Positions 1-64,000 of a DNA stretch of 64,000 nucleotides are shown in pieces. The position numbers were made by a program, and so were the translations under genes. Each line of letters starts with the position of its first letter. Positions within the stretch are counted from its first letter, which is position 1. The DNA comes from Xanthostigma xanthostigma (Eukaryota > Arthropoda > Insecta > Raphidioptera > Raphidiidae): contig OY754472.1 of NCBI GenBank assembly GCA_963575645.1, positions 1,240,001 to 1,304,000 of the forward strand. Reading direction: 5' to 3'. The notes under the pieces are model-generated. The model ran no database searches. It worked only from the letters and a program-made list of their open reading frames with translations, and had not been told where the DNA came from.

Positions 1-1703
1 AGTCCCTTGAATTCAGAGTCCGGTGCAACAGGATTGAGTTACAATTGGTCAGCATGTAAACTAAATGAGACCGTTAGACAAATTTATTCGTTAGAATAAA
101 ATTTACTTTCAATTCACTAAACAAATTATTAGGTAGAAAAGTTAGTTAAAGAATAAAAATACACTGCACTATACTCCTTGCTCTTTTTGTTGAATATTTT
201 GACGTTCACTCAATAATCCGACCGATGGCGTTAGTGTAGACGTCAAATAAAAAGTTTCACAAAATAATAATGTTTTATTCCAACCCAATTGCACACAAAA
301 CTTCCACTAACTTTAATGTTTTACACTTTACAAAAGGTTAATAAACAACACATAAATAAATTCACAAGAGCAAACTGACGGTATAATACGCCACGTTTAT
401 AGGTTAGGTATTATGATCTGTGTGGCGGTATTTATTATTTTAACAAGCGAATAAATATTTATACCCATAGAATAGTTTTATACCTGCACTAAACATAATT
501 ATGCTTGGTGAATTGAATTATCGATATTTATTCGGAGGAATACCTGAAGAACAAATGAACCGAATAAATAACTACTTACGTTCGGCGAATATGGCTATAT
601 AGATAATTGACGAGGTTCTAAACCTATTTTTACTTGAACATGGATAAGTTCTAACTAATAAGCAATAAAATGATTAATCAGTTTTCAAAAAGGTTATATC
701 TACATAATCTCTATGTGTCCATTAACGTGTGACTAATAATATATTTTATTATTATTGTAACCTTGTCAAGTATGCTAACACTTATCTATGTTGTTATGCA
801 CACATTCTCTGTAACATAAAAAATAGACAGATTTGTAACTAAAATAATTTGTTTAGTTAAAAAGATAAGAGGTAACAGGAGAAATATCGATATATATATG
901 TAAACTATATTGCTTTTCCAATGATTCAGAACTCGTTAGTTCGCCTGTTCCTTTTTTTACATCTGAATTTAATGAGCACAGGCGCAGCTCTGTATCTCAT
1001 CTAGTTTCGGAGATAATCGAATTTGAAATTTTCAAACTTTTAAATGCTCATAACTTCGAAACCAGAAGAGATACAGTTCTGCGCTTGTGCTCATTCGATT
1101 CAGCGCACTTTTTTCTATCAGGTCAAGTAAATTCAGGAATATCCATGACACTTTTATGTTTTCCAAAAAATTGAAAAAATTGAAGTTTTTCGATGTTTTT
1201 GCAAAGTGCGGGGTTCTTTATTGAAATGCAGTCAGTAGTTTAATTTTTTATAAACAATTTGATTATATTATTTTATGGCAGTGGAAAACTTAGCGTGGGG
1301 TACATTTTGGGTTTTGTAAACTATTTTTTGTCTTTTATTCCACTATAAACTGTGTCTGCAATCGATTTAGTGTGAAATAAGTTAGTTTTTTTATTCTCGT
1401 TCAGATAAGATAACTATACTTCACACGTCTCCGTTTAAACACGAAGAGCTTGATGGAGATATCAACGTGAAAAATTCACTATTTTTCTATGGAAGTTAAA
1501 CATGAAAAAAATAGATTTCTGTTTAGTCTCGGGCGAATTATACTAGGCGTTGTCAACTATATTCCGGTGCCCTAAAATTGTATTACACATTTTTGAACTT
1601 ACCAGCAAAGTAATTCAAATGTGTAAAACGTTATTAAATAACACGTGACTACAAAACTCATCAAGCGTGTTTGTGACGTCATAATGTTCGAAATTATTTA
1701 TTT
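1..1703. other. AT-rich sequence without a recognised gene
   Basis: No open reading frame of note. The stretch at 1275-1330 resembles 24880-24930 (both carry a CAGTGGAAAACTT phrase followed by a TTTTG-rich segment), so part is old dispersed repeat. Nothing else is identifiable. Confidence 0.5.
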
Positions 1704-1800
1704 GAATACAGTCGAACCTGGATAAACAAGAGTTTAAGGGACCGCGATCTCATTTTTGCTTATGGAGGTTTTTCACTAACCCGAGTTTCTAGCTTATATT
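1704..1800. mobile_element. Fragment with pogo/Tigger-like terminal motif
   Basis: CAGTCGAACCTGGATAAAC resembles the CAGTnGAACCTCGATAA ends of pogo/Tigger-type transposons and the better preserved copy at 61709-61815. No second end was found here, so this is probably a solo or degraded terminus. Confidence 0.3.
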
Positions 1801-1849
1801 GTAGTGATAAACACGAATGTATTATTTGACATAGATAATTCGAAAATTC

Positions 1850-2291
1850 TACGAAGACGAAATGTTTTAAATATAATTTTTGATTAATTAATAGGCAAAA
1901 TAAGTATATATATTTATTAGCATAATTTATAATACCTACATTTAAAAGGATTTATTAACTAACCTACATTATTTCCCGTTACAAAATATAGCAAAATACG
2001 ATGAAATGTATTTTTGATACAAAAAAAAAAACAGTTGTTTTCATTTTAAACGTCATAATATAGTTGTCCAAAAAAAAAAGAATTTCGATTAATGCTCCGT
2101 CTTTGTAGCACTCACTAACTTATATCTCCCTCTCAACTTCCAATATACGAAACTTAAACGTATCTTCACTAACTTATATCTCCCTCTCAACTACTGTTCG
2201 CCTCGAATGCACTTCCGTAAACGCTTTCGTTAGGCATTTACCAGCTTACTCCCCAAGTCAAGCGTGCCTAAAGAAGTTTTACTTCAAAAAA
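1850..2291 (-). mobile_element. Partial copy of the palindromic-end transposon family
   Basis: Reverse-complement match to 22702-23797 and 58789-59590. It ends at GAAGTTTTACTTC (2276-2288), a small inverted repeat that marks both ends of this family. This copy has only one, diverged version of the 38-bp unit amplified thirteen-fold in the 22.7-kb copy, and a local duplication of the ACTTATATCTCCCTCTCAAC segment (about 2118 and 2172). No coding capacity is visible. The superfamily is not recognised. Confidence 0.6.
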
Positions 2292-2368
2292 TCAGTCACA
2301 AACCGAGCGAACTACTTTTAATTCAATAAATATATCTTTTTTACGTGTTAAAAATTTCCACTGTTTTC

Positions 2369-3112
2369 TCACCATATATATTAATACGCTAAGGTTAAAG
2401 ATGTTTGCCTCCCTTTTTAGAAAAAACCTCACAATGTCGCCACATAAATTATATATCATTTTACAGATAATTGCTTGCTCTACTGACATCGACAACTAAA
2501 AACAGCAACGCTGAACAACGTCTGCCATCTGACAGCTTTCATTTTGAAACAACGTCAACACTTCGATCTGTCATCTGACCTTCATATTGTAACACAACAG
2601 ACACAATACTGCATACTGCCATCTAACGGCTTTAATTTTGAAACAGCGAGCAACGCTGAACAACGTCACAGCAATGCTGCATGATGCCATCTGACGGATT
2701 AACTCAATGCTTTTGCTACTTGCGCCTCTATATGACAATTTTAGTAAAATATTTCTTCGATCTGTCATCTGATCTTCATATTGCAATACAACAGACAGAC
2801 ACAATACTGCATACTGCCATCTAACGGCTTTAATTTTGAAACAGCGAACAGCGCTGAACAACGTCACAGCAATGCTGCATGATGCCACTTGACGGCTTAG
2901 CTCAACGCTTTTGCTACTTGCGCCTCTATATGACAATTTTAGTAAAATATTTCTTCGATCTGTCATCTGAGCTTCATATTGTAATACAACAAAAAGAAGA
3001 ACGTTATAAGCAGTGTGCAAAATTAGAAACGAATTGAATACCTGCAATCATATTTGTAAAGTGATAATTATTATACTTATTTAGTGCGAATAATTCGCAC
3101 AGGTCACACTAG
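2369..3112 (+). mobile_element. Non-autonomous Helitron, family 1, copy A
   Basis: Starts TC(ACC)ATATATATTAATACG and ends with the hairpin GTGCGAA-TAA-TTCGCAC, then twelve bases closing in CTAG followed by T. These are classical Helitron termini. The copy is about 140 bp longer than its sisters because the ~190-bp segment beginning CTTCGATCTGTCATCTGA is present twice (about 2563-2753 and 2754-2965). It encodes no Rep/helicase. The frames across it recur in all copies only because the DNA is repetitive. Confidence 0.85.
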
Positions 3113-3776
3113 TTTGCAATTTGAAGTAAATTTCTAAACAATACAAAGTACCTACAAACGATAGTCATAAACAACAATATCTTTTTTTATAACGGTACAC
3201 AGAAGGCGAATATGTAGTGAACTAGTTGTTTATGTGTGCGTGGCACTATGTGAGGTGTGGTTTATAATAATCCATCTCTCGCATGCTTTGCCAGAGAACA
3301 TCACATCCCACCCCCACCCCCACCCGACAGCAGGAGACCTCGCCATCCTTGCGAAAGGCTAAGGCAAACACACACACATGTAGGTAAGTGTATAGAGTAT
3401 GTTAGGTTGGTACCTACTCCTGTCACACCAGAGGACTGGGGGTGTCCTGCTGAACATTAGTCAGTATGGAAATCAGTGCTCGGCCGGGCTACGGGGGCGG
3501 CTAACCGGACGGGGGTTGGTTGTCTTGCCAGCTCTTCACACACACACACACAAATACCAACACACCCCCCGTTCCCGTGTATATATATGTATAATAATGT
3601 TGGCTGCCTGCTGACATTACAAAGTTAAGACAGGGCCTCGTGTATAGTAAGACATTGGCGACCGTCCGGTTTTGTTAACGGTCATAGCACAGTCTGCATT
3701 TAGCAGCCCGAATTGTACACTGCGTTCATAAAAAGTTGGAAAGGTATATTGCGAATCAGTTGTGCTACATTATTAT
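3113..3776. other. Unassigned sequence with short C-rich and CA tracts
   Basis: Contains CCCCCACCCCCACCC near 3309 and a (CA)n run at 3537-3552. Two short overlapping frames here have no recognisable domain. No repeat partner was found in the window. Confidence 0.4.
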
Positions 3777-4304
3777 TAGTGATGTGCCGGATCGTTAAAA
3801 ATGTATATCCGCGGATACGGATCTGAATACGGATATTTGGTTTCAAGATCCGCGGATACGGATCTTAACTTTCTTAGAGTACGCGGCGGTAAATATTGCA
3901 CATCGACCTTTGGAAAGAGACTATCTGTTATGGGAAAAAGTTATTGAACTCTTTAAGAGTTAACTCTCATAACAGATGGTCTCTTTCCAAAGATCGATGT
4001 CCAATATCTCATTATAAAGATAGGTTTTTAGTACCTTTGAGTTATGTACTATTAGTATGGTACTCACTACGATAAATGTTTGCAATATAAAGGTGCCAAA
4101 TACAATTTAAAAAAATCAAAAATAATCTGAATGGAATTTAACAGTTTTTCATTATTACCTAATTATCTATATATATAAAATTTCATCTATGAATTGAAAA
4201 TTAATAAGATAAAAGATCCGCCAAAAACTAACGGATACGGATACAGATCTTTCTTCTCCCTCGGATATCCGCGGATACGGATACGGATATCCGGCACATC
4301 ACTA
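3777..4304. mobile_element. hAT-type MITE (528 bp)
   Basis: Terminal inverted repeats TAGTGATGTGCCGGAT / ATCCGGCACATCACTA are flanked by a near-perfect 8-bp duplication (ATTATTAT at 3769-3776, ACTATTAT at 4305-4312). That duplication length and the TIR style are those of hAT transposons. The interior is rich in GGATAYCCGCGGATACGGAT motifs next to both ends, and holds an inner inverted repeat (about 3901-3938 with 3965-4002). No transposase. Confidence 0.8.
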
Positions 4305-4374
4305 ACTATTATACCAAGATCCCAAAAACGCTACGCCTACGTCATTTCGGTACTGTTAAGATTTTATCAGTAAA

Positions 4375-4860
4375 CTAGCGGTTCCGTCCGGTTTCACCCG
4401 AGTGCAAAAGAACGAATGGGGAAGGGAGGGACACGAGTACGCACATTCATCTTAGTTTACCGAGATGAATGCTGTGTCCAAATTTCATGATGATCGGAGT
4501 TACCGTTCAAAAGTTTTTGTCGATAAAAAGCAGTATTTATACTTTTTTTTTAATTTCTTTTAAATCAATAATTACTGTAATTAATAAAATATAATGAATA
4601 TTTAATTGAAAACACTAGAAAAATTATTTTTATATAGATACCTATAGTTGTAACAGTTTTCAAATGAGCTACCAATTAGATTTATTTAATTTTAATTAGT
4701 CGTACGTAAAATTAAAATAAATTTAAAATATGTAAGCCTTAGAAAAAAGCAGTGTGGAAAATAAAAAAATAAAAATATATTCGCCCAACGTGGGGCTCGA
4801 ACCCACGACCCTGATATTAGCAGTCGCATGCTCTAGCAACTGACCTAGCCGGGCTTGTGA
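4375..4860 (-). mobile_element. Helitron family 2, 5'-truncated copy
   Basis: On the minus strand the element ends in CTAG at 4375, followed by T, with the GGTGAAACCGGACGGAACCG-type 3' segment shared with 32659-33201 and 43919-44645. It carries the tRNA-Lys-like module of this family and is lost beyond it, ending near a poly-C run at 4864. Non-coding. Confidence 0.7.
4783..4854 (-). tRNA. tRNA-Lys-like module inside a Helitron (probably not functional)
   Basis: Read on the minus strand, the 72 bases have a paired acceptor stem (GCCCGGC with GTTGGGC, using two G-U pairs), a box-A-like TAGGTCAGTTGCTAGAGC and a box-B GGTTCGAGCCC with a complete T-arm (GTGGG/CCCAC). The body is closest to animal tRNA-Lys. 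The anticodon loop reads CTGCTAA (formal anticodon GCT) and its stem has two mismatches, so decoding function is unlikely. The same module recurs at 44202-44272 and as a half at 32935-32965, always at the same place in the same Helitron. Confidence 0.65.
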
Positions 4861-5271
4861 ACCTCCCCCCCCCCTTGCTACGCCAATGATTTTTACTACG
4901 TATTTTGTATTATTTTTTTTTATTTTCTTATATTGAAAACTTTACAGAAATATTTTTAAAAAATTAAATTTACAGTTTCGTTATTTTAAAATAAGCAGTA
5001 AAAGCATTTAGCGTAAGTTGATTCTTTAACCGTAATTTTTAAGATAGGTTACTACTGAAAACTTTTCATTGCTCCAACGCCAAACACCTGTTGCATAGTT
5101 GCGCAACTCGGATGAAAATATTCTGTGCACACGGTCGTATAGAAGTTTGTACTGTTTTTATCGTTTCGGAAAGTACAAAATATCTTATTTTTCATTTCTT
5201 GTTCAATTAAATACAAAGGTAATTTTGAATTGTTATTTTCAATAAGTATATCATGCTGTAACCTTCAAATA

Positions 5272-5868
5272 TTTTTTTTGACGTGATAACGTCTTATAAA
5301 TTGATGAATCACCAATCTTATAAATTGATAAAACACCGGCTGCATGTTCGAAAAAGTGTAACGTTCGTAACGCGTAACGTTCCTAACGTTCCTAACGCGT
5401 ATAACGTTCCGCCTGACCCTGTGCGTGCTTTTTGCTAATTTCTCGCTCAATTTAAATCAGATCGGTTTGAAACCAGTCTTAAACGAAAGAGGAGAACATT
5501 TTACATAGATTTCGTATAACAGAATTTGCCTAAACAGTTTTTTTATACAAATTTATATAGAAAAATAGCTGTATAAATGCAACATGAAAACGGAGCATTT
5601 CTAATGTTTAATTCAATTTTTTGACATTAGTATTTTGTGAAATGCAACGCCTTCTAAGTTAAGTATTGGAATAACTAATTATTATTAGAACATAATACTT
5701 TGACAGTTGCAAACGTCACTTTTGACATTTCTTATCATTCCGACACCAAGGATAAGCGGATTGAAACCATATTTTGGGAGGTTTAGGTTATGTATTACGG
5801 AATACGTTATCACGTAAAACTATCGTCCGTAAACCGACTTTACAGACAACCAATTTTTAATTCAAATA
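5272..5868 (-). mobile_element. Unclassified repeat family with GTGATAACG ends, copy 1
   Basis: One end reads TTTTTGACGTGATAACGTCTT and the other ATTGGTTGTCTGTAAAGTCGG in reverse complement; both ends hold the subterminal ACGTGATAACGT motif. Sister copies lie at 14617-15294, 35353-35945 and 37483-37731. The interior has repeats of AACGTTCCTAACG (about 5358-5410). No conserved reading frame is shared among copies, and no superfamily is assigned. Confidence 0.6.
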
Positions 5869-6715
5869 TTTGATTAACACCCCCTCCCCTCACGTGAGAT
5901 TTACCCTATAATTTTTAAATGTTATGTTATAATAATGTATATTCTCTGAATCAAAAAGTTGACTCCTCCTCTCTTCAAATGAGATTTGGTGAAACGGCAT
6001 TTCTTAAGAATTTAATAAAATTGAAGTATAAGGTTAATAAAAGAGGCTTATAGCTAATTTTAAGAAAAAGTTTTTTTTCACTGACTAAAATGAACAATCA
6101 AAATGTGCAAAATTAACACGCTAGAGGTATACCACGTATAAAGAAAACGGGTATATTTCAGAATTTCTCGAAAACCGTTCTAAGTATATTTCTTAAAAAC
6201 TAATGCATTGTAAAATCAAAAAACATAATTTTTTTTTAAAAACTCCTATTTTTAAAAAAATATAGATTTTTAAATAAAAATATTTTTATTTAACCTTTAA
6301 CCGTGAATAAATTTTGAAGCAGATGTAGGATCAGTGGGGACTTTTGATATTTTATTTGTAATAGCGTACTTACGACCAGTACCAATTTTCAGCTGTATGC
6401 TAGTAAATTGAAATGTTTATTTTGACTGGACTATTATACTATACGTAAAACGTGATACCTACTATAACAAATAAAATATATTTTTTTCGCTTCGTGATAA
6501 AAATTGTCTTGTACGCAAACGACAGTGGCGTCCACATACAGTTTTAAACGGTATACGAGGACAGATCGAAAATAATTCGATCGATTTCTGACTGAAGCCG
6601 AAATCGATAATTCGGCTATCGCCACAACCTTCGGCCAAAGCCGAAGACTTAAAAACCCTAAGAAATTCAGTTTAAATTGGCTACAACTGCTACAAGCTAC
6701 AATTAATAATATAAA
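5869..6715. other. Unassigned AT-rich sequence
   Basis: No gene seen. A cluster of short TTCGGC/GCCGAA inverted motifs lies at 6596-6645 and a related cluster at 7310-7365, on either side of Helitron copy B, suggesting that Helitron B entered an older hAT-like element with these motifs. Confidence 0.35.
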
Positions 6716-7302
6716 CTAGTGTGACCTGTGCGAATTATTCGCACTAAATACAATAGTATAATAATTATCACTTTACAAATTTTTTTTTTAAATATGATTG
6801 CAGGTATTCAATTCATTTCTAATTTTGCACACTGCTTATAACGTTCTTCTTTGTGTTGTATTACAATATGAAGCTCAGATGACAGATCGAAGAAATATTT
6901 TACTAAAATTGTCATATAGAGGCGCAAGTAGCAAAAGCGTTGAGCTAAGCCGTCAGATGGCATCATGCAGCATTGCTGTGACGTTGTTCAGCGTTGCTCG
7001 CTGTTTCAAAATTAAAGCCGTCAGATGGCAGTATGCAGTATTGTGTCTGTTGTATTACAATATGAAGCTCAGATGACAGATCGAAGTGTTGACGTTGTTT
7101 CAAAATTAAAGCCGTCAGATGGCAGACGTTGTTCAGCGTTGCTGTATTTTAATTAATTTACAAAAACAAAAGCAATAATAAATTTTTTAGTTGTCGATGT
7201 CAGTAGAGCAAGCAATTATCTGTAAAATGATATATAATTTATGTGGAGAAATTGTGTGGTTTTTTCTAAAAAGGGAGGCAAACATCTTTAACCTTAACGT
7301 AT
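6716..7302 (-). mobile_element. Non-autonomous Helitron, family 1, copy B
   Basis: On the minus strand it ends in the GTGCGAA-TAA-TTCGCAC hairpin and CTAG at 6716, followed by T. The opposite end is lost: homology stops after the AACCTTAACGTATT segment, before the TC terminus found in copies C-G. Non-coding. Confidence 0.85.
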
Positions 7303-8000
7303 TTCAGAAACCTTCGACTTCGATCAAAACTTCGGCCCGAAGGTCTCGCCGAAGGCGGCCGAAGCTTTACGTAAATTCGCAGTTTACACTGTAAATATTT
7401 CTTATATAAAAGAACACATTAAAAGAATCGATTTATCATAATAATAATATCTGTAAGATAAGTAGAAAGAGAGAGAGAGTATAGTGTGTTAACTGCGAAC
7501 TATAAATGCACGACATTTTGGACTAAGGGTTGTTTTAGGCTAAGGCAATCCAAGGGGTAGCTCCATTAATCTTGCCTCATCTCCAACCCCCACATTGCAT
7601 ATTCACGTCCACACATACTACTGACACCCTGTTCCGTTCCATACTCCTTCAGTTTCTCTCCGTGTGTTTGTGTGTGTGCGTGTATCTCAGAGAGTCCGTC
7701 CGTCTGTCCGTTGATCGTGTCTCTTGTCCCGTTGTCCGCCCGCCAGTTTCCTTCGCAACCCTTGTCTCTAACCCTTGGACCGTCGCCGTGGACCCATACA
7801 TGTATGTACGTACTTACATAACATGCATACACATGAATACGCCAGCCTCTTCACTTCTGTTGTGTTGGTAGCAGTGGCAGTCCAATAGACCAATCTGGAA
7901 GTTGGGGTCACTTGAATCATTGGGTTGTATCCACTGGCCTGTTAGAGTTGCCACACAAGGGCAGAAGAATAACATTTAACAAGCGTGGTACGGAGAAACA
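7303..8000. other. Unassigned sequence
   Basis: Begins with CCTTCGGC-type short palindromes (7310-7365), then GA-rich and GT-rich tracts (7465-7485, 7660-7685). Frames on both strands at 7566-7871 contain no recognisable domain. Nothing else is supportable. Confidence 0.35.
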
Positions 8001-8370
8001 TTAATATTTTTGGTTGCAAATTCCTTGACACTTCAAAATAAACAAGGATTCGTGTGGTGTTTTCTTCTGCTCTTGAAAAATCATGCTGATAAATAGGAAC
8101 CAGTTTGAGGAATCAGGAGTGCAACACCAGAATGATATAGAGAAACAATAGCCTTCAATATTTTAGGTTCCAAATCCTTTGACACTTCAAAATAAACAAG
8201 GATTCGTGTGGTGTTTTCTTCTGCTCTTGAAAAATCACACGTGTAAATAGTTTAGAAACAGGCACCAGGACTGCAACAAAAGAAAGATACAGAGAAACAA
8301 TAGCCTTTAATATTAGTGGTTGAAAATTCTTTGACACTTCAAAAGGCACACCGATTCGTGTGGTGTCTTG
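8001..8370. repeat. Tandem repeat, ~154-bp unit, about 2.3 copies
   Basis: The segment TTGACACTTCAAAATAAACA plus the following GATTCGTGTGGTG occurs at about 8023, 8177 and, more diverged, 8331. The CTTCTGCTCTTGAAAAATCA segment is repeated in the first two units. The unit is not found elsewhere in the window. Confidence 0.8.
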
Positions 8371-9585
8371 ATCCTCCTATCCAAATGTTGCTAGGAGGAA
8401 TCAAGGGCAATTTGTCGCTATATGTAGTGTTGCAATTGGTAAATCTAGTCAATCGAAAAACTAGATTAAAAGTTAGTTACGGCTAGATTTAGAAGAGTTG
8501 GAATGAATTAAATGGATTAATTTTGGGCAGCGTCATCCTATAAGGATTTTTGTGCTTCCCGTTATCCTGAATCTAGCCGTTCAATAATTTGGATCTCCAA
8601 AAGATTGGGGACTAGATTATCCTGCGGAATAACTCCACCCAAAGATGATGAGATGGGTAAGGTCTCGCATTCGAACATTTAGAGGAGTAAAGAACGATTC
8701 ATCAGTACAGTAGCTAATTAATAATCGTGAATATTAAGATAAATGAAGAGTATTGGAATGCTAGGCTTTTAGAACGACAATCATTGTATCTACGTCTTAA
8801 AAACTGGTAGTTCCAAAGTTGACGTTAAATGATGAAACATGGTGGGGATGTTTTCTTGTATAGTTGACGATTGTTAGCTCTAACCGTTTGGGATAATATA
8901 ACCCTGCGGAGCAAGCAAGAATAACAGTTCTATCAAGTATCCAATTTTATGGAAGAGAGGCAAAGGCAAATGTTCACTTCGTTTTCCTTTAAATCCAGAC
9001 ACGAGTCACCCTTTCGAAGAAAACCTTGAACATTAATCATACCAGAACTCCGCCACTGGTTGTCGCAGACACATACCTACACATATACGCAAAGATATGT
9101 ACGTAGGAACCACGCGAGGAGCTCACTGTTCTAGGAGACACAAGAACTACCCTTGAGAATGGGGGTGGTTGTCGGGTGACGACTACCCAGTGTTGGGTGA
9201 CGTGGTGGATAGTGGCGTGTGTTGTATTTCTACAGGGTGGCAGAGATGGCGGTTACTGCTTCTGTGTGTGTGTGTTGGGTTGGCAGCATTGTATGTGCTT
9301 CTCATTAGTCACGTGACTTAGATGGTAGTTTGATGTCCGGTTGCTTCTACACTCGTCCTCCTCCTCGCTCTATACTCCTTACTTATGTGTATGTATGTAT
9401 GTATGTATGTATGTATGTTGGCGAAGGATCTCCACAGTATAGACACAACACAGTGCTTGAAGAAACGGGTTTGGCCAAACTATATACCATTAGCCTAATC
9501 GCACTAATTAAATAACTCGAATCGCAGTGCCAAACCATGCCGACAATATAGTGTATTTGCTAATACAGGCAGTGTGGCTTTATTA
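8371..9585. other. Unassigned, mostly single-copy sequence
   Basis: No gene or repeat partner recognised. It contains a (GTAT)n microsatellite at about 9386-9418 and a GT run near 9263-9273. The moderate GC compared with the surroundings may mean host intergenic DNA. Confidence 0.4.
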
Positions 9586-10139
9586 TCATATATATTGATA
9601 CGCCAAGGTTTAAGATGTTTGCCTCCGTTTTTAGAAAAAAACACACAATTTCTCCACATAAATTATATATCATTTAAAATTGCTTGCTCTACTGACATCG
9701 ACAACTAAAAAATTTATTATTGCTTTTGTTCTTGTAAATTAATTAATTCACAGCAACGCTGAACAACGTCTGCCATCTGACGGCTATAATTTTGAAACAA
9801 CGTCAACGCTTCGATCTGTCATCTGACCTTCATATTGTAAATACTGCATACTGCCATCTGAACAACGCTGAACAACGTCACAGCAATGCTGCATGATGCC
9901 ATCTGACGGCTTAGCTCAACGCTTTTGCTAGTTGCGCCTCTATATGACAATTTTAGTAAAATATTTCTTTGATCTGTCATCTGAGCTTCATATTGTAATA
10001 CAACAATAAGAAGAACGTTATAAGCAGTGTGCAAAATTAGAAACGAATTGAATACCTGCAATCATAGTTAAAAAATAATTTTGTAAAGTGATAATTATTA
10101 TACTTATTTAGTGCGAATAATTCGCACAGGTCACACTAG
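9586..10139 (+). mobile_element. Non-autonomous Helitron, family 1, copy C
   Basis: Complete: A|TCATATATATTGATACG at the left, hairpin GTGCGAA-TAA-TTCGCAC and CTAG|T at the right (554 bp). It is shorter than the ~600-bp consensus because a segment around 9838-9862 (the AATACAACAGACACAATACTGC region) is partly deleted. Confidence 0.88.
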
Positions 10140-10998
10140 TGTGAACTTAACCCTTTTGTTTTTTAACTCCTTAATACATCCCTTAAAATAATATTTTTTT
10201 TCTTAATTTAAATATTACTATCAATTTACCAACTTAAATTCACCCTTTACTAAGTAATTCTATATCTACAAACTAACGTTTTCAAAAGAAATTTAAGTCC
10301 GGTCCTGTCGGGCCGATTTCAATAAAATTTTGGCAGCACATTTCTATCTTTCCTAATGGGTTAAATTTCAATTTTGAAACGATTCTGAGACTTTTTCGGC
10401 AGTTTTCGGCCCGAAAACTTTTTTCAACTCCTAAATACCACCCGATTAAGCCTATTTTAAACAGGCTTCGTGCGGGGATGGATTCCAACATGTGGACCAA
10501 AGTTTAAATCGATTAAGTCTGTCGATGAGAATATATACATAGAGCCGTCTTAAAAAAAATCAAAACTGATACTAATTATTAGTTCTTTTTAGGCTTTTTT
10601 AAGTGCCTCAAAAACAACTTCTCTCGATCTGACTTTGACATCATGCCAACGATCTTGGTTATTCGTAGCAATGAATCACAGTCGACCCAAGACTGATAGT
10701 TCCCAGTTCCCTACCGTATGTTCCATGTAACACTCTCTCCCCGCTCAGTGGATAGTTCTCGTGTTGTGTTCTTCCCACCCGTCTCTTGTGTTTGCCTCTG
10801 CCTGTCGCTGATGCTTGCCCGTCGTACTAAAATTGATGTTGAGATAATTCAAGTTTCGAATTTTAAGGACACAATGCTGTACATTCGAAGCTCTCTGTCT
10901 CTCACATTATAATATTATTCAACGTATCGTTTGTGATTGAATCGTTCAAACAATATTGATTCATTGATGACGCAACACACACTACAAACTTATAGCAC
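10140..10998. other. Unassigned AT-rich sequence
   Basis: A frame of 72 codons at 10282-10500 (minus) has no recognisable domain. No repeat structure is visible. Confidence 0.35.
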
Positions 10999-11175
10999 AG
11001 TGTTTGCTATTGTTGTTGTATGAAACACACATTGTTACAGTTACAATAAAAGAAAAAAATATTTTCCAAACAGTGTCACTGTCGGGACTTAAATTCGAAA
11101 CTTCTACTATCGCGGCGGATGAATTACTTTTAAGCTCGTTTAATCCAATTGCAATTTTATATATTACTAGCTGCT
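10999..11175. mobile_element. Degenerate copy of a tRNA-like-bearing repeat
   Basis: The ATTGTTACAG...CCAAACAGTGTCACTGTCGGGA...CGCGGCGGA order matches the left half of the better preserved inverted-repeat element at 51551-51821 and the copy at 47840-48000. The tRNA-like part is too diverged to fold here. Confidence 0.5.
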
Positions 11176-11227
11176 CCCCGCGATTGTGACGAAACATGGC
11201 AGCGACAACAGTAGTCTCCGAATATTA

Positions 11228-11563
11228 TATAAAAATTACATATTATAAAATAAATATAGTTTAAAAAAAAATTAAAAAACACGCTTTATTCGAACTAAAA
11301 AGTAAAAAATATTTTTTTTAAAATGAGCTTAAAACAATAATGAATAAAAAAATACAAGTATTATTGTGAAAAAAGCGTGGGGCGCTTTGTTCCACATTTT
11401 CGTACATCGAGCGCCCCACGCTTTTTTCACAATAATACTTGTATTTTTTATTCATTGTTTTAAGCTTATTTTAAAAAAATTATTTTTTACTTTTTAGTTC
11501 GATATAAAGCGTGTTTTTTAGTTTTTTTTTAAACTATATTTATTTTCAATTTTTTAGTTCGAT
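11228..11563. repeat. Long inverted repeat (arms ~150 bp)
   Basis: The AAAGCGTGGGGCGCTTTG...CGAGCGCCCCACGCTTTTTT core is extended on both sides by AT-rich arms (TATTATTGTGAAAA, TTTAAAACAATAATGAAT, GAACTAAAAAGTAAAAAATA), almost perfectly complementary. The single strand would form a hairpin over 300 bases long. Confidence 0.85.
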
Positions 11564-11599
11564 TTATTGTCAAAAATTTGCCGGAAAAAAAACAATTTT

Positions 11600-11693
11600 T
11601 TTTCGGCGTGGACGGGATTAGAACCTGCGACCCGTGATTCCGAGAGTTGACGTCAGCGAAGACCCGTGCCTTAGACCGCACGGCTAACCACTG
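11600..11693 (-). tRNA. tRNA-like block with long variable region (Leu/Ser class), non-functional
   Basis: On the minus strand: box-A-like GGTTAGCCGTGCGGTCTAAG, then CACGGGTCTTCG..., a GGAATCACGGG segment and box-B-like GGTTCTAATCC. The CGGTCTAAGGC phrase is characteristic of class II (Leu/Ser) tRNAs. Anticodon and D stems do not pair cleanly, so I regard it as a tRNA-derived promoter block in a repeat. Confidence 0.5.
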
Positions 11694-11869
11694 TAGTTAC
11701 AGTGCTGGCATATTATACTACAGTAATAAACCACTTGCTGTAGTCCAAACGAAGGTTACAAACAAACATACATACATACAAACTTACAAGTGAAGTTAAT
11801 ATAAAGAGTGTAAAAATGCACAATATTACCACCAATGTTAAGCTATTCTCAATTTTTCTTTATTAGTAG

Positions 11870-12412
11870 ATACATTATATTATAATCAAAATTCAAATTT
11901 CATTAGAAAACTCGATGGGTGAAGATTGGGATCTTGTACTATTAGGCTTTCTATTTAAGTACCATGTTCTAAATATTGGCGAGTTTAACCATCCCTATTA
12001 CAAGTTTAAAGATTCTATACAGTAATTTGGCGCGCGTTAGTCTGGTCGACGCATAATAAAGTTTATAACAAACCGATGATTATCTTCTGTGTACTTGTCT
12101 ACTTTGTAACCATACTGCGTTGTCAATCTACTTGCACTTAGAGCATTAGTTGTAGATAGATATTGTAGATTATAGACGCTAGATAACCGAGAACATTAGC
12201 GTCTAGACATTAGTTTTAAATAGCAAGGTGATTGGAAGGATTATCGTTTAATAAACTCGATATTATCTCTCAAATTTTAGTACAAGACCCCGATTTGGCT
12301 CGATCTTCATTCATCGAGTTTTCTATAATGAAATTTGAATTTTGATAATACATATAATGCATTAACAAAATTGATTTAATTGACATTCAATTTCTTGGCA
12401 CAGCTATTTTTA
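11870..12412. mobile_element. MITE with ~50-bp terminal inverted repeats
   Basis: CAAAATTCAAATTTCATTAG + AAAACTCGAT at 11888-11920 is mirrored at 12316-12347 (ATCGAGTTTTCTATAATGAAATTTGAATTTTG). The outer part past 12347 (AATTTCTTGGCACAGCTATT) is matched at 62520-62660, a second partial copy. No coding capacity. Confidence 0.65.
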
Positions 12413-12784
12413 ATAAATAATTAAAGTTGTTAGTTTTATTTCTTAAAATGTAGTTATCGAGTTTTCAGATAAAAGCAATCGAAAGTAAGATATGTATATA
12501 AAATGCCAAAGTTTGGTCGACATTTTGATTCCTGGCATAAAAATAGGTAGACATGGTACCTTCGAATTAGTACAGATCGGGCTGTTAGTAAGGAATAAAA
12601 GACGCTGAAGAAAATCTCGCTCGGGGCGCCTGAACGGATAAGGCAGAAATCTCGTCTAATAAGCAGAGTAAATTTAAAAAATACTTTATTTAATTTTCCT
12701 TCATGTATTACTTATCTATACATTACGAGACAATGTATTCGTTATATTATAATATAGACTTTAGGTAGATATCTACTGAAATAA

Positions 12785-13495
12785 TAATCCCATCAAAAAC
12801 ATAAATGTGTAAAAGGTAGCCAAGTTCAATATTCAATACAAATAGAGATCTAAAAAGGTGCCAAATTTTCATTTGGCCAAGTTTTCGTGTTTTATATTAT
12901 GTTTTATACCTAAACTTTATGTTTATGTGTGTGAAAACTTGGCACATTTTTAGATCTCAATTATTTTTGTATTGAATATTGAACTTGGCTGCCCATTCAC
13001 ATTTATGTTTTTGATGGAATATCATTACTTTTTGTGAAGAAGTTATTATTATAAATTATTCAAAAGTGATTTGTAAAATTAATCTTTTTTCCTGTACCTA
13101 TAGTTTTGTTTTTCGAAAGGCGCTAGGTGTTAATAAAAATCGATTGCTTGGAAAATATTTCAAATCTTAAAAATTCACTGTTTTCTGATTTTTACCTTTA
13201 TATACACACAATTACCTAGCTGGACGCCAAATTTCAACTTTCTACGTCATCTAGAAGTGGGTTAGGTTTTTGATCTGTATGTCAGTCAGTCAGTGATAAA
13301 AATGCCGATTTTTAGAAGTTAATATCTCAATAACCGTTTGAACTATATTTATAAAATTTGGGATTCTAGTTAATCTAAGGAGTTTTAATAAATAAACCAA
13401 ATTTACGTGTTTATGTTAAATAGATTTTTAGTTATTAAGGGATCAAAAGTGGCTCCAAATGGTTCGCGGTTGTTGCTTCTTTTTTACACGCATTA
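12785..13495 (+). mobile_element. Dispersed repeat with inner inverted repeat, left part (interrupted)
   Basis: Matches 55670-56860 over most of its length, including the phrases CGAAAGGSGCTAGGTGTTAA, TACCTAGCTGGAYGCCAAA and GGCTCCAAATGGTT. It carries its own inverted repeat (about 12796-12867 with 12942-13010). The match is broken after 13486 and resumes at 14172 (TTGAACTTGGCTTGACACATTGCCGCGTGTCT), so the 13496-14172 element was inserted into it. At about 13197-13205 this copy has the empty TTTATATACAC site occupied by a 140-bp MITE in the sister copy. Confidence 0.7.
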
Positions 13496-13512
13496 TATTA
13501 ACTTAACTTGTA

Positions 13513-13655
13513 AGTTTGTATGTATGTATGTATGTATGTATGTATGTATGTATGTATGTATGTTTGTATGTATGTTTGTATGTATGTATGTATGTATGTA
13601 TGTATGTATGTATGTATGTATGTATGTATGTATGTATGTATGTATGTATGTTTGT
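13513..13655. repeat. (TATG)n microsatellite, about 35 units
   Basis: Nearly pure TATG repeat with a few TTTG variants. It sits at the end of the tRNA-like/foldback element. The sister copy has only four units (CATACATACATAC, 11768), so the tract expanded in this copy. Reading frames through it are artefacts. Confidence 0.95.
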
Positions 13656-13726
13656 TTGTAAGCTTCCTTTGGACTACAGCAAGTGGTTTATTACAGTAGT
13701 ATAATATACCAGCACTGTAACTACAG

Positions 13727-13815
13727 TGTTTAGGCGTGCGGTCTAAAGCACGGGTCTTCGCTGACGTCAACTCTCGGAATCACGGGTCGTGGGTTCTAAT
13801 CCCGTCCACGCCGAA
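13727..13815 (+). tRNA. tRNA-like block (Leu/Ser class), non-functional
   Basis: Plus-strand counterpart of 11600-11693: TTTAGGCGTGCGGTCTAAAG, CACGGGTCTTCGCTGACGTC, CGGAATCACGGG, GGTTCTAATCCCGTCC. The box-B-like element GGTTCTAATCC is kept. No canonical anticodon stem. Likely RNA polymerase III promoter heritage. Confidence 0.5.
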
Positions 13816-13867
13816 AAAAAAAATTGTTTTTTTTTCGGAAAATTTTTGACAATAAATCGAACTAAAA

Positions 13868-14172
13868 AGTGGAAAATAAATATAGTTTAAAAAAACTAAA
13901 AAACACGCTTTATATCGAACTAAAAAGTAGAAAATATTTTTTTTAAAATAAGTTTAAAACAATAATGAATAAAAAATACTAGTATTATTGTGAAAAAAGC
14001 GTGGGGCGCTTTGTTCCACATTTTCGTACATCGAGCGCCCCACGCTTTTTTCACAATAATACTAGTATTTTTTATTCATTATTGTTTTAAGCTTATTTTA
14101 AAAAAAATATTTTTTACTTTTTAGTTCGATACAAAGCGTGTTTTTTAGTTTTTTTTAAACTATATTTATTTT
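13868..14172. repeat. Long inverted repeat (arms ~140 bp)
   Basis: Same palindrome as 11228-11563, with the GCGTGGGGCGCTTTG / CGAGCGCCCCACGC core. Arms are almost perfectly complementary, including coordinated variants (TACTAGTATTATTG on both arms here, against TACAAGTATTATTG on both arms in the other copy). Confidence 0.85.
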
Positions 14173-14235
14173 TTGTTGAACTTGGCTTGACACATTGCCG
14201 CGTGTCTAGATGAGATAGTTCGAATATTACGGACA

Positions 14236-14616
14236 GCCATCGAATGTTATTTCTATGATCAAAATGTGATTCTCAATAGATTGTTCACACATATACATAC
14301 ATGCTTCTGATAATTTAACAATGTCTGTTTTCTTGACCATCGGATGCTCGAAATATTATTCCGAGGTATGTTTCTATAGATATCTACCTAGTCAAGCTAC
14401 TGAAACCGAGGAATCTTCCTAAATTCTCCTATTGTGTTCATGCCTTATCCATACCTTGTTCAAGTCACTACGTCTCTTCAACCGCCCCAACCTTCCCCTA
14501 TGTCCATCCACATATATATAGTAAGGTAGGTGCACTATCTAAAGGATGGAACAATAGATGTTGATTGTCTACAAATTTCGTAGGGCTGACCGATATAATA
14601 ATGTCATTTTTTTTCT
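14236..14616. other. Unassigned sequence
   Basis: No repeat partner or coding signal identified. The composition is slightly richer in GC than its surroundings. Confidence 0.35.
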
Positions 14617-15294
14617 TAAAAAAATTGGTTGTCTGTAAAGTCGGTTTACGGACGATAGTTTTACGTGATAACGTATTCCGTAATACATAACCTAAACCTC
14701 CCAGGTTTCAATCCGCTTATCCTTGGTGTCGGAATGATAAGAAATGTCAAAAGTGACGTTTGCAACTGTCAAAGTATTATGTTCTAATAATAATTAGTTA
14801 TTCCAATACTTAACTTAGAAGGCGTTGCATTTCACAAAATACTAATGTCAAAAAATTGAATTAAACATTAGAAATGCAGCCGTTTTCATGTTAAGACAAG
14901 ACATACGTTCTCTTCTAATTTCCATGTACGGCAAACAAAGACGACAGACCGCGTCGCGCCATGCATTAGACAACATTGCATTTATACAGCTATTTTTCTA
15001 TATAAATTTGTATAAAAAAACTGTTTAGGCAAATTCTGTTATACGAAATCTATGTAAAATGTTCTCCTCTTTCGTTTAAGACTGGTTTCAAACCGATCTG
15101 ATTTAAATTGAGCGAGAAATTAGCAAAAAGCACGCACAGGGTCAGGCGAAACGTTACGCGTTGCGGCGTTACGAACGTTAGGAACGTTAGGATTTTAGGA
15201 ACATTACACTTTTTCGTGCATGCAGCCGGTGTTTTATCAATTTATAAGATTGGTGATTCATCAATTTATAAGACGTTATCACGTCAAAAAGAAG
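14617..15294 (+). mobile_element. GTGATAACG-end repeat family, copy 2 (longest)
   Basis: From ATTGGTTGTCTGTAAAGTCGG to ACGTTATCACGTCAAAAAG. Compared with copy 1 it carries an extra ~100 bp (about 14890-14985) between GTTTTCATGTT and the TGCATTTATACAGC segment. Repeated AACGTTAGG/AACGTTACG motifs lie at 15150-15205. Confidence 0.6.
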
Positions 15295-15295
15295 G

Positions 15296-15440
15296 GAGAA
15301 GACGAGTCGTCGACACACTTACCTGTGAACCACCTATAGAGAAGAACACTTCGCCCGCTACCACATCGACTTTGACAATGTCTAGCGCAGTTGTAGACAA
15401 AACGTCAAGCCTACAAGCCCGGGAACCAACAAGATTTCGG
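15296..15440 (+). pseudogene. Penelope-like element remnant
   Basis: Related to the segment at 38150-38250 on the opposite strand: both hold CTTCGCCCGCTACCACATCG, ACAATGTCTA-type and GCAGTTGTAGACRAAACGTY phrases. In the plus frame it reads TSPATTSTLTMSSAVVDKT. The GAAA of the hammerhead-like core is CAAA here, so this copy has lost that core. No reverse transcriptase portion remains. Confidence 0.5.
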
Positions 15441-15554
15441 GACTAAGATATATAGTGTTTCTTTTCTTGGGAAAGAGGGGCGTATAAATGTTTACACATA
15501 AAAAATTATTCTTGTTTCATAAATTAAAAATTAGGTTTGATGAATGTTGTAAAA

Positions 15555-15872
15555 GAGTGTGTGTATGTGTGTGTGTGTGTCAGCTCCGCCGTACGACTAG
15601 AGTTTACTCCTTAGATACGCTGTGTAATGTATTCCATCTCATTCTTTCGCACGTTAAATCTTACAGATATATATGTTTGTCTCTTTTGTATTCCATCTCA
15701 TTCTTTCGCACGTAAAATCCTACAGATATATATGTTTGTCTCTTTTGAAGCGGACGAGCGTAACGCTACACTTGAAGCGGTGGAGCATAACGCCTCACCA
15801 ATTGATTTTACTACTCATAAAACTTCCGTACCGGGCCTTATAACTCAAAAATCGTTTCTTAAGGAGTAACTC
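15555..15872 (+). mobile_element. Repeat element with two 59-bp internal units
   Basis: From a GT-rich segment and CAGCTCCGCCGTACGACTAG through GAGTTTACTCCTTAG to TTAAGGAGTAACTCC. The unit ATTCCATCTCATTCTTTCGC...GTTTGTCTCTTTTGT occurs twice (about 15630-15688 and 15689-15748). The sister copy at 53398-53758 has three units and is interrupted by a TTAA element. Confidence 0.7.
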
Positions 15873-16481
15873 CAAACACTGAAACATTCCATGATGTTCA
15901 GCTGTTATTATTATGCAAAATAAACGGTAACGAAATAATAAATACGAGTGCAAATTCCCGGAAGTGCATATTATTATGTTCGACAGGCAATTGTCCGTTG
16001 CAATATTAATATGCATAAAGGGTGTGGGTGGTGGAAGTTCGTTGGGGGGAAGGGGAATGAACTGTTCGTATATATATATAAATGTGTTAAGACTTATGCT
16101 ATAGCAGTATCATGACATCCCTGCGAGCTAACTAACACTACACACACTACTGGTACACTATATGTAGTTCAGTTAGTGCTGCCACCCACAGATGGCCACC
16201 CCGTTCATCCCTACACACGTCTCTGTATCTACATATTACCTAACAGTGGTACGTTATAGGTATTATATAGTTTCTAACGGTCCCTGCATGTATGTATGCT
16301 ATATGGAGATCTGTTGGTCCCTTACACTAACTAATACGCGCGCAAAGAGTTTTAGATATTTGGGAACAGATGGGTGAAGATTGAACTTTAAAAAAAAATT
16401 GCAGCCAATTGGGCGACGGGACCATTCCAACTTTAAAATTTTGACATTTGATATAGTATAATAAAGAAAATAAAATTTCTG
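15873..16481. other. Unassigned, apparently single-copy sequence
   Basis: No domain, repeat partner or RNA gene recognised. A short TATATATATA run occurs near 16070. Confidence 0.35.
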
Positions 16482-16707
16482 ATGATGAGTATTTGGAAAG
16501 AATTCCGTGGCATAAGGATCGAAAATGAAGCAATACTGAGATTTTTTTAAACTTGCATTTAATAGTAACGTTTCGATACGTTTTGTATCATCTTCAGAGT
16601 GTTCAAAACGTATCGAAACGTTAGTATTAAATGCAAGTTTAAAAAAATCTCAGTATTGCTTCATTTTCGATCCTTATGCCACGGAATTCTTTCCAAATAC
16701 TCATCAT
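16482..16707. mobile_element. Penelope-derived foldback with hammerhead-like core
   Basis: A near-perfect inverted repeat with ~104-bp arms and a 17-base spacer (16586-16602). Read on the minus strand, 16597-16567 gives CTGAAGA, a hairpin (GATAC...GTATC) and GAAACGTTA, the layout of a hammerhead ribozyme core. Similar cores occur at six other places in this window. Confidence 0.7.
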
Positions 16708-16894
16708 TAACTTCAATGGATCACAGTTACTCTATTTATTGAATAGAGTCAATCTTCATAAAATTTCTGATGTCGCGTGCGGTGACGCGGGTAATGGCTA
16801 GTATTCAATATGACATTTGCAAATTCGTTGCCGTGGTTACCTACATAATATGTTCCACGTCATGTAAAAATTAATCAAAGCATGCTTAACTAGT

Positions 16895-17138
16895 CAATAA
16901 ATAAAATTATCGACCAAATTTTCCGGACAATGTATTAACAAAAAATATAATTAATACATTAACGTTTCAATCCGGATTTGGACCTTCTTCAGAACTGATC
17001 TAAAAAATATAAAAAATAATTAATATTTAATTTCTAATTCGCTTTATATAAAATTCTTTCAAATTATTAATTAGTATCAAAATACTGAAAAAATAATTAT
17101 TTATTGAAGAGTTCTAATCAGACGTTAATCAAAGATTT
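16895..17138 (-). mobile_element. Small Penelope-derived/retrozyme-like element with 15-bp duplication
   Basis: Perfect 15-bp direct repeats GCATGCTTAACTAGT flank it (16880-16894, 17139-17153). The body shares the AATAAATAAAATTATCGACC end and the CTGAAG...hairpin...GAAACGTTAA core (16992-16961, minus strand) with 55074-55271 and 59071-59424, and the AAGAGTTCTAATCAGACGTT tail with 59071-59424. It encodes nothing. Confidence 0.75.
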
Positions 17139-17153
17139 GCATGCTTAACTAGT

Positions 17154-17489
17154 TTCTTTCTGACAGATCTACAAAACAAACTAATGAGTAACTACAACAC
17201 CTATTTGCTTGTTAGCTTTTGCATGCACGAAGCTACTCCACTCTCGCCCGAAAATCAGGCTTTCCGATTTCAGCATGTTTAGGTTAATTTAAATATACAA
17301 TTTAAGTACAATCCTTCAATTAACCAGTTTGTTGCTGATGTCCATAAAATGTTATATGCTCGAAAATATAAATTTTGAAGAAGTGATTCATCTCAAATCT
17401 AGAAGGGTATCTCTTCAATCAACATAGATTTTTAAGCAATATGCCTGTGAATGCTAAAAGAGTTACTTTTGTGGATTCTATTCATTTAA
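17154..17489. other. Unassigned AT-rich sequence
   Basis: No gene or repeat partner recognised between the Penelope-derived element and the TTAA element. Confidence 0.35.
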
Positions 17490-17695
17490 GGAGGTTGAGC
17501 CGTTTTACAAAGATAATGAAAAAAATCTGAAATAAAGTTTTTTTTAATAGATTTTTTAATGACAAAATTTTCTGTAAAAAATCCAAAATCATTAGGAGAT
17601 TTATAAAGTTAAAAATTAAAAAAAAATTTTACATGTCTTATGGAAAATATGTCAACCTAGCATGCAAACGGTGCATTTTAATTTTTTGCAAATAA

Positions 17696-17745
17696 TAATA
17701 ATAATAATAATAATAATTTTATTTATTGCCGAAGCAATAGGTCAC
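17696..17745 (-). other. LINE 3' end: UUCG hairpin and (ATT)n tail
   Basis: On the minus strand TATTGC-TTCG-GCAATA (17739-17724) forms a 6-bp stem closed by C(UUCG)G, a very stable tetraloop. AATAAATAAAAT and about nine ATT units follow. CR1/L2-type LINEs often carry a 3' stem-loop recognised by their own reverse transcriptase; that role here is inference. AATAAA may also serve as a polyadenylation signal. Confidence 0.7.
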
Positions 17746-17877
17746 AGATTCAATCCTAGGATTGGTCTTCCATCTGTCCTTCGTACAAATTTCGATAAAC
17801 AAAAATTAATATAAAATGTAGGCATTAAAATACTATAAAAATTAAAAGTCCATAAAAATATAAAAATTGAAAGATTC

Positions 17878-20775
17878 CTAGATTGGTCGATGAGTTAGTT
17901 GTTTGTCTAAAAGATATTTTTGGATTTTAGTTGACACATTACTATTATATTCATAGCAGGGAACTATGTCATGAAGGTCGTTTAATAATTTAGGGGCTAA
18001 ATATGAAAATGATTTTTTAAAGTTTGAGGTAGAATGTGATGGTATTTCAAAAGTGATAGACCTAATCTGATAAGGATTTAAACGCTTTATTAGCCTACTG
18101 GTTAGGTATAAGGGTTCGTTATTTTTTTGCAAACGGAATAGAAATAAATAAAAATGAAGAAGTCTACGGTATGCCATGTTTAAAATACAATGCCGCGTGA
18201 GAAAAGGTGTTATATTTTCTCTATAGGGAATATCAAAAACAAATCTTAAACACGCATTTTGAAGTTTTTGAGCTTTGTGACGGGTTTGGAAGTCTAACGA
18301 GCTACCATAAACAACGTCACCGTATTCAATTATTGGTAATACTAAAACATTGACCAATCTAAGTTTCATTTGCACTGACAGATAATTTTTAAATGAAAAC
18401 AACTTTTTAAGTTTGAAATAAGCAGATCTAAATTTGATAGAAATATGCTCTGTAAATTTCATATTCTGGTCAAAAGTTACACCAAGATTTTTAGCTGTTT
18501 TTACAACGGGAATTACCTCGCCATTTATATTTATGTTTAGAAAGCGATTGTCCATTGATCGAATAAGAAAGTTACTTCCGATGTAAGTAATAGATGATTT
18601 GTTAGAATTTAAAATTAAACCATGATTTTTTGAGTAGCGATGTATTGATCGGAGGTCACTGTTAATAAGTTCTGTAGCATTCTGCTTCTCAGATAACTGG
18701 AAGGAATAATAGACTTGCGTGTCATCAGCATATTGGTGTAACTTAAGATATTTCAAACATTTATAAAAATCAAATATATATACAATGAAAAGCAGTGGAC
18801 CAATTATTGAGCCCTGGGGTACACCTTTAATTATTTGTTGTTGAGTTGAGACGTTATCATTGTCAAGAAAGACTAATTGAGATCTACCTGACAAATATGA
18901 ATCAAACCACTTAATGGCTGGAAAGGAAAGACCCAGAAAATGTAACTTAGCTAGAAGTAGCTCATGGTCAAGAGTGTCAAACGCTTTGCTATAGTCAAGT
19001 AATATCAAGGCGGTACACAGAGAATCGTCCATTGCTTTTCTTATATCGTCACTTAAAAGTGTAAGAGCAGTTACAGTACTGTGGTTGCTCCGAAATCCAG
19101 ACTGACATTGAGGTAATAAACTGTATGTAATTAAATATTCAAATAATTGTTTATGGATAATTTTTTCAATGATTTTAGAGATACTACATAATATGCTTAT
19201 CGGTCTTAAGTCTTTAAAATCTTTAGGATTATTGTTTTTAGCTATTGGTTTGACAATAGCTTTTTTCCAAAGATTAGGAAAAGTAGATTCGATTATTGAT
19301 GAGTTGATTAAGTTAGTAACAACATCTAAACAGAATGGAAGACACATTTTCAAGATTTTAATCGAAATTCCATCACATCCAACTGCATTTGTAGATATTT
19401 TTGCTATCGTTTTCAAAATTTCCTCTTGAGAAATTGTATTGATTACAAATGATTCTTTGCAATTTGGATGTTTGTTATTCAAAAAATAATTAAGTGTCTC
19501 ACGATCTATGTCATTGTTATTAGTGGAAGCTGTCAAAAAATATTTATTTATTTCATCAGCTTTACGTAAATCTGCAGGAATGTCAGTACTATTACTATTA
19601 GATTTTGTGATATTTAAACATTTCAGATTATTCCACAATGATTTCGATTGTTTATTATTATTGACTGTAAAATTAAGGAATGCTTTTTTCTCTCTATCGA
19701 TGGCCTTTTTCGTATAATTTTTTAGTTCAAGATAAAAATCTTTCGCGGCTTTAGTTCTAACTTTTAAATATTTTTCTCTAGCAGCATCACGTTTCCTCAT
19801 CATAATTTTTATAACGTGAGTTATCCAAGGTTTAGATTTTGGTTTAACATTATATGTCTTATATTTGTAAGGTGCATGCTTATCAAGAACTTCATGAATT
19901 AGACAATTAAATTGAGTAATCTTATCATCTATGTTTGCAAAATCTAATGCTGAGAGCCAATCTACATTTCTCAAATCATTGATAAAATCATCATCAATAA
20001 AATATCTAAAATCTCTGTACAGAATGCTTTTTTTAACAAATTTTGTTTGATTATGCACAATACTGCAGAGAACAAGCCGATGATCTGTTACGGCCTCCGG
20101 CATATCAACACAACAGGGATGGACTACAGTTGAAATGTCATTTGTTATAATTAAGTCGAGTAGTGACCCACCATCACTATTTTTATTATAACGAGTAATT
20201 TCTGAAATAATTTGTGTTAGATCCAACGACAATAAAATATTAGTGAGATATTTAGATGCAGGTGTGGTAGCATTCAGATCAATATTTAAATCACCTAGGC
20301 ATATAAGTTTATCACATGTAGGTAGTATTTCTAAGAGCGTGTCCTCAAAAATATTAAGAGAATCGATATATGCGAAATTCGGAGGTCTATACAAGGTACC
20401 AATGGCAAATTTTTGATTGTTCACTTTAATGTTTATCCATAACTGTTCGAGCGCTTCACCACTATTATTTTGAATTGGCACAACAGAATACGAAATACAG
20501 TCTTTAATATAAACAGCCACACCACCACCGCGCTTTCTAACGCGATCACAATTTATAAGTGTGTAGCCTGGGATACTGAGAGACTGTAAATCACTTTCTG
20601 TAGTTAACCACGTTTCACTTAATGTTAATAAATCAAAATTATGCATACTGAAATAAACAAGAAATTCATCAAAGTTTGATTTCAACGACCTTACGTTTAA
20701 ATGTCCAATCTTTAATAAACCACGCTGAGATTTTTTTGAATCTTTCTTTTTCAGACAGAAGGATTGTCTAAAAAA
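17878..20775 (-). CDS. LINE ORF2: apurinic-like endonuclease and reverse transcriptase
   Basis: Open from 20775 (just after an in-frame TAA) to the stop at 17878, 965 codons. The first in-frame Met lies inside the endonuclease, so the true N-terminus (LLKIGHLNVRSLK...) must come from frameshifting out of ORF1 or from non-AUG initiation. Numbered from the Leu codon at 20685, endonuclease motifs are SETWL (23-27), GTLYRPP (96-102), GDLN (131-134), LLDLIITND (175-183) and TDH (200-202). Reverse transcriptase motifs are LRPISIL (493-499), QSGFRSNHST (528-537), DYSKAFD (564-570), GVPQGS (621-626) and YADD (652-655), with all catalytic aspartates present. YIFDF replaces the usual YINDL. No RNase H and no zinc-knuckle tail are visible. 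It nicks target DNA and copies element RNA by target-primed reverse transcription. Confidence 0.93.
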   Translation of the reverse strand, partial: FFRQSFCLKKKDSKKSQRGLLKIGHLNVRSLKSNFDEFLVYFSMHNFDLLTLSETWLTTESDLQSLSIPGYTLINCDRVRKRGGGVAVYIKDCISYSVVPIQNNSGEALEQLWINIKVNNQKFAIGTLYRPPNFAYIDSLNIFEDTLLEILPTCDKLICLGDLNIDLNATTPASKYLTNILLSLDLTQIISEITRYNKNSDGGSLLDLIITNDISTVVHPCCVDMPEAVTDHRLVLCSIVHNQTKFVKKSILYRDFRYFIDDDFINDLRNVDWLSALDFANIDDKITQFNCLIHEVLDKHAPYKYKTYNVKPKSKPWITHVIKIMMRKRDAAREKYLKVRTKAAKDFYLELKNYTKKAIDREKKAFLNFTVNNNKQSKSLWNNLKCLNITKSNSNSTDIPADLRKADEINKYFLTASTNNNDIDRETLNYFLNNKHPNCKESFVINTISQEEILKTIAKISTNAVGCDGISIKILKMCLPFCLDVVTNLINSSIIESTFPNLWKKAIVKPIAKNNNPKDFKDLRPISILCSISKIIEKIIHKQLFEYLITYSLLPQCQSGFRSNHSTVTALTLLSDDIRKAMDDSLCTALILLDYSKAFDTLDHELLLAKLHFLGLSFPAIKWFDSYLSGRSQLVFLDNDNVSTQQQIIKGVPQGSIIGPLLFIVYIFDFYKCLKYLKLHQYADDTQVYYSFQLSEKQNATELINSDLRSIHRYSKNHGLILNSNKSSITYIGSNFLIRSMDNRFLNININGEVIPVVKTAKNLGVTFDQNMKFTEHISIKFRSAYFKLKKLFSFKNYLSVQMKLRLVNVLVLPIIEYGDVVYGSSLDFQTRHKAQKLQNACLRFVFDIPYRENITPFLTRHCILNMAYRRLLHFYLFLFRLQKNNEPLYLTSRLIKRLNPYQIRSITFEIPSHSTSNFKKSFSYLAPKLLNDLHDIVPCYEYNSNVSTKIQKYLLDKQLTHRPI

Positions 20776-21446
20776 TTAACCTGTTTATTTTTTGGAAACC
20801 AAAACCTTTTAATGATTACATTCTCAGGCCAAAAATCGGGGTCCATTAACTTATCTTTAAATTCCATGGGAGCACCAATAAGAAATGAATTCGTGTATCC
20901 TTTGGTTTCCAGCTGACGACATGTATAATTAGAGCCATCTTGATTAAGATGTCGTAAAACAATTTCACTAGTTACTGACTTATGCACTTTACCTAAATAG
21001 AGCCATGCAGTTCTATCACTACCTTTAAAATCAGTATTAATTTTATTGTTCCTACCTACCGTGAGTTGTTTCTGATTTATGGAAATACGATTGGTATTAC
21101 TATTAGAGTCCAAACCTGACGTACCTGATGACGACATTTTTGCTTTTGTTTGCGATCTCAATGTTGGACCTTCGCTTAAAACTTTTGAAAAGGTTTTATG
21201 AGAATTATTTTCACTCTGAGTTAAAACTGATTTTTTTAAATTAGATAATTCAGATTGTAAATCTTTAATTATTTGTAATGGTTCAGCTAAGAATTTAGAA
21301 ACACAGTCTGTAACAATTTTTGTAAAAATTTCCTTAAAATCACTAGAACTTATGAAAGCACTAATTGCCTGATTTAGGGTATCAGAGAACCCCTCAATGT
21401 CGAGATTAGTCTCATTTTTATTCTTTGAGCCTCCAGGAGGCTTCAT
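20751..21446 (-). CDS. LINE ORF1 protein (RNA-binding/chaperone-type)
   Basis: 231 residues starting at an ATG ~94 bases from the element's 5' end. Residues ~45-75 form a short heptad-like helix (FLAEPLQIIKDLQSELSNL) that could trimerise, as in other LINE ORF1 proteins. Residues 80-140 are polar and Ser/Asn/Lys-rich. Residues 146-217 form a compact C-terminal domain beginning TAWLYLGKVHKSVTSEIVL and ending FWPENVIIKRFWFP, the pattern of the RRM-like C-terminal domain in ORF1 of many invertebrate CR1-like elements. I see no CCHC zinc knuckles. The expected role is binding element RNA into the ribonucleoprotein. The last codons overlap the ORF2 frame by 25 bases, with a slippery heptamer at codons 225-226. 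Confidence 0.8.
   Translation of the reverse strand: MKPPGGSKNKNETNLDIEGFSDTLNQAISAFISSSDFKEIFTKIVTDCVSKFLAEPLQIIKDLQSELSNLKKSVLTQSENNSHKTFSKVLSEGPTLRSQTKAKMSSSGTSGLDSNSNTNRISINQKQLTVGRNNKINTDFKGSDRTAWLYLGKVHKSVTSEIVLRHLNQDGSNYTCRQLETKGYTNSFLIGAPMEFKDKLMDPDFWPENVIIKRFWFPKNKQVNFLDNPSV
20769..20775 (-). promoter_or_regulatory. -1 ribosomal frameshift slippery heptamer U UUU UUA
   Basis: In the ORF1 frame the mRNA reads AAU UUU UUA GAC, so the heptamer U UUU UUA has canonical X XXY YYZ phasing. Slipping back one base gives UUU UUU AGA and enters the ORF2 frame, which opens exactly here because a TAA lies directly upstream in that frame. ORF1 terminates 15 bases downstream of the heptamer. Nearby, AGACA and TGTCT (20769-20765 and 20757-20753) could pair, but too close to the heptamer to be a typical stimulator. 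Confidence 0.75.
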
Positions 21447-21506
21447 AATGTCGAAAAATTAGAAATTTTAATACACACAAAGTAAAAAATTGCACCAACG
21501 TAAAAA

Positions 21507-21540
21507 CACGTCTAATCATTAGCACGATCAAACTCATTAT
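21507..21540 (-). promoter_or_regulatory. LINE 5' end with downstream promoter element
   Basis: Counting from the first LINE base after the target duplication (21540, plus or minus one), AGACGTG occupies +28 to +34. This fits the downstream promoter element (RGWYVT at about +28 to +33) known from internal, TATA-less promoters of Drosophila jockey and related LINEs. No TATA box lies at the expected upstream position. Confidence 0.6.
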
Positions 21541-22050
21541 AAATAACCAAATAATGTCAACAGTTCCGAAAACTAACTATGTAAAGCATCGATGTCTTAC
21601 GCATATTTTAATATTTTTTCCAATTTAATTAGGAGACTTTTAATCAATAAAAAAAAATTAAACCTTAGCACTTTTCGATTATAGACTTTTATTCTTGACA
21701 AATTTAACAATTTTAACTGAATTTTCAACTTTTTAATGATTTAATTTTAATTTTTATTACTTCTAATTTCTTTTTTTAATTATTTACTGCAAAAAATATG
21801 TAAAATACAGATATTTACATAAATTTATTTTTTCTAACCTAACTTTGTACAAAAAATTCAAAAGTTACCTATTCCATTAAGTAAATTACTGAAATAATTA
21901 ATATTAAAAAAAATATTTATTTATGCCTTTATGACAATAATTTATTGGTATCATCGACTTATAACCGTTCGTAAAAATTTATTATGGAAAAGTTCCCATT
22001 TAGAGTTCGACTTACTTTTGATTGGGACTGTAACGCATCAACCTCCTTAA

Positions 22051-22701
22051 CGTGACTGTAAAGAAATAAAAATAAATCTAGAACCTTGCTTATCTACTTT
22101 TTGTGTCTATTCTAACAAAATAGTGCTCTGTCAAGGTCATTGGGGCCCTATTATCCAGGATCTCCAATCGCCCTGATAACATATATCGTAAGATTTATCT
22201 AGCGAATAATAATAGAACTCATTAAAGTGGACAACGTAGAAATGGTAGGATTGGAAGCGGGATGGTATGGTTGGGTTTCATTTGGTTGTTGGGGCTGTGT
22301 GGTATACGGACGGTGGTTTGGGGCACGCGAAGTCCGGGAGCGTATATGAATCTATTGATTAGAAGCCAGTAAGCAAGCAAAACCCCTTGGCCCTCGTCGT
22401 GTACCTTTATCCATACATATAGATATTATACAAGTAGAGCGAACACAACACGTAGTATTAGATATAGAGACAGGCCTACGTCGTAGCACCTACATACCCT
22501 AGTGTGGTACCTCCTAGTAGTACTATACCCTGTAATACCTCGACATCTACAATTATTCTACATACATGCTCTATGCAGAGAACATGTTATTGCCCGACGT
22601 CCAGATCTATAATGTATTCCACCGCCTTATACTCAACACCTCTCTTACAGGATGTTCCATTTCTATTAGGTCACCTTGACGCTCGGAAAACTGGGTAATA
22701 A
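22051..22701. other. Unassigned sequence
   Basis: No recognised gene or repeat partner. GC content is a little higher than the average of the window. Confidence 0.35.
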
Positions 22702-23797
22702 AGGAAACTTTTTGAAGTAAAACTTCTTTAGGCAGGCTTGACTTGGGGAGTATGCTGGTAAATGCCTTACGAAATCGTTTACGGAAGTGCATCATCGCGA
22801 TGCCTGATGAAATCGTTTACGGAAGTGCATCATCGCGATGTCTGATGAAATCGTTTACGGAAGTGCATCATCGCGATGCCTGACGAAATCGTTTACGGAA
22901 GTGCATCATCGCGATGCCTGATGAAATCGTTTACGGAAGTGCATCATCGCGATGCCTGACGAAATCGTTTACGGAAGTGCATCATCGCGATGCCTGACGA
23001 AATCGTTTACGGAAGTGCATCATCGCGATGTCTGACGAAATCGTTTACGGAAGTGCATCATCGCGATGCCTGATGAAATCGTTTACGGAAGTGCATCATC
23101 GCGATGCCTGACGAAATCGTTTACGGAAGTGCATCATCGCGATGCCTGATGAAATCGTTTACGGAAGTGCATCATCGCGATGCCTGATGAAATCGTTTAC
23201 GGAAGTGCATCATCGCGATGCCTGACGAAATCGTTTACGGAAGTGCATCATCGCGACGGTGCGTGATCGTTCGAGGCGAACGGAGTTGATAGAGAGATAT
23301 AAGCTAGTGAGTGCGACAAAGACGGAGCATTAAGTTGAGAGGGAGATATAAGTTAGTGAGTGCGACAAAGACGGAGCATTAATACAACTATTTGACGTTT
23401 AAAATGAATAGATACAACTGTTTTTTTGTATCAAAAATACATTTCATCGAATTTAGCTGCATTTTGTAAAGGGAAATTATGTAGGTTAGTTAATAAATCC
23501 TTTTAAATGTATTATAAATTATGCTAATAAATATATATACATATTTTGCCTATTAATTAATCAACAATTATATTTTAAACATTTCGTCTTTGTAGATATG
23601 TGCTACAGAGTGAGGTTATGTTGTGTTAGATAAACTTTGAGATGAACCGACTGCATATTATTGTTCGTTTATGAATTTAACATGAGCAAATTTGAGGTAT
23701 TTTCCCATTATTCTCAATAAATATTATATTTACAATAATTATGGCAGGAAGAAGTTTTACTTCAGTCGTGTGGTCTAAAGCACACTCGCTTTTTTTT
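22702..23797 (+). mobile_element. Palindromic-end transposon with expanded minisatellite
   Basis: Starts TTTTTGAAGTAAAACTTC followed by TTTAGGCAGGCTTGACTTGG and ends GGAAGAAGTTTTACTTC, then AGTCGTGTGGTCTAAAGCAC. Related copies are 58789-59590 and, partial and inverted, 1850-2291. This copy alone has the 13-unit array at 22763-23256. Everything after the array (GAGAGGGAGATATAAGYTAG onward) is collinear with the other copies. Non-coding. Confidence 0.75.
22763..23256 (+). repeat. Minisatellite: 13 tandem units of 38 bp
   Basis: The unit is TGCCTGAYGAAATCGTTTAC plus GGAAGTGCATCATCGCGA, phase-perfect at 38 bp, with CATCGCGATG (a 10-bp palindrome) spanning unit junctions. Units differ mainly at two C/T positions (CCTGAT, CCTGAC, TCTGAT, TCTGAC types interspersed). 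There are no spacers, so it is not a CRISPR. Sister elements contain a single unit. Confidence 0.97.
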
Positions 23798-24704
23798 GGC
23801 GCAGCCGTTAAGAATATAAAGTGATCCTTATTTTACACATAGATATTAAAAAAAAATTAAAAAATTTAAGTTATGAGCCGGTAAGTAGGACCCTCTTTTG
23901 AAAACCCCTTGTATACGATTTCTCTGTTAGGCATTGACAGAAATAAAAAAAAAAGTTTTCCTTATTTGAAAAGAAAATAACTACAATGTGACGTAGGATA
24001 AAAATTTTCAAACTTTTTTTGTAGAAATGACAGCTGTTTAAAAAAAACAGGTATTTTCATCGAAATTTTGAGTTTGAAAAATTTATAACTTTTGAACACG
24101 GTACCCAATCAAAAAAATCCTACATCACATTGTGGATTATATTATAAAAAAAAGTGTTTTAAATTGCACATACCGCTAAACTAGCGGTATGTGCTTTATT
24201 ATCGCTTTGTGCGTCAGAGCTGACTTTCGTTCATATAAGAAGTTATATCCAAGTTAATTTCACACGAAATCCATTCAAATTGAAGCTTTTTGAAAAGAGG
24301 AGATTCTGATCTATAAAACAGAATCATTTTTAAATCAATTCGAGTTCATAAATACTATTAAAATTGTAATTGAAAATTACAAACAGCAGTTGTCGGTTGG
24401 TCTGTACGTATGTACGTATGTACGCCCCGACTCTACAGATCGCAATTTTGGTCGGATTGCCTTGGGTTATATTTTATTCACTTTGTTTAGTATCAGACCA
24501 GAACCCTATTTAAATTCACTTAAATGTGTTCAGTAGTTTAATTTTTATAAACAGTTTTATTTTATTATTTTTGACAGCTAATAGTTAAAATAAAAAACCT
24601 TAAAAAACAAAAAAAATACCTATTACTGTTATTGTAAAATATGTAGTATATTACGTAGAATACCTGCTACACTGCTATACCACAATAACAACGCAAGCTA
24701 CGAT
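23798..24704. other. AT-rich unassigned sequence with a strong hairpin
   Basis: At 24166-24194 GCACATACCGCTA-AAC-TAGCGGTATGTGC forms a perfect 13-bp stem with a 3-base loop. It is not followed by a Helitron CTRR end. The rest is AT-rich with no coding signal. Confidence 0.45.
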
Positions 24705-24775
24705 ATCGGAATGGCCGAGCGGTTAAAAGCGTTGGTCCATAGCAAGGTGCCGGGTTCGATTCCCGCTGACAGAAG
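24705..24775 (+). tRNA. tRNA-like sequence (Leu/Ser-like), probably pseudogene or SINE head
   Basis: ATGGCCGAGCGGTTAAAAGC is an excellent class II tRNA D-arm (box A), and CGGGTTCGATTCCCG a full T-arm (box B). The piece between them is short, so the anticodon arm and variable arm are incomplete, and the acceptor strands do not pair. An oligo-T run follows at 24781. I treat it as tRNA-derived. Confidence 0.55.
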
Positions 24776-25529
24776 TAATATTTTTTTTTCTATACCATTT
24801 TGTTTTTAATTTTTTTTCTATTTTTTCAATTGGTTTTTTAAATCTATTTTCTCAATTTTTTTTTCATTACCTATAATATGTACAGTGGAAAACTTGCGGG
24901 ATGTGCACTTTTGGTTTTGCCAACTATTTTAATAATAAAGTCGGTTGAGTGAATCTAGACATATCGTGTACACCGTTTTGAAAAATGTAGTTTCGAGATG
25001 CCTATGTCCACCCTGAAGGTCCATTTCAAATATTGGTGTAAACATTTTTGAAATCGGATGAGTAGTTTCAGAGATAACTTTTTACATCCAAACTTTACCT
25101 CTTTATAATATCAGTATAGATTAAACTTTGAAGAGGATCTAAACATTTTTATTGTTTTATATATCAAAATATGCGAGTGAAATCGCATTAAAAATTTACT
25201 ATTTAAAAATTTGCTTTAAAAGGTTTTAGTAAATAGTTTTCAGATCATCTGTATATACATAATATAATCAGATCATATTATATGCATGCATTTGTGGTGA
25301 TGCTCTCTTATTGCTGTATGCATATGTAATTTGTATCAATAGCACAATTTTATTCAAATCTAATTTTTAAGGTGTTTCGATAGAATGTGAGCAATAGTCA
25401 AAGATATTTGCGTAAATCATTAATGAATTATGCAAATGATTTTATTAGTCATCTGTAATCTATACAGAATGTCCGACTAATACATTCTATAGAAAAATAA
25501 TTTTAAAACGTATCAATCAATCAATATTA
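24776..25529. other. Unassigned AT-rich sequence
   Basis: The stretch at 24880-24930 is related to 1275-1330 (old repeat). Otherwise no features are seen. Confidence 0.35.
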
Positions 25530-25690
25530 TAGAATAGAATAGAATAGAATAGAATAGAATAGAATATATATTTATTCAATTGGCCTTACAGCATAGAATA
25601 TGTCAATACAATATGTAAAATTAAAATTAAAAATTAAACAAAACAAAACAATTTAAATACAGTATTTAAAAATAATTAATCATTTAGATA
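25530..25690 (-). mobile_element. LINE 3' UTR fragment with (ATTCT)n tail
   Basis: On the minus strand the segment runs CTGTAAGGCCAATTGAATAA...ATATATTCTATTCTATTCT, the layout of an invertebrate LINE 3' end: conserved 3' UTR, AATAAA, then a microsatellite tail (here a pentamer). It is not the same family as the 17.7-kb LINE. Confidence 0.5.
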
Positions 25691-25713
25691 TTCTTGGGTC
25701 GTGAAGTACTAAC

Positions 25714-25985
25714 GTGATAAGTATTCCAGCACACAAATTAGCTGTGACTGACAGATACAACAAAGGGCTGCAATGGTTCAATTTATTGCCAGCAAAAATT
25801 ACAAACTTAGACTATAAATTGTTCAAAAAGTCAATTAAAAACATTTTATTAACTGCTTGTTTATATAACACTAATGATTTTGTAAACATAACCTTTTAAT
25901 TGTACAAATTGTCTTTTATTAACTCATTGTATATTTTGTATATGACAGTCAACCTTATATGTTGAATAATAAATCTAATAAATCT
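25714..25985 (+). pseudogene. LINE reverse-transcriptase C-terminal fragment
   Basis: A 61-codon frame to 25899 reads VTDRYNKGLQWFNLLPAKIT and ends NDFVNITF. It matches the ORF2 C-terminal pattern of Jockey/CR1-type LINEs: a (Y)N-LP motif, a Lys-rich fKk-lk helix and a short tail. A 3' UTR with repeated AATAAATCT follows. It is 5'-truncated, as is usual after incomplete target-primed reverse transcription, and abuts a second LINE 3' fragment in opposite orientation. Confidence 0.65.
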
Positions 25986-26640
25986 ATGCTTTTTGTATTA
26001 GTATTTGTTTAAATTTTTTTTCAAAAGTTTTTATTGGCAATGTTTTAATACTAGCTGGTATTTTATTGTATATCTTTATTACTTGAAAAGAGTTACCTAA
26101 TAGTCCAAGCTCCCATGACAGAAAAAGTTACCCCTACGAACACCTCAAAATTATAAAGTGAAAATGGCTGAAAAACATGTAAGAAACATGTTACGCCCGC
26201 CAGACTAGTAAAAATTTGTTAATTGTTATTTTTGATTAATTTTTGAATTAAAAAAAAACATAATTTTTTTTCCAAAACACCTGCTTGAAATTTATACAAT
26301 TTGTAGTAAATATTGTACTATTTTTGAAAAAATTTATCTGGCTGACAATTTTTGTTAATAAATTTGTCAGACTTCATTTGTTATAATTTTTTTTTTATGA
26401 AGTCTGTCATAGTAAAAAACATTTTTTCGCAGACAGACCAATTTTTATGCAGAAAATAGATGGCAAACCTTCTTTCAGAAAAAAATTAAGGTGGTGTTTT
26501 GACACGGCCCTTGTAAAAGCTGATTTGTTTATGAATTGAATCTGACATGATAAAAAACAATATTTTGATGAAAAATGTATTAAAGTATATAAAAGGGATC
26601 TACCGTATTAATTTAGAATAAAAAAGGAAAAAATTTTTTT
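25986..26640. other. Unassigned AT-rich sequence
   Basis: No gene or clear repeat partner. Short inverted segments (GACTTCATTTGTTATAA near 26370) are likely chance in AT-rich DNA. Confidence 0.35.
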
Positions 26641-26860
26641 CTAGTTAGCAACGATTATATCATATTTTTCCATTAAAAAATGTGGTATAATCGTTGCTAA
26701 CTAGAAAAAAAAAATTTTTTATTGCCTTCCTCGATAAATGGGCTATCCAACAAAATTTTTTTTTTCAATTTGAACCAGTAGTTCCTGAGATTAGCGCGTT
26801 CAAACAAAAAAACAAACTCTTCAGCTTTATATCTTTATATATAAAAATTACGTGTCACAT
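26641..26860 (-). mobile_element. Helitron family 2 fragment (5' part) beside a hairpin
   Basis: 26710-26860 in reverse complement matches the 5' part of family 2 (ATAAAGCTGAAGAGTTTG, GAACGCGCTAATCTCAGGAA, GGATAGCCCATTTATCGAGG). Directly left, TCTAGTTAGCAACGATTATA and its complement (26640-26703) form a ~30-bp stem. Confidence 0.65.
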
Positions 26861-27027
26861 GTTTGTCCGCGATGAACTCCTAAACTACTGAACCGATTTT
26901 AAATTTGATTTGCACACCGTGTGCAATTCGACCCAACTTGAAAGATAGGATAGCTTACATTTCAATTTATAGTCGCAATATTATTTTATTGCAAATTATT
27001 TGTCTATTCCTTGACAGTCATAATACA
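26861..27027. other. Helitron-adjacent sequence
   Basis: Continues from the family 2 fragment with TTACGTGTCACATGTTTGTC... and GAACTCCTAAACTACTGAAC, phrases common at the starts of insect Helitron-like repeats. Boundaries are not resolved. Confidence 0.3.
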
Positions 27028-27246
27028 ACCATATAAGATGGCGATACCTGTTGACTGGATTGAGTGAATATTCAATAGATGGTGCAACGAAGTTAACAAC
27101 CATATAAGATGGCGATACCTGCTGACTGGATTGAGTGAATATTCAATAGATGGCGCAACGAACTTAACAACCATATAAGATGGCGATACCTGTTGACTGG
27201 ATTGAGTGAATATTCAATAGATGGCGCAACGAACTTAACAACCATA
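27028..27246. repeat. Tandem repeat, 71-bp unit, three copies
   Basis: Units start ACCATATAAGATGGCGATAC at 27028, 27099 and 27170, with the start of a fourth at 27241. They differ by single bases (GTTGACT/GCTGACT, GGTGCAACGAAG/GGCGCAACGAAC). Confidence 0.95.
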
Positions 27247-27302
27247 TATCTAGATCGAGGATGTAAAAAAACTGAATAACGTTTAAAACAAATGCTTTTT
27301 TT

Positions 27303-27476
27303 TTGGAGCACGACGGCGCAGCCGGAGTGAACCCTCGAAATAGAGCAAGTGTTTTAAAGACCAGTTATCCACGAATACTTTACGCTATTCTTTTTCGAGC
27401 ACGACGGCGCAGCCGGAGTGCTCGAAATAGAGCAAGTGTTTTAAAGACCAGTTATCCACGAATACTTTACGCTATT
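27303..27476. repeat. Tandem duplication (~85-90 bp unit)
   Basis: GAGCACGACGGCGCAGCCGG...GTTTTAAAGACCAGTTATCC...CGAATACTTTACGCTATT occurs twice (27307-27390, 27395-27475). The first unit has a short extra AACC. Confidence 0.9.
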
Positions 27477-27535
27477 GTTTTATTATTTCACTTTATACGT
27501 AGCGAAGCACGTACAGGGCCGCTAGCATTAAGTAT
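27477..27535 (+). mobile_element. Possible Helitron 3' end
   Basis: CACTTTATACGTAGCGAAGCACGTACAGGGCCGCTAG has the GCGAAGC...GG(G)...CTAG ending common to insect Helitron-like repeats, but CTAG is followed by C, not T. Low confidence. Confidence 0.35.
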
Positions 27536-27540
27536 AGATT

Positions 27541-28082
27541 TACTGATAAAATCTTAGCATCAGTACTGAAATGACGTAGGTCTGGCGGGTCTGGGATCTT
27601 GGTCGACGGCAGATTGCTATAGTTTCGCCTGAACTATAGCTGCATGCATCTATTAACGCACGTGTATCGGTATGGGTGCCTATGTGGGGGTTTTGGTGGG
27701 ACGAAGTCTCCCTTAATAATGCTAACTGGGATTATATATTATTGTAGAATCTCAAGTAATCCATCGCAAACCTATATTTGTGTATATATATAACGTGTGA
27801 ATGTGTACAAGGCGGGAGGTGGGTCACGCCGTCGGGGGTGGAGGCGGCGGCGGCGGCGGCGGCGGATATGTGCATAACGCCGATGTGTATAATGTTGTGG
27901 GGCACGTACACCGTTCGATAGCTCCGATGCTGGCTGCTTGCTTTCTGTTTAGATGTGTTCACCAGTTGTTGGTATTTAGATATCTCTCTCTGCAATTGGA
28001 TTGAGGATGGACAGACATCCGAACAGGTCGACAGACGGACATTTTTCTAGCCTCTTATTATACCAGTCATTCTGCAAGAAAT
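27541..28082. other. Unassigned sequence with (GGC)n
   Basis: A pure GGC run of eight units lies at about 27842-27866. Frames through it (poly-Gly or poly-Ala) look accidental: they have no domain and end soon after. The rest is unassigned. Confidence 0.4.
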
Positions 28083-28090
28083 ATTAAAAG

Positions 28091-28568
28091 TAGTGATGCC
28101 ACGAATAGTGATTTTGCCGAATACTGAATATTCGGCCATGTTCTCGGCCGAAGCGCCGAATATTCGGCGGCCGAATGTTCGGCTAATTATTTGTACATTT
28201 TGCGGGTGACAGGTTACGACTTGTCCCATTACGGAGCGTAAGGTAGCAACGCTGCGGGCGTATTTGTTTCATTTACGCAACTAGACCGTGTCACGACACG
28301 TATTATTTGTTCATTGTTACATCAAATTGTGTTATTAATAGTCCTTATTACTAAAAAATATCACTGTATGTTCACCATAAGTTTTACAAAATAATACTAT
28401 TTAAGAAAAAAATCGCATATTTTTGAGTAATATGTGCGTTTTTCTCCATGATTTGATATTCGGTATTCGGCCGAATAGTACGCAACATTCGACCGAATAC
28501 CGAATATTAAAAAAAGTAGCCGAATAGGCCGAATACCGAATAGTAGCCGAATATTCGTGGCATCTCTA
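28091..28568. mobile_element. hAT-type MITE (478 bp) with CGAATATTCGG motifs
   Basis: Perfect 8-bp duplication ATTAAAAG (28083-28090 and 28569-28576) flanks TIRs TAGTGATGCCACGAATA / TATTCGTGGCATCTCTA. Next to both ends are many copies of CCGAATA/TATTCGG, some joined as CCGAATATTCGG, typical of subterminal transposase-binding repeats in hAT elements. No transposase frame. Confidence 0.88.
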
Positions 28569-28699
28569 ATTAAAAGTAACCAGAAAATACCAAACCAATT
28601 AGCAACTTTGTTGCTGTTTTGTGGATCAGGGGGCACGGAAGTGCCCCCGCCAAGTTGAGCCATCCTTCATTAAAAAAATTAATAACAAACAAATTTTAT

Positions 28700-28945
28700 A
28701 AAATTTGTTTGTTTTTAATTTTTCATTAATTTTTTTAATCATTCAAACTTTCAATCTTTCGTGCATTCTATTAGATAATAAATAACTAATACTAATTAAT
28801 TTTTATATTTTTTAGATATTTCTGAAGAAGCTCCAAATCCGGATAGAAACGTCATCTTGTGTTATATTGATTTGTATTTTTATTATTTTTTGTCAATATA
28901 TGGTCTGAGGAAAAGTTGGTCAAAAATTTTATTTATTTGTAGATT
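28700..28945 (+). mobile_element. Diverged Penelope-derived small element
   Basis: CTGAAGAAGCTCCAAATCCG and GGATAGAAACGTC (28822-28852), then TTTTTTGTCAATATATGGTCTG and AAAATTTTATTTATT, follow the order of 55074-55271. Stem II has decayed (GCTCC against GGATA). No intact flanking duplication was recognised. Confidence 0.55.
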
Positions 28946-29230
28946 TTTATTTGATAAAAAAATATCATTTTTAAGAATCAAACATGATAGCTCAAGAATA
29001 CAACTTTGAATTTCTTAATTACGTAATAATCAAGTCGAATAAGTAACCTTAATTTATCATTGGTCAATGCGTCGTGTTTTGTCAAACTTACAATAAAATA
29101 TTTTACTGATAAATTATTAACAGCAGTACTATTTGAATCTTCAAAGCAAAAGTTAATTAAAAATTAGCTCTTATTAGTATTAGAGCGAATACGGTATCCG
29201 TAGTGCGCGAGTTCGACATGTACTTTAATT
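28946..29230. other. Unassigned AT-rich sequence
   Basis: Nothing recognised. A GTAAAACTTCTTTAG phrase just beyond it (29246) is a fragment of the palindromic-end family terminus. Confidence 0.3.
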
Positions 29231-29319
29231 CAATTGTTTTTGACGTAAAACTTCTTTAGACGCGACTAGAAAGTGACTCCGAATTTTATTCGGACGAATG
29301 TTTACGACGTGTTCGGTTT

Positions 29320-29605
29320 CGAGTTAAACCATCTTGAACGAAAGATGAAACATAACTACGGGCTCAAACCAATTTTGTGATCGGTGTCCGCTATTTAAAG
29401 ACATCGACTGACAGATTGCGACGTCGCGTGAAACCATCTTCAACGAAAAGTGAACCATAACTACATAATTTAGTGATCGGTTTCCGCTATCGGCTGACAG
29501 ATGGCGGCATCGTATAAACCATCTTGAACGAAAGGTGTAGCATAACTACGGACGAAAACCAATTTTGTGATCGGTTTCCGCTATCGACTGACAGATGGCG
29601 GCAAG
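29320..29605. repeat. Imperfect tandem repeat (~85-105 bp, three units)
   Basis: AAACCATCTTGAACGAAAG, CATAACTAC, GTGATCGGTTTCCGCTATC and GACTGACAGATGGCGGC recur in that order from about 29326, 29432 and 29516. Units differ by indels, so the array is older than the 120-bp one at 30.1 kb. Confidence 0.75.
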
Positions 29606-30098
29606 AAACACGGCAACGGACGCAAACCAGTCGGCATAGCGGCATAGTGAGTGAATATTTCCCAAACAATGAAAGTGGTGACGATAAATTAAAAGAAGGG
29701 TAAGAGTTCGATAACTTGCTATGCAAAATATCCACTGGAAATTCACAATTATTGTTTTATATAACATATAACAGCGTTATTTGTCGTTTTAAGTGCGGAA
29801 AATTAATTTTTATAAATTAATTTAAAAAAATTAAATATGGTATAGTAAGTTGATTTAGACTTTAGAGTATATTATTTACGAGTACTATAGCGATCGCTAT
29901 CTTGTCTTATATAGTGATAAGAAAAGAGAAAGTTATATATACCTGTACCTATGATAAACAAAGATAGAAATATCAATTGGTTGGAATGAAATACAATTGA
30001 ACGTTCAGGGCAGAGTCGTATTTGGAAATTTTAATTTATAAAACGAATTTTAAATTTAAAACACATTTTCATGAAGATTGAAAACCACCGCTTTTTTT
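29606..30098. other. Unassigned sequence
   Basis: No coding or repeat signal recognised. Confidence 0.3.
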
Positions 30099-30445
30099 GA
30101 TAAAGGGGTATGCGAATTGTCTCGCAGTGAAACGGGAAGGGGCAAATGTGGAGTTTTTAAAAAAACAATTCCGGGGTGAACGATAAACGGGTATGCGAAT
30201 TGTAATTCTGGGGTGAACGATAAAGGGGTATGTGAATTGTCTCGCAGTGAAACGGGAAGGGGCAAATGTGGAGTTTTTAAAAAAACAATTCCGGGGTGAA
30301 CGATAAACGGGTATGCGAATTGTAATTCTGGGGTGAACGATAAAGGGGTATGCGAATTGTCTCGCAGTGAAACGGGAAGGGGCAAATGTTGAGTTTAAAA
30401 AAAAAACAATTCCGGGGTGAACGATAACGGGGTATGCGAATTAGA
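30099..30445. repeat. Tandem repeat, 120-bp unit, about 2.9 copies
   Basis: CTCGCAGTGAAACGGGAAGG starts at 30121, 30241 and 30361, exactly 120 bp apart. Each unit contains two related half-motifs (GGGGTGAACGATAAAGGGGT and GGGGTGAACGATAAACGGGT). Near-identical units imply recent duplication. The open frame on the minus strand only reflects the repeat. Confidence 0.95.
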
Positions 30446-31400
30446 TAGTTAATTTGTTTATAAATATCTAAATACGACCCTGCTTCCATAACACAATCGA
30501 AAGCTGCATACAAAGTGAGATAGTTATACAATAATTCTACACCAGTTGCTATGACGTGTATTTATGATTTTTGATTGGTTAGATTCAAAAAATGACAGTG
30601 AAAGACGAAAAGTAGTTCCATTTTTTTCACGTATTTTTGAGGAAATTTGTGAATAATCCGCAAAGTTTTTTTTTTTGAACGTCAAAATTTAGCGTTTTCT
30701 ATGACTTAAAAAAAAAATTTCAAAATTTGGGTGCATAGTGTTATCGAACTGGACCCAAAAGAAGTTTTACTTCAAACGCGCGTCAAGGTTATACGGGCTT
30801 TTTTTTAATGAGCTGGCCATTCAATTTCGAAGACACCCATCCCTGGACATGGACACAATACATTTCTGGCTACAAGGATTGTTCTAAAACTTGAAGGTAT
30901 GTTTCTAATGAGAATTTGATCGCGCCACTGTATTATATGTAGGAAACGCATGTGTGTGTGTTTGTATACGAAAGCCCACATAACTCTGTGTATATTTGTA
31001 AATAATGTTTTACCTATAGGCTCTATGGGTAATATTAGAAATTGGTCTCACAGCCACCCTCAAACGCCCACCATTTGTGTGTTTATATTAATTTGGATTT
31101 TCTAATACTAACTGAAATCCCAGTGAATTCATAAACTGATATACCTTGCATTTACAATGGCCGTTGAAAATGTCGGAATAAATGATCGAAGTTTATTAAC
31201 TAGTTGACATTGTTCGCAGCAAGTAGTTCCCAGGTAAGCTCTCTCTCTCTCTAATTTAAAATAGGTGTCAAGTCAATTCGTCGCGAGACAATTCACCGTA
31301 AAGTATTCTGTTTTCGTGAATCTCTATTTTTTTTTTAATTTTTTAATGGCCCTTAGAAGAAACAATTTTTATTAAAGTGAAACTTTTATTCTGTCGCCCC
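30446..31400. other. Unassigned sequence
   Basis: Contains GAAGTTTTACTTC (30761-30773), a stray terminus of the palindromic-end family. CTCTCTCTCTCT lies near 31240. CCCAGGTAAGCTC at 31229 resembles a splice donor, but no exon is supportable. Confidence 0.35.
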
Positions 31401-31414
31401 GAATTTTTCTGGCC

Positions 31415-31570
31415 GTCTGTTGCATGTCGCATTACAAGCGGCCGCGGAGTAGGGGTAAAGTGAAAGGCGTTCGGAGTAGGCGCTCGGTAGAGCAGCCAAG
31501 GCCAATATGGCGGCGCCCATGGTTAGCATCAGCTGACCGTGTAGTATGTATAACACATAGTCAGTCTGTC
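31415..31570. other. GC-rich patch with YY1-like motif
   Basis: About 150 bp with clearly higher GC than the neighbourhood (GCGGCCGCGG at 31439, CCAATATGGCGGCGCCCATGG at about 31502-31522). CAATATGGCGGC resembles the YY1 site found at many metazoan promoters. No transcript start or conserved protein can be shown. Confidence 0.3.
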
Positions 31571-31734
31571 ATGCGGGCAAGTGCTGTACAGTGTTTACAT
31601 GTTTTTATTCGTGTATTCATGTGAATATTGTTGTTTATAATTAATCGTGATGGATAAGTGTCTACAATCCAACGCCTACAATCCAATAAAAGTTTCACTT
31701 GCGTCGTGGTTTCTTAAAACCACACTTTATTTAT

Positions 31735-31855
31735 AGCCTAATCAAGAACTGAGATTTTTGAGAAAAATAGATCCAAGTCTCTAAAAAATATGAGCAATAG
31801 CTTATTCAATTCGCGAAAAATATTCCGGAAAAGACGTTTTTTTTTTATTTTTTTC
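31735..31855. repeat. Dispersed repeat, partner of 43565-43690
   Basis: TCAAGAACTGAGATTTTTGA, AATATGAGCAATAGCTTATT and AAAAATATTCCGGAAAAGAC match 43570-43670 in the same order. Class unknown. Confidence 0.6.
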
Positions 31856-32478
31856 GCCAACATGAATTGCATTTGTCATTAAGAAAAAACGAAAAGACAA
31901 AAAAATCCCGTCAGATTTATCGCAATTACTCAAAAGCTATAAGCGATAGTAGAAATTGAAAAAAGGGCTCTTAAAATGGAGAAAATTTTCAGTAAAAAAG
32001 TCCCACATACTCTATATCTTTATTATTTATAGTTTTAATTTAACGTTGATAATAGGGTTCCGCGCGGCCGTTACAGCTCGAGCGCTCCGCCTGTTGACAG
32101 AGTACAACACATAAAATAATTTTTTTATAGTATTAAATAACAATTAAAAAATCTGAATAAATGATGGTGTCATCTTTACACTTGAAAGAATAAAGTTCCG
32201 TTCAAATAAAAATGTTTTTTTTTTGTATTTTTAAAACATTGGGGCTATTGTTTCTTAATAATTTTTTTCAAAAAACCGTCTACATTGAAAACAACAAAAA
32301 ATGTTTGAATAATTGGCCTATAAATTTTTTGCTTCATGGAGCCCTTAACAGGATCACGTTATAAAAGTTTTTGAAAATTATTTATTTTGTTTATTATAAT
32401 TTTTTAAAGTTAACAAAAAATTCAATTAGGTATATTCGTTTATTTTATAAGTATATTCTTAAAAGTTAATAAGAAAAA
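31856..32478. other. Unassigned AT-rich sequence
   Basis: No gene seen. GGTTCCGCGCGGCCGTTAC at about 32048 is the only GC-rich spot. Confidence 0.3.
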
Positions 32479-32479
32479 T

Positions 32480-32647
32480 CGCAGGATTGTGGACAAAAAG
32501 TTAGATTTATTAATGTACGACGTTTCGTCTATAGATTTAGACTTTTTCAAGTACAACAAGAAAATTCAAAACAATAATTATGAAAATAAATCTATAGACG
32601 AAACGTCGTACATTAATAAATCTAACTTTTTGTTCACAATCCTGCGA
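32480..32647. mobile_element. Penelope-derived foldback with hammerhead-like core
   Basis: ATCGCAGGATTGTGGACAAA...GTACGACGTTTCGTCTATAG is mirrored by CTATAGACGAAACGTCGTAC...CAATCCTGCGATTG. On the minus strand 32550-32515 reads TTGAAAAAGTCTA...TAGACGAAACGTCG, i.e. a degenerate CUGANGA, a 5-bp hairpin and GAAA. Arms ~65 bp. Confidence 0.65.
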
Positions 32648-32658
32648 TTGACACGATA

Positions 32659-33201
32659 TCTATACTAATATATAAAGCTGAAGAGTTTGTTTGTTTGTTT
32701 GTTTGAACGCGCTAATCCCAGGAACTACTGGTTCAAATGGAAAAAAAAAATTTTTGTTGGATAGCCCATTTATCGAGGAAGGCTATAGGCTAAATAATAT
32801 CACGCTACGACCATTAGGAGCAGAGCATTAATGACAAATTTTGCAAAATGTATCTCAAAAATAAGCTTCTATTCATGTGAAATGCACTAACGAGACATAC
32901 TCATATTAGCGTTGCGAGTACACAACTTCAGATGGCTCAATCGGTATAGCATGCGACCGTCAATATTATTTTATTTTATTTTACATTGCTTTCTTCTAAA
33001 GCTTACATTTAAATTTCTTTTGATTTTATTTAATTAATCAAAAAAAAAAATATTAGTTAAAAAAAGTATAAATATCTACTGCTTTTTATCGACAAAAACT
33101 TTTGAAGGGTAACTTGGAAACTAATATGAATGTGTGTACTCATGTTTCTCCCTTCCCCATTCGTTCTTTTACACCCGGGTGAAACCGGACGGGACCGCTA
33201 G
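32659..33201 (+). mobile_element. Helitron family 2, complete copy (543 bp)
   Basis: A|TCTATACTAATATATAAAGC at the left and GACGGGACCGCTAG|T at the right give clean Helitron ends. A short palindrome (CACCCGGGTG, 33173-33182) precedes the terminus. The internal tRNA-like module is cut to its 5' half (32935-32965), replaced by AT-rich sequence. Non-coding. Confidence 0.8.
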
Positions 33202-34455
33202 TCTAATATATGTTTCTTAAAAGATTCTGCAGGTATCCGTCTGTACCGCCATAGTGACGTCACTGGTTAGGGCCTTAACTATCCGGTCTTTACAAACCGA
33301 GCATTGCCAACATTGTTACGGCAGAAAAACAGTCATTTTCTTATTAAAAAAAAAAACCAACTTAAACGATCTAGTTTGAGTAACAAGTCAGATACATGTC
33401 CACGGTTTAGACAGCTTCCATATATCACAATAAGAATACAGTGTATAATGAACTAAGCACACCACAAATTATCGCATAATTGAGATGTAATTTAACAGTG
33501 TTATATTGTGGGTACATTGTTACGTTTAGCAATAACTATTTTATCATCTTAACGTGTAATGTGCTAATAATAATGTTGAGCAATGTCGATGAGACGGCGT
33601 TACGAGTTCGCAATTGCTCTAAAGCTCACTTAACAATGTCGTAACGTTTTGCTTATATTTACAATTTTTGTAATAATATTTTATAACCGAATTTTCGCAC
33701 GAACACGACTCGTGACGTCACTATGATTGTAAATAATAACGACAGTGCACAGTAACCATAGTAACGCTGTACAATTAAAAATATTTAAGATTGCTGTGAT
33801 TATTACATTACCAGTGTAAGTATACAAGCTAGTAAAACTTTATTTATTAATTAAACGTATTTATCTTTGGTAGTTTAGTACCAAACCGTCTTCCATGATG
33901 CGAAATCATTGAAATACGGGATTGATAAACGTGGTAATAGCTTGAAACAACTTCAAAATAACACACGGCACAACATAAACGTAGCTAGTTTACAGACGAA
34001 GTGACGTCACGCCGGAATCCAACATGGCGAACAGCGTTTGAGACTTTAGAAGAACAGATTAAAAAATGCATTCTTAAAATTGAATTATAAAGTTTATAGT
34101 GCATTGTTATGAATAGAAATCAACATTTCTCGTTTGCTTTTTACAAAATCTATCAAGAATAGGTATTATTAGATTTTTTCTTACATGATGCAAAATACCC
34201 TATTGAGGGCTCAACAAGAGGAGCTAATGGTTCCATAATGGCCTTGAAATCGGAGGAAATGCAAGGAGGGAAGCTATGAGAGTAGTATTTTTTGTAACAC
34301 ATTCAATAAAATGATTATTATACAAGCTTTTATTTAAATTCACTTGTTTGTGAGTAAGGGTGTCTGTTTGAGTCAAATTTTGCAATCAAAATTTCGGTTT
34401 TATTAAGCTTTTATTAACCTTATGGGATTTGTTTATCGGTTAAATTGATCGAAAA
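33202..34455. other. Unassigned sequence with three TGACGTCA sites
   Basis: TGACGTCA occurs at 33255-33262, 33713-33720 and 34002-34009. The last is followed by CGCCGGAATCCAACATGGCG (CCGGAA and AACATGGCG, promoter-like motifs). The same octamer also occurs in repeats of this window, so its regulatory value is uncertain. No coding exon found. Confidence 0.3.
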
Positions 34456-34479
34456 TTGTTTTATTTTATACTTTAAAGG

Positions 34480-34830
34480 TCTCTAAGAAAACGTAACTAT
34501 GGGCTCAGAACCTTAGGTAAAACCAATAGAATATTAGCTGCAGATATGTTTAGCGAGATTTTAGATATCGGGATATCTACTGAATTCACAATCTTAAAAA
34601 ATCCCAAGTTCTAGAAATATGTTTTCGAGTGTCCTGAATCCGAATATGACATTATTTTATAGAGGGCGACACCTCCAACATTACCTAGTTTTAAACTATT
34701 TTTTTATTTCTAAAAAAGCACGTTTGTGAATTCAATGGATATCTGTATATCTAAAATCTTGCTAAACATATCTGTAGCTAAAAATCTATTCGTTTTTAGG
34801 CTATGCGCCCATGGACACATTTTCATATGC
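34480..34830. repeat. Foldback repeat (diverged inverted repeat)
   Basis: GCAGATATGTTTAGCGAGAT + TTTAGATATCGGGATATC (34540-34580) is mirrored by GATATCTGTATATCTAAAATCTTGCTAAACATATCTG (34738-34774). TAGCTAAAAATCTATTCGTT and CTATGCGCCCATGGACAC beyond the right arm recur at 52324-52370. Confidence 0.65.
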
Positions 34831-35352
34831 TTGAAGGAAAGGTAGTTCAATTCATTTAAAAGGGTGGATAGAACCAGTTCAAAATTACTGTGGAACTATT
34901 CAAATTTTTAATGGAACAGTTGAAATCAACGGCAAACATCAATAAATTTTGAGGTTGTGAAGTTGTCTTGACGATAATGTATGTTGAATGTTGTATCTAC
35001 TTAATTGTAAGTTTCAGCAACGCAAGTCATCGTGTAGGAATAATAATGTAATATGTTGTTCCTGTAACATGTATTCATGCTTCATTTATAACTATACTGA
35101 AAGATTATTATGAAGATGCATTTAAGTTCATTTATTTACGAACCAAACAGCGACAGGATTGCATCAACTCGAAAAAAGTTTGGTACAAAAATCATTTTCT
35201 TTGATCTAAAGAACAATAAACCGAGATGAAAAACATTGGGTCCTATTTAAAAAAAGTAGAGGTGATCTTGATATTTCGGAGGCACCTCCACTAAATGAAA
35301 AAAAATACACCAAAGTTCTACCCCGTTGATTCCCTGCAACTTTTGTTCGAAA
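34831..35352. other. Unassigned sequence
   Basis: No gene or repeat partner recognised. Confidence 0.3.
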
Positions 35353-35945
35353 CTTTTTGACGTGATAACGTCTTATAAATTGATGAATCACCAATCTTAT
35401 AAATTGATAAAACACCGGCTGCATGCACGAAAAAGTGTAACGTTCCTAACGTTCGTAACGTTCCGCCTGACCCTGTGCGTGCTTTTCTCGAAAACGGCCC
35501 TAACGATTTGGATGAAATTTACTGAAAAGGGATTTTGGGGGGCAAAAAATCGTTTTAGCTAGGTCTCATCTCTCGAAAAAATCGTTTTCTTACAAATTTT
35601 ATCATTATAAAAATCAATTTTTTGACGTATGAAAATACTTAAATATTGTAAGTAGGTTTTGGAATTTTATATAAACAGTGAAACAATTGTTTTATAAATA
35701 TTATGACAGCTAATCTTTGAGACTTAAAATAAATACGAAAGAAAGAAAGTTAAAAAAAACAATTATATTATATGGTGAGTAATTTTAATAAATAAAATTA
35801 ACCTAAATTTGAAGCGAAAGATGCAATATCATAGATTCGAATTATTATAATTATTATATAAATTTAGGTTATGTATTACGGAATACGTTATCACGTAAAA
35901 CTATCGTCCGTAAACCGACTTTACAGACAACCAATTTTTTTTTTA
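35353..35945 (-). mobile_element. GTGATAACG-end repeat family, copy 3 (mosaic interior)
   Basis: Both ends match copies 1 and 2 (TTTTTGACGTGATAACGTCTT at the left, CGTTATCACGTAAAACTATC...CAGACAACCAATTTTTT at the right). The ~370-bp interior (35490-35860) is unrelated to the other copies, so ends are conserved while the cargo is not. Confidence 0.55.
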
Positions 35946-36680
35946 TCAAAAACCTTTCCTTTACGAAATAAAAGGATGTGTTTGACCAGAAATAGTGCCA
36001 ATTGCGGTCGGAACAATTTTTGTCCCACTTGCGGTCAATCGGTGTTATTAAAAGAAAATAATGTTAGGAGTAAGAATTTGATAGTTTCTAAAACATCATC
36101 GCATCAACAGCATCCCGTTTTTTAAGGAACTCCCTATACCCCCTTCGCTTTTTACTGCGCAACAAAAACAAAATGTTGAATTAAAAAGAAGACAAAGATT
36201 GGCTTTAGTAATAAGAATTAAAATTAGTTGTGCCATGTTATTTTGATGTTTGGAAAAATTTGTTACATTCGGATTTGTTTAGATGGCTTAATGACTTATT
36301 GTAGGAAATTTGGAATTCCCAATTGATAAATTTATTTTCTGAACCGCACGTGACATCACCTTTGATATTATTGGCATTTTATCATATTGATTGACCGCAA
36401 GTGGGCCGAAACTTGTTCCGACCGCAATTGGCCAGACCGCAAGTGGGGTGTAACATATACAAATTTTGTATTATGTTAACATATATAATATTTAAAATTT
36501 CAATATAAAACTTTTGTCAAAATAGATTAAAATCGAGAATCATCGTTGGTGATTACTTAACGTTCAATAATTATTAGTTAACTAATTTCATTTGCGACCT
36601 TGTCAAGGTCTTAACAAATTCCAAATTTTTAATTGTACTAAAATACTTTTGGCAGTTCTTTCTCATATTTCAAACTTACA
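35946..36680. other. Unassigned sequence
   Basis: Repeated CACTTGCGGTC / GACCGCAAGTGG and AATTGCGGTCGGAAC / GTTCCGACCGCAATTG form an imperfect inverted pair (35997-36040 with 36393-36445), perhaps the ends of a small unclassified element. Confidence 0.4.
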
Positions 36681-36868
36681 ACAACTTGTACCATTATTTG
36701 GATATCAGAAATTCATTACTAAAGTATTAATTTATTCTGATATATTTCCAATATAAATGGCTTCACAAGATAAAACAACTTGTACCATTATTTGGATATC
36801 AGAAATTCGTTACTAAAGTATTAATTTATTCTGGTATATTTCCAATATAAATGGCTTCACAAGATACA
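36681..36868. repeat. Tandem duplication, 94-bp unit
   Basis: ACAACTTGTACCATTATTTG...TATAAATGGCTTCACAAGAT occurs at 36681 and 36775 with two or three mismatches. Confidence 0.92.
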
Positions 36869-37482
36869 TTACAATAATAAAAGCATTCTGGCATCTAGAA
36901 CTAAACGTTTTAATATTTAAATAATTTTAATATTTTATAATATTTACCTTGCATCTTAAATAAAACTTTAAATTATATCAAGTAACTTTGAATTTCTTCA
37001 CAAACAACGTCAAAATAAAGCAAAACGTTACAGGGGAGACATCGTTGACCGTGGCAGGATTTATGTGATCAGTCGGTACAGGTCCACCTTAATTCTATCA
37101 CACTTTATAACAAACATCATGCGAGATACAATCGTATAGCGCTTTGCGAGCAAACGTTTGGTAAATAACGCCTGCAATGCGTGATGAACGTGATGCTTGC
37201 TGGTCAGTCAGATTACAAGCATGTCTTGAGTACAAGCAAATGCACACATATGTTGCATGCTCCATTTATTCGACTTATCACTCAGTTATCACAGTAACTC
37301 GAGTCTCACTTGTGAACCTATGAAGACGTGTCTTGTTGCCTTATCTTCTCGTTTTGCTTCAATGCCTTTTTATTTATAAGTATACGGCTATCTTCTAATG
37401 TACGAGTCATCAATGATTGAGCGACTTTGTAAGTTTGTTGTATAGACTAAGATCCCACTAAAAACATAAATGTGAAAAAAAA
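36869..37482. other. Unassigned, apparently single-copy sequence
   Basis: No domain, repeat or RNA gene recognised. Confidence 0.3.
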
Positions 37483-37731
37483 TGTGTCTTAAAAAATTGG
37501 TTGTCTGTAAAGTCGGTTTACGGACGATAGTTTTACGTGATAACGTATTCCGCTCGAATATCATATTTATAATAATACATAACCTAAATTTTAGTAGCTG
37601 TCAAACTATATTTTTACCGATTCTCTATCGCTTATACTGCGCTCTCGCTTGCACGCACAGTGTCAGGCGGAACGCTACACTTTTTCGTGCATGCAGCCGG
37701 TGTTTCATCAATTTATAAGACGTTATCAAAA
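37483..37731 (+). mobile_element. GTGATAACG-end repeat family, copy 4 (short)
   Basis: Ends as in copies 1-3 (AAAATTGGTTGTCTGTAAAG, TTTATAAGACGTTATCA). A large internal deletion leaves only the termini and the GTGTCAGGCGGAACG...CATGCAGCCGGTGTTTCAT segment. The CACCAATCTTATAAATTGAT duplication near the end is single here. Confidence 0.6.
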
Positions 37732-38059
37732 AATTACTGAAATGTAGATAATGTTCCTTGCCTACACTTTTTTTCTTGATCCATGAAATTGAACTATCTG
37801 ACAAATAATCGAAGAATAATTGGACCAAAGCTAAAAACCCCGGAATTTTAATTTTCTGGTTATGAATTTCGAATATAAATTTGATTTTAATACTAATTTT
37901 TGGATCATTCATTGAATCATAACGATATCAAGATAAAAGAGAGTAAATCTTAACCTAAAAAGTGCTAGTATCTTAATTGTTAAAATTATATTATATTAAC
38001 TTTTATTTTTTAACTAATGAATGTCCAGTGGCTTGAAGATAATCAATTCTTCAAAAGTA
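37732..38059. other. Unassigned AT-rich sequence
   Basis: Nothing recognised. Confidence 0.3.
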
Positions 38060-38590
38060 TTATTTCATCCAAGTGTGTAGGCTTTCACGGCCGGTGTTGA
38101 TCCAAATCTTCTTGGTTTCCGTGCTTGTATGCCGTGGTCCATTGGTATTACTACTTAACGTTTCGTCTACAACTGCGGTAGACATTATCAAAGGCGATGT
38201 GGTAGCGGGCGAAGTTTCCTTCTAGGCTGCTCACAGGTAAGTGTGGTACTTCCGTCTTTTATAGTCAACGTGCTCGTGTTCTCTACTCGGTCGTAGTGTG
38301 CTCTTCTGTGATTGGTCGTTCCATTCAGTGGGCTGGTATTGCACAGTGCTGGTGTCCAGGTTTTACTTAGAGTCAAACTTTCATCTTTACAGTTGAAATT
38401 ATTTGTGTGTTTGTGTATTTCTATGGCCTCTCTGTATATGCGATGTTCTGTTTATAGCTTTGGTTTCTTCAAAAAGGATCTTATGATTGTCTAGAGTCAA
38501 CGTATGCTCGGCTATTGCAATTTTTTCGATGTGTCCCAGTCTACAACTTTTCTTGTGTACTGTTATGCGTGTCTTTACACTATTATTTCA
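38060..38590 (-). pseudogene. Penelope-like element: GIY-YIG endonuclease C-terminus and 3' region
   Basis: Read on the minus strand, one frame gives AIAEHTLTLDNHKILFEET and, after a frameshift, the next gives RIYREAIEIHKHTNNFNCKD and DESLTLSKTWTPAL. This order (IAEH ... REAIEI-K ... NFN-D ... L-LS-TW-P-L) is the C-terminal part of the GIY-YIG endonuclease domain of Penelope-like retroelements. The downstream region holds a hammerhead-like TTGATAATGTCTAC...GTAGACGAAACGTTAA (38192-38155). At least one frameshift and no reverse transcriptase, so a dead 5'-truncated copy. Confidence 0.75.
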
Positions 38591-38941
38591 ACTCCATAGC
38601 ATTAAACTGAGGTGTTCCAACTTACTTAAAACTTAAACGAAGTTAAAATATTAAAACAAAATAGTGCTTTAGCAAAGAAAAGGTCAATATATGAGTTGAT
38701 GTTATACGACGTTGCTTTTGTGAGCACCGAATCTAGAAAACAACAGCTGTCTTGAAAGTTCTACTTTTGTGTGGAGCAAAGTAAAGGAGCAACCGGTGGC
38801 TCGTTCGACTGAATGTTATAAAAGGAAATAAATTCAGTTGGCTTTTCTCACCTTAGTACATTTCTGGATAGTGAGTCTGAATTGGGAAAGCAATACGCCG
38901 CTTGTCAGTATAGTCTGTTCAAATAACATTTGGTATTATAA
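38591..38941. other. Unassigned sequence
   Basis: Nothing recognised. Confidence 0.3.
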
Positions 38942-39240
38942 TCTATACTAATATATAAAGCTGAAGAGTTTGTTTGGTTGAACGCGCTAATCTCAGGAAC
39001 TACTGGTTCGAATTGAAAAATTTTGTATTGTTGGATAACCCATTTATCGAGGAAGGCTATAGGCTATATAATATCATGCTACGATCAATAGGAGCGGAGC
39101 ATCAATGAAAAATGTAACTCAAAATTTGTCCGTCCGACAAAAACTTTTGAACGGTAGCTCCGATCATCATGAAATTTGAACACAACATTCATCTCGGTAA
39201 ACTAAGATGAACGTGTGTACTCATGTTCCTCCCCCTGGTT
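38942..39240 (+). mobile_element. Helitron family 2, 3'-truncated copy
   Basis: A|TCTATACTAATATATAAAGC start, then GAACGCGCTAATCTCAGGAA, GGATAACCCATTTATCGAGG and a later segment (AAAACTTTTGAACGGTAGCT, CGGTAAACTAAGATGAACG). An internal deletion has removed the tRNA-like module and the copy breaks off before its CTAG end. Confidence 0.7.
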
Positions 39241-39299
39241 GCACCCTGGTTATTTGATGCTGTCAGATAGACACTTTTTCAGTTTTACCCGTAAGTAAG

Positions 39300-39550
39300 A
39301 TGGTTCTCCTTGCGTCTACCCTCCGTAGTGCGAATTTTGTGAATTTTTGTGTGTATGTAGAGAGAGGGTAATCTTCGGAACCACTGCACCTATTTTAAAA
39401 AAAATTTCACCACTATTTAGAATGAACTTTCAGGATGGACATAGGCTATATATTATTATCGCGTCTTCGTTGAGACCAATATTACAACGCAAGTCGACAA
39501 AAAGACGGTGGCACACTACAAATTCGGGCGAAGCCGGACCGGGTCTCTAA
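39300..39550 (+). mobile_element. Helitron-like 3' end, family 3
   Basis: Ends CGGGCGAAGCCGGACCGGGTCTCTAA with CTAA (a CTRR match) followed directly by the TC of the next Helitron. The reverse-complement end at 48295-48330 (CTAGCGACCCGGTCCGGCTT) belongs to the same family. The left boundary is not resolved. Confidence 0.5.
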
Positions 39551-40154
39551 TCATATATATTAATACGCTAAGGTTTAAGATGTTTGCCTCCCTTTTTAGA
39601 AAAAACCTCACAATTTCTCCACATAAATTATATATCATTTTACAGATAATTGCTTGCTCTACTGACATCGACAACTAAAAAATTTATAATTGCTTTTGTT
39701 TTTGTAAATTAATTAAAATACAGCAACGCTGAACAACGTCTGCCATCTGACGGCTTTAATTTTGAAACAACGTCAACACTTCGATCTGTCATCTGACCTT
39801 CATATTGTAATACAACAGACACAATACTGCATACTGCCATATGACGGCTTTAATTTTGAAACAGCGAGCAACGTTGAACAACGTCACAGCAATGCTGCAT
39901 GATGCCATCTGACGGCTTAGCTCAACGCTTTTGCTACTTGCGCCTCTATATTATGACAATTTTAGTAAAATATTTCTTCGATCTGTCATCTGAGCTTCAT
40001 ATTGTAATACAACAAAAAAAGAAGAACGTTATAAGCAGTGTGCAAAATTAGAAACGAATTGAATACCTGCAATCATATGTATCTAAAAAATAATTTTGTA
40101 AAGTGATAATTATTATACTTATTTAGTGCGAATAATTCGCACAGGTCACTCTTA
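39551..40154 (+). mobile_element. Non-autonomous Helitron, family 1, copy D
   Basis: TCATATATATTAATACGCTA starts immediately after the CTAA of the preceding Helitron-like end. The 3' hairpin is intact, but the terminus reads CTTA instead of CTAG, followed by T. 604 bp, non-coding. Confidence 0.88.
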
Positions 40155-40640
40155 TCTATAATAATACAATGGCAGTCCTGGTCTTGGTTTTGCTTTGCTT
40201 ATCACTATATAAAAAAAGACATTCATAACTATTTGTTTTAAAACTGTCATCTTGATCTTTATTGTTGACAGATATAGGTACTCCGCGTCCGTATAAACCA
40301 TAACAGAACAGACTGTAGTCTTAGAGATGTTGGATTTAGGATTAAGGGAATCACTAGATTTGTGTTTGAATGTGTGCGGTGTCTGAACACACAAACAAGT
40401 GAAGTGTATTGAACAGGTTGTCGTGGTGAACAGACTGTGCTTGAAATCCAAGGTGTCCAGACACACGTTTTGCTCTGTGTTTATATTTGAACGGCGCGCG
40501 CACCGTATTTATTCACATTACTAGCTTGAAAAGACGTCTCGTGTGAAGCGAGCACTTAACAGCAATCAAGAAAACCAGCGCTAGAAAAAACGGCATAAAA
40601 ATTCCCTTACGTTGCCGCTACATAGACTAGCTACTATTCC
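40155..40640. other. Unassigned sequence with hAT-like repeat piece
   Basis: 40470-40600 (GTTTTGCTCTGTGTTTATA, AGCTTGAAAAGACGTCTCGT, AACCAGCGCTAGAAAA) is shared with 59885-60015 and its mirror at 60085-60240. The rest is unassigned. Confidence 0.4.
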
Positions 40641-40649
40641 AAAAAGTTT

Positions 40650-40802
40650 CACTTAGGTACATATGTGGCTCTCAAACTGTACAATAAATTGCCTAATGAT
40701 ATCAAAATGCTGAAATTGAAAACTTTTAAAAAATCACTAAGTAGCCTTCTAACCAAAAACTGTTTTTACGCTGTAGATGAATTTTTTAATTATGAATTTT
40801 AA
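40650..40802 (+). pseudogene. LINE reverse-transcriptase C-terminal remnant
   Basis: In frame to the TAA at 40800: VALKLYNKLPNDIKMLKLKT, then FKKSLSSLLTKNCFYAVDEF. This is the tail of a Jockey/CR1-type ORF2: YNKLP, then FKK--L--LL, then FYSV-EFL. Only the last ~50 codons are recognisable. The family differs from the intact LINE and from 25714. Helitron copy E lies 30 bases downstream. Confidence 0.7.
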
Positions 40803-40831
40803 TGTGCAAATTTGACGTAAATAAATAAATA

Positions 40832-41432
40832 CTAGCGTGACCTGTGCGAATTATTCGCACTAAATAAGTAGGTATAATAATTATCACTTTACAAAATTAT
40901 TTTTTAAATATGATTGCAGCTATTCAATTCGTTTCTAATTTTGCACACTGCTTATAACGTTCTTCTTTTTGTTGTATTACAATATGAAGCTCATATTATG
41001 ACAGATCGAAGAAATATTTTACTAAAATTGTCATATAGAGGCGCAAGTAGGAAACGCGTTGAGCTAAGCCGTCAGATGGCATCATGCAGCATTGCTGTGA
41101 CGTTGTTCAGCGTTGCTCGCTGTTTCAAAATTAAAGCCGTCAGATGGCAGTATGCAGTATTGTGTCTGTTGTATTACAATATGAAGGTCAGATGACAGAT
41201 CGAAGTGTTGTTTCAAAATTAAAGCCGTGTCAGATGGCAGACGTTGTTCAGCCTTGCTGTATTTTATTTAATTTACAAAAACAAAAGCAATAATAAATTT
41301 TTTAGTTGTCGATGTCAGTAGAGCAAGTAATTATCTGTAAAATGATATATAATAATTTATGTGGAGAAATTGTGTGGTTTTTTCTAAATAGGGAGGCATA
41401 CATCTTAAACCTTAGCGTATTAATATATATGA
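40832..41432 (-). mobile_element. Non-autonomous Helitron, family 1, copy E
   Basis: Minus strand: A|TCATATATATTAATACGC at 41432 and hairpin + CTAG|T ending at 40832, 601 bp. It is inverted relative to copy D, 677 bp away, so a ~1.9-kb segment is bounded by inverted Helitrons. Confidence 0.9.
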
Positions 41433-41439
41433 TGATATC

Positions 41440-41636
41440 CTAGCAAGAAATCAGCAGCGTTTCTAGCCTCGTGTAGTTTGGCCGCCCTGGTTATCACATA
41501 TCGCACATCTTGCGCTGCACTCCTTACAACATGTAATTTGTTAAGTTCGCGCATGACCACAGTCTGAGCAAATATCCGACGATCACTAACAATTATCAAA
41601 CAATTACTTTGAGCCTTTGAGTTGATGTAAACTACG
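41440..41636. mobile_element. hAT-like terminus and adjoining sequence
   Basis: CAGCGTTTCTAGCCTCGTGTA (41453-41473) equals the termini at 59634-59655 and 60051-60070 and has the CAGnG start typical of hAT elements. The other end is not found here. Confidence 0.35.
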
Positions 41637-41881
41637 TTATGTAGAAGAATAATAGTTGTATCAACGCCATGACTTTCTTTAAGTAAAATAATAATACGTG
41701 TGTATTTTATACTGTACCAGCGATCCGGCCCGGTTTCACCCGGGTGCATAACTGTTCTACGTTATGTAGAAGAATAATAGTTGTATCAACGCCATGACTT
41801 TCTTTAAGTAAAATAATAATACGTGTGTATTTTATACTGTACCAGCGATCCGGCCCGGATTCACCCGGGTGCAAAACTGTT
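41632..41881. repeat. Tandem duplication, 125-bp unit
   Basis: CTACGTTATGTAGAAGAATA...GATCCGGCCCGG(T/A)TTCACCCGGGTGCA occurs at 41632-41756 and 41757-41881 with very few differences. Each unit contains the CACCCGGGTG palindrome seen at Helitron family 2 ends. Confidence 0.93.
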
Positions 41882-42051
41882 CCGGAAATATTATATTGAC
41901 CTTTTCATCTACACAGCAGAAGTATTAAAGTACATTGTTTTGATGGATCTATAAAGATTTAGCCATGTAAGCGTACAAAAAACAGTTTTTTTTTTTTAAA
42001 AAAAGCACCGTCATAGTTCTGCCATTTTGTACAAAATATTTACAAATTATA
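41882..42051. other. Unassigned sequence
   Basis: Nothing recognised. Confidence 0.3.
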
Positions 42052-42055
42052 TATA

Positions 42056-43434
42056 TGTCGTAGTCATAATGCAAAATTAGGCATTTTACAAAATGTCTAG
42101 GCATTTTATAAAAAGCCGGCAAAACGCGAGCGAACAATGCAGTTTCCGTTATGACTATACCAATTCAGGCAAATTGATAAAATGCCGGCAAAATGTGAAC
42201 AGAAGAACGTGTATCTCGTTCTGACGCATTATTTTCAGGCATTTTACAATTTACCAACAGCGATGTAGTCATAACGTAAGCGGGAGAAAAAAATAATAAA
42301 ATTAGGGAGATAGGTACTAGGTAAGTATTTCATAAAATGGCACAATGACACAAAAAACAATAAACTTCTTTATTATATAAATCTAAATAAACACTTCATA
42401 CCTATAAAAACTTTCAGTTAGGTAATCTTAAAGTAATGCACGAAATAAAGTAACTACCTAAATAAGTACCTAAGGTAAAGGGTCCAGTTTTTGGCGGTTT
42501 AAGAGTAACAGCTGAGGTTATATTACGATACCTAATATAAAATTCAATTTAAATAAATAATATTTTATATCATAAACAAGTTCAGAATTTCTAGATAAGG
42601 TCATATGAGCGAAATAATTATTTGAACCGAATTTTGACCTAAACTAGTACCATTCCACATTTATGAGTTGGAATGGTAAATGAAATATAGAAAATAGTAT
42701 AAGATAATAAACAATCGTTAAAAATATAAATATTTTAACATTTTATGGAGATGTCAACACATATAACCTACTTATTACTGCATGTAGAACTTCCATGACA
42801 TTTGGACGAGCATAAATTGTTATTTTTAAAGCAAGCACATTTCTTTGAATTGCACTGTTTGCTACTAGCCTTACAGAAACATTTTTGAAACCCTTGACCC
42901 CCAAATCGTGAATGATGTACAACTGCCTCTCTTACGGTTATTAGTTTATCAGGAACTTCATCTTCAAATCAAAACCGACTAAGGATTCTTGAATATCATT
43001 TCTGGAAAACCAAGTTTTTAGAATTCCTTTAGAGGTACCTAATTTGTAGAGACCATTTTTCAGGTCCATCACTTTTCCAATTAGATTCTTAGCGCGAACT
43101 GTATCAGAAAAGCAAAGCAAAAGCAAACAAAACAACGTTCACGTTTTAGTTTTAGGTTAGGTTTAACGTTTAAGTACAGCTGTTTGGCTCAACTGTATCA
43201 GGAAAGCAATGTGCGTTTTGACTACATCGCTGTTGGTAAATTGTAAAATGCCTGAAAATAATGCGTCAGAACGAGATACACGTTCTTCTGTTCACATTTT
43301 GCCGGCATTTTATCAATTTGCCTGAATTGGTATAGTCATAACGGAAACTGCATTGTTCGCTCGCGTTTTGCCGGCTTTTTATAAAATGCCTAGACATTTT
43401 GTAAAAAGCCTAATTTTGCATTATGACTACGACA
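42056..43434 (-). mobile_element. GINGER-like DNA transposon derivative (1379 bp)
   Basis: Two 215-bp terminal inverted repeats (42056-42270, 43220-43434) differ at about one position. They start TGTCGTAGTCATAATGC and end in its complement (...CGACA), flanked by 4-bp duplications TATA (42052-42055, 43435-43438). GTAGTCATAA-type motifs recur three times inside each TIR, probably binding sites for the transposase. The middle holds the C-terminal part of an integrase-like protein. TGT...ACA ends, 4-bp duplications and that protein tail suggest a GINGER-type (Gypsy-integrase-like) cut-and-paste element. The near-identical TIRs suggest recent movement by a transposase supplied elsewhere. Confidence 0.75.
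42768..43135 (-). pseudogene. Integrase/transposase C-terminus, cysteine-rich (KRBA2/GINGER-like)
   Basis: 43135-42941 reads VRAKNLIGKVMDLKNGLYKL then GTSKGILKTWFSRNDI. A frameshift near 42960 leads into VREAVVHHSRFGGQGFQKCF, then CKASSKQCNSKKCACF and SSKCHGSSTCSN, stopping at 42768. The pattern LREA---S-GGQGF-KC-C + C---RC-C + C-SKCH---C-N is the C-terminal tail after the DDE integrase core of KRBA2-like/GINGER transposase-derived proteins. The catalytic core is missing. Confidence 0.6.
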
Positions 43435-43564
43435 TATACAGAAACCTTCCTCGTTTATCGCTCTTTCTATTAGTGAAAACCGTATGAAAATCCGTTCGGT
43501 AGTTTTTGAGTTTATCGCGTTCAGACAGACAGACGTGTCGGGGGGGACTTTGTTTTGTATATAT

Positions 43565-43690
43565 AGCCTAGTCAAGAACTGCGATTTTTGAGAAAAATAG
43601 AATCAAGTCTCCAAAAAATATGAGCAATAACTTATTCGATTCGGAAAAATATTCCGATAAAAAAGACGTTTTTTTTAATTTTATAAAAAT
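43565..43690. repeat. Dispersed repeat, partner of 31735-31855
   Basis: Same order of phrases as the 31.7-kb copy (TCAAGAACTGCGATTTTTGA, AATATGAGCAATAACTTATT, AAAAATATTCCGATAAAAAA). Confidence 0.6.
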
Positions 43691-43721
43691 ATTAAGAGCA
43701 CTGTGGTTGAAACAAAAATTA

Positions 43722-43910
43722 AAAAATAAAGAATAGTTACTTCTTACCACAACAGTTTTATTAGCGGATGTACATTTCAAGGAGCTATACTCTCATCTTC
43801 AACAAACACTAAACTTTAGTTTAGAGTTCGCTGAAGATGAGAGCATAGCTCCCTAATGTACATCCGCTAATAAAATTGTTGTGGTAAGAGTAACTATTCT
43901 TTATTTTTTT
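43722..43910. mobile_element. Foldback element, possibly Penelope-derived
   Basis: AAAAAATAAAGAATAGTTAC...TAGCGGATGTACATTTCAAG (left) is mirrored to 43910. Arms ~75 bp with a centre reading CTAAACTTTAGTTTAG. The right arm holds CTGAAGATGAGAGC, resembling the first half of the hammerhead-like core, but the GAAA half is missing. Confidence 0.6.
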
Positions 43911-44201
43911 ATTTCATTCTAGCGGTCCCGTCCGGTTTCACCCGGGTGTAAAAAAAGAACGAATGGGGAAGGGAGGAACATGAGTACACACATTCATCTT
44001 AGTTTACCGAGATGGATGTTGTGTCCAAATTTTATGATGATCGGAGTTACCGTTCAAAAGCTTTTGTCGATAAAAAGCAGTATTTATACTTTTTTAAACT
44101 AATAAATTTTTTTTAATTAATTAAATAAAATTAAAATAAATTTAAGTGTAAGCCTTAGAAGAAGCAATGTAGAAAATAAAAAAAAAAATAAAAATATTAT
44201 C

Positions 44202-44272
44202 GCCCAACGTGGGGCTTGAACCCACGACCCTGATGTCGACAGTCGCATGCTCTACCGATTGAGCTATCCGAC
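44202..44272 (-). tRNA. tRNA-Lys-like module, second copy (non-functional)
   Basis: Minus strand: GGATAGCTCAATCGGTAGAG (a clean box A), CATGCGACTGTCGACATCAG, then GGTTCAAGCCC (box B, with G to A against copy 1). The anticodon loop CTGTCGA differs from the 4.8-kb copy, and the acceptor no longer pairs. The 3' half is nearly identical to copy 1. Confidence 0.6.
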
Positions 44273-44291
44273 GTTGTATACGTACAACGCT

Positions 44292-44517
44292 AATATGAGG
44301 CTATATAATATCACGCTGCGACCATTAGGAGCGGAGCATTAATGAAAAATGTTGCAAAATGTATCTCAAAAATAAGCTTCTATTCAGGTGAAATGCACTA
44401 ACTAAGTATATTTAGTTAGTGCATTTCACCTGAATAGAAGCTTATTTTTGAGATACATTTTACAACATTTTTCATTAATGCTCCGCTCCTGATGGTCGTA
44501 GCGTGATATTATATAGC
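44292..44517. repeat. Inverted repeat within Helitron family 2
   Basis: GGCTATATAATATCACGCTG...GTGAAATGCACTAACTAAG is mirrored by CTTAGTTAGTGCATTTCAC-type sequence and on to GCGTGATATTATATAGCC. Arms ~105 bp, centre AAGTATATTTAGTT. Confidence 0.88.
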
Positions 44518-44645
44518 CTATAGCCTTCCTCGATAAATGGGCTATCCAACAAATTTTTTTTTTTTCAATTTGAATCAGTAGTTCCTGAGATTAGCGCGTT
44601 CAAACAAACAAACAAACTCTTCAGCTTTATATATTAGTATATAGA

Positions 44646-45174
44646 TTTCCATGTATTTGTAGATAATATGTCGGTCACGTGAAAGGTACCGAAAAATTAA
44701 CAATTCATGCGACCTCCAAAAGGTTAAAATTTGAAAAGTTCCCTGACGAAATTTACGAGCACATTTTTTATTTTGCAATTGCAACCTTGAGAATTTTTAA
44801 AACGAATTCTGAGAAATATTATTACATGTCATTCACTATTTTTATACACGATCAACACTCCTAAAAAAAACCAGAGTGAAACATTACCTTGCAATAAAAG
44901 AACACACTTATGATTATTGCAAGTACCAATAATTCTCATCTGTGAATTGATCTCAAATCGGTTGATCACTTTCTTCATGGATCAGTAATCGATTAGAACG
45001 CCTCTTCATCTGCTGTAGATTAACAATGCTGTGATTTATTGTTGATAATATTTATTGATAAACATTTATAATAATACATTATTGACAAATATTAATGCGT
45101 TTTATTTATTGCTTTTATTATTGCGTTATGTTAGCGTCTTGGATATTTACAAACTTTTAACTTCATATGTTTGT
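44646..45174. other. Unassigned AT-rich sequence
   Basis: Nothing recognised except the flank of the hAT MITE (GTCAGTCAGT). Confidence 0.3.
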
Positions 45175-45182
45175 CAGTCAGT

Positions 45183-45593
45183 CAGTGCCGGATCCACGGG
45201 GGGGTTTCAGGTCCAACCCCCCCCCCCCTTATTGTAAAGATAGAATTCATTTTATTGTATTTCATATAAACGAGTGTGTTGGTACAATTGACTTGAACTT
45301 CGCATGTACATAATACACTACGGAATAATTTATATATGTCGCCGGGATATTGTCAAATCCGTGATTTTGTAATTTCACTAGTGAAATTACAATATCACGA
45401 TTGACAAAGATTCGTGATATTATAATTTCACTAAGTGAAATTATAATATCACGGGTTTGACAATATCCCGGTGACATATATATAAAATGATCTCAAAAAA
45501 CTGCATATCAGTTGGAAAAATATTTTTCGCAAAAGGAGTAAAAATTTTTCAAGACCCCCCCCCCCCCTTGCCGTAATCCTGGATCCGCCACTG
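45183..45593. mobile_element. hAT-type MITE (411 bp) carrying a nested MITE
   Basis: TIRs CAGTGCCGGATCCACGG / CCTGGATCCGCCACTG, each followed inward by a long poly-G/poly-C run. Exact 8-bp duplication CAGTCAGT at 45175-45182 and 45594-45601. A 140-bp TGTCG MITE is inserted at 45337-45476. No transposase. Confidence 0.9.
45337..45476. mobile_element. 140-bp TGTCG MITE with four-fold symmetry, copy 1
   Basis: TGTCGCCGGGATATTGTCAAA at one end, mirrored at the other (…CAATATCCCGGTGACA), with TATA duplications at 45333-45336 and 45477-45480. The body is two perfect hairpins, each built from CGTGATATTRTAATTTCACT facing its own complement, so one 20-base unit is present four times in alternating orientation. 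Confidence 0.88.
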
Positions 45594-45601
45594 CAGTCAG
45601 T

Positions 45602-46854
45602 CAATCGGTTTGGGTCAAATCTTGCAAGTTGATCGATTGCTTTGAAATTTTGCATATTTACGTAATATCGATGACTATACAATAATCTGATAACTTGTTA
45701 ACTCGAAATAAAAGATTTAACGTCACTCGATATAACGACAAACTCCTTAAAACGTCGAAATTACTTAACACTAGTTGGTTTACCTTGTTGCTCATAATAC
45801 AATGATACACTCTAAATAACGATAAAAGCAACAAACAGTACTCGTTTGTTATTTTGTTGCTTTGTTGTCGACATCATGCGACTTCTGATTGACTGCCTTG
45901 CCATCCACGCTAGTGCTGTTTATATACGTTCTTCAGTGGCATTCCACAAGCTTCGGGACTCTTCTATGGTGCTGATGACAATGAGTGCAACAATGCGCAC
46001 ATTGTTATCTGTGCGGTTTCGACAACAAAGCGAGCACTTTCGACAACAATACGAGCATTGTTGTCTACGCGGCTCTGATAACAATACACTGCGACCGACT
46101 CAAGTGGCGTCTTTGGGATCGTTTAAACAATTATTAGAAGAGATATGGGCCGAAAAGTCAATAAACAAATCGTAATAGTTGAATAAGTCGTAAACGGTAA
46201 GTGATACAAAAAAAAATTATTGAACAAAAAAGATAGTAAATTTATTTATCTACAATAAAGAGTATTACCTTTTTTGGCCTCAAGTGCACGGTTAGGGAGA
46301 TATAGGCTGAAACGGTTTTTGTCAAAATGGCGGCACTTCCGCCCGCCTAATTTGTAAGGATTTTGTGCATTTAGGGTCAGTACGTGATACTGAACCTATT
46401 TAAGAAAACGAAAAAAAGTTGTAGGATAATGCAGAAAAAAATTCTCTATTACCTGTACTGTACTGACTTCTGAAAAGCAGCTGTTTTAGAGGGGTCGTGC
46501 AAAAAATAATGTACTTTTAATATAATTATTGAAAATGATCAATGCGCCATCTTTTTTAACATAAGGTTAGACAATTATGTAAATGGTATAGCTACGAGAA
46601 AAAGCATAGATAATCAATTTTACGTCGTTTACTGATAATTTATTTATTCAGAAGTGATTCGCCTAAGCATATTATTACGTATTATAAGTAAGTATACAAT
46701 ACTTGTATGTAATATGTAAATAGACATAGAGGAGATGTTATCAGTTCTTGTCCAGTACATATAGGTACACTTACAAGTATACCGGGTGTTCAAGGAAATG
46801 TCTTTTATACGCGCCTTTTACTTTATCTGAAGTTCAACATTGACTATTTTTAAC
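45602..46854. other. Unassigned sequence
   Basis: A 109-codon frame at 45846-46175 contains tandem RFRQQSEHFRQQYEHC but no known domain. ACAACA/ACAATG repeats in the DNA explain this. 46270-46500 holds phrases such as CGGTTAGGGAGATATAGGCT and TAGGATAATGCAGAAAAAAA that look like part of a dispersed repeat. Confidence 0.35.
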
Positions 46855-47100
46855 CGACTTCAACAAAAAGGAGGTTCTGTGTTCGTCTGTATATATATAT
46901 TTTTTTTTTATGTATGTTCACCGATTTCTCCGTCAATTATGGACCGATTTTCAAAAATTTTTTTTATTCGAAAGAGTGCACCTCAGAGGTGGTCCCATCG
47001 GAACCAAGTCAGGATCTGATGGTGGAATCCAGAGAAATCGAGGGAAACTCTCCAAAGAAACGCATAATGTTTTTTATGTATGTTCACCGATTTTTAGTGT
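46855..47100 (+). mobile_element. Insect dispersed repeat (ACCGACTTCAA.. type)
   Basis: ACCGACTTCAACAAAAAGGA, GTTCACCGATTTCTCCGTCA, GTGGTCCCATCGGAACCAAG and GAGAAATCGAGGGAAACTCT recur in this order in very common insect (especially lepidopteran) repeats. The ATGTTTTTTATGTATGTTCACCGA phrase is repeated at 47067. The reading frames here are not genes. Confidence 0.5.
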
Positions 47101-47104
47101 TAGA

Positions 47105-47335
47105 TTAACACTAAAAAGAGAAAAATAAAATATTTTTAACAAAAAAATTGAACCGACTTCACACTAAAAAGTAAAAAATTATTGCGTATTGAAATGTTTT
47201 GGAGTCGGTGTAGTTCTCGGAATAGATTTCATTTTGGCTGACACCGACTCCAAAACATTTCAATACGCAATTATTTTTTACTTTTTAGTGTGAAGTCGGT
47301 TCAATTTTTTTGTTAAAAATATTTTATTATATACG
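47105..47335. repeat. Long inverted repeat (arms ~100 bp)
   Basis: AAAATTGAACCGACTTCACA...GTATTGAAATGTTTTGGAGTCGGTGT is mirrored by ACACCGACTCCAAAACATTT...AAGTCGGTTCAATTTT. Centre AGTTCTCGGAATAGATTTC. The ACCGACTTC phrase links it to the adjacent repeat. Confidence 0.85.
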
Positions 47336-47839
47336 TTTTTATTTAGCTTGACTCCGTATATTTATTTATTTCTGTGTTTCCTTGTTTCAAATCTTGGGGC
47401 AGCTTTTTCAACTACTTCCCGTTATCCGATTGAGTTGAAATTTTGCAAAGGTATGTAATGGCAATACAATATTATAATAACTAACTGACTGTTCCGGCTT
47501 TCGTCCGGATGCAAATCGCACCGGGGGCCGCATCAGGCCCTCAAATCATCCTAATATGGCCCGCGACCAGAATCTATCCAGTGAGGATTTTAGACATCGA
47601 TGAACTTATCAAAAACAAGAGACCTCAGGTGTCTGGATCCTCAACTTCAAGATAATTGAATTCTTATGATCTTTATATGAAAATTGATTTAAACTAAATA
47701 AATAAAGATTTATGTGTTTTAGTTTTTAATTTAGAGTCAGACCCGAAAGCACACCCTAAATCTTATAAATGACCCTTTAGAAAAAGCAGTCTGACATGCC
47801 TGCTTTAAATATCAGAAAGGTTGACTGGATATGTCAGTG
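47336..47839. other. Unassigned sequence
   Basis: Nothing recognised. A GCACCGGGGGCCGCATCAGG stretch at about 47518 is locally GC-rich. Confidence 0.3.
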
Positions 47840-48000
47840 TTGAGTAATTGATAACTCATTCCGCCGCGATAGTGGAAAGATTCTGGTTCGTGTTTCGACG
47901 GTGACCGTGTTTGAAAATAAGTTTTTCTAATATAGCGTCTTAACAATGGATGTTTCTTAACAATTGTAACAAACTATAGCTATATCTTACTGTTATTATT
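47840..48000. mobile_element. Partial copy of the tRNA-like inverted-repeat element
   Basis: CATTCCGCCGCGATAGTGGAAAGATTC, CGTGTTTCGACGGTGACCGTGTTTGAAAATAA and GTTTCTTAACAATTGTAACA follow the right half of 51551-51821. The box-B-like part is mutated (GGTTCGTGTTTCG). Confidence 0.6.
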
Positions 48001-48294
48001 ATTTTTTAATCTTTCTCCAACTTCAGACGAAGTTTGTAAACATCATGTATAACATAGATAATTGATGTAGTTTGATACAAGACTGTCTGCGAACATGAGC
48101 TTAATAAGTTTGCGAAAATAATTCTATTGTTTACGTGAGCTTGAAATCGTGACCACGTATTGAATTATCTGTCAAAATTCTTTACAGAAAATTGCAATAT
48201 TCTAATTATGCATACAGACAAGTATCCGAATAGACACAAACGCTCGGGTTTTCGATTGGAAAAGTTTAAATGCGCAATTATATATATTACTCAC

Positions 48295-49115
48295 TAGCGA
48301 CCCGGTCCGGCTTCGCCCGAGTTTGTAGATTACCGCCGTTTTTTCATCGACTTACGTCGCAAAATTGCATAAAATTGATGCAAAAAAAATACGTGTGGCA
48401 CTCAGGGACTGCCGCGGTAAAGCTATTGCATATTCTTTTTAGGTCTTTAAGTTTTTCTTCTCTATAAAACGAAAATAGTTAGGTATAAATAATAAGGTAT
48501 AAATAGTGTAATTACACACCAAAACAATTATTCATTCAAAAAATTTGAACAAAAAGAACGATATTAAGAGTTTGATCATAGAATTTCGCGCGATGTACAT
48601 TTATATAGATATAATATCATATATACTTTCTCTGCACATAACCTAAATAATTTAGGTTATTTTTATAGCAGTATTATATATAAATTCAAAAAAATACTTC
48701 ATTTGTGATAATAATAAAATGTATGTATATAAAGTACTCACTCATTTTCTTTCACTTTCTTCATTAATAAATGCACTTTGTTTATTCATATTTAAAACAC
48801 TTTATACACAAATAAAGATAGAATCAGTTATGAGCAGTTAGCAGCTAGTCTACACGCATACGTCTAGTCGCACGCACACAAACACCGTGCCGAAATCTGC
48901 CGAACTGAAACGACGTTAGACGATGCACGGCTTTCAACGCTGTGCCGGTCGGAGTGGGGGGTGTTAGGTTTTTTCGTTACGGAATTTCTTGATTCGGTCG
49001 CCGCGCTCAAAGCCCGCGATAAAAGCTATGCAATAGCTTAATAATTCGATTTTTACAACCTATCACACGGGGTGACCCCTCTAAGAAAACCAGCGCTAGA
49101 AAGCTAGTAATTAAA
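48295..49115 (-). mobile_element. Helitron family 3 3' end and probable body
   Basis: The minus strand ends CGGGCGAAGCCGGACCGGGTCGCTAG at 48295, followed by T, matching the CTAA-terminated end at 39550. The far boundary is uncertain: AAAGCTATTGCATATTC (48418) and AAAGCTATGCAATAGC (49023) suggest related segments near both ends. Confidence 0.45.
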
Positions 49116-49600
49116 TCGAGCGACAAGTCCAGCCACGTGTGCGGCGGGCTTTAGTTTTTAAATTCAGATGTTCACCGCATCAGAATGTTTTAATATACGT
49201 TTCTTATCATTTAATTGAATGTTAATACAGTGAAAAATCATTTAATTCATTTTCGTTTAGGATTTAAAGCTACTATAATTTCAGAATTAAGTACGACAAA
49301 TTAAAAAAATATAATTCACATCTTCTAGCTCGAGGATTGGCATTTAATTACTTCGAAGTTGTCATGTGTAATTAGAATTTAAAAAGTTTAAATTGATATT
49401 TAAAAATACACTCGCGTGGTACATGTACGGTGAGATTCTATAATCTTATTTAATTTGACAATTACAAAAATGTCTGCTTGATTCTTGCTTATCTTTTTTT
49501 TATGTTTCAAGGCGTCCCACGACGCGGACGGCTCACAAATTTTTTATTCCCCCCTCGCCCTACTGTCCCGAATAAGTATACCCAGTAAATTAAACGTTTA
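49116..49600. other. Unassigned sequence
   Basis: Nothing recognised. Confidence 0.3.
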
Positions 49601-50199
49601 CTAGAGTGACCTGTGCGAATTATTCGCACTAAATAAGTATAATAATTATCACTTTACAAAATTATTTTTTAAATATGATTGCAGGTGTTCAATTCGTTTC
49701 TAATTTTGCACACTGCTTATAACGTTCTTCTTTTTGTTGTATTACAATATGAAGCTCAGATGACAGATCGAAGAAATATTTTACTAAAATTGTCATATAG
49801 AGGCGCAAGTAGCAAAAGCGTTGAGCTAAGCCGTCAGATGGCATCATGCAGCATTGCTGTGACGTTGTTCAGCGTTGCTCGCTGTTTCAAAATTAAAGCC
49901 ATCAGAGGGCAGTATGCAGTATTGTGTCTGTAATATTACAATATGAAAGGTCAGATGACAGATCGAAGTGTTGACGTTGTTTTAAAATTAAAGCCGCCAG
50001 ATGGCAGACGTTGTTCAGCGTTGCTGTATTTTATTTAATTTACAAAAACAATAGCAATAATAAATTTTTTAGTTGTCGATGTCAGTAGAGCAAGCAATTA
50101 TCTGCAAAATGATAATATATAATTTATGTGGAGAAATTGTGAGGTTTTTTCTAAAAAAGGAAGCAAACATCTTTATCCTTAGCGTATTAATATATATGA
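49601..50199 (-). mobile_element. Non-autonomous Helitron, family 1, copy F
   Basis: Minus strand: A|TCATATATATTAATACGC at 50199 and hairpin + CTAG|T at 49601. 599 bp, close to the family consensus. Confidence 0.9.
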
Positions 50200-50690
50200 T
50201 ATTGATAAATTCTAACTAAATACTGACATAAGCCACTCGCGACCATAGATATAGGTATATCATAATATTTTGTAGTTGTGTCAATGGGCCAATAATAAAG
50301 CTACTGCTATCTGAACTTGCTAACGATTACTTGAGGCAGTGTCAGAAATGTACAAACGCCGTATATTGTTTTAATATTTATAGGTAATAGATTTAACTAG
50401 TTGAAATAAATTACAGGAAACCTCTAAATCATCTCATTAATCTATATTCTATTTGCGTACTTGAGTATACAGCAAAACCTCATTTTTTGTGAATATTGTA
50501 TTGTATATTAAATTCAAATTAAAAAAAAAAAAAACGTTTTTTATATGTAAGTAAATGCATATATGTATTAACTTTTTTTAAACACTGTTGACAGTACATT
50601 GTAACACTACTGCCATAAGCCGTGTGACGACTATCTTGAACGACATACGTGTATGTTGACTGAATGAGACAGATTCAGTGAACAGTTCTA
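50200..50690. other. Unassigned AT-rich sequence
   Basis: Nothing recognised. A run of A at 50521-50534. Confidence 0.3.
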
Positions 50691-50694
50691 GCCA

Positions 50695-51050
50695 CAATTT
50701 TTTGTCCTCGGCTACTCCTTCAAATTGCTTCCTTTGATTTCCACCCCTTGGAAAAAAACTATAAAAAATTTTGAACACAACAATTTTGTAAGAAAATTAT
50801 CTATAAAAAATGTTCTTATTTTTTTGTGTAACTGTGAAACTTTAAGTATATCTGGCCTTCAAAGATGATCATTTATGAAAATTTTACGTAAAATTTCTAT
50901 AAATAATCATCTTTCTCTTCTTAAAGTATCACATTGACAAGAAAAATAACAAAGATTTTTTGTAGAGAAATAATTTTACTACAAAATTGTTGTGTTCAAA
51001 ATTTTCTATAATTTTTTTCCAAGGAGTGGAAATCAGTGAGGCTAATTTGA
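50695..51050. repeat. Diverged foldback repeat (arms ~150 bp)
   Basis: CCTTGGAAAAAAACTATAAA, TTTTGAACACAACAATTTTGT and AAAGATGATCATTTAT are mirrored by AAATAATCATCTTT, ACAAAATTGTTGTGTTCAAAA and TATAATTTTTTTCCAAGG. More mismatches than other foldbacks here, so older. Confidence 0.7.
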
Positions 51051-51550
51051 AGAGGTTGCCCCAGAAAAAAAAATACGGGACCCACACCATCGTGTTTAGC
51101 GATCTCGGAAACAGAGGCTGGTCTCTAGATCGGCGCTCTGGCAAAAAAAAAGGTAGGTACTCCTTCCGACTCCTGGCCTCGACTACTAGCCTTAAAACAG
51201 AAAATCGGTGCTTACTGTGGAATGTACTGATGTTATTTTGTCTTCGAATGTACCTATCAAAATGATTGTATAATTCACATTAGTAATATTGCCAGTAGGT
51301 TTCTCTAATATTGATTTTCATATCTTACATTAGCCAGTGTACATGTTGTAGGGAGTTATAACCACTAGTATCTGTAGGTACTATATTGCACAAAGCTTTC
51401 CTTTCCTTCCTTATAGCCTTCCGTGTGGCTCTCCTCCCGGCGCATACAACACGTATGTATCATTGCAGGCGTGCTCAAACTATACACCGAGGGCGCTTTT
51501 AATGACCAATCACAACGAGTAATCTTCAACGACATTTAAAATTTATTTAT
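51051..51550. other. Unassigned sequence
   Basis: A 92-codon frame crossing 50987-51265 has no domain and overlaps the foldback arm, so it is not called. Confidence 0.3.
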
Positions 51551-51821
51551 AGAGTAGCTACTGTTTGCTACAATTGTTAAGAAACACCCATTGTTACAAT
51601 GCTATCAACATAGAAAAATTAGTTTATTTTTTCAAACAATGTCACCGTCGGGATACGAACCCCGAATCTTTCCACTCTCGCGGCGGACATTACATTACAC
51701 CACAGTGACACAACTATCCCGACGGTGACATTGTTTGAAAAAATAAACTAATTTTTCTATGTTGATAGCATTGTAACAATGGGTGTTTCTTAACAATTGT
51801 AGCAAACAATAGCTACTCTAT
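51551..51821. mobile_element. Inverted-repeat element enclosing a tRNA-like block
   Basis: Arms of ~105 bp (AGAGTAGCTACTGTTTGCTA ... CAAACAATGTCACCGTCGGGATA and complement) enclose about 60 bp. The minus-strand tRNA-like block spans the centre and borrows its acceptor/T-arm side from the arms. Diverged copies: 10999-11175 and 47840-48000. Confidence 0.75.
51643..51726 (-). tRNA. tRNA-like block (Gly/Glu/Asp-like head), probably non-functional
   Basis: Minus strand: TCACTGTGGTGTAATGTAAT (box-A-like), GTCCGCCGCGAGAGTGGAAAG, GGGGTTCGTATCCCG (box B and T-arm). CCGTCGGGAT and ATCCCGACGG lie at the two ends as perfect complements. The anticodon loop is not canonical and the molecule is longer than a normal class I tRNA. 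Confidence 0.5.
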
Positions 51822-52100
51822 AAACAATATATTATAATAATTACTAATTGTAACTAAACTCATCTAAATTTAAAATTTATGTTACTCGACTATCACCATA
51901 ATTATTTTTACTTCCCACCTCTACTGAAATCAGGGCTGCCAACTTGGGGGTTTTCCCCCTAAATTTAAGGGGATAAAATGCAGAATGGGATTTTGTTAGG
52001 TACACAAAAAAAAACTTTTCTATCAGACATTACCTGAATTACAAAACCAACTCATTGTTATGTTTACTTTTACTAAGTCTTAAAAATATGGAATTATAGT
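51822..52100. other. Unassigned AT-rich sequence
   Basis: Nothing recognised. Confidence 0.3.
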
Positions 52101-52104
52101 AGCA

Positions 52105-52300
52105 TCATATGGCGCTCGGTCTCCTTTAATAGCAGAATACCGCCGTCAAAGCGGCAACCTTTGTTGAAGATGATTAACAATGAATTTCGATTATTGTAAT
52201 TGTAGAACAATATTTTTTTAATTGTTAACTTCAACAAAGTTAGCCGCTTTGACGACGGTATTCACCATTCTGCTATATAAAGAGACCGAGCGCGGTCTAT
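52105..52300. repeat. Foldback repeat (arms ~85 bp)
   Basis: GGCGCTCGGTCTCCTTTAAT + AGCAGAATACCGCCGTCAAAG is mirrored by CTTTGACGACGGTATTCACC + TTCTGCTATATAAAGAGACCGAGCG. The flank at 52318-52370 matches 34768-34820, linking it to the foldback there. Confidence 0.8.
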
Positions 52301-52924
52301 CAATACGATAGACCGCTCTATCTGTAGCTAAAAATCTATTAGTTTTTAAGCTATGCGCCCATGGACACTTTTTCCTAGCGACCTTTAAACTATAAAATAA
52401 AACAATTTCCGATCAATTTAACCGAGAACCAACTCCGATAAGGTTTGTGCGGGGCCCTTTATGTCTCACGACGGCTCCTAATTTTTTTACATTGAAGAAG
52501 GACCCTTGCTCTTTTACTTGACCCACGAATGAATTTGTTAAGTGGTAGGTTTGGCTACAGTAGCGCTTGGTTAAAACATGTTAACATAACCTAGTTTCAT
52601 AGGTAGATAATATGTAGACCGACCAACATACATTTTCCAGAATACCAACATAATACAGAATACATACATTAATTCTGAACCGAATATATGTAGATATGGA
52701 CTTATACATGAATAATTGTACATAATATAATAATGTATTCATGCATGACGTATGTATATTGTATACATTCTTACATAATATGCGCTGTAGTGCTGATTTA
52801 GGCCCTAACAAAGATTAAACTTTGCCCCGGAGATTTTTATTGTCAACGTCAATTAATAAACAATAGTCATTAATGAATGTACAATTTCTTTAATGAGAAT
52901 ATTTAAATCGAATGTGTTTCTCAT
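52301..52924. other. Unassigned sequence
   Basis: Apart from the repeat flank noted for the foldback, nothing is recognised. Confidence 0.3.
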
Positions 52925-52927
52925 TTA

Positions 52928-53283
52928 AATAACACGGGAAAAACGACGCTTTTACTCAAACATGGATTATAGCTGGCAGAAACGTTTTTTTGATAGCGGC
53001 ATTTTGTAGAGAATTAAATTTGCCACAAAAAAGGTCCTTGATACTAAATCGGTGAATTCATTATTTTCAAAGATAAATTGAGATTAATTAAGTGAAATCA
53101 GATTTTTATGAGAATGTTTAAACGAACCTATCTTTGAAAATAATGAATTCACGGATTTAGTACTAAGGACCTTTTTTTGTGGCATATTTAATTCTCTACA
53201 AAATACTGCTATCAAAAATTAAAAAAAAAAATGTCTACCAGCTATCCATGTTTGAGTGAAAACGTCGTTTTTCTATTGTTAAT
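52928..53283. repeat. Foldback repeat (arms ~150 bp)
   Basis: GAAAAACGACGCTTTTACTC..., TTTTGTAGAGAATTAAATTTGCCACAAAAAAGGTCC and GAATTCATTATTTTCAAAGAT are all mirrored on the right (ATCTTTGAAAATAATGAATTC, GGACCTTTTTTTGTGGCATATTTAATTCTCTAC, AAAACGTCGTTTTTC). Centre at about 53107. Confidence 0.88.
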
Positions 53284-53397
53284 AAAATGGACTTACACCG
53301 TTCACAGGTTTGATCTAGGAAGCTGAAATGTTGGGAGAATTTGTTTTAGGTCTAATGTTAAAACAGCCAATGGGACCTAAAAATAAAAAAATAAAAA

Positions 53398-54462
53398 AAG
53401 TGTGTGTGTTTGTGTCAGCTCCGACGCACGACTAGAGTTTACTCCTTAGATACGCTGTATAATGTAATTCCATCTCATTCTTTCGCACGTTAAATCCTAC
53501 AGATATATATGTTTGTCTCTTTTGTATTCCATCTCATTCTGTCGCACGTTAAATCCTACAGATATATATGTTTGTCTCTTTTGTATTTCATCTCATTCTT
53601 TCGCACATTAAATCCTACAGATATAATATATGTTTGTCTCTTTTGAAGCGGACGAGCGTAACGCCACACTTGAAGCGGTGGAGCTAACGCTTCACCAATT
53701 GATTTTTCTACTCATAAAATTTCCGTACCGGGCCTTATAACTCAAAATCGTTTCTTTAGGAGGTTGATGCGTTACATTCCCAATCAAAAGTAAGTCAAAT
53801 TCTAAATGAGAACTTTTCCATAATAAATTTTTACAAAAGGTTATAAGTCGATGATACTAATAAATTATTGTCATAAAGGCATAAATAAATAATTTTTTTA
53901 ATAATAATGACATAATTTTGAATTTTTTGTACAAAGATAGATTAGAAAAAATAAATTTATGTAAATATCTGTATTTTACATATTTTTTTGCAGTAAATAA
54001 TTAAAAAAAGAAATTAGAAGTAATGAAAATTAAAATTAAATCATTAAAAAGGTGAAAACTCAGCTAAAATTGTTAAATTTGTCAAGAATGAAAGTCCATA
54101 ATCTTAAAGTGCTTAGGTTTAATAATTTGTTTTAATGATTAAAAGTCTCCTAATTAAATTGGAAAAAATATTAAAATATGCGTAAGACATCGATGCTTTA
54201 CATAGTTAGTTTTTGGAACTGCTGACATTATTTGGTTATTTACAAAAAATTAATATGTACCGTTTGCGTGCTAGGTTGACATATTTTCCATAAGACTACA
54301 TGTAAAAGTTTTTTTTAATTTTTAACTTTATAAATCTCCTAATGATTTTGGATTTTTTACAGAAAATTTTGTCATAAAAAATCTATTAAAAAAACTTTAT
54401 TTCAGATTTTTTTCATTATCTTCGTAAAACGGCTCAACCTCCTTAAGGAGTAAACTCCAATA
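53398..54462 (+). mobile_element. Repeat element with three 59-bp units, interrupted by a TTAA element
   Basis: Same element as 15555-15872 (CAGCTCCGACGCACGACTAG, GAGTTTACTCCTTAGATACG, three ATTCCATCTCATTCT...GTTTGTCTCTTTTG units, GGCCTTATAACTCAAAATCG). It splits at 53758 and resumes at 54443 as TTAAGGAGTAAACTCC. The uninterrupted copy reads TTTCTTAAGGAGTAACTCC there. Confidence 0.75.
53759..54442. mobile_element. TTAA-flanked DNA element without LINE (684 bp)
   Basis: GGAGGTTGATGCGTT...AACGGCTCAACCTCC, with TTAA on the right (54443-54446) and its one-base variant TTTA on the left (53755-53758). Collinear in reverse complement with 17490-22046 minus the LINE. Provides the empty site for the LINE at about 54245-54255. 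Confidence 0.8.
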
Positions 54463-54700
54463 AACTCCAAAAAAACACCCTAATATACATATTTATACGA
54501 TGCGCGGTTTATACAACGTATTTGTGATGTGGCCAATATCGTGCCACATGTTATATGTTGTAGTTTGTTGTCATGCTAACCTATACAGCGAATGCGGTAA
54601 AAGTTTTTGAAACTATCTTTATTGGGGTAACGGGGTGCCCATAGGTACGTCGTAAATCAAGACGATTATGTGCACGTAGATATTACTTACCTATACGTAT
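54463..54700. other. Unassigned sequence
   Basis: Nothing recognised. Confidence 0.3.
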
Positions 54701-54714
54701 GTACCATTCATCCA

Positions 54715-54990
54715 GTGGCGTACACAATACACTGCCAAAAAAGCGGTCAAGTGCATTGATGGTTTCATGTGTCGCTCCTGAGCGAGTCGTTCATAATGAA
54801 CGGCACCTCCCTCGGAGCGAAGCGAGTCGCTCATTTTTTGTGAATGACTCACTCCGAGTGCCATTGCTCTGTACTGTTGCATTCGCACATTTACAGAGCG
54901 CACACAGCACAGGCCACAGAGGCACTAGTGAATTTTGCACGTACTGAGTTATCTTTGCTGAGTCATTTAATGTTGAATGACACACTGTAA
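54715..54990. mobile_element. hAT-like MITE fragment (GAGCGAGTCG motifs)
   Basis: GTGTCGCTCCTGAGCGAGTC, GGAGCGAAGCGAGTCGCTCA and related palindromic motifs resemble the interior of 55330-55569 and 57300-57514. A CAGTGGCGTACACAATAC start at 54715 looks hAT-like. Boundaries unresolved. Confidence 0.4.
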
Positions 54991-55073
54991 GTGTAATAGC
55001 TTATAGTGACTTAAACCATTCACATTGACGTCGTTGACAAAGATATAATATCGTAACAATAAACGTTATTATT

Positions 55074-55271
55074 TTTTCAATATTTTGATACTAATTAATT
55101 ATTTTGAAAGAATTTTACATAAAGCGAATTAGAAATTAATTATTAATTATTTTTTTATATTTTTTAGATCCGTTCTGAAGAAGATCCAAATCCGGATCGA
55201 AACGTTAATGTATTAATTATATTTTTTGTTAATATATTGTCTGAAAAATTGGTCGATAATTTTATTTATTG
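55074..55271 (+). mobile_element. Small Penelope-derived/retrozyme-like element with 13-bp duplication
   Basis: Flanked by AAACGTTATTATT (55061-55073, 55272-55284). It contains CTGAAGA, the hairpin GATCC-AAATCC-GGATC and GAAACGTTAATG (55175-55208) and ends ATTTTATTTATTG. Intact core. Non-coding. Confidence 0.78.
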
Positions 55272-55329
55272 AAACGTTATTATTGTTCAGCTTTTATTAT
55301 ACTTTATAGTTTATCCGAAATGCGAATAA

Positions 55330-55569
55330 TATAAGATCAGAATCATATATTAAAATGAGCTCAGAGCTAAGTGTGTGTATTGTGCTGTACAATGTTAAGT
55401 GACTCTTGAGCATGCATGATGACAGTTCACACCTCTGCAGTCTGCACTTTTGTGTAGTGCGTACTGTCTAGTGTCGCTCCTTTGAACGACTCGCTCTGAG
55501 CGACTCTTTTTAGTGAGTGGAGCGCACGGAGCCAGCTCCCAATAAAGAGTCATGTGGACCCATCACTAG
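55330..55569. mobile_element. hAT-like MITE, copy with GTGGACCCATCACTAGT end
   Basis: GAGCTCAGAGCTAAGTGTGT...GTGTCGCTCCTTTGAACGAC, GGAGCCAGCTC, AAAGAGTCATGTGGACCCAT, CACTAGT. Collinear with 57300-57514. The GATGGGTCCACATGACTC end has hAT style, but no 8-bp duplication was confirmed. Confidence 0.55.
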
Positions 55570-56006
55570 TATGAATGAATGAATAAATTAATTGTTATGG
55601 GTTAATAGCCCGTTAAAGCACGTCATCCTAAAAGAATTTTTCTTGATATCTTGATCGAAAGAACATACTTTCGGCATCAATATTGAAAATTTGGCACCCT
55701 TTTTAGATCTCAATTCATTTAATAACAAATAATAAAAAACACACTTGAAAATTTTATAAAATATTTTCTATCTTCAGGAATACAGACATAGGTATACTGT
55801 TTTTTATTATTTTTTATTAATAATGTTCTACTAAGTGCCGAGTGAAAAATCAGTGCAAATTATATCAATTCTTTTTGTGTTGAGGTATGACTCAATTTTT
55901 CATAGTATGAAAATAATATTCTTAATATTGAACTTCTCTCCCTTTTTAACATTTATTATCTTCTACTACAAAATTTGTAGATTTGCAATCCTTAATCGAA
56001 ATAATT
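55570..56006. other. Unassigned sequence with repeat flank
   Basis: AAATTTGGCACCCTTTTTAG + ATCTCAATTCATT (55687) echoes the inner inverted repeat of 12785-13495. Otherwise nothing. Confidence 0.3.
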
Positions 56007-56170
56007 GGATGGATAAATAGCGACTATGGATCAATGAATGCTGTACTTTGTATTATTCATTTAATATATTATCTTACAATAAACAATGTGCCGAAACGTA
56101 AGATAATATATTAAATGAATACCTAATACAAAGTACAGCATTCATTGATCCATAGCCGCTATTTATCCAT
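56007..56170. repeat. Foldback repeat (arms ~75 bp)
   Basis: ATGGATAAATAGCGACTATG...TTAATATATTATCTTAC is mirrored by GTAAGATAATATATTAA...CATAGCCGCTATTTATCCAT. The centre contains CCGAAACGTAAG, reminiscent of the GAAACGT half of the hammerhead-like core, without the CTGANGA half. Confidence 0.8.
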
Positions 56171-56860
56171 TTAACATTTATGTTTTTGATGGAGTATCAT
56201 TACTTTTTGTAAAGAAATTATTATTATTTATCATTCAAAAGTGATTTGTAAAATTTATCCTTTTCCCCAACCTATAGTTTTCTCTTTCGAAAGGGGCTAG
56301 GTGTTAATAAAAATCGATTGCTTAGAAAATATTTCAAATCATAAAAATTCACTGTTTTCTGATTTTTTCCTTTGTATATATGTCGCCGGGATATTGTCAA
56401 ACCCGTGATATTATAATTTCACTTAGTGAAATTATAATATCACGACTCTTTGTCAATCGTGATATTGTAATTTCACTAGTGAAATTATAATATCACGGAT
56501 TTGACAATATGCCGGCGACATATACATTACACACACTTACCTAGCTGGATGCCAAATTTCATCTTTCTAGACAATCTTGAAGTTAGTTAAGTTTTTGATC
56601 TATATGTCAGTAAGTCAGTGAATCAGTCAGTCAATAACCGTTTCAGCTGTATTTATGAAATTTGGGGTTCTAGTTAACCTAAGAGGTATTAATAAATAAA
56701 CCAAATTTCATGTGTTTACGGAGATTTTGCGTTATTTAGGGGTCAAAAGTGGCTCCAAATGGTTTGTGTAATATAACATACGGCTGCTGCTTCCTTTTTC
56801 TATTTTGAACTTGGCCTGACACGCTACCGCGTGTCTATAAATCCAAATAATTCGTAAAAC
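56171..56860 (+). mobile_element. Dispersed repeat, sister of 12785-13495, with nested MITE
   Basis: Collinear with the 12.8-kb copy from ACATTTATGTTTTTGATGGA through GGCTCCAAATGGTT to GACACGCTACCGCGTGTCTA. It is interrupted only by the 140-bp MITE at 56381-56520. Confidence 0.75.
56381..56520. mobile_element. 140-bp TGTCG MITE, copy 2
   Basis: TGTCGCCGGGATATTGTCAAA...CAATATGCCGGCGACA with TATA duplications at 56377-56380 and 56521-56524. Same length as, and inverted relative to, 45337-45476. The unoccupied site survives at about 13197-13205. Confidence 0.9.
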
Positions 56861-57290
56861 GGATGACTTAAAGTAGTCAGTAAAAAATTGTTTAGCATGG
56901 CTGAAAAAAATCTTGCACCCGCCACTGTCATAGTGTATAAATTCATGCATGCATTCGATTGCTGTGGCTGGAACAAAATATCCTGCTATTTTTGAAATAA
57001 TTTTAGGTAAATAGTTTATAATGTTCGTTTTCCAACACATACACACTGCACATGTACCGGATATAAAATGTTTGAAAGTATTAGCTTTTAACCACAGCCT
57101 ACTAACATGTGGTTTGTACATATTATGTTCATTATGTAACTTTTGGCATTTACATGCAAAACATGTTTTATGTAACAAATAAACAAAGCAAATAAAAATT
57201 GATATCTTTTCGAAATAATTCGTTTTTAAACACAGAACAATAATAGTAGTTTTTAAATGCCACGAATTGTTTATTTAAAGTCAATGTTCT
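56861..57290. other. Unassigned sequence
   Basis: A 148-codon minus-strand frame (56732-57178) runs from the dispersed repeat into this stretch. It has several Cys residues but no recognised domain, and is not called as a gene. Confidence 0.3.
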
Positions 57291-57299
57291 CTAAATTGG

Positions 57300-57514
57300 G
57301 ATATTAAAATGAGTTCAGAGCTGAGTGTGTGTATTGTGCTGTGCAATGCTACGTGACTCCTGAGCATGCATGATGACAGTTCACACCTCTGCAGTCTGCA
57401 CTCTGCGTACTGTCTAGTGTCGCTCCTTTGAACGACTCGCTCTGAGCGACTCTTTTTAATGAGCGGAAGCACGGAGCCAGCTCTCAATAAAGAGTCATGT
57501 GGACACATCACTAG
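57300..57514. mobile_element. hAT-like MITE, second copy
   Basis: Matches 55330-55569 (GAGTTCAGAGCTGAGTGTGT...GAGTCATGTGGACACATCACTAGT) with a ~20-bp deletion near GTCTGCACTCTGCG. Confidence 0.55.
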
Positions 57515-57598
57515 TGCCAGTGACAAAATTAAAAAAACTTTTACTAGCGATAATTCGTCAACTACAAGGTATAATATTATTAGGTACTAGTGTGACCT

Positions 57599-58180
57599 GT
57601 GCGAATTGTTCGCACTAAATAAGTATAATAATTATCACTTTACAAAATTATTTTTTAAATATGATTGCAGGTATTCAATTCGTTTCTAATTTTGCACACT
57701 GCTTATAACGTTCTTTTTTTTGTTGTATTACAATATGAAGCTCAGATGACAGATCGAAGAAATATTTCACTAAAATTGTCATATAGAGGCGCAAGTAGCA
57801 AAAGCGTTGAGCTAAGCCGTCAGATGGCATCATGCAGCATTGTTGTGACGTTGTTCAGCGTTGCTCGCTGTTTCAAAATTAAAGCCGTCAGATGGCTGTA
57901 TGCAGTATTGTGTCTGTTGTATTACAATATGAAGGTCAGATGACAGATCGAAGTGTTGACGTTGTTTCAAAATTAAAGCCGTTAGATGGCAGACGTTGTT
58001 CAGCGTTGCTGTATTTTAATTAATTTACAAAAACAAAAACAATAATAAATTTTTTAGTTGTCGATGTCAGTAGAGCAAGCAATTATCTGTAAAATGATAT
58101 ATAATTTATGTGGAGAAATTGTGAGGTTTTTTCTAAAAAGGGAGGCAAACATCTTAACCTTAGCGTATTAATATGTATGA
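57599..58180 (-). mobile_element. Non-autonomous Helitron, family 1, copy G
   Basis: Minus strand: A|TCATACATATTAATACGC at 58180 and GTGCGAA-CAA-TTCGCAC hairpin + CTAG|T at 57599. The loop has changed by one base but the stem is kept. 582 bp. Confidence 0.9.
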
Positions 58181-58785
58181 TAGCCAGTTACAAAGACTCT
58201 AGTTGTTTAACTATATTAATCAATAAGCAAAGATACTTTTAGCTTATTTTTATCACCTGTTGCAATAAAAAGTGGCTTATATACGATTCGATCCAATATA
58301 ATTAATTTTATCGATGTTAGTTCGAAATACAGCCGTAAAGACACATTGTTATGCGTGTAGGTCGAATATGCATTGGTAGCATGTGTGTTTAAAGCGGGCT
58401 ACCGTATAGTTTGGGTTTGGGGGTTTTGTACAAGAAGGAGAGGGTGTTTGGTACATTAGCGGCTCTGACCTGAAGGGTTGAATTCGTGAGGTCAAGGGTT
58501 GTGTGCCAGCTACAACTGAAACTAAACTATTTCACTCTCGAGGAATACATATACACACACACATGCATGCTCCCACGTGTGTGTTTGTGTGTAGATGTAT
58601 TCACCCCCGACAGTTGACCGCCTGCCTCCTCCCCCCCCCGAAACGGTACGAATATACCTTCATATACACAAATACGTACAATATAATATCGCGTATACAA
58701 ATCCGGTAGACACCTTGCACGGCAAGGGATGGGCAAAATCGTACAGGAATAAACGTTTGTGGAAAATGGACCTGGAGCCGAGAAC
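58181..58785. other. Unassigned, apparently single-copy sequence
   Basis: CA/GT runs (58551-58566, 58576-58594) and CCTCCCCCCCCC at 58626. Short overlapping frames on both strands lack any domain. Confidence 0.35.
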
Positions 58786-58788
58786 TTT

Positions 58789-59590
58789 TTGAAGGAAAAC
58801 TTCTTTAGGCACGCTTCACTTGGGGAGTAAGCTGGTAAATGCATGACGAAATCGTTTACGGAAGTGCATCATCGGAGTTGAGAGGGAGATATAAGTTAGT
58901 GAGTGCGACAAAGACCTAGCGTTAATACAACTATTTGACGTTTAAAATGAAAATAACTGTTTTTTTTGTATCAAAAATACATTTCATCGAATTTTACTGT
59001 ATTTTGTAATGGGAAATAAAGTAGGTTAGTTAATAAATCCTTTTAAATGTATTATAAATAATGCTAATAAATAAATAAAATTATCGACCAATTTTTCAGA
59101 CAATATATTAACAAAAAATATCAATAATACCTACAGTAACGTTTCGATCCGGATTTGGATCTTCTTCAGAACGGATCTAAAAATATAAAAAAATAATTAA
59201 TAATTAGTTTCTATTTATTTTGTAATTCGTGAAAGATTTTTTTAATATAATAGAAACTAATTATTAATTATTTTTTTATATTTTTAGATCCGTTCTGAAG
59301 AAGATCCAAATCCGTATCGAAACGTTAATGTATTATTGATATTTTTTGTTAATATATTGTCTGAAAAATTGGTCGATAATTTTATTTATTGAAGAGTTCT
59401 AATCAGACGTTAATCAAAGATTTGAATAATGCTAATAATAATAATGCATATTATTGTTCGTTTAGGAATTTAACATGAGCAAATTTGAGGTATTTACGCA
59501 TTATTCTTAATACCTAAATATATTTAAAATAATTATGGCAGGAAGAAGTTTTACTTCAGTCGTGTGTTCTAAAGCACGCTCGCTTTTTTT
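58789..59590 (+). mobile_element. Palindromic-end transposon, copy 3, with nested Penelope-derived element
   Basis: GAAGGAAAACTTCTTTAGGC to GGAAGAAGTTTTACTTCAG and TCGTGTGTTCTAAAGCACGC. It has a single 38-bp unit (58845-58873) where the 22.7-kb copy has thirteen. Interrupted at 59071-59424. Confidence 0.75.
59071..59424. mobile_element. Penelope-derived element, inverted double copy, 14-bp duplication
   Basis: Flanked by AATAATGCTAATAA (59057-59070, 59425-59438). It consists of two head-to-head copies of the small element (arms about 59075-59220 and 59262-59397), each with its own hammerhead-like core (59168-59138 minus, 59295-59326 plus), followed by the AAGAGTTCTAATCAGACGTT tail also seen at 17109. 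The uninterrupted host sequence is at 23513-23530. Confidence 0.8.
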
Positions 59591-59609
59591 GTAACGATGT
59601 CGATACGGG

Positions 59610-60345
59610 GCCGATTGAAGCTTGAAACCGCTGCACACGAGGCTAGAAACACTGCTTGGAGTTCTGCTGGCCGGCAGACTGGGTAAGAAGCTGGAAATGA
59701 CGTCACTGCGGGCTCGCCTGCTAGCTCACAAGGTATGTTTTAAAATTAAAACAGAGATTGCTAGGTCCGCTGCTTGCTCTGAGCAAGAACCAATCAGGAA
59801 ACAGTATCTTGTCACGTGGGCGACTTGAACAAACGCCCACAAACCAACGTGACGTAATTATGCTCAGAGTCAGACAAGAGACATGTTTTGCTCTGTGTTT
59901 ATAACTGAATCGTTATTGCGTGCGCACCAGATTTATTCACGAAACTAGCTTGAAAAGACGTCTCGTGTGAAGCGAACACATAACAGCAACCAAGAAAAAC
60001 AGCGCTAGAAAATTAGTAGGCAAATCCAGCAAGGAATCTAGAGCAGCGTTTCTAGCCTCGTATACACACGAGGCTGGATTTGCCGCTAGATTCCTTGACT
60101 ACTAGTTTTCTAGCGCCGGTTTTCTTAATTGCTTTTATGTGCTCGCTACACACGAGACGACTTTTCAAGCATGTTTTGTGGATGGATCTGGTGCGCGCGC
60201 AGTGACAGTTCAAATATAAACATAGAGCAAAACGTGTCTGTTGTCCGACTCTGAGCAGAATGACGCCACGTTGGTTTGAGGGCGTTTGTTTATGTCGCCC
60301 CGTGATAAGATACTGTTTCCTGATTGATTCATCGGCGTCCATGGC
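59610..60345. mobile_element. Large foldback with hAT-like termini
   Basis: CACACGAGGCTAGAAACACTG (59635-59655) and CAGCGTTTCTAGCCTCGTAT (60051-60070) are hAT-like ends. 59780-60030 is mirrored, with divergence, by 60065-60330 (e.g. GAACCAATCAGGAAACAGTATCTT and AAGATACTGTTTCCTGATTGATTC; AGCTTGAAAAGACGTCTCGT and ACGAGACGACTTTTCAAGC). Probably two copies in inverted orientation. Related pieces at 40470-40600, 41453 and 49086. Confidence 0.55.
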
Positions 60346-61060
60346 AAGATTCTGATTTCAGTCATAATCGTATTGTTGAAAGCGTCTTCCCGGGTTTTAC
60401 GCTCTTGGCGCGAGTGCGCGACTCCCTATTGCCAGGTTATGGCACTGATTGGCATCAGACACGTTCGTTTCAGGGCATATAATTTGCAGCCAGTACCCAT
60501 CCCTATTTAGTGAGTATTATGCGCAAAGCACATCACCAACTAGTTATACAGAATATGTGTATAGCACATAGTGTGGATATAATATTATTGGATAGCCACC
60601 TTACTTCTGCATACCTTGTGTTTAATCTATACTCAATGTATAATTATACGCGGTGAGAATTGATTGCATTACCAGCTTTACATTTGTATACCTTAGCCGG
60701 TTACAATACAGTGTACGGTGGAAGGCTACCTTACGTTTTATGAACAATATTCTATATATTATATTTGTATCTATTTGGGTAATGGTACACAATAGAATAC
60801 ATTATTATTATAATACATTAGTATTCAATATGGTTACGTCGTAGGTACATACAACACGCAAGGTTGCTAGATTACAGAGGTTGCTTCGTTCCATTTGACC
60901 AATGCAAGCGCGGGAATGACGCCAGTTAGCGGACCGTTTATATTATAATCAACCTATAATGACAATATCAAAAATATCTTTTATATTTAACTAACTTTAA
61001 AAACTTAATTTATCGCAAGCATCAATGTTCTGTCTTGATTTCTTTGACATTTGTTAAATA
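60346..61060. other. Unassigned sequence
   Basis: Nothing recognised, no repeat partner in the window. Confidence 0.35.
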
Positions 61061-61065
61061 CTACT

Positions 61066-61330
61066 ATTAACTGAGCAAGTAGCATAGTGGTGAGGGCACT
61101 AGACTCGCATTCGTGAGGTATTGGATTCGAATCCCGGCGGGGGCAGATGTGGCTGGGACTTTTTCCTGCTGCCTCTCGCCGAGAAACGGTAATTCTTGTA
61201 CCGCGGCCATCTTGTTGAGGTTTTCCGTGGTTTCCCTCAATAATTCCAGATAAATGTCGGGATGGTTCCTTATTCAAGGCAGGTTACCTGTCAAACTCAC
61301 TTTCGGTGAACGCATTGTAGATTAAAAAAA
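61066..61330 (+). mobile_element. tRNA-derived SINE
   Basis: Head: AGTAGCATAGTGGTGAGGGC (box A) and GGATTCGAATCCC (box B) 30-odd bases apart, as in a tRNA. Body: TGGCTGGGACTTTTTCCTGC, GAGGTTTTCCGTGGTTTCCC, AAATGTCGGGATGGTTCCTT, a central domain seen in many insect SINEs. It ends in an A-rich tail (61321-61331). Transcription by RNA polymerase III from the internal promoter is expected from the boxes. Confidence 0.82.
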
Positions 61331-61708
61331 AATCAAAAACTATAATTTCATTTCTTTATTAACAACGGTGAGTTGGAAAAAAAGTTAGGTTATGTTTATA
61401 CTTAACCGTCGATATACAATTCGAATACATGTGATAATGGCGTCTATATCGCGCTGTTTATCAACAACATATGACGGCTACCGGAACAATAACGGTTAAC
61501 GGGTCGTGATGAAAATTATTTGTCTAATTGTCATACATTTCATTTCCGCATGCAATTGTTTTAGCCAACACTATCGTAGATTGTCATTTGTTTGTGATCA
61601 AAACTACCCCGCAACCCGGCTATAATAATTAATTGACTCGTTGATATGACGTCAGCGTCGCTATATCGGATAAGATGTAGAAGAAATTGTAAAAGCAATG
61701 GTTATATA

Positions 61709-61815
61709 CAGTAGAACCTCGATAAGTTAATGTTCAAGGGAAACGTTGAAAAATTTAAGTTATCGAGTTTTTTACTTATCGAGAGTTGAATTTAACGAGG
61801 TTCAACTGTTCTAAT
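61709..61815. mobile_element. Short pogo/Tigger-like MITE
   Basis: CAGTAGAACCTCGATAAGTT and AACGAGGTTCAACTG form ~15-bp imperfect TIRs about 105 bp apart. Inner repeats TTAAGTTATCGAG / CTTATCGAG are kept. The CAGTnGAACCTCG terminus is typical of pogo/Tigger elements. A TA duplication is not clear. Confidence 0.55.
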
Positions 61816-62162
61816 AAATTGCTAATAAATTTTGTATCTATTTATTAGCAATTTATTAGAACAGTTAAACAATAAAAAATAAAAAAATACAATTTTTATT
61901 TATTATTTTTTATTGTTTAAAAATTTATACATAAACTTGTTACCATGTTTTTGTCTTATGTACCTTAACTTTTGTTAATCGCTATGGTTAGTAATTAATG
62001 TTTATTTTCATAATTATTGTTTTGAATTTTCATATTGTAATTGAAAAAGTCTAAATTATGATAGAAATAAAATTAAATAAATTAATAAAATTACGTTGTT
62101 ATAACAACGTAATTTTATTAATGAAAATATATGACGATTAATTTTATTTCTATCAAAATGTT
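61812..62162. repeat. Three adjacent AT-rich palindromes
   Basis: TTCTAATAAATTGCTAATAA and complement (61812-61863), AAACAATAAAAAATAAAAAA and complement (61867-61921), and GATAGAAATAAAATTAA... with TAATAAAATTACGTTGTTA|TAACAACGTAATTTTATTA (62057-62157). The third is a perfect palindrome at its centre. Confidence 0.75.
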
Positions 62163-62519
62163 ATTAATAATTTTGATATTTGTCAAATGTAATTATTATA
62201 TCATGTTTGAATTTTCAATATGCCCTTATAACTATATATAATGTATAATATATATAAAATATAATCTAGTTTTCTAATTACAGAATAAGTATAGAAATTG
62301 CCAGAAGTGCACTGATTTTTCACAACATTAGCGCCTTCTGGCGGCTCTTTATCTTCCACCTAGCCTTCTGGCAATTTTTTCCCTACTTACTTGTACTATC
62401 TCCTATTATTCTGCAAATTTTCAGCTCTGCACCGAGTCACCCATTTTCTCCGTAGCCAGCTCTCCGTCTATATGTGCACCTTACGTGTTTACATACTGTA
62501 TATTAATAATTTGATTTTT
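62163..62519. other. Unassigned sequence
   Basis: GCCAGAAGTGCACTG / GCCTTCTGGCGGC / GCCTTCTGGCAATT are short related motifs at 62300-62375. No gene. Confidence 0.3.
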
Positions 62520-62660
62520 ATATTAAAAATAGCTGTGCTAAGAAATTGAATATCAATCAAATCAATTTTTTTTATTAAGACATATTATCATAATTCAAAT
62601 TTCATTAGAAAACTCGATCGATGAAGATCGAGCCAATTCGGAATCTTACGTCTAATTGAT
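62520..62660. mobile_element. One-ended copy of the 11870-12412 MITE
   Basis: AAAAATAGCTGTGCTAAGAAATTGAAT..., CATAATTCAAATTTCATTAG and AAAACTCGATCGATGAAGAT match the right end of the 11.9-kb element in reverse complement. Confidence 0.65.
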
Positions 62661-63171
62661 ATATTATGTTTAAACTTAAAAAAAGGCACCCTAAGCGTGG
62701 ACACCGGAAATTGCACCAGCGATTCGTGTATAATTCTTTGCATGCCAAGTATATACTCGTGTTGATTTAATTATATTATATTGTTGACAGGAAGAAGTAA
62801 CCCTCTCAACATCGGTTTAAAATTTAAGGTATTGTCATATTCACAACAAGAAGCGCACGTAGAGCACAGACAGTATAGCTTTAATTCGAAACAATGTGCG
62901 GTTGCTGTACCTAGCTTTTGAAACCGTTTGGTTAAAAAAAAATTAATAAATAGTATATTACAGCACAAGGGCAGAAAGTTTGAGATTCTTGCACTGCTTT
63001 GTGTGGTGCAATATTATTTTTCTTCATACCTCGGTCGTAAGCACGCTTATTAAATACATTAATTAATTAATTACATAAAAAACACAGATAAACTCCAAGC
63101 AAGCAGCTTTGAGGTTGTACGTAAAACCACAAATGACAGCTGTTCGCGACTATTAGCTAAAATGTAATAGG

Positions 63172-63185
63172 GTTGCTATGGAAAC
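63172..63185 (+). promoter_or_regulatory. RFX-type X-box, left arm
   Basis: GTTGCTATGGAAAC fits the X-box consensus GTHNYYATRRNAAC at every position. Its mirror copy is at 63515-63528. Being inside a palindromic repeat, it may be a transposon-borne site. Confidence 0.45.
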
Positions 63186-63514
63186 GACATCTAAGCAACA
63201 GTTGATTGATTGTTTTTGCTTTCCAATCGCCCGAACGTACGAACTTTCCGCATTTGTGCGTGTAATCTCACCAATGCGTAAATGTTAGACTTTCTGCCTT
63301 ACAATTGATGCCGAAAATAAACACTTTCGATCGAGGTATGAAGAAAAATTCTTTTTCTTCATACCTCGATCGAAAGTACATACTTTCGGCGTCAAATGTA
63401 AGGCAGAAAGTCTAACATTTACTCCTTGGTGAGATTACACGCCCAAATGCGGAAAGTTCGTACGTTCGGGCGATTGGAAAGCAAAAACAATCAATCAACT
63501 GTTGCTTAGATGTC

Positions 63515-63528
63515 GTTTCCATAGCAAC
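63515..63528 (-). promoter_or_regulatory. RFX-type X-box, right arm
   Basis: Reverse complement GTTGCTATGGAAAC, identical to the left-arm site. Both copies lie in the best conserved part of the arms. Confidence 0.45.
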
Positions 63529-63699
63529 CCTATTACATTTTAGCTAATAGTCGCGAACAGCTGTCATTTGTGGTTTTACGTACAACCTCAAAGCTGCTTG
63601 CTTGGAGTTTATCTGTGTTTTTATGTAATTAATAGGTAATTAATTGATTAATGTATTTAATAAGCGTGCCTACGACCGAGGTATGACGAAAAATTGTAT

Positions 63700-63790
63700 G
63701 GCCGAAAGTGTGATATGCTTGCACTGCGTGTCGGCTTCGCCTCAGACATCATGGCGCGCAGGGCAAGGATATCACACTTTCGGCCCTTGT
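63700..63790. repeat. Secondary inverted repeat outside the giant palindrome
   Basis: GGCCGAAAGTGTGATATGCTTGCACTGCG is mirrored by GCGCGCAGGGCAAGGATATCACACTTTCGGCC around CTTCGCCTCAGACATCATGG. It is related to 62970-63000 (CAGAAAGTTTGAGATTCTTGCACTG), suggesting the whole 62970-63790 block is one element. Confidence 0.7.
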
Positions 63791-64000
63791 GGATGACGCC
63801 GGATTCGATGACACGTGGTCGATCCCATATACAAATGCAGCGCCGCCGAAACTTCGTTCAGAACTTGAGACTACTATAGTTTTCTGTGTGTGTGGTACAA
63901 AAGGTACGGTCAAGCGAGGATGTGGTGCGGAGAAATGTCTAAATATAATCATCGGCGAAGACGTCAGCTGTAAACTGGTTATACCGACGTCTGTCCGTTC
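63791..64000. other. Unassigned sequence to the window edge
   Basis: Short frames on both strands without any domain. Nothing else seen. Confidence 0.3.

Follow-up and report, generated by a model that had tools for sequence, protein, structure and literature searches.

A U_UUU_UUA heptamer as the probable −1 frameshift site for ORF2 of a LINE in Xanthostigma xanthostigma

U_UUU_UUA is the frameshift site of HIV (PMC5009743), and a +1 shift at UUU_CGN has been described for influenza A PA-X and for plant amalgaviruses (PMC5052127); here and below, statements on published systems follow excerpts of the cited papers. As to how LINEs translate their second open reading frame (ORF2), the passages of the reviews that treat the matter give reinitiation or unknown initiation (PMC2881922, PMC5009743, PMC5972666). 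We found no report in the literature of programmed frameshifting in CR1-type LINEs, and the word frameshift is absent from the main text, as available, of the paper on reticulate ORF1s in CR1/L2/Jockey elements (PMC4120745).

The window, a stretch of DNA of 64,000 nucleotides, contains one near-intact LINE with two ORFs on the minus strand. Its features are as follows.

17691..21543, minus strand: full-length LINE, CR1/Jockey-like (APE endonuclease and reverse transcriptase, ATT-repeat tail), with two ORFs and Pfam endonuclease and reverse transcriptase domains
20751..21446, minus strand: ORF1, 231 aa, from ATG (MKPPGGSKNK...) to TGA, by translation and genome homologues
17878..20775, minus strand: ORF2 open frame, 965 codons, −1 relative to ORF1
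20080..20697, minus strand: AP-type endonuclease PF03372 in ORF2, residues 27-232, E 3.2e-9 (Pfam)
18475..19224, minus strand: reverse transcriptase PF00078 in ORF2, residues 518-767, E 3e-31 (Pfam)
17691..17717, minus strand: ATT repeats, 3' tail, by sequence and the shared end of homology among copies
20769..20775, minus strand: candidate U_UUU_UUA slippery heptamer, ORF1 phase AAT TTT TTA, by sequence and family conservation
20751..20775, minus strand: ORF1/ORF2 overlap of 25 nt, between the −1-frame TAA and the ORF1 TGA

The element ends, 17691 and 21543, are where similarity to another full-length copy, L010, begins and stops (99.95% identity over 3854 nt). Any target-site duplication amounts to at most a few A/T bases that are indistinguishable from the ATT tail, and the copies share the same end. 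Both domains of ORF2 (PF03372 and PF00078), which are those of APE-type LINEs, scored above the Pfam cut-off; a Pfam search of ORF1 gave no domain over its cut-off. We take the clade to be CR1/Jockey; the trees were built from elements of the same genome and database proteins without clade names.

The initial annotation had described the junction of the two frames in some detail, and the description held throughout. It stated that ORF2 has no AUG ahead of its endonuclease, and the earliest ATG in the ORF2 frame indeed lies downstream of the endonuclease motif HLNVRSL. As claimed, the heptamer also marks the exact opening of the ORF2 frame, since a −1-frame TAA (20778-20776) directly adjoins it. 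The heptamer is in the correct ORF1 phase, and its TTT TTA corresponds to Phe225-Leu226 (numbered from the ATG at 21446), the codons at which the slip had been placed. The ORF1 stop, TGA (20753-20751), lies the stated 15 bases 3' of the TTA, and the C-terminus of ORF1 reads RFWFPKNKQVNFLDNPSV. The annotation did not name the strand; all features are on the minus strand.

By itself, a single heptamer of this kind exceeds chance only moderately and is weak evidence. ORF1 of this AT-rich element has four heptamers in phase that fit the general X_XXY_YYZ pattern. In 14 related elements, each from a different family, Phe-Leu pairs at other positions are written T_TTT_TTA in 5/78 cases; the two dipeptide controls, cleared of near-copies and real sites, gave 10/36 and this 5/78. 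It could be argued that nothing is programmed at all: an ancestral ORF2 AUG was lost, the copy is dead or parasitic, and the heptamer arose by chance in AT-rich DNA. The frequency of phased general-class heptamers in the element agrees with this, as does the called start 2-22 residues ahead of the endonuclease motif in 46/49 of the nearest database ORF2 relatives. Against it stand the copies of the element's own family. Four of them (L010-L013) are 99.7-99.95% identical to the window element with ORF2 open through all 965 codons, and in L010 and L011 the entire ORF1 is open as well. The window LINE is likely young and active. Comparison of sister copies had been proposed with the initial annotation; the heptamer and its phase were retained in 6/6 copies of this family in which the ORF1/ORF2 junction could be read, including L014, which is decayed apart from the heptamer, and none of the six had gained an ORF2-frame AUG ahead of the endonuclease.

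The decisive evidence for a slip site is conservation across families. To this end, we surveyed the window's own 623-Mb genome. The ORF1 search gave at least 151 matches (332 candidates, 150 scored), from which 120 stretches were taken; left aside were the copy in the window itself, further parts of matches that had been split, near-duplicates and the weakest hits. L026 and L054 were left out before counting (no endonuclease match). One decayed family (L036) was left out of 62, leaving 61 usable families, the window element's own included. The ORF2 frame was assigned by tblastn without use of the motif. With family representatives chosen with preference for motif-bearing copies, and with families that share ancestry and are therefore non-independent events, phased T_TTT_TTA was present in 9 of the 13 −1-frame families, the window's own among them (codon-shuffle mean 0.51). 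A tenth had T_TTT_TTT, and three (L087, L106 and L112) had [A/C]TT_TTT_CC[A/G], which is no canonical heptamer. The 48 +1-frame families carried phased TTT_CGN in 44 cases (shuffle mean 7.43, max 15) and lacked it in four; the exceptions in both classes weigh against the frameshifting account. The reverse pairings were rare: TTT_CGN in 1/13 −1-frame families (shuffle mean 0.96) and T_TTT_TTA in 1/48 +1-frame families (0.99). Counts made without any choice of copies (119 loci) gave T_TTT_TTA at 26/36 −1 loci and 1/81 +1 loci, and TTT_CGN at 75/81 +1 loci and 5/36 −1 loci. Taking the first copy per family gave T_TTT_TTA in 9/14 (−1) and TTT_CGN in 43/47 (+1). Among these relatives, −1 looks like the minority mode, most families using an apparent +1 shift at UUU_CGN.

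Whether flanking codons drift was part of the comparison proposed with the initial annotation, and they do. In same-site comparisons, all drawn from one genome, related families sharing 35-51% of ORF1 kept the heptamer with drift in the codons around it. Six lineages have a similar ORF1 tail, most commonly FPKNKKINFLE. Upstream of the site they vary synonymously (TTT/TTC, CCA/CCT/CCG/CCC, AAT/AAC, AAA/AAG, ATT/ATA), and TTT TTA is invariant; the codon ahead of it is AAT, TCT or ATT, with a final T throughout. The slip site and its phase thus appear to be conserved beyond the protein requirement in the −1 families. A chance heptamer, which we weighed because phased members of the general class are common, was rejected after the survey, and the covariation of motif and frame over 61 families makes the view that nothing is programmed extremely improbable. 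We also rejected an error of assembly or sequencing in the T-run, given the agreement among six copies and many families and a run of just three T in two +1 families.

The frame that would be entered by such a shift is kept open. From shift site to endonuclease, the ORF2 frame of the 44 +1 families had no stop in 1364 codons, the other frames having 138 and 128. The same interval in the ten −1 families had one stop in 224 codons (other frames 18 and 15), and this stop is in the decayed copy L025. Hence 53/54 families having a site are open over this interval, which again argues against a chance origin. Better-diverged pairs point to purifying selection on ORF2 read from the slip site, with dN/dS of 0.11 (L030/L049) and 0.24 (L037/L040). 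Values near or above 1, mostly resting on few changes, were found in close pairs for ORF2 (L018/L019, L028/L029, L050/L070) and for ORF1 (L033/L042, L043/L045, L046/L047).

Efficient −1 sites usually, but not universally, have a stimulator. The initial annotation had called for a search for a pseudoknot 5-9 bases downstream. Folding limited to pseudoknot-free structures found no stable stem in the ten −1 families and no excess structure in windows of 40-150 nt. The mean fold z was +0.87 in the 70-nt window and between −0.20 and +0.49 in windows of 40-150 nt; values below −2 occurred in two single windows (L037, 40 nt; L033, 150 nt). This lack of a detected stimulatory structure counts against a programmed −1 shift. 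It would fit transcriptional slippage, with an extra U put into the T6 run by RNA polymerase II, so that ORF1 and ORF2 are in frame with each other in some of the mRNAs, with no slip by the ribosome. The T-runs at the ten −1 sites, of 6 (eight families) or 7 (two), are in keeping with that, and 40/44 sites of the +1 class lie on T6-T7. T6 is a short run for polymerase slippage, however, and in four +1 families the run is merely 3 or 5. Slippage of the polymerase also leaves unexplained the codon phase, NNT TTT TT[A/T] at all ten −1 sites, and the CGN that follows TTT in 44/48 +1-frame families. We regard it as unlikely.

At the 44 +1 sites, the A-site codon is CGG (19), CGT (13) or CGA (12), and the codon preceding TTT_CGN is also TTT in 40/44 families. 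We do not favour a −2 shift for this class: L089 (TTA TTT CGA) and L119 (TCC TTT CGT) lack the T-run needed, and CGN would be left without a role.

Termination followed by reinitiation at a non-AUG codon was considered too. The ORF1 stop in the window element's family reads C-UGA, such that TGT CTG AAA in the ORF2 frame overlaps GTC TGA exactly, much like an AUGA stop-restart. SART1 has been described as using reinitiation, and the same is proposed for L1 (PMC2881922, PMC5972666, in the parts available). Yet a CTG overlaps the ORF1 stop in 0/9 other −1 families with a site, and CTG, GTG or ACG within 15 nt is found in the ORF2 frame in 3/10 families as against 5/10 in the ORF1 frame. Since the CUG is not conserved, CUGA reinitiation was rejected as the main account. 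The ORF1 stop lies 15-48 nt from the slip site across families, its distance to the endonuclease is not fixed, and the heptamer would go unexplained. An ATG suited to stop-restart (within 15 nt of the ORF1 stop, ORF2 frame) was present in 1/10 −1 families, the decayed L025, and in 8/44 +1 families. Reinitiation is very unlikely on these grounds.

We consider programmed −1 ribosomal frameshifting the best explanation for ORF2 of the window LINE, and a highly likely one; the conservation of heptamer and phase across diverged families supports the initial annotation in this reading. The anatomy, the lack of a usable AUG, the cross-family conservation and an ORF2 frame open from the slip site are established. 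ORF1 protein would be made by ordinary translation, and a minority of ribosomes would back up one base on U_UUU_UUA, close to where ORF1 ends, and go on translating in the −1 frame. The product would be a single ORF1-ORF2 fusion of the ORF1 protein (presumed RNA-binding), endonuclease and reverse transcriptase, in a Gag-Pol-like manner. That the shift is ribosomal, the product a fusion and ORF1 protein in excess, we infer. Related families would follow the same logic by a +1 shift at UUU_CGN.

Searches beyond this genome gave few relatives. A protein-database search with ORF1 (P0001) found the single relative P0123 (57% over 61% of length), and a search with five ORF1s found none; the ORF1 comparison consequently comprises one genome and P0123. 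Phages and plasmids contained no relatives at E 1e-10. In viral contigs, protein-based scans matched only a partial RT locus (L001), and two junction patterns had no match; prokaryote genome contigs likewise had no match to a junction pattern. An ORF2 alignment used against genome contigs detected 35 LINE-like loci, all distant, and the junction was read in 23 of them.

Trees of same-genome elements and database proteins suggest that ORF1 and its slip site were transferred as a module between LINE lineages. The mode of expression seems to travel with ORF1, since ORF1 carries its own slip site. We lean towards a wider reading, in which recoding into an ORF1-ORF2 fusion is the sole route to ORF2 expression in a sizeable group of LINEs, signal-bearing ORF1s are exchanged as modules, and lineages pass from −1 (U_UUU_UUA) to +1 (UUU_CGN) or back with no conserved ORF2 AUG. 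It would take in about 54 families of sites (44 +1, 10 −1), apparently without local RNA structure. In dozens of relatives, the −1 or +1 motif matches the frame needed. Under frameshifting, reverse transcriptase is predicted to arise fused to ORF1 protein, at a ratio that is low and fixed, which would give non-LTR elements their own counterpart of Gag-Pol. Such elements would be scored as dead by gene-finding software that requires an AUG start or takes the overlap for a frameshift mutation.

SART1 (UAAUG) and L1 (stop-restart) likewise have a bicistronic LINE mRNA and unusual ORF2 translation, but there ORF2 starts from an AUG of its own, placed at or past the ORF1 stop; the window element has no such AUG (PMC2881922, PMC5972666, as excerpted). 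HeT-A, a Drosophila telomeric non-LTR element, also depends on frameshifting, whereas it has no RT and its shift serves Gag rather than access to ORF2 (PMC5009743, in part). The CR1/L2/Jockey LINEs in the available text of PMC4120745 share the APE endonuclease and RT in ORF2 and the swapping of ORF1 types between lineages; here, by contrast, ORF1 appears to bear its own slip site. The likeness to influenza PA-X and the amalgaviruses lies in the phased UUU_CGN of 44/48 +1-frame families, putative sites that are in LINEs, mostly follow a TTT codon and belong to relatives rather than to the window element. These families would amount to an extensive natural collection of +1 sites in animals, of a type that PMC5052127, in the portion available, describes from viruses. 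Compared with retroviral and coronaviral −1 systems, the window element is a LINE without LTR, with no ORF1 domain found and no downstream structure detected; it shares with them the heptamer, the phase, the short overlap and a polymerase in the downstream frame (PMC5009743, as excerpted).

The window element is a full-length, two-ORF LINE inserted into another repeat. Its parts and neighbours are as follows.

21543-17691, minus strand: complete LINE with two ORFs; both limits coincide with the ends of homology to another copy, L010
21446 (ATG) to 20751 (TGA), minus strand: ORF1, 231 aa
20775-20769, minus strand: U_UUU_UUA, in phase, within ORF1 codons AAT TTT TTA
20775 to 17878, minus strand: ORF2 open frame, encoding an AP endonuclease and a reverse transcriptase (Pfam)
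22762-23256: tandem array of 13 units of 38 bp, just upstream of the LINE
4782-4854, minus strand: tRNA gene match (Rfam, 33.8 bits)

The flanks of the insertion (22000-21540 and 17705-17500) are joined in a second copy of the host repeat at 53805-54432, which represents the empty version. This repeat, with ends like AGGAGGTTGA...TCAACCTCCT, is perhaps a non-autonomous DNA transposon. Single 38-bp units recur near 2207 and at 58840-58874.

The initial annotation had claimed that ORF2 appears to be made by -1 frameshifting at the heptamer near the end of ORF1. The arrangement it described was confirmed in the sequence: the heptamer is phased, a TAA directly adjoins it in the -1 frame, the ORF1 TGA lies 15 bases past it, and no ATG precedes the endonuclease motif HLNVRSL in the ORF2 frame. 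ORF1 contained no Pfam domain above cut-off. Among other copies of the family, L010 and L011 are 99.95% (across 3854 nt) and 99.7% identical to the window LINE, the beginning of ORF1 is missing from L012 and L013, and L014 has decayed; ORF2 is open across 965 codons in L010-L013. Heptamer, phase, TAA and TGA were all kept in 6/6 own-family copies with a readable junction (window copy included), and none of the six had an ORF2 AUG ahead of the endonuclease. This check on sister copies thus came out in favour of the claim. Taken alone, a single heptamer would be only moderate evidence for frameshifting, since ORF1 contains four phased X_XXY_YYZ sites and, in a sample of 14 related elements from different families, T_TTT_TTA also encodes 5 of the 78 Phe-Leu pairs outside the site.

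We therefore place more weight on a survey of the genome (623 Mb, 28 contigs; the window is positions 1240001-1304000 of one of them). A search with ORF1 gave at least 151 matches, most of which were covered by the 120 stretches taken. Of 121 loci (window copy included), 119 combined an ORF1 frame with a match to the endonuclease. These formed 62 families at 75% nucleotide identity, or 61 after removal of the decayed L036 family. The endonuclease frame relative to ORF1 was assigned by tblastn without use of the motif, giving 13 -1 and 48 +1 families; the last 50 ORF1 codons were then scanned, with codon shuffling (500 rounds) as control. With representatives picked with preference for motif-bearing copies, phased T_TTT_TTA was present in 9/13 -1 families (shuffle mean 0.51, maximum 3) and 1/48 +1 families (mean 0.99), and phased TTT_CGN in 44/48 +1 families (mean 7.43, maximum 15) and 1/13 -1 families (mean 0.96). 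Taking the first copy per family instead gave T_TTT_TTA in 9/14 (-1) and TTT_CGN in 43/47 (+1). Unselected, the 119 loci comprised 36 in the -1 frame (26 with T_TTT_TTA, 5 with TTT_CGN), 81 in the +1 frame (75 with TTT_CGN, 1 with T_TTT_TTA) and two in frame 0. Overall, ribosomal -1 frameshifting very probably operates in the window element, as claimed. The more interesting part is the wider finding, the covariation of motif and frame across 61 families of one genome, in both classes.

A tenth -1 family with a site carries T_TTT_TTT in 4/5 copies and T_TTT_TTA in 1/5. The remaining -1 families (L087, L106, L112) each have [A/C]TT_TTT_CC[A/G]; in L087, L106/L114 and L112, KRF[I/L]FP is encoded as [A/C]TT TTT CC[A/G] AG[A/G] at the place of the +1 TTT CGN, a sequence with no evident route to a -1 (or +2) shift. 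The +1 exceptions are L041 (TTT_AGA), L125 (TTT_CTG), L077 and L079. The last, the sole +1 entry with T_TTT_TTA, was assigned its frame from an endonuclease match beginning at residue 71; an indel in a -1 element may explain it.

The interval from shift site to endonuclease is open in the ORF2 frame: 0 stops in 1364 codons vs 138 and 128 in the other frames for the +1 class (44 families), and 1 stop in 224 codons vs 18 and 15 for the -1 class (10 families), the lone stop belonging to decayed L025. At a distance of up to 15 nt from the ORF1 stop, an ATG occurs in the ORF2 frame of 1/10 -1 and 8/44 +1 families, compared with 15/44 for the frame that the +1 class leaves unused. Constraint on the amino acids alone is unlikely to produce the motif pattern because of codon usage (TTT 0.73 of Phe, CGN 0.45 of Arg, TTA 0.39 of Leu); TTT CGN encodes 10/36 other Phe-Arg pairs. 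In the better-diverged pairs, purifying selection acts on ORF2 as read from the slip site (dN/dS 0.11 for L030/L049, 0.24 for L037/L040 and 0.22 for L081/L115); several near-identical pairs gave ratios near or above 1, mostly from few changes.

Pseudoknot-free folding detected no excess structure across 40-150 nt 3' of the slip site in ten -1 families. The mean z values were -0.20, 0.49, 0.33 and 0.07 at 40, 60, 100 and 150 nt and +0.87 for a 70-nt window; single windows below -2 occurred in L037 (40 nt) and L033 (150 nt). For the +1 class, the mean was 0.03 over 44 families, four being below -2 (upstream controls, -0.38). The -1 site is therefore either weakly active by itself or aided by some stimulator.

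Phylogenies of the two ORFs conflict. The ORF2 tree groups the window element, L015 and L019 with database LINEs and places L021 and L023 in a separate clade (100/100) together with the +1 elements. In the ORF1 tree, all five form a single clade (100/100) with the fragment L026 and the database protein P0123. The ORFs therefore appear to have differing histories, the slip site travelling with ORF1. Among the 49 nearest database relatives of ORF2, represented by ORF2 proteins only, 46 have a called start codon (which may include GTG or TTG) 2-22 residues ahead of the endonuclease motif. We infer that an ORF1 bearing its own slip site may have displaced that of an AUG-type LINE, whose AUG would then be dispensable. 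Exchange of ORF1 between CR1 and L2 lineages has been published (PMC4120745).

A further route to fusion is suggested by five LINE-like contigs (L146, L155-L158) in Candidatus Poribacteria MAGs (isolates Plut_88885, 88891 and 88864), which are probably eukaryotic contamination. Their ORF2 (38-56% identity) is in the frame of ORF1, with one TGA, then CTN (CTA in four, CTC in one), and no ATG between. UGA_CUN is a stop-codon readthrough motif, and these junctions look like examples of it.

Among the open-access matches listed, we recognised no report of recoding (frameshifting, readthrough) into ORF2 of a CR1/Jockey-type LINE; prior notice in subscription papers or Repbase notes is possible. Published accounts for non-LTR elements include frameshifting in HeT-A Gag (PMC5009743), reinitiation in SART1 and, as a proposal, in L1 (PMC2881922, PMC5972666), and StopGo of the 2A type in elements of trypanosomes and sea urchins.

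TTT_CGN lies at the ORF1 end of L028-L029, L039, L043-L048 and most of L050-L129. The common core of the +1 class is the second Phe codon plus CGN. The preceding codon is TTT in 40/44 families, where TTT TTT CGN sits in a conserved RFxFFR-type motif, and TTA, ATT, TCC or CTT in the other four; the T-run is only three in two families. A -2 shift and polymerase slippage both match this core, the varied preceding codon and the three-T runs poorly. The +1 sites fit the mechanism that PMC5052127 describes for PA-X and amalgaviruses, in which P-site UUU slips to UUC while CGN occupies the A site, and the heptamer of the -1 class is the frameshift heptamer of HIV as given in PMC5009743.
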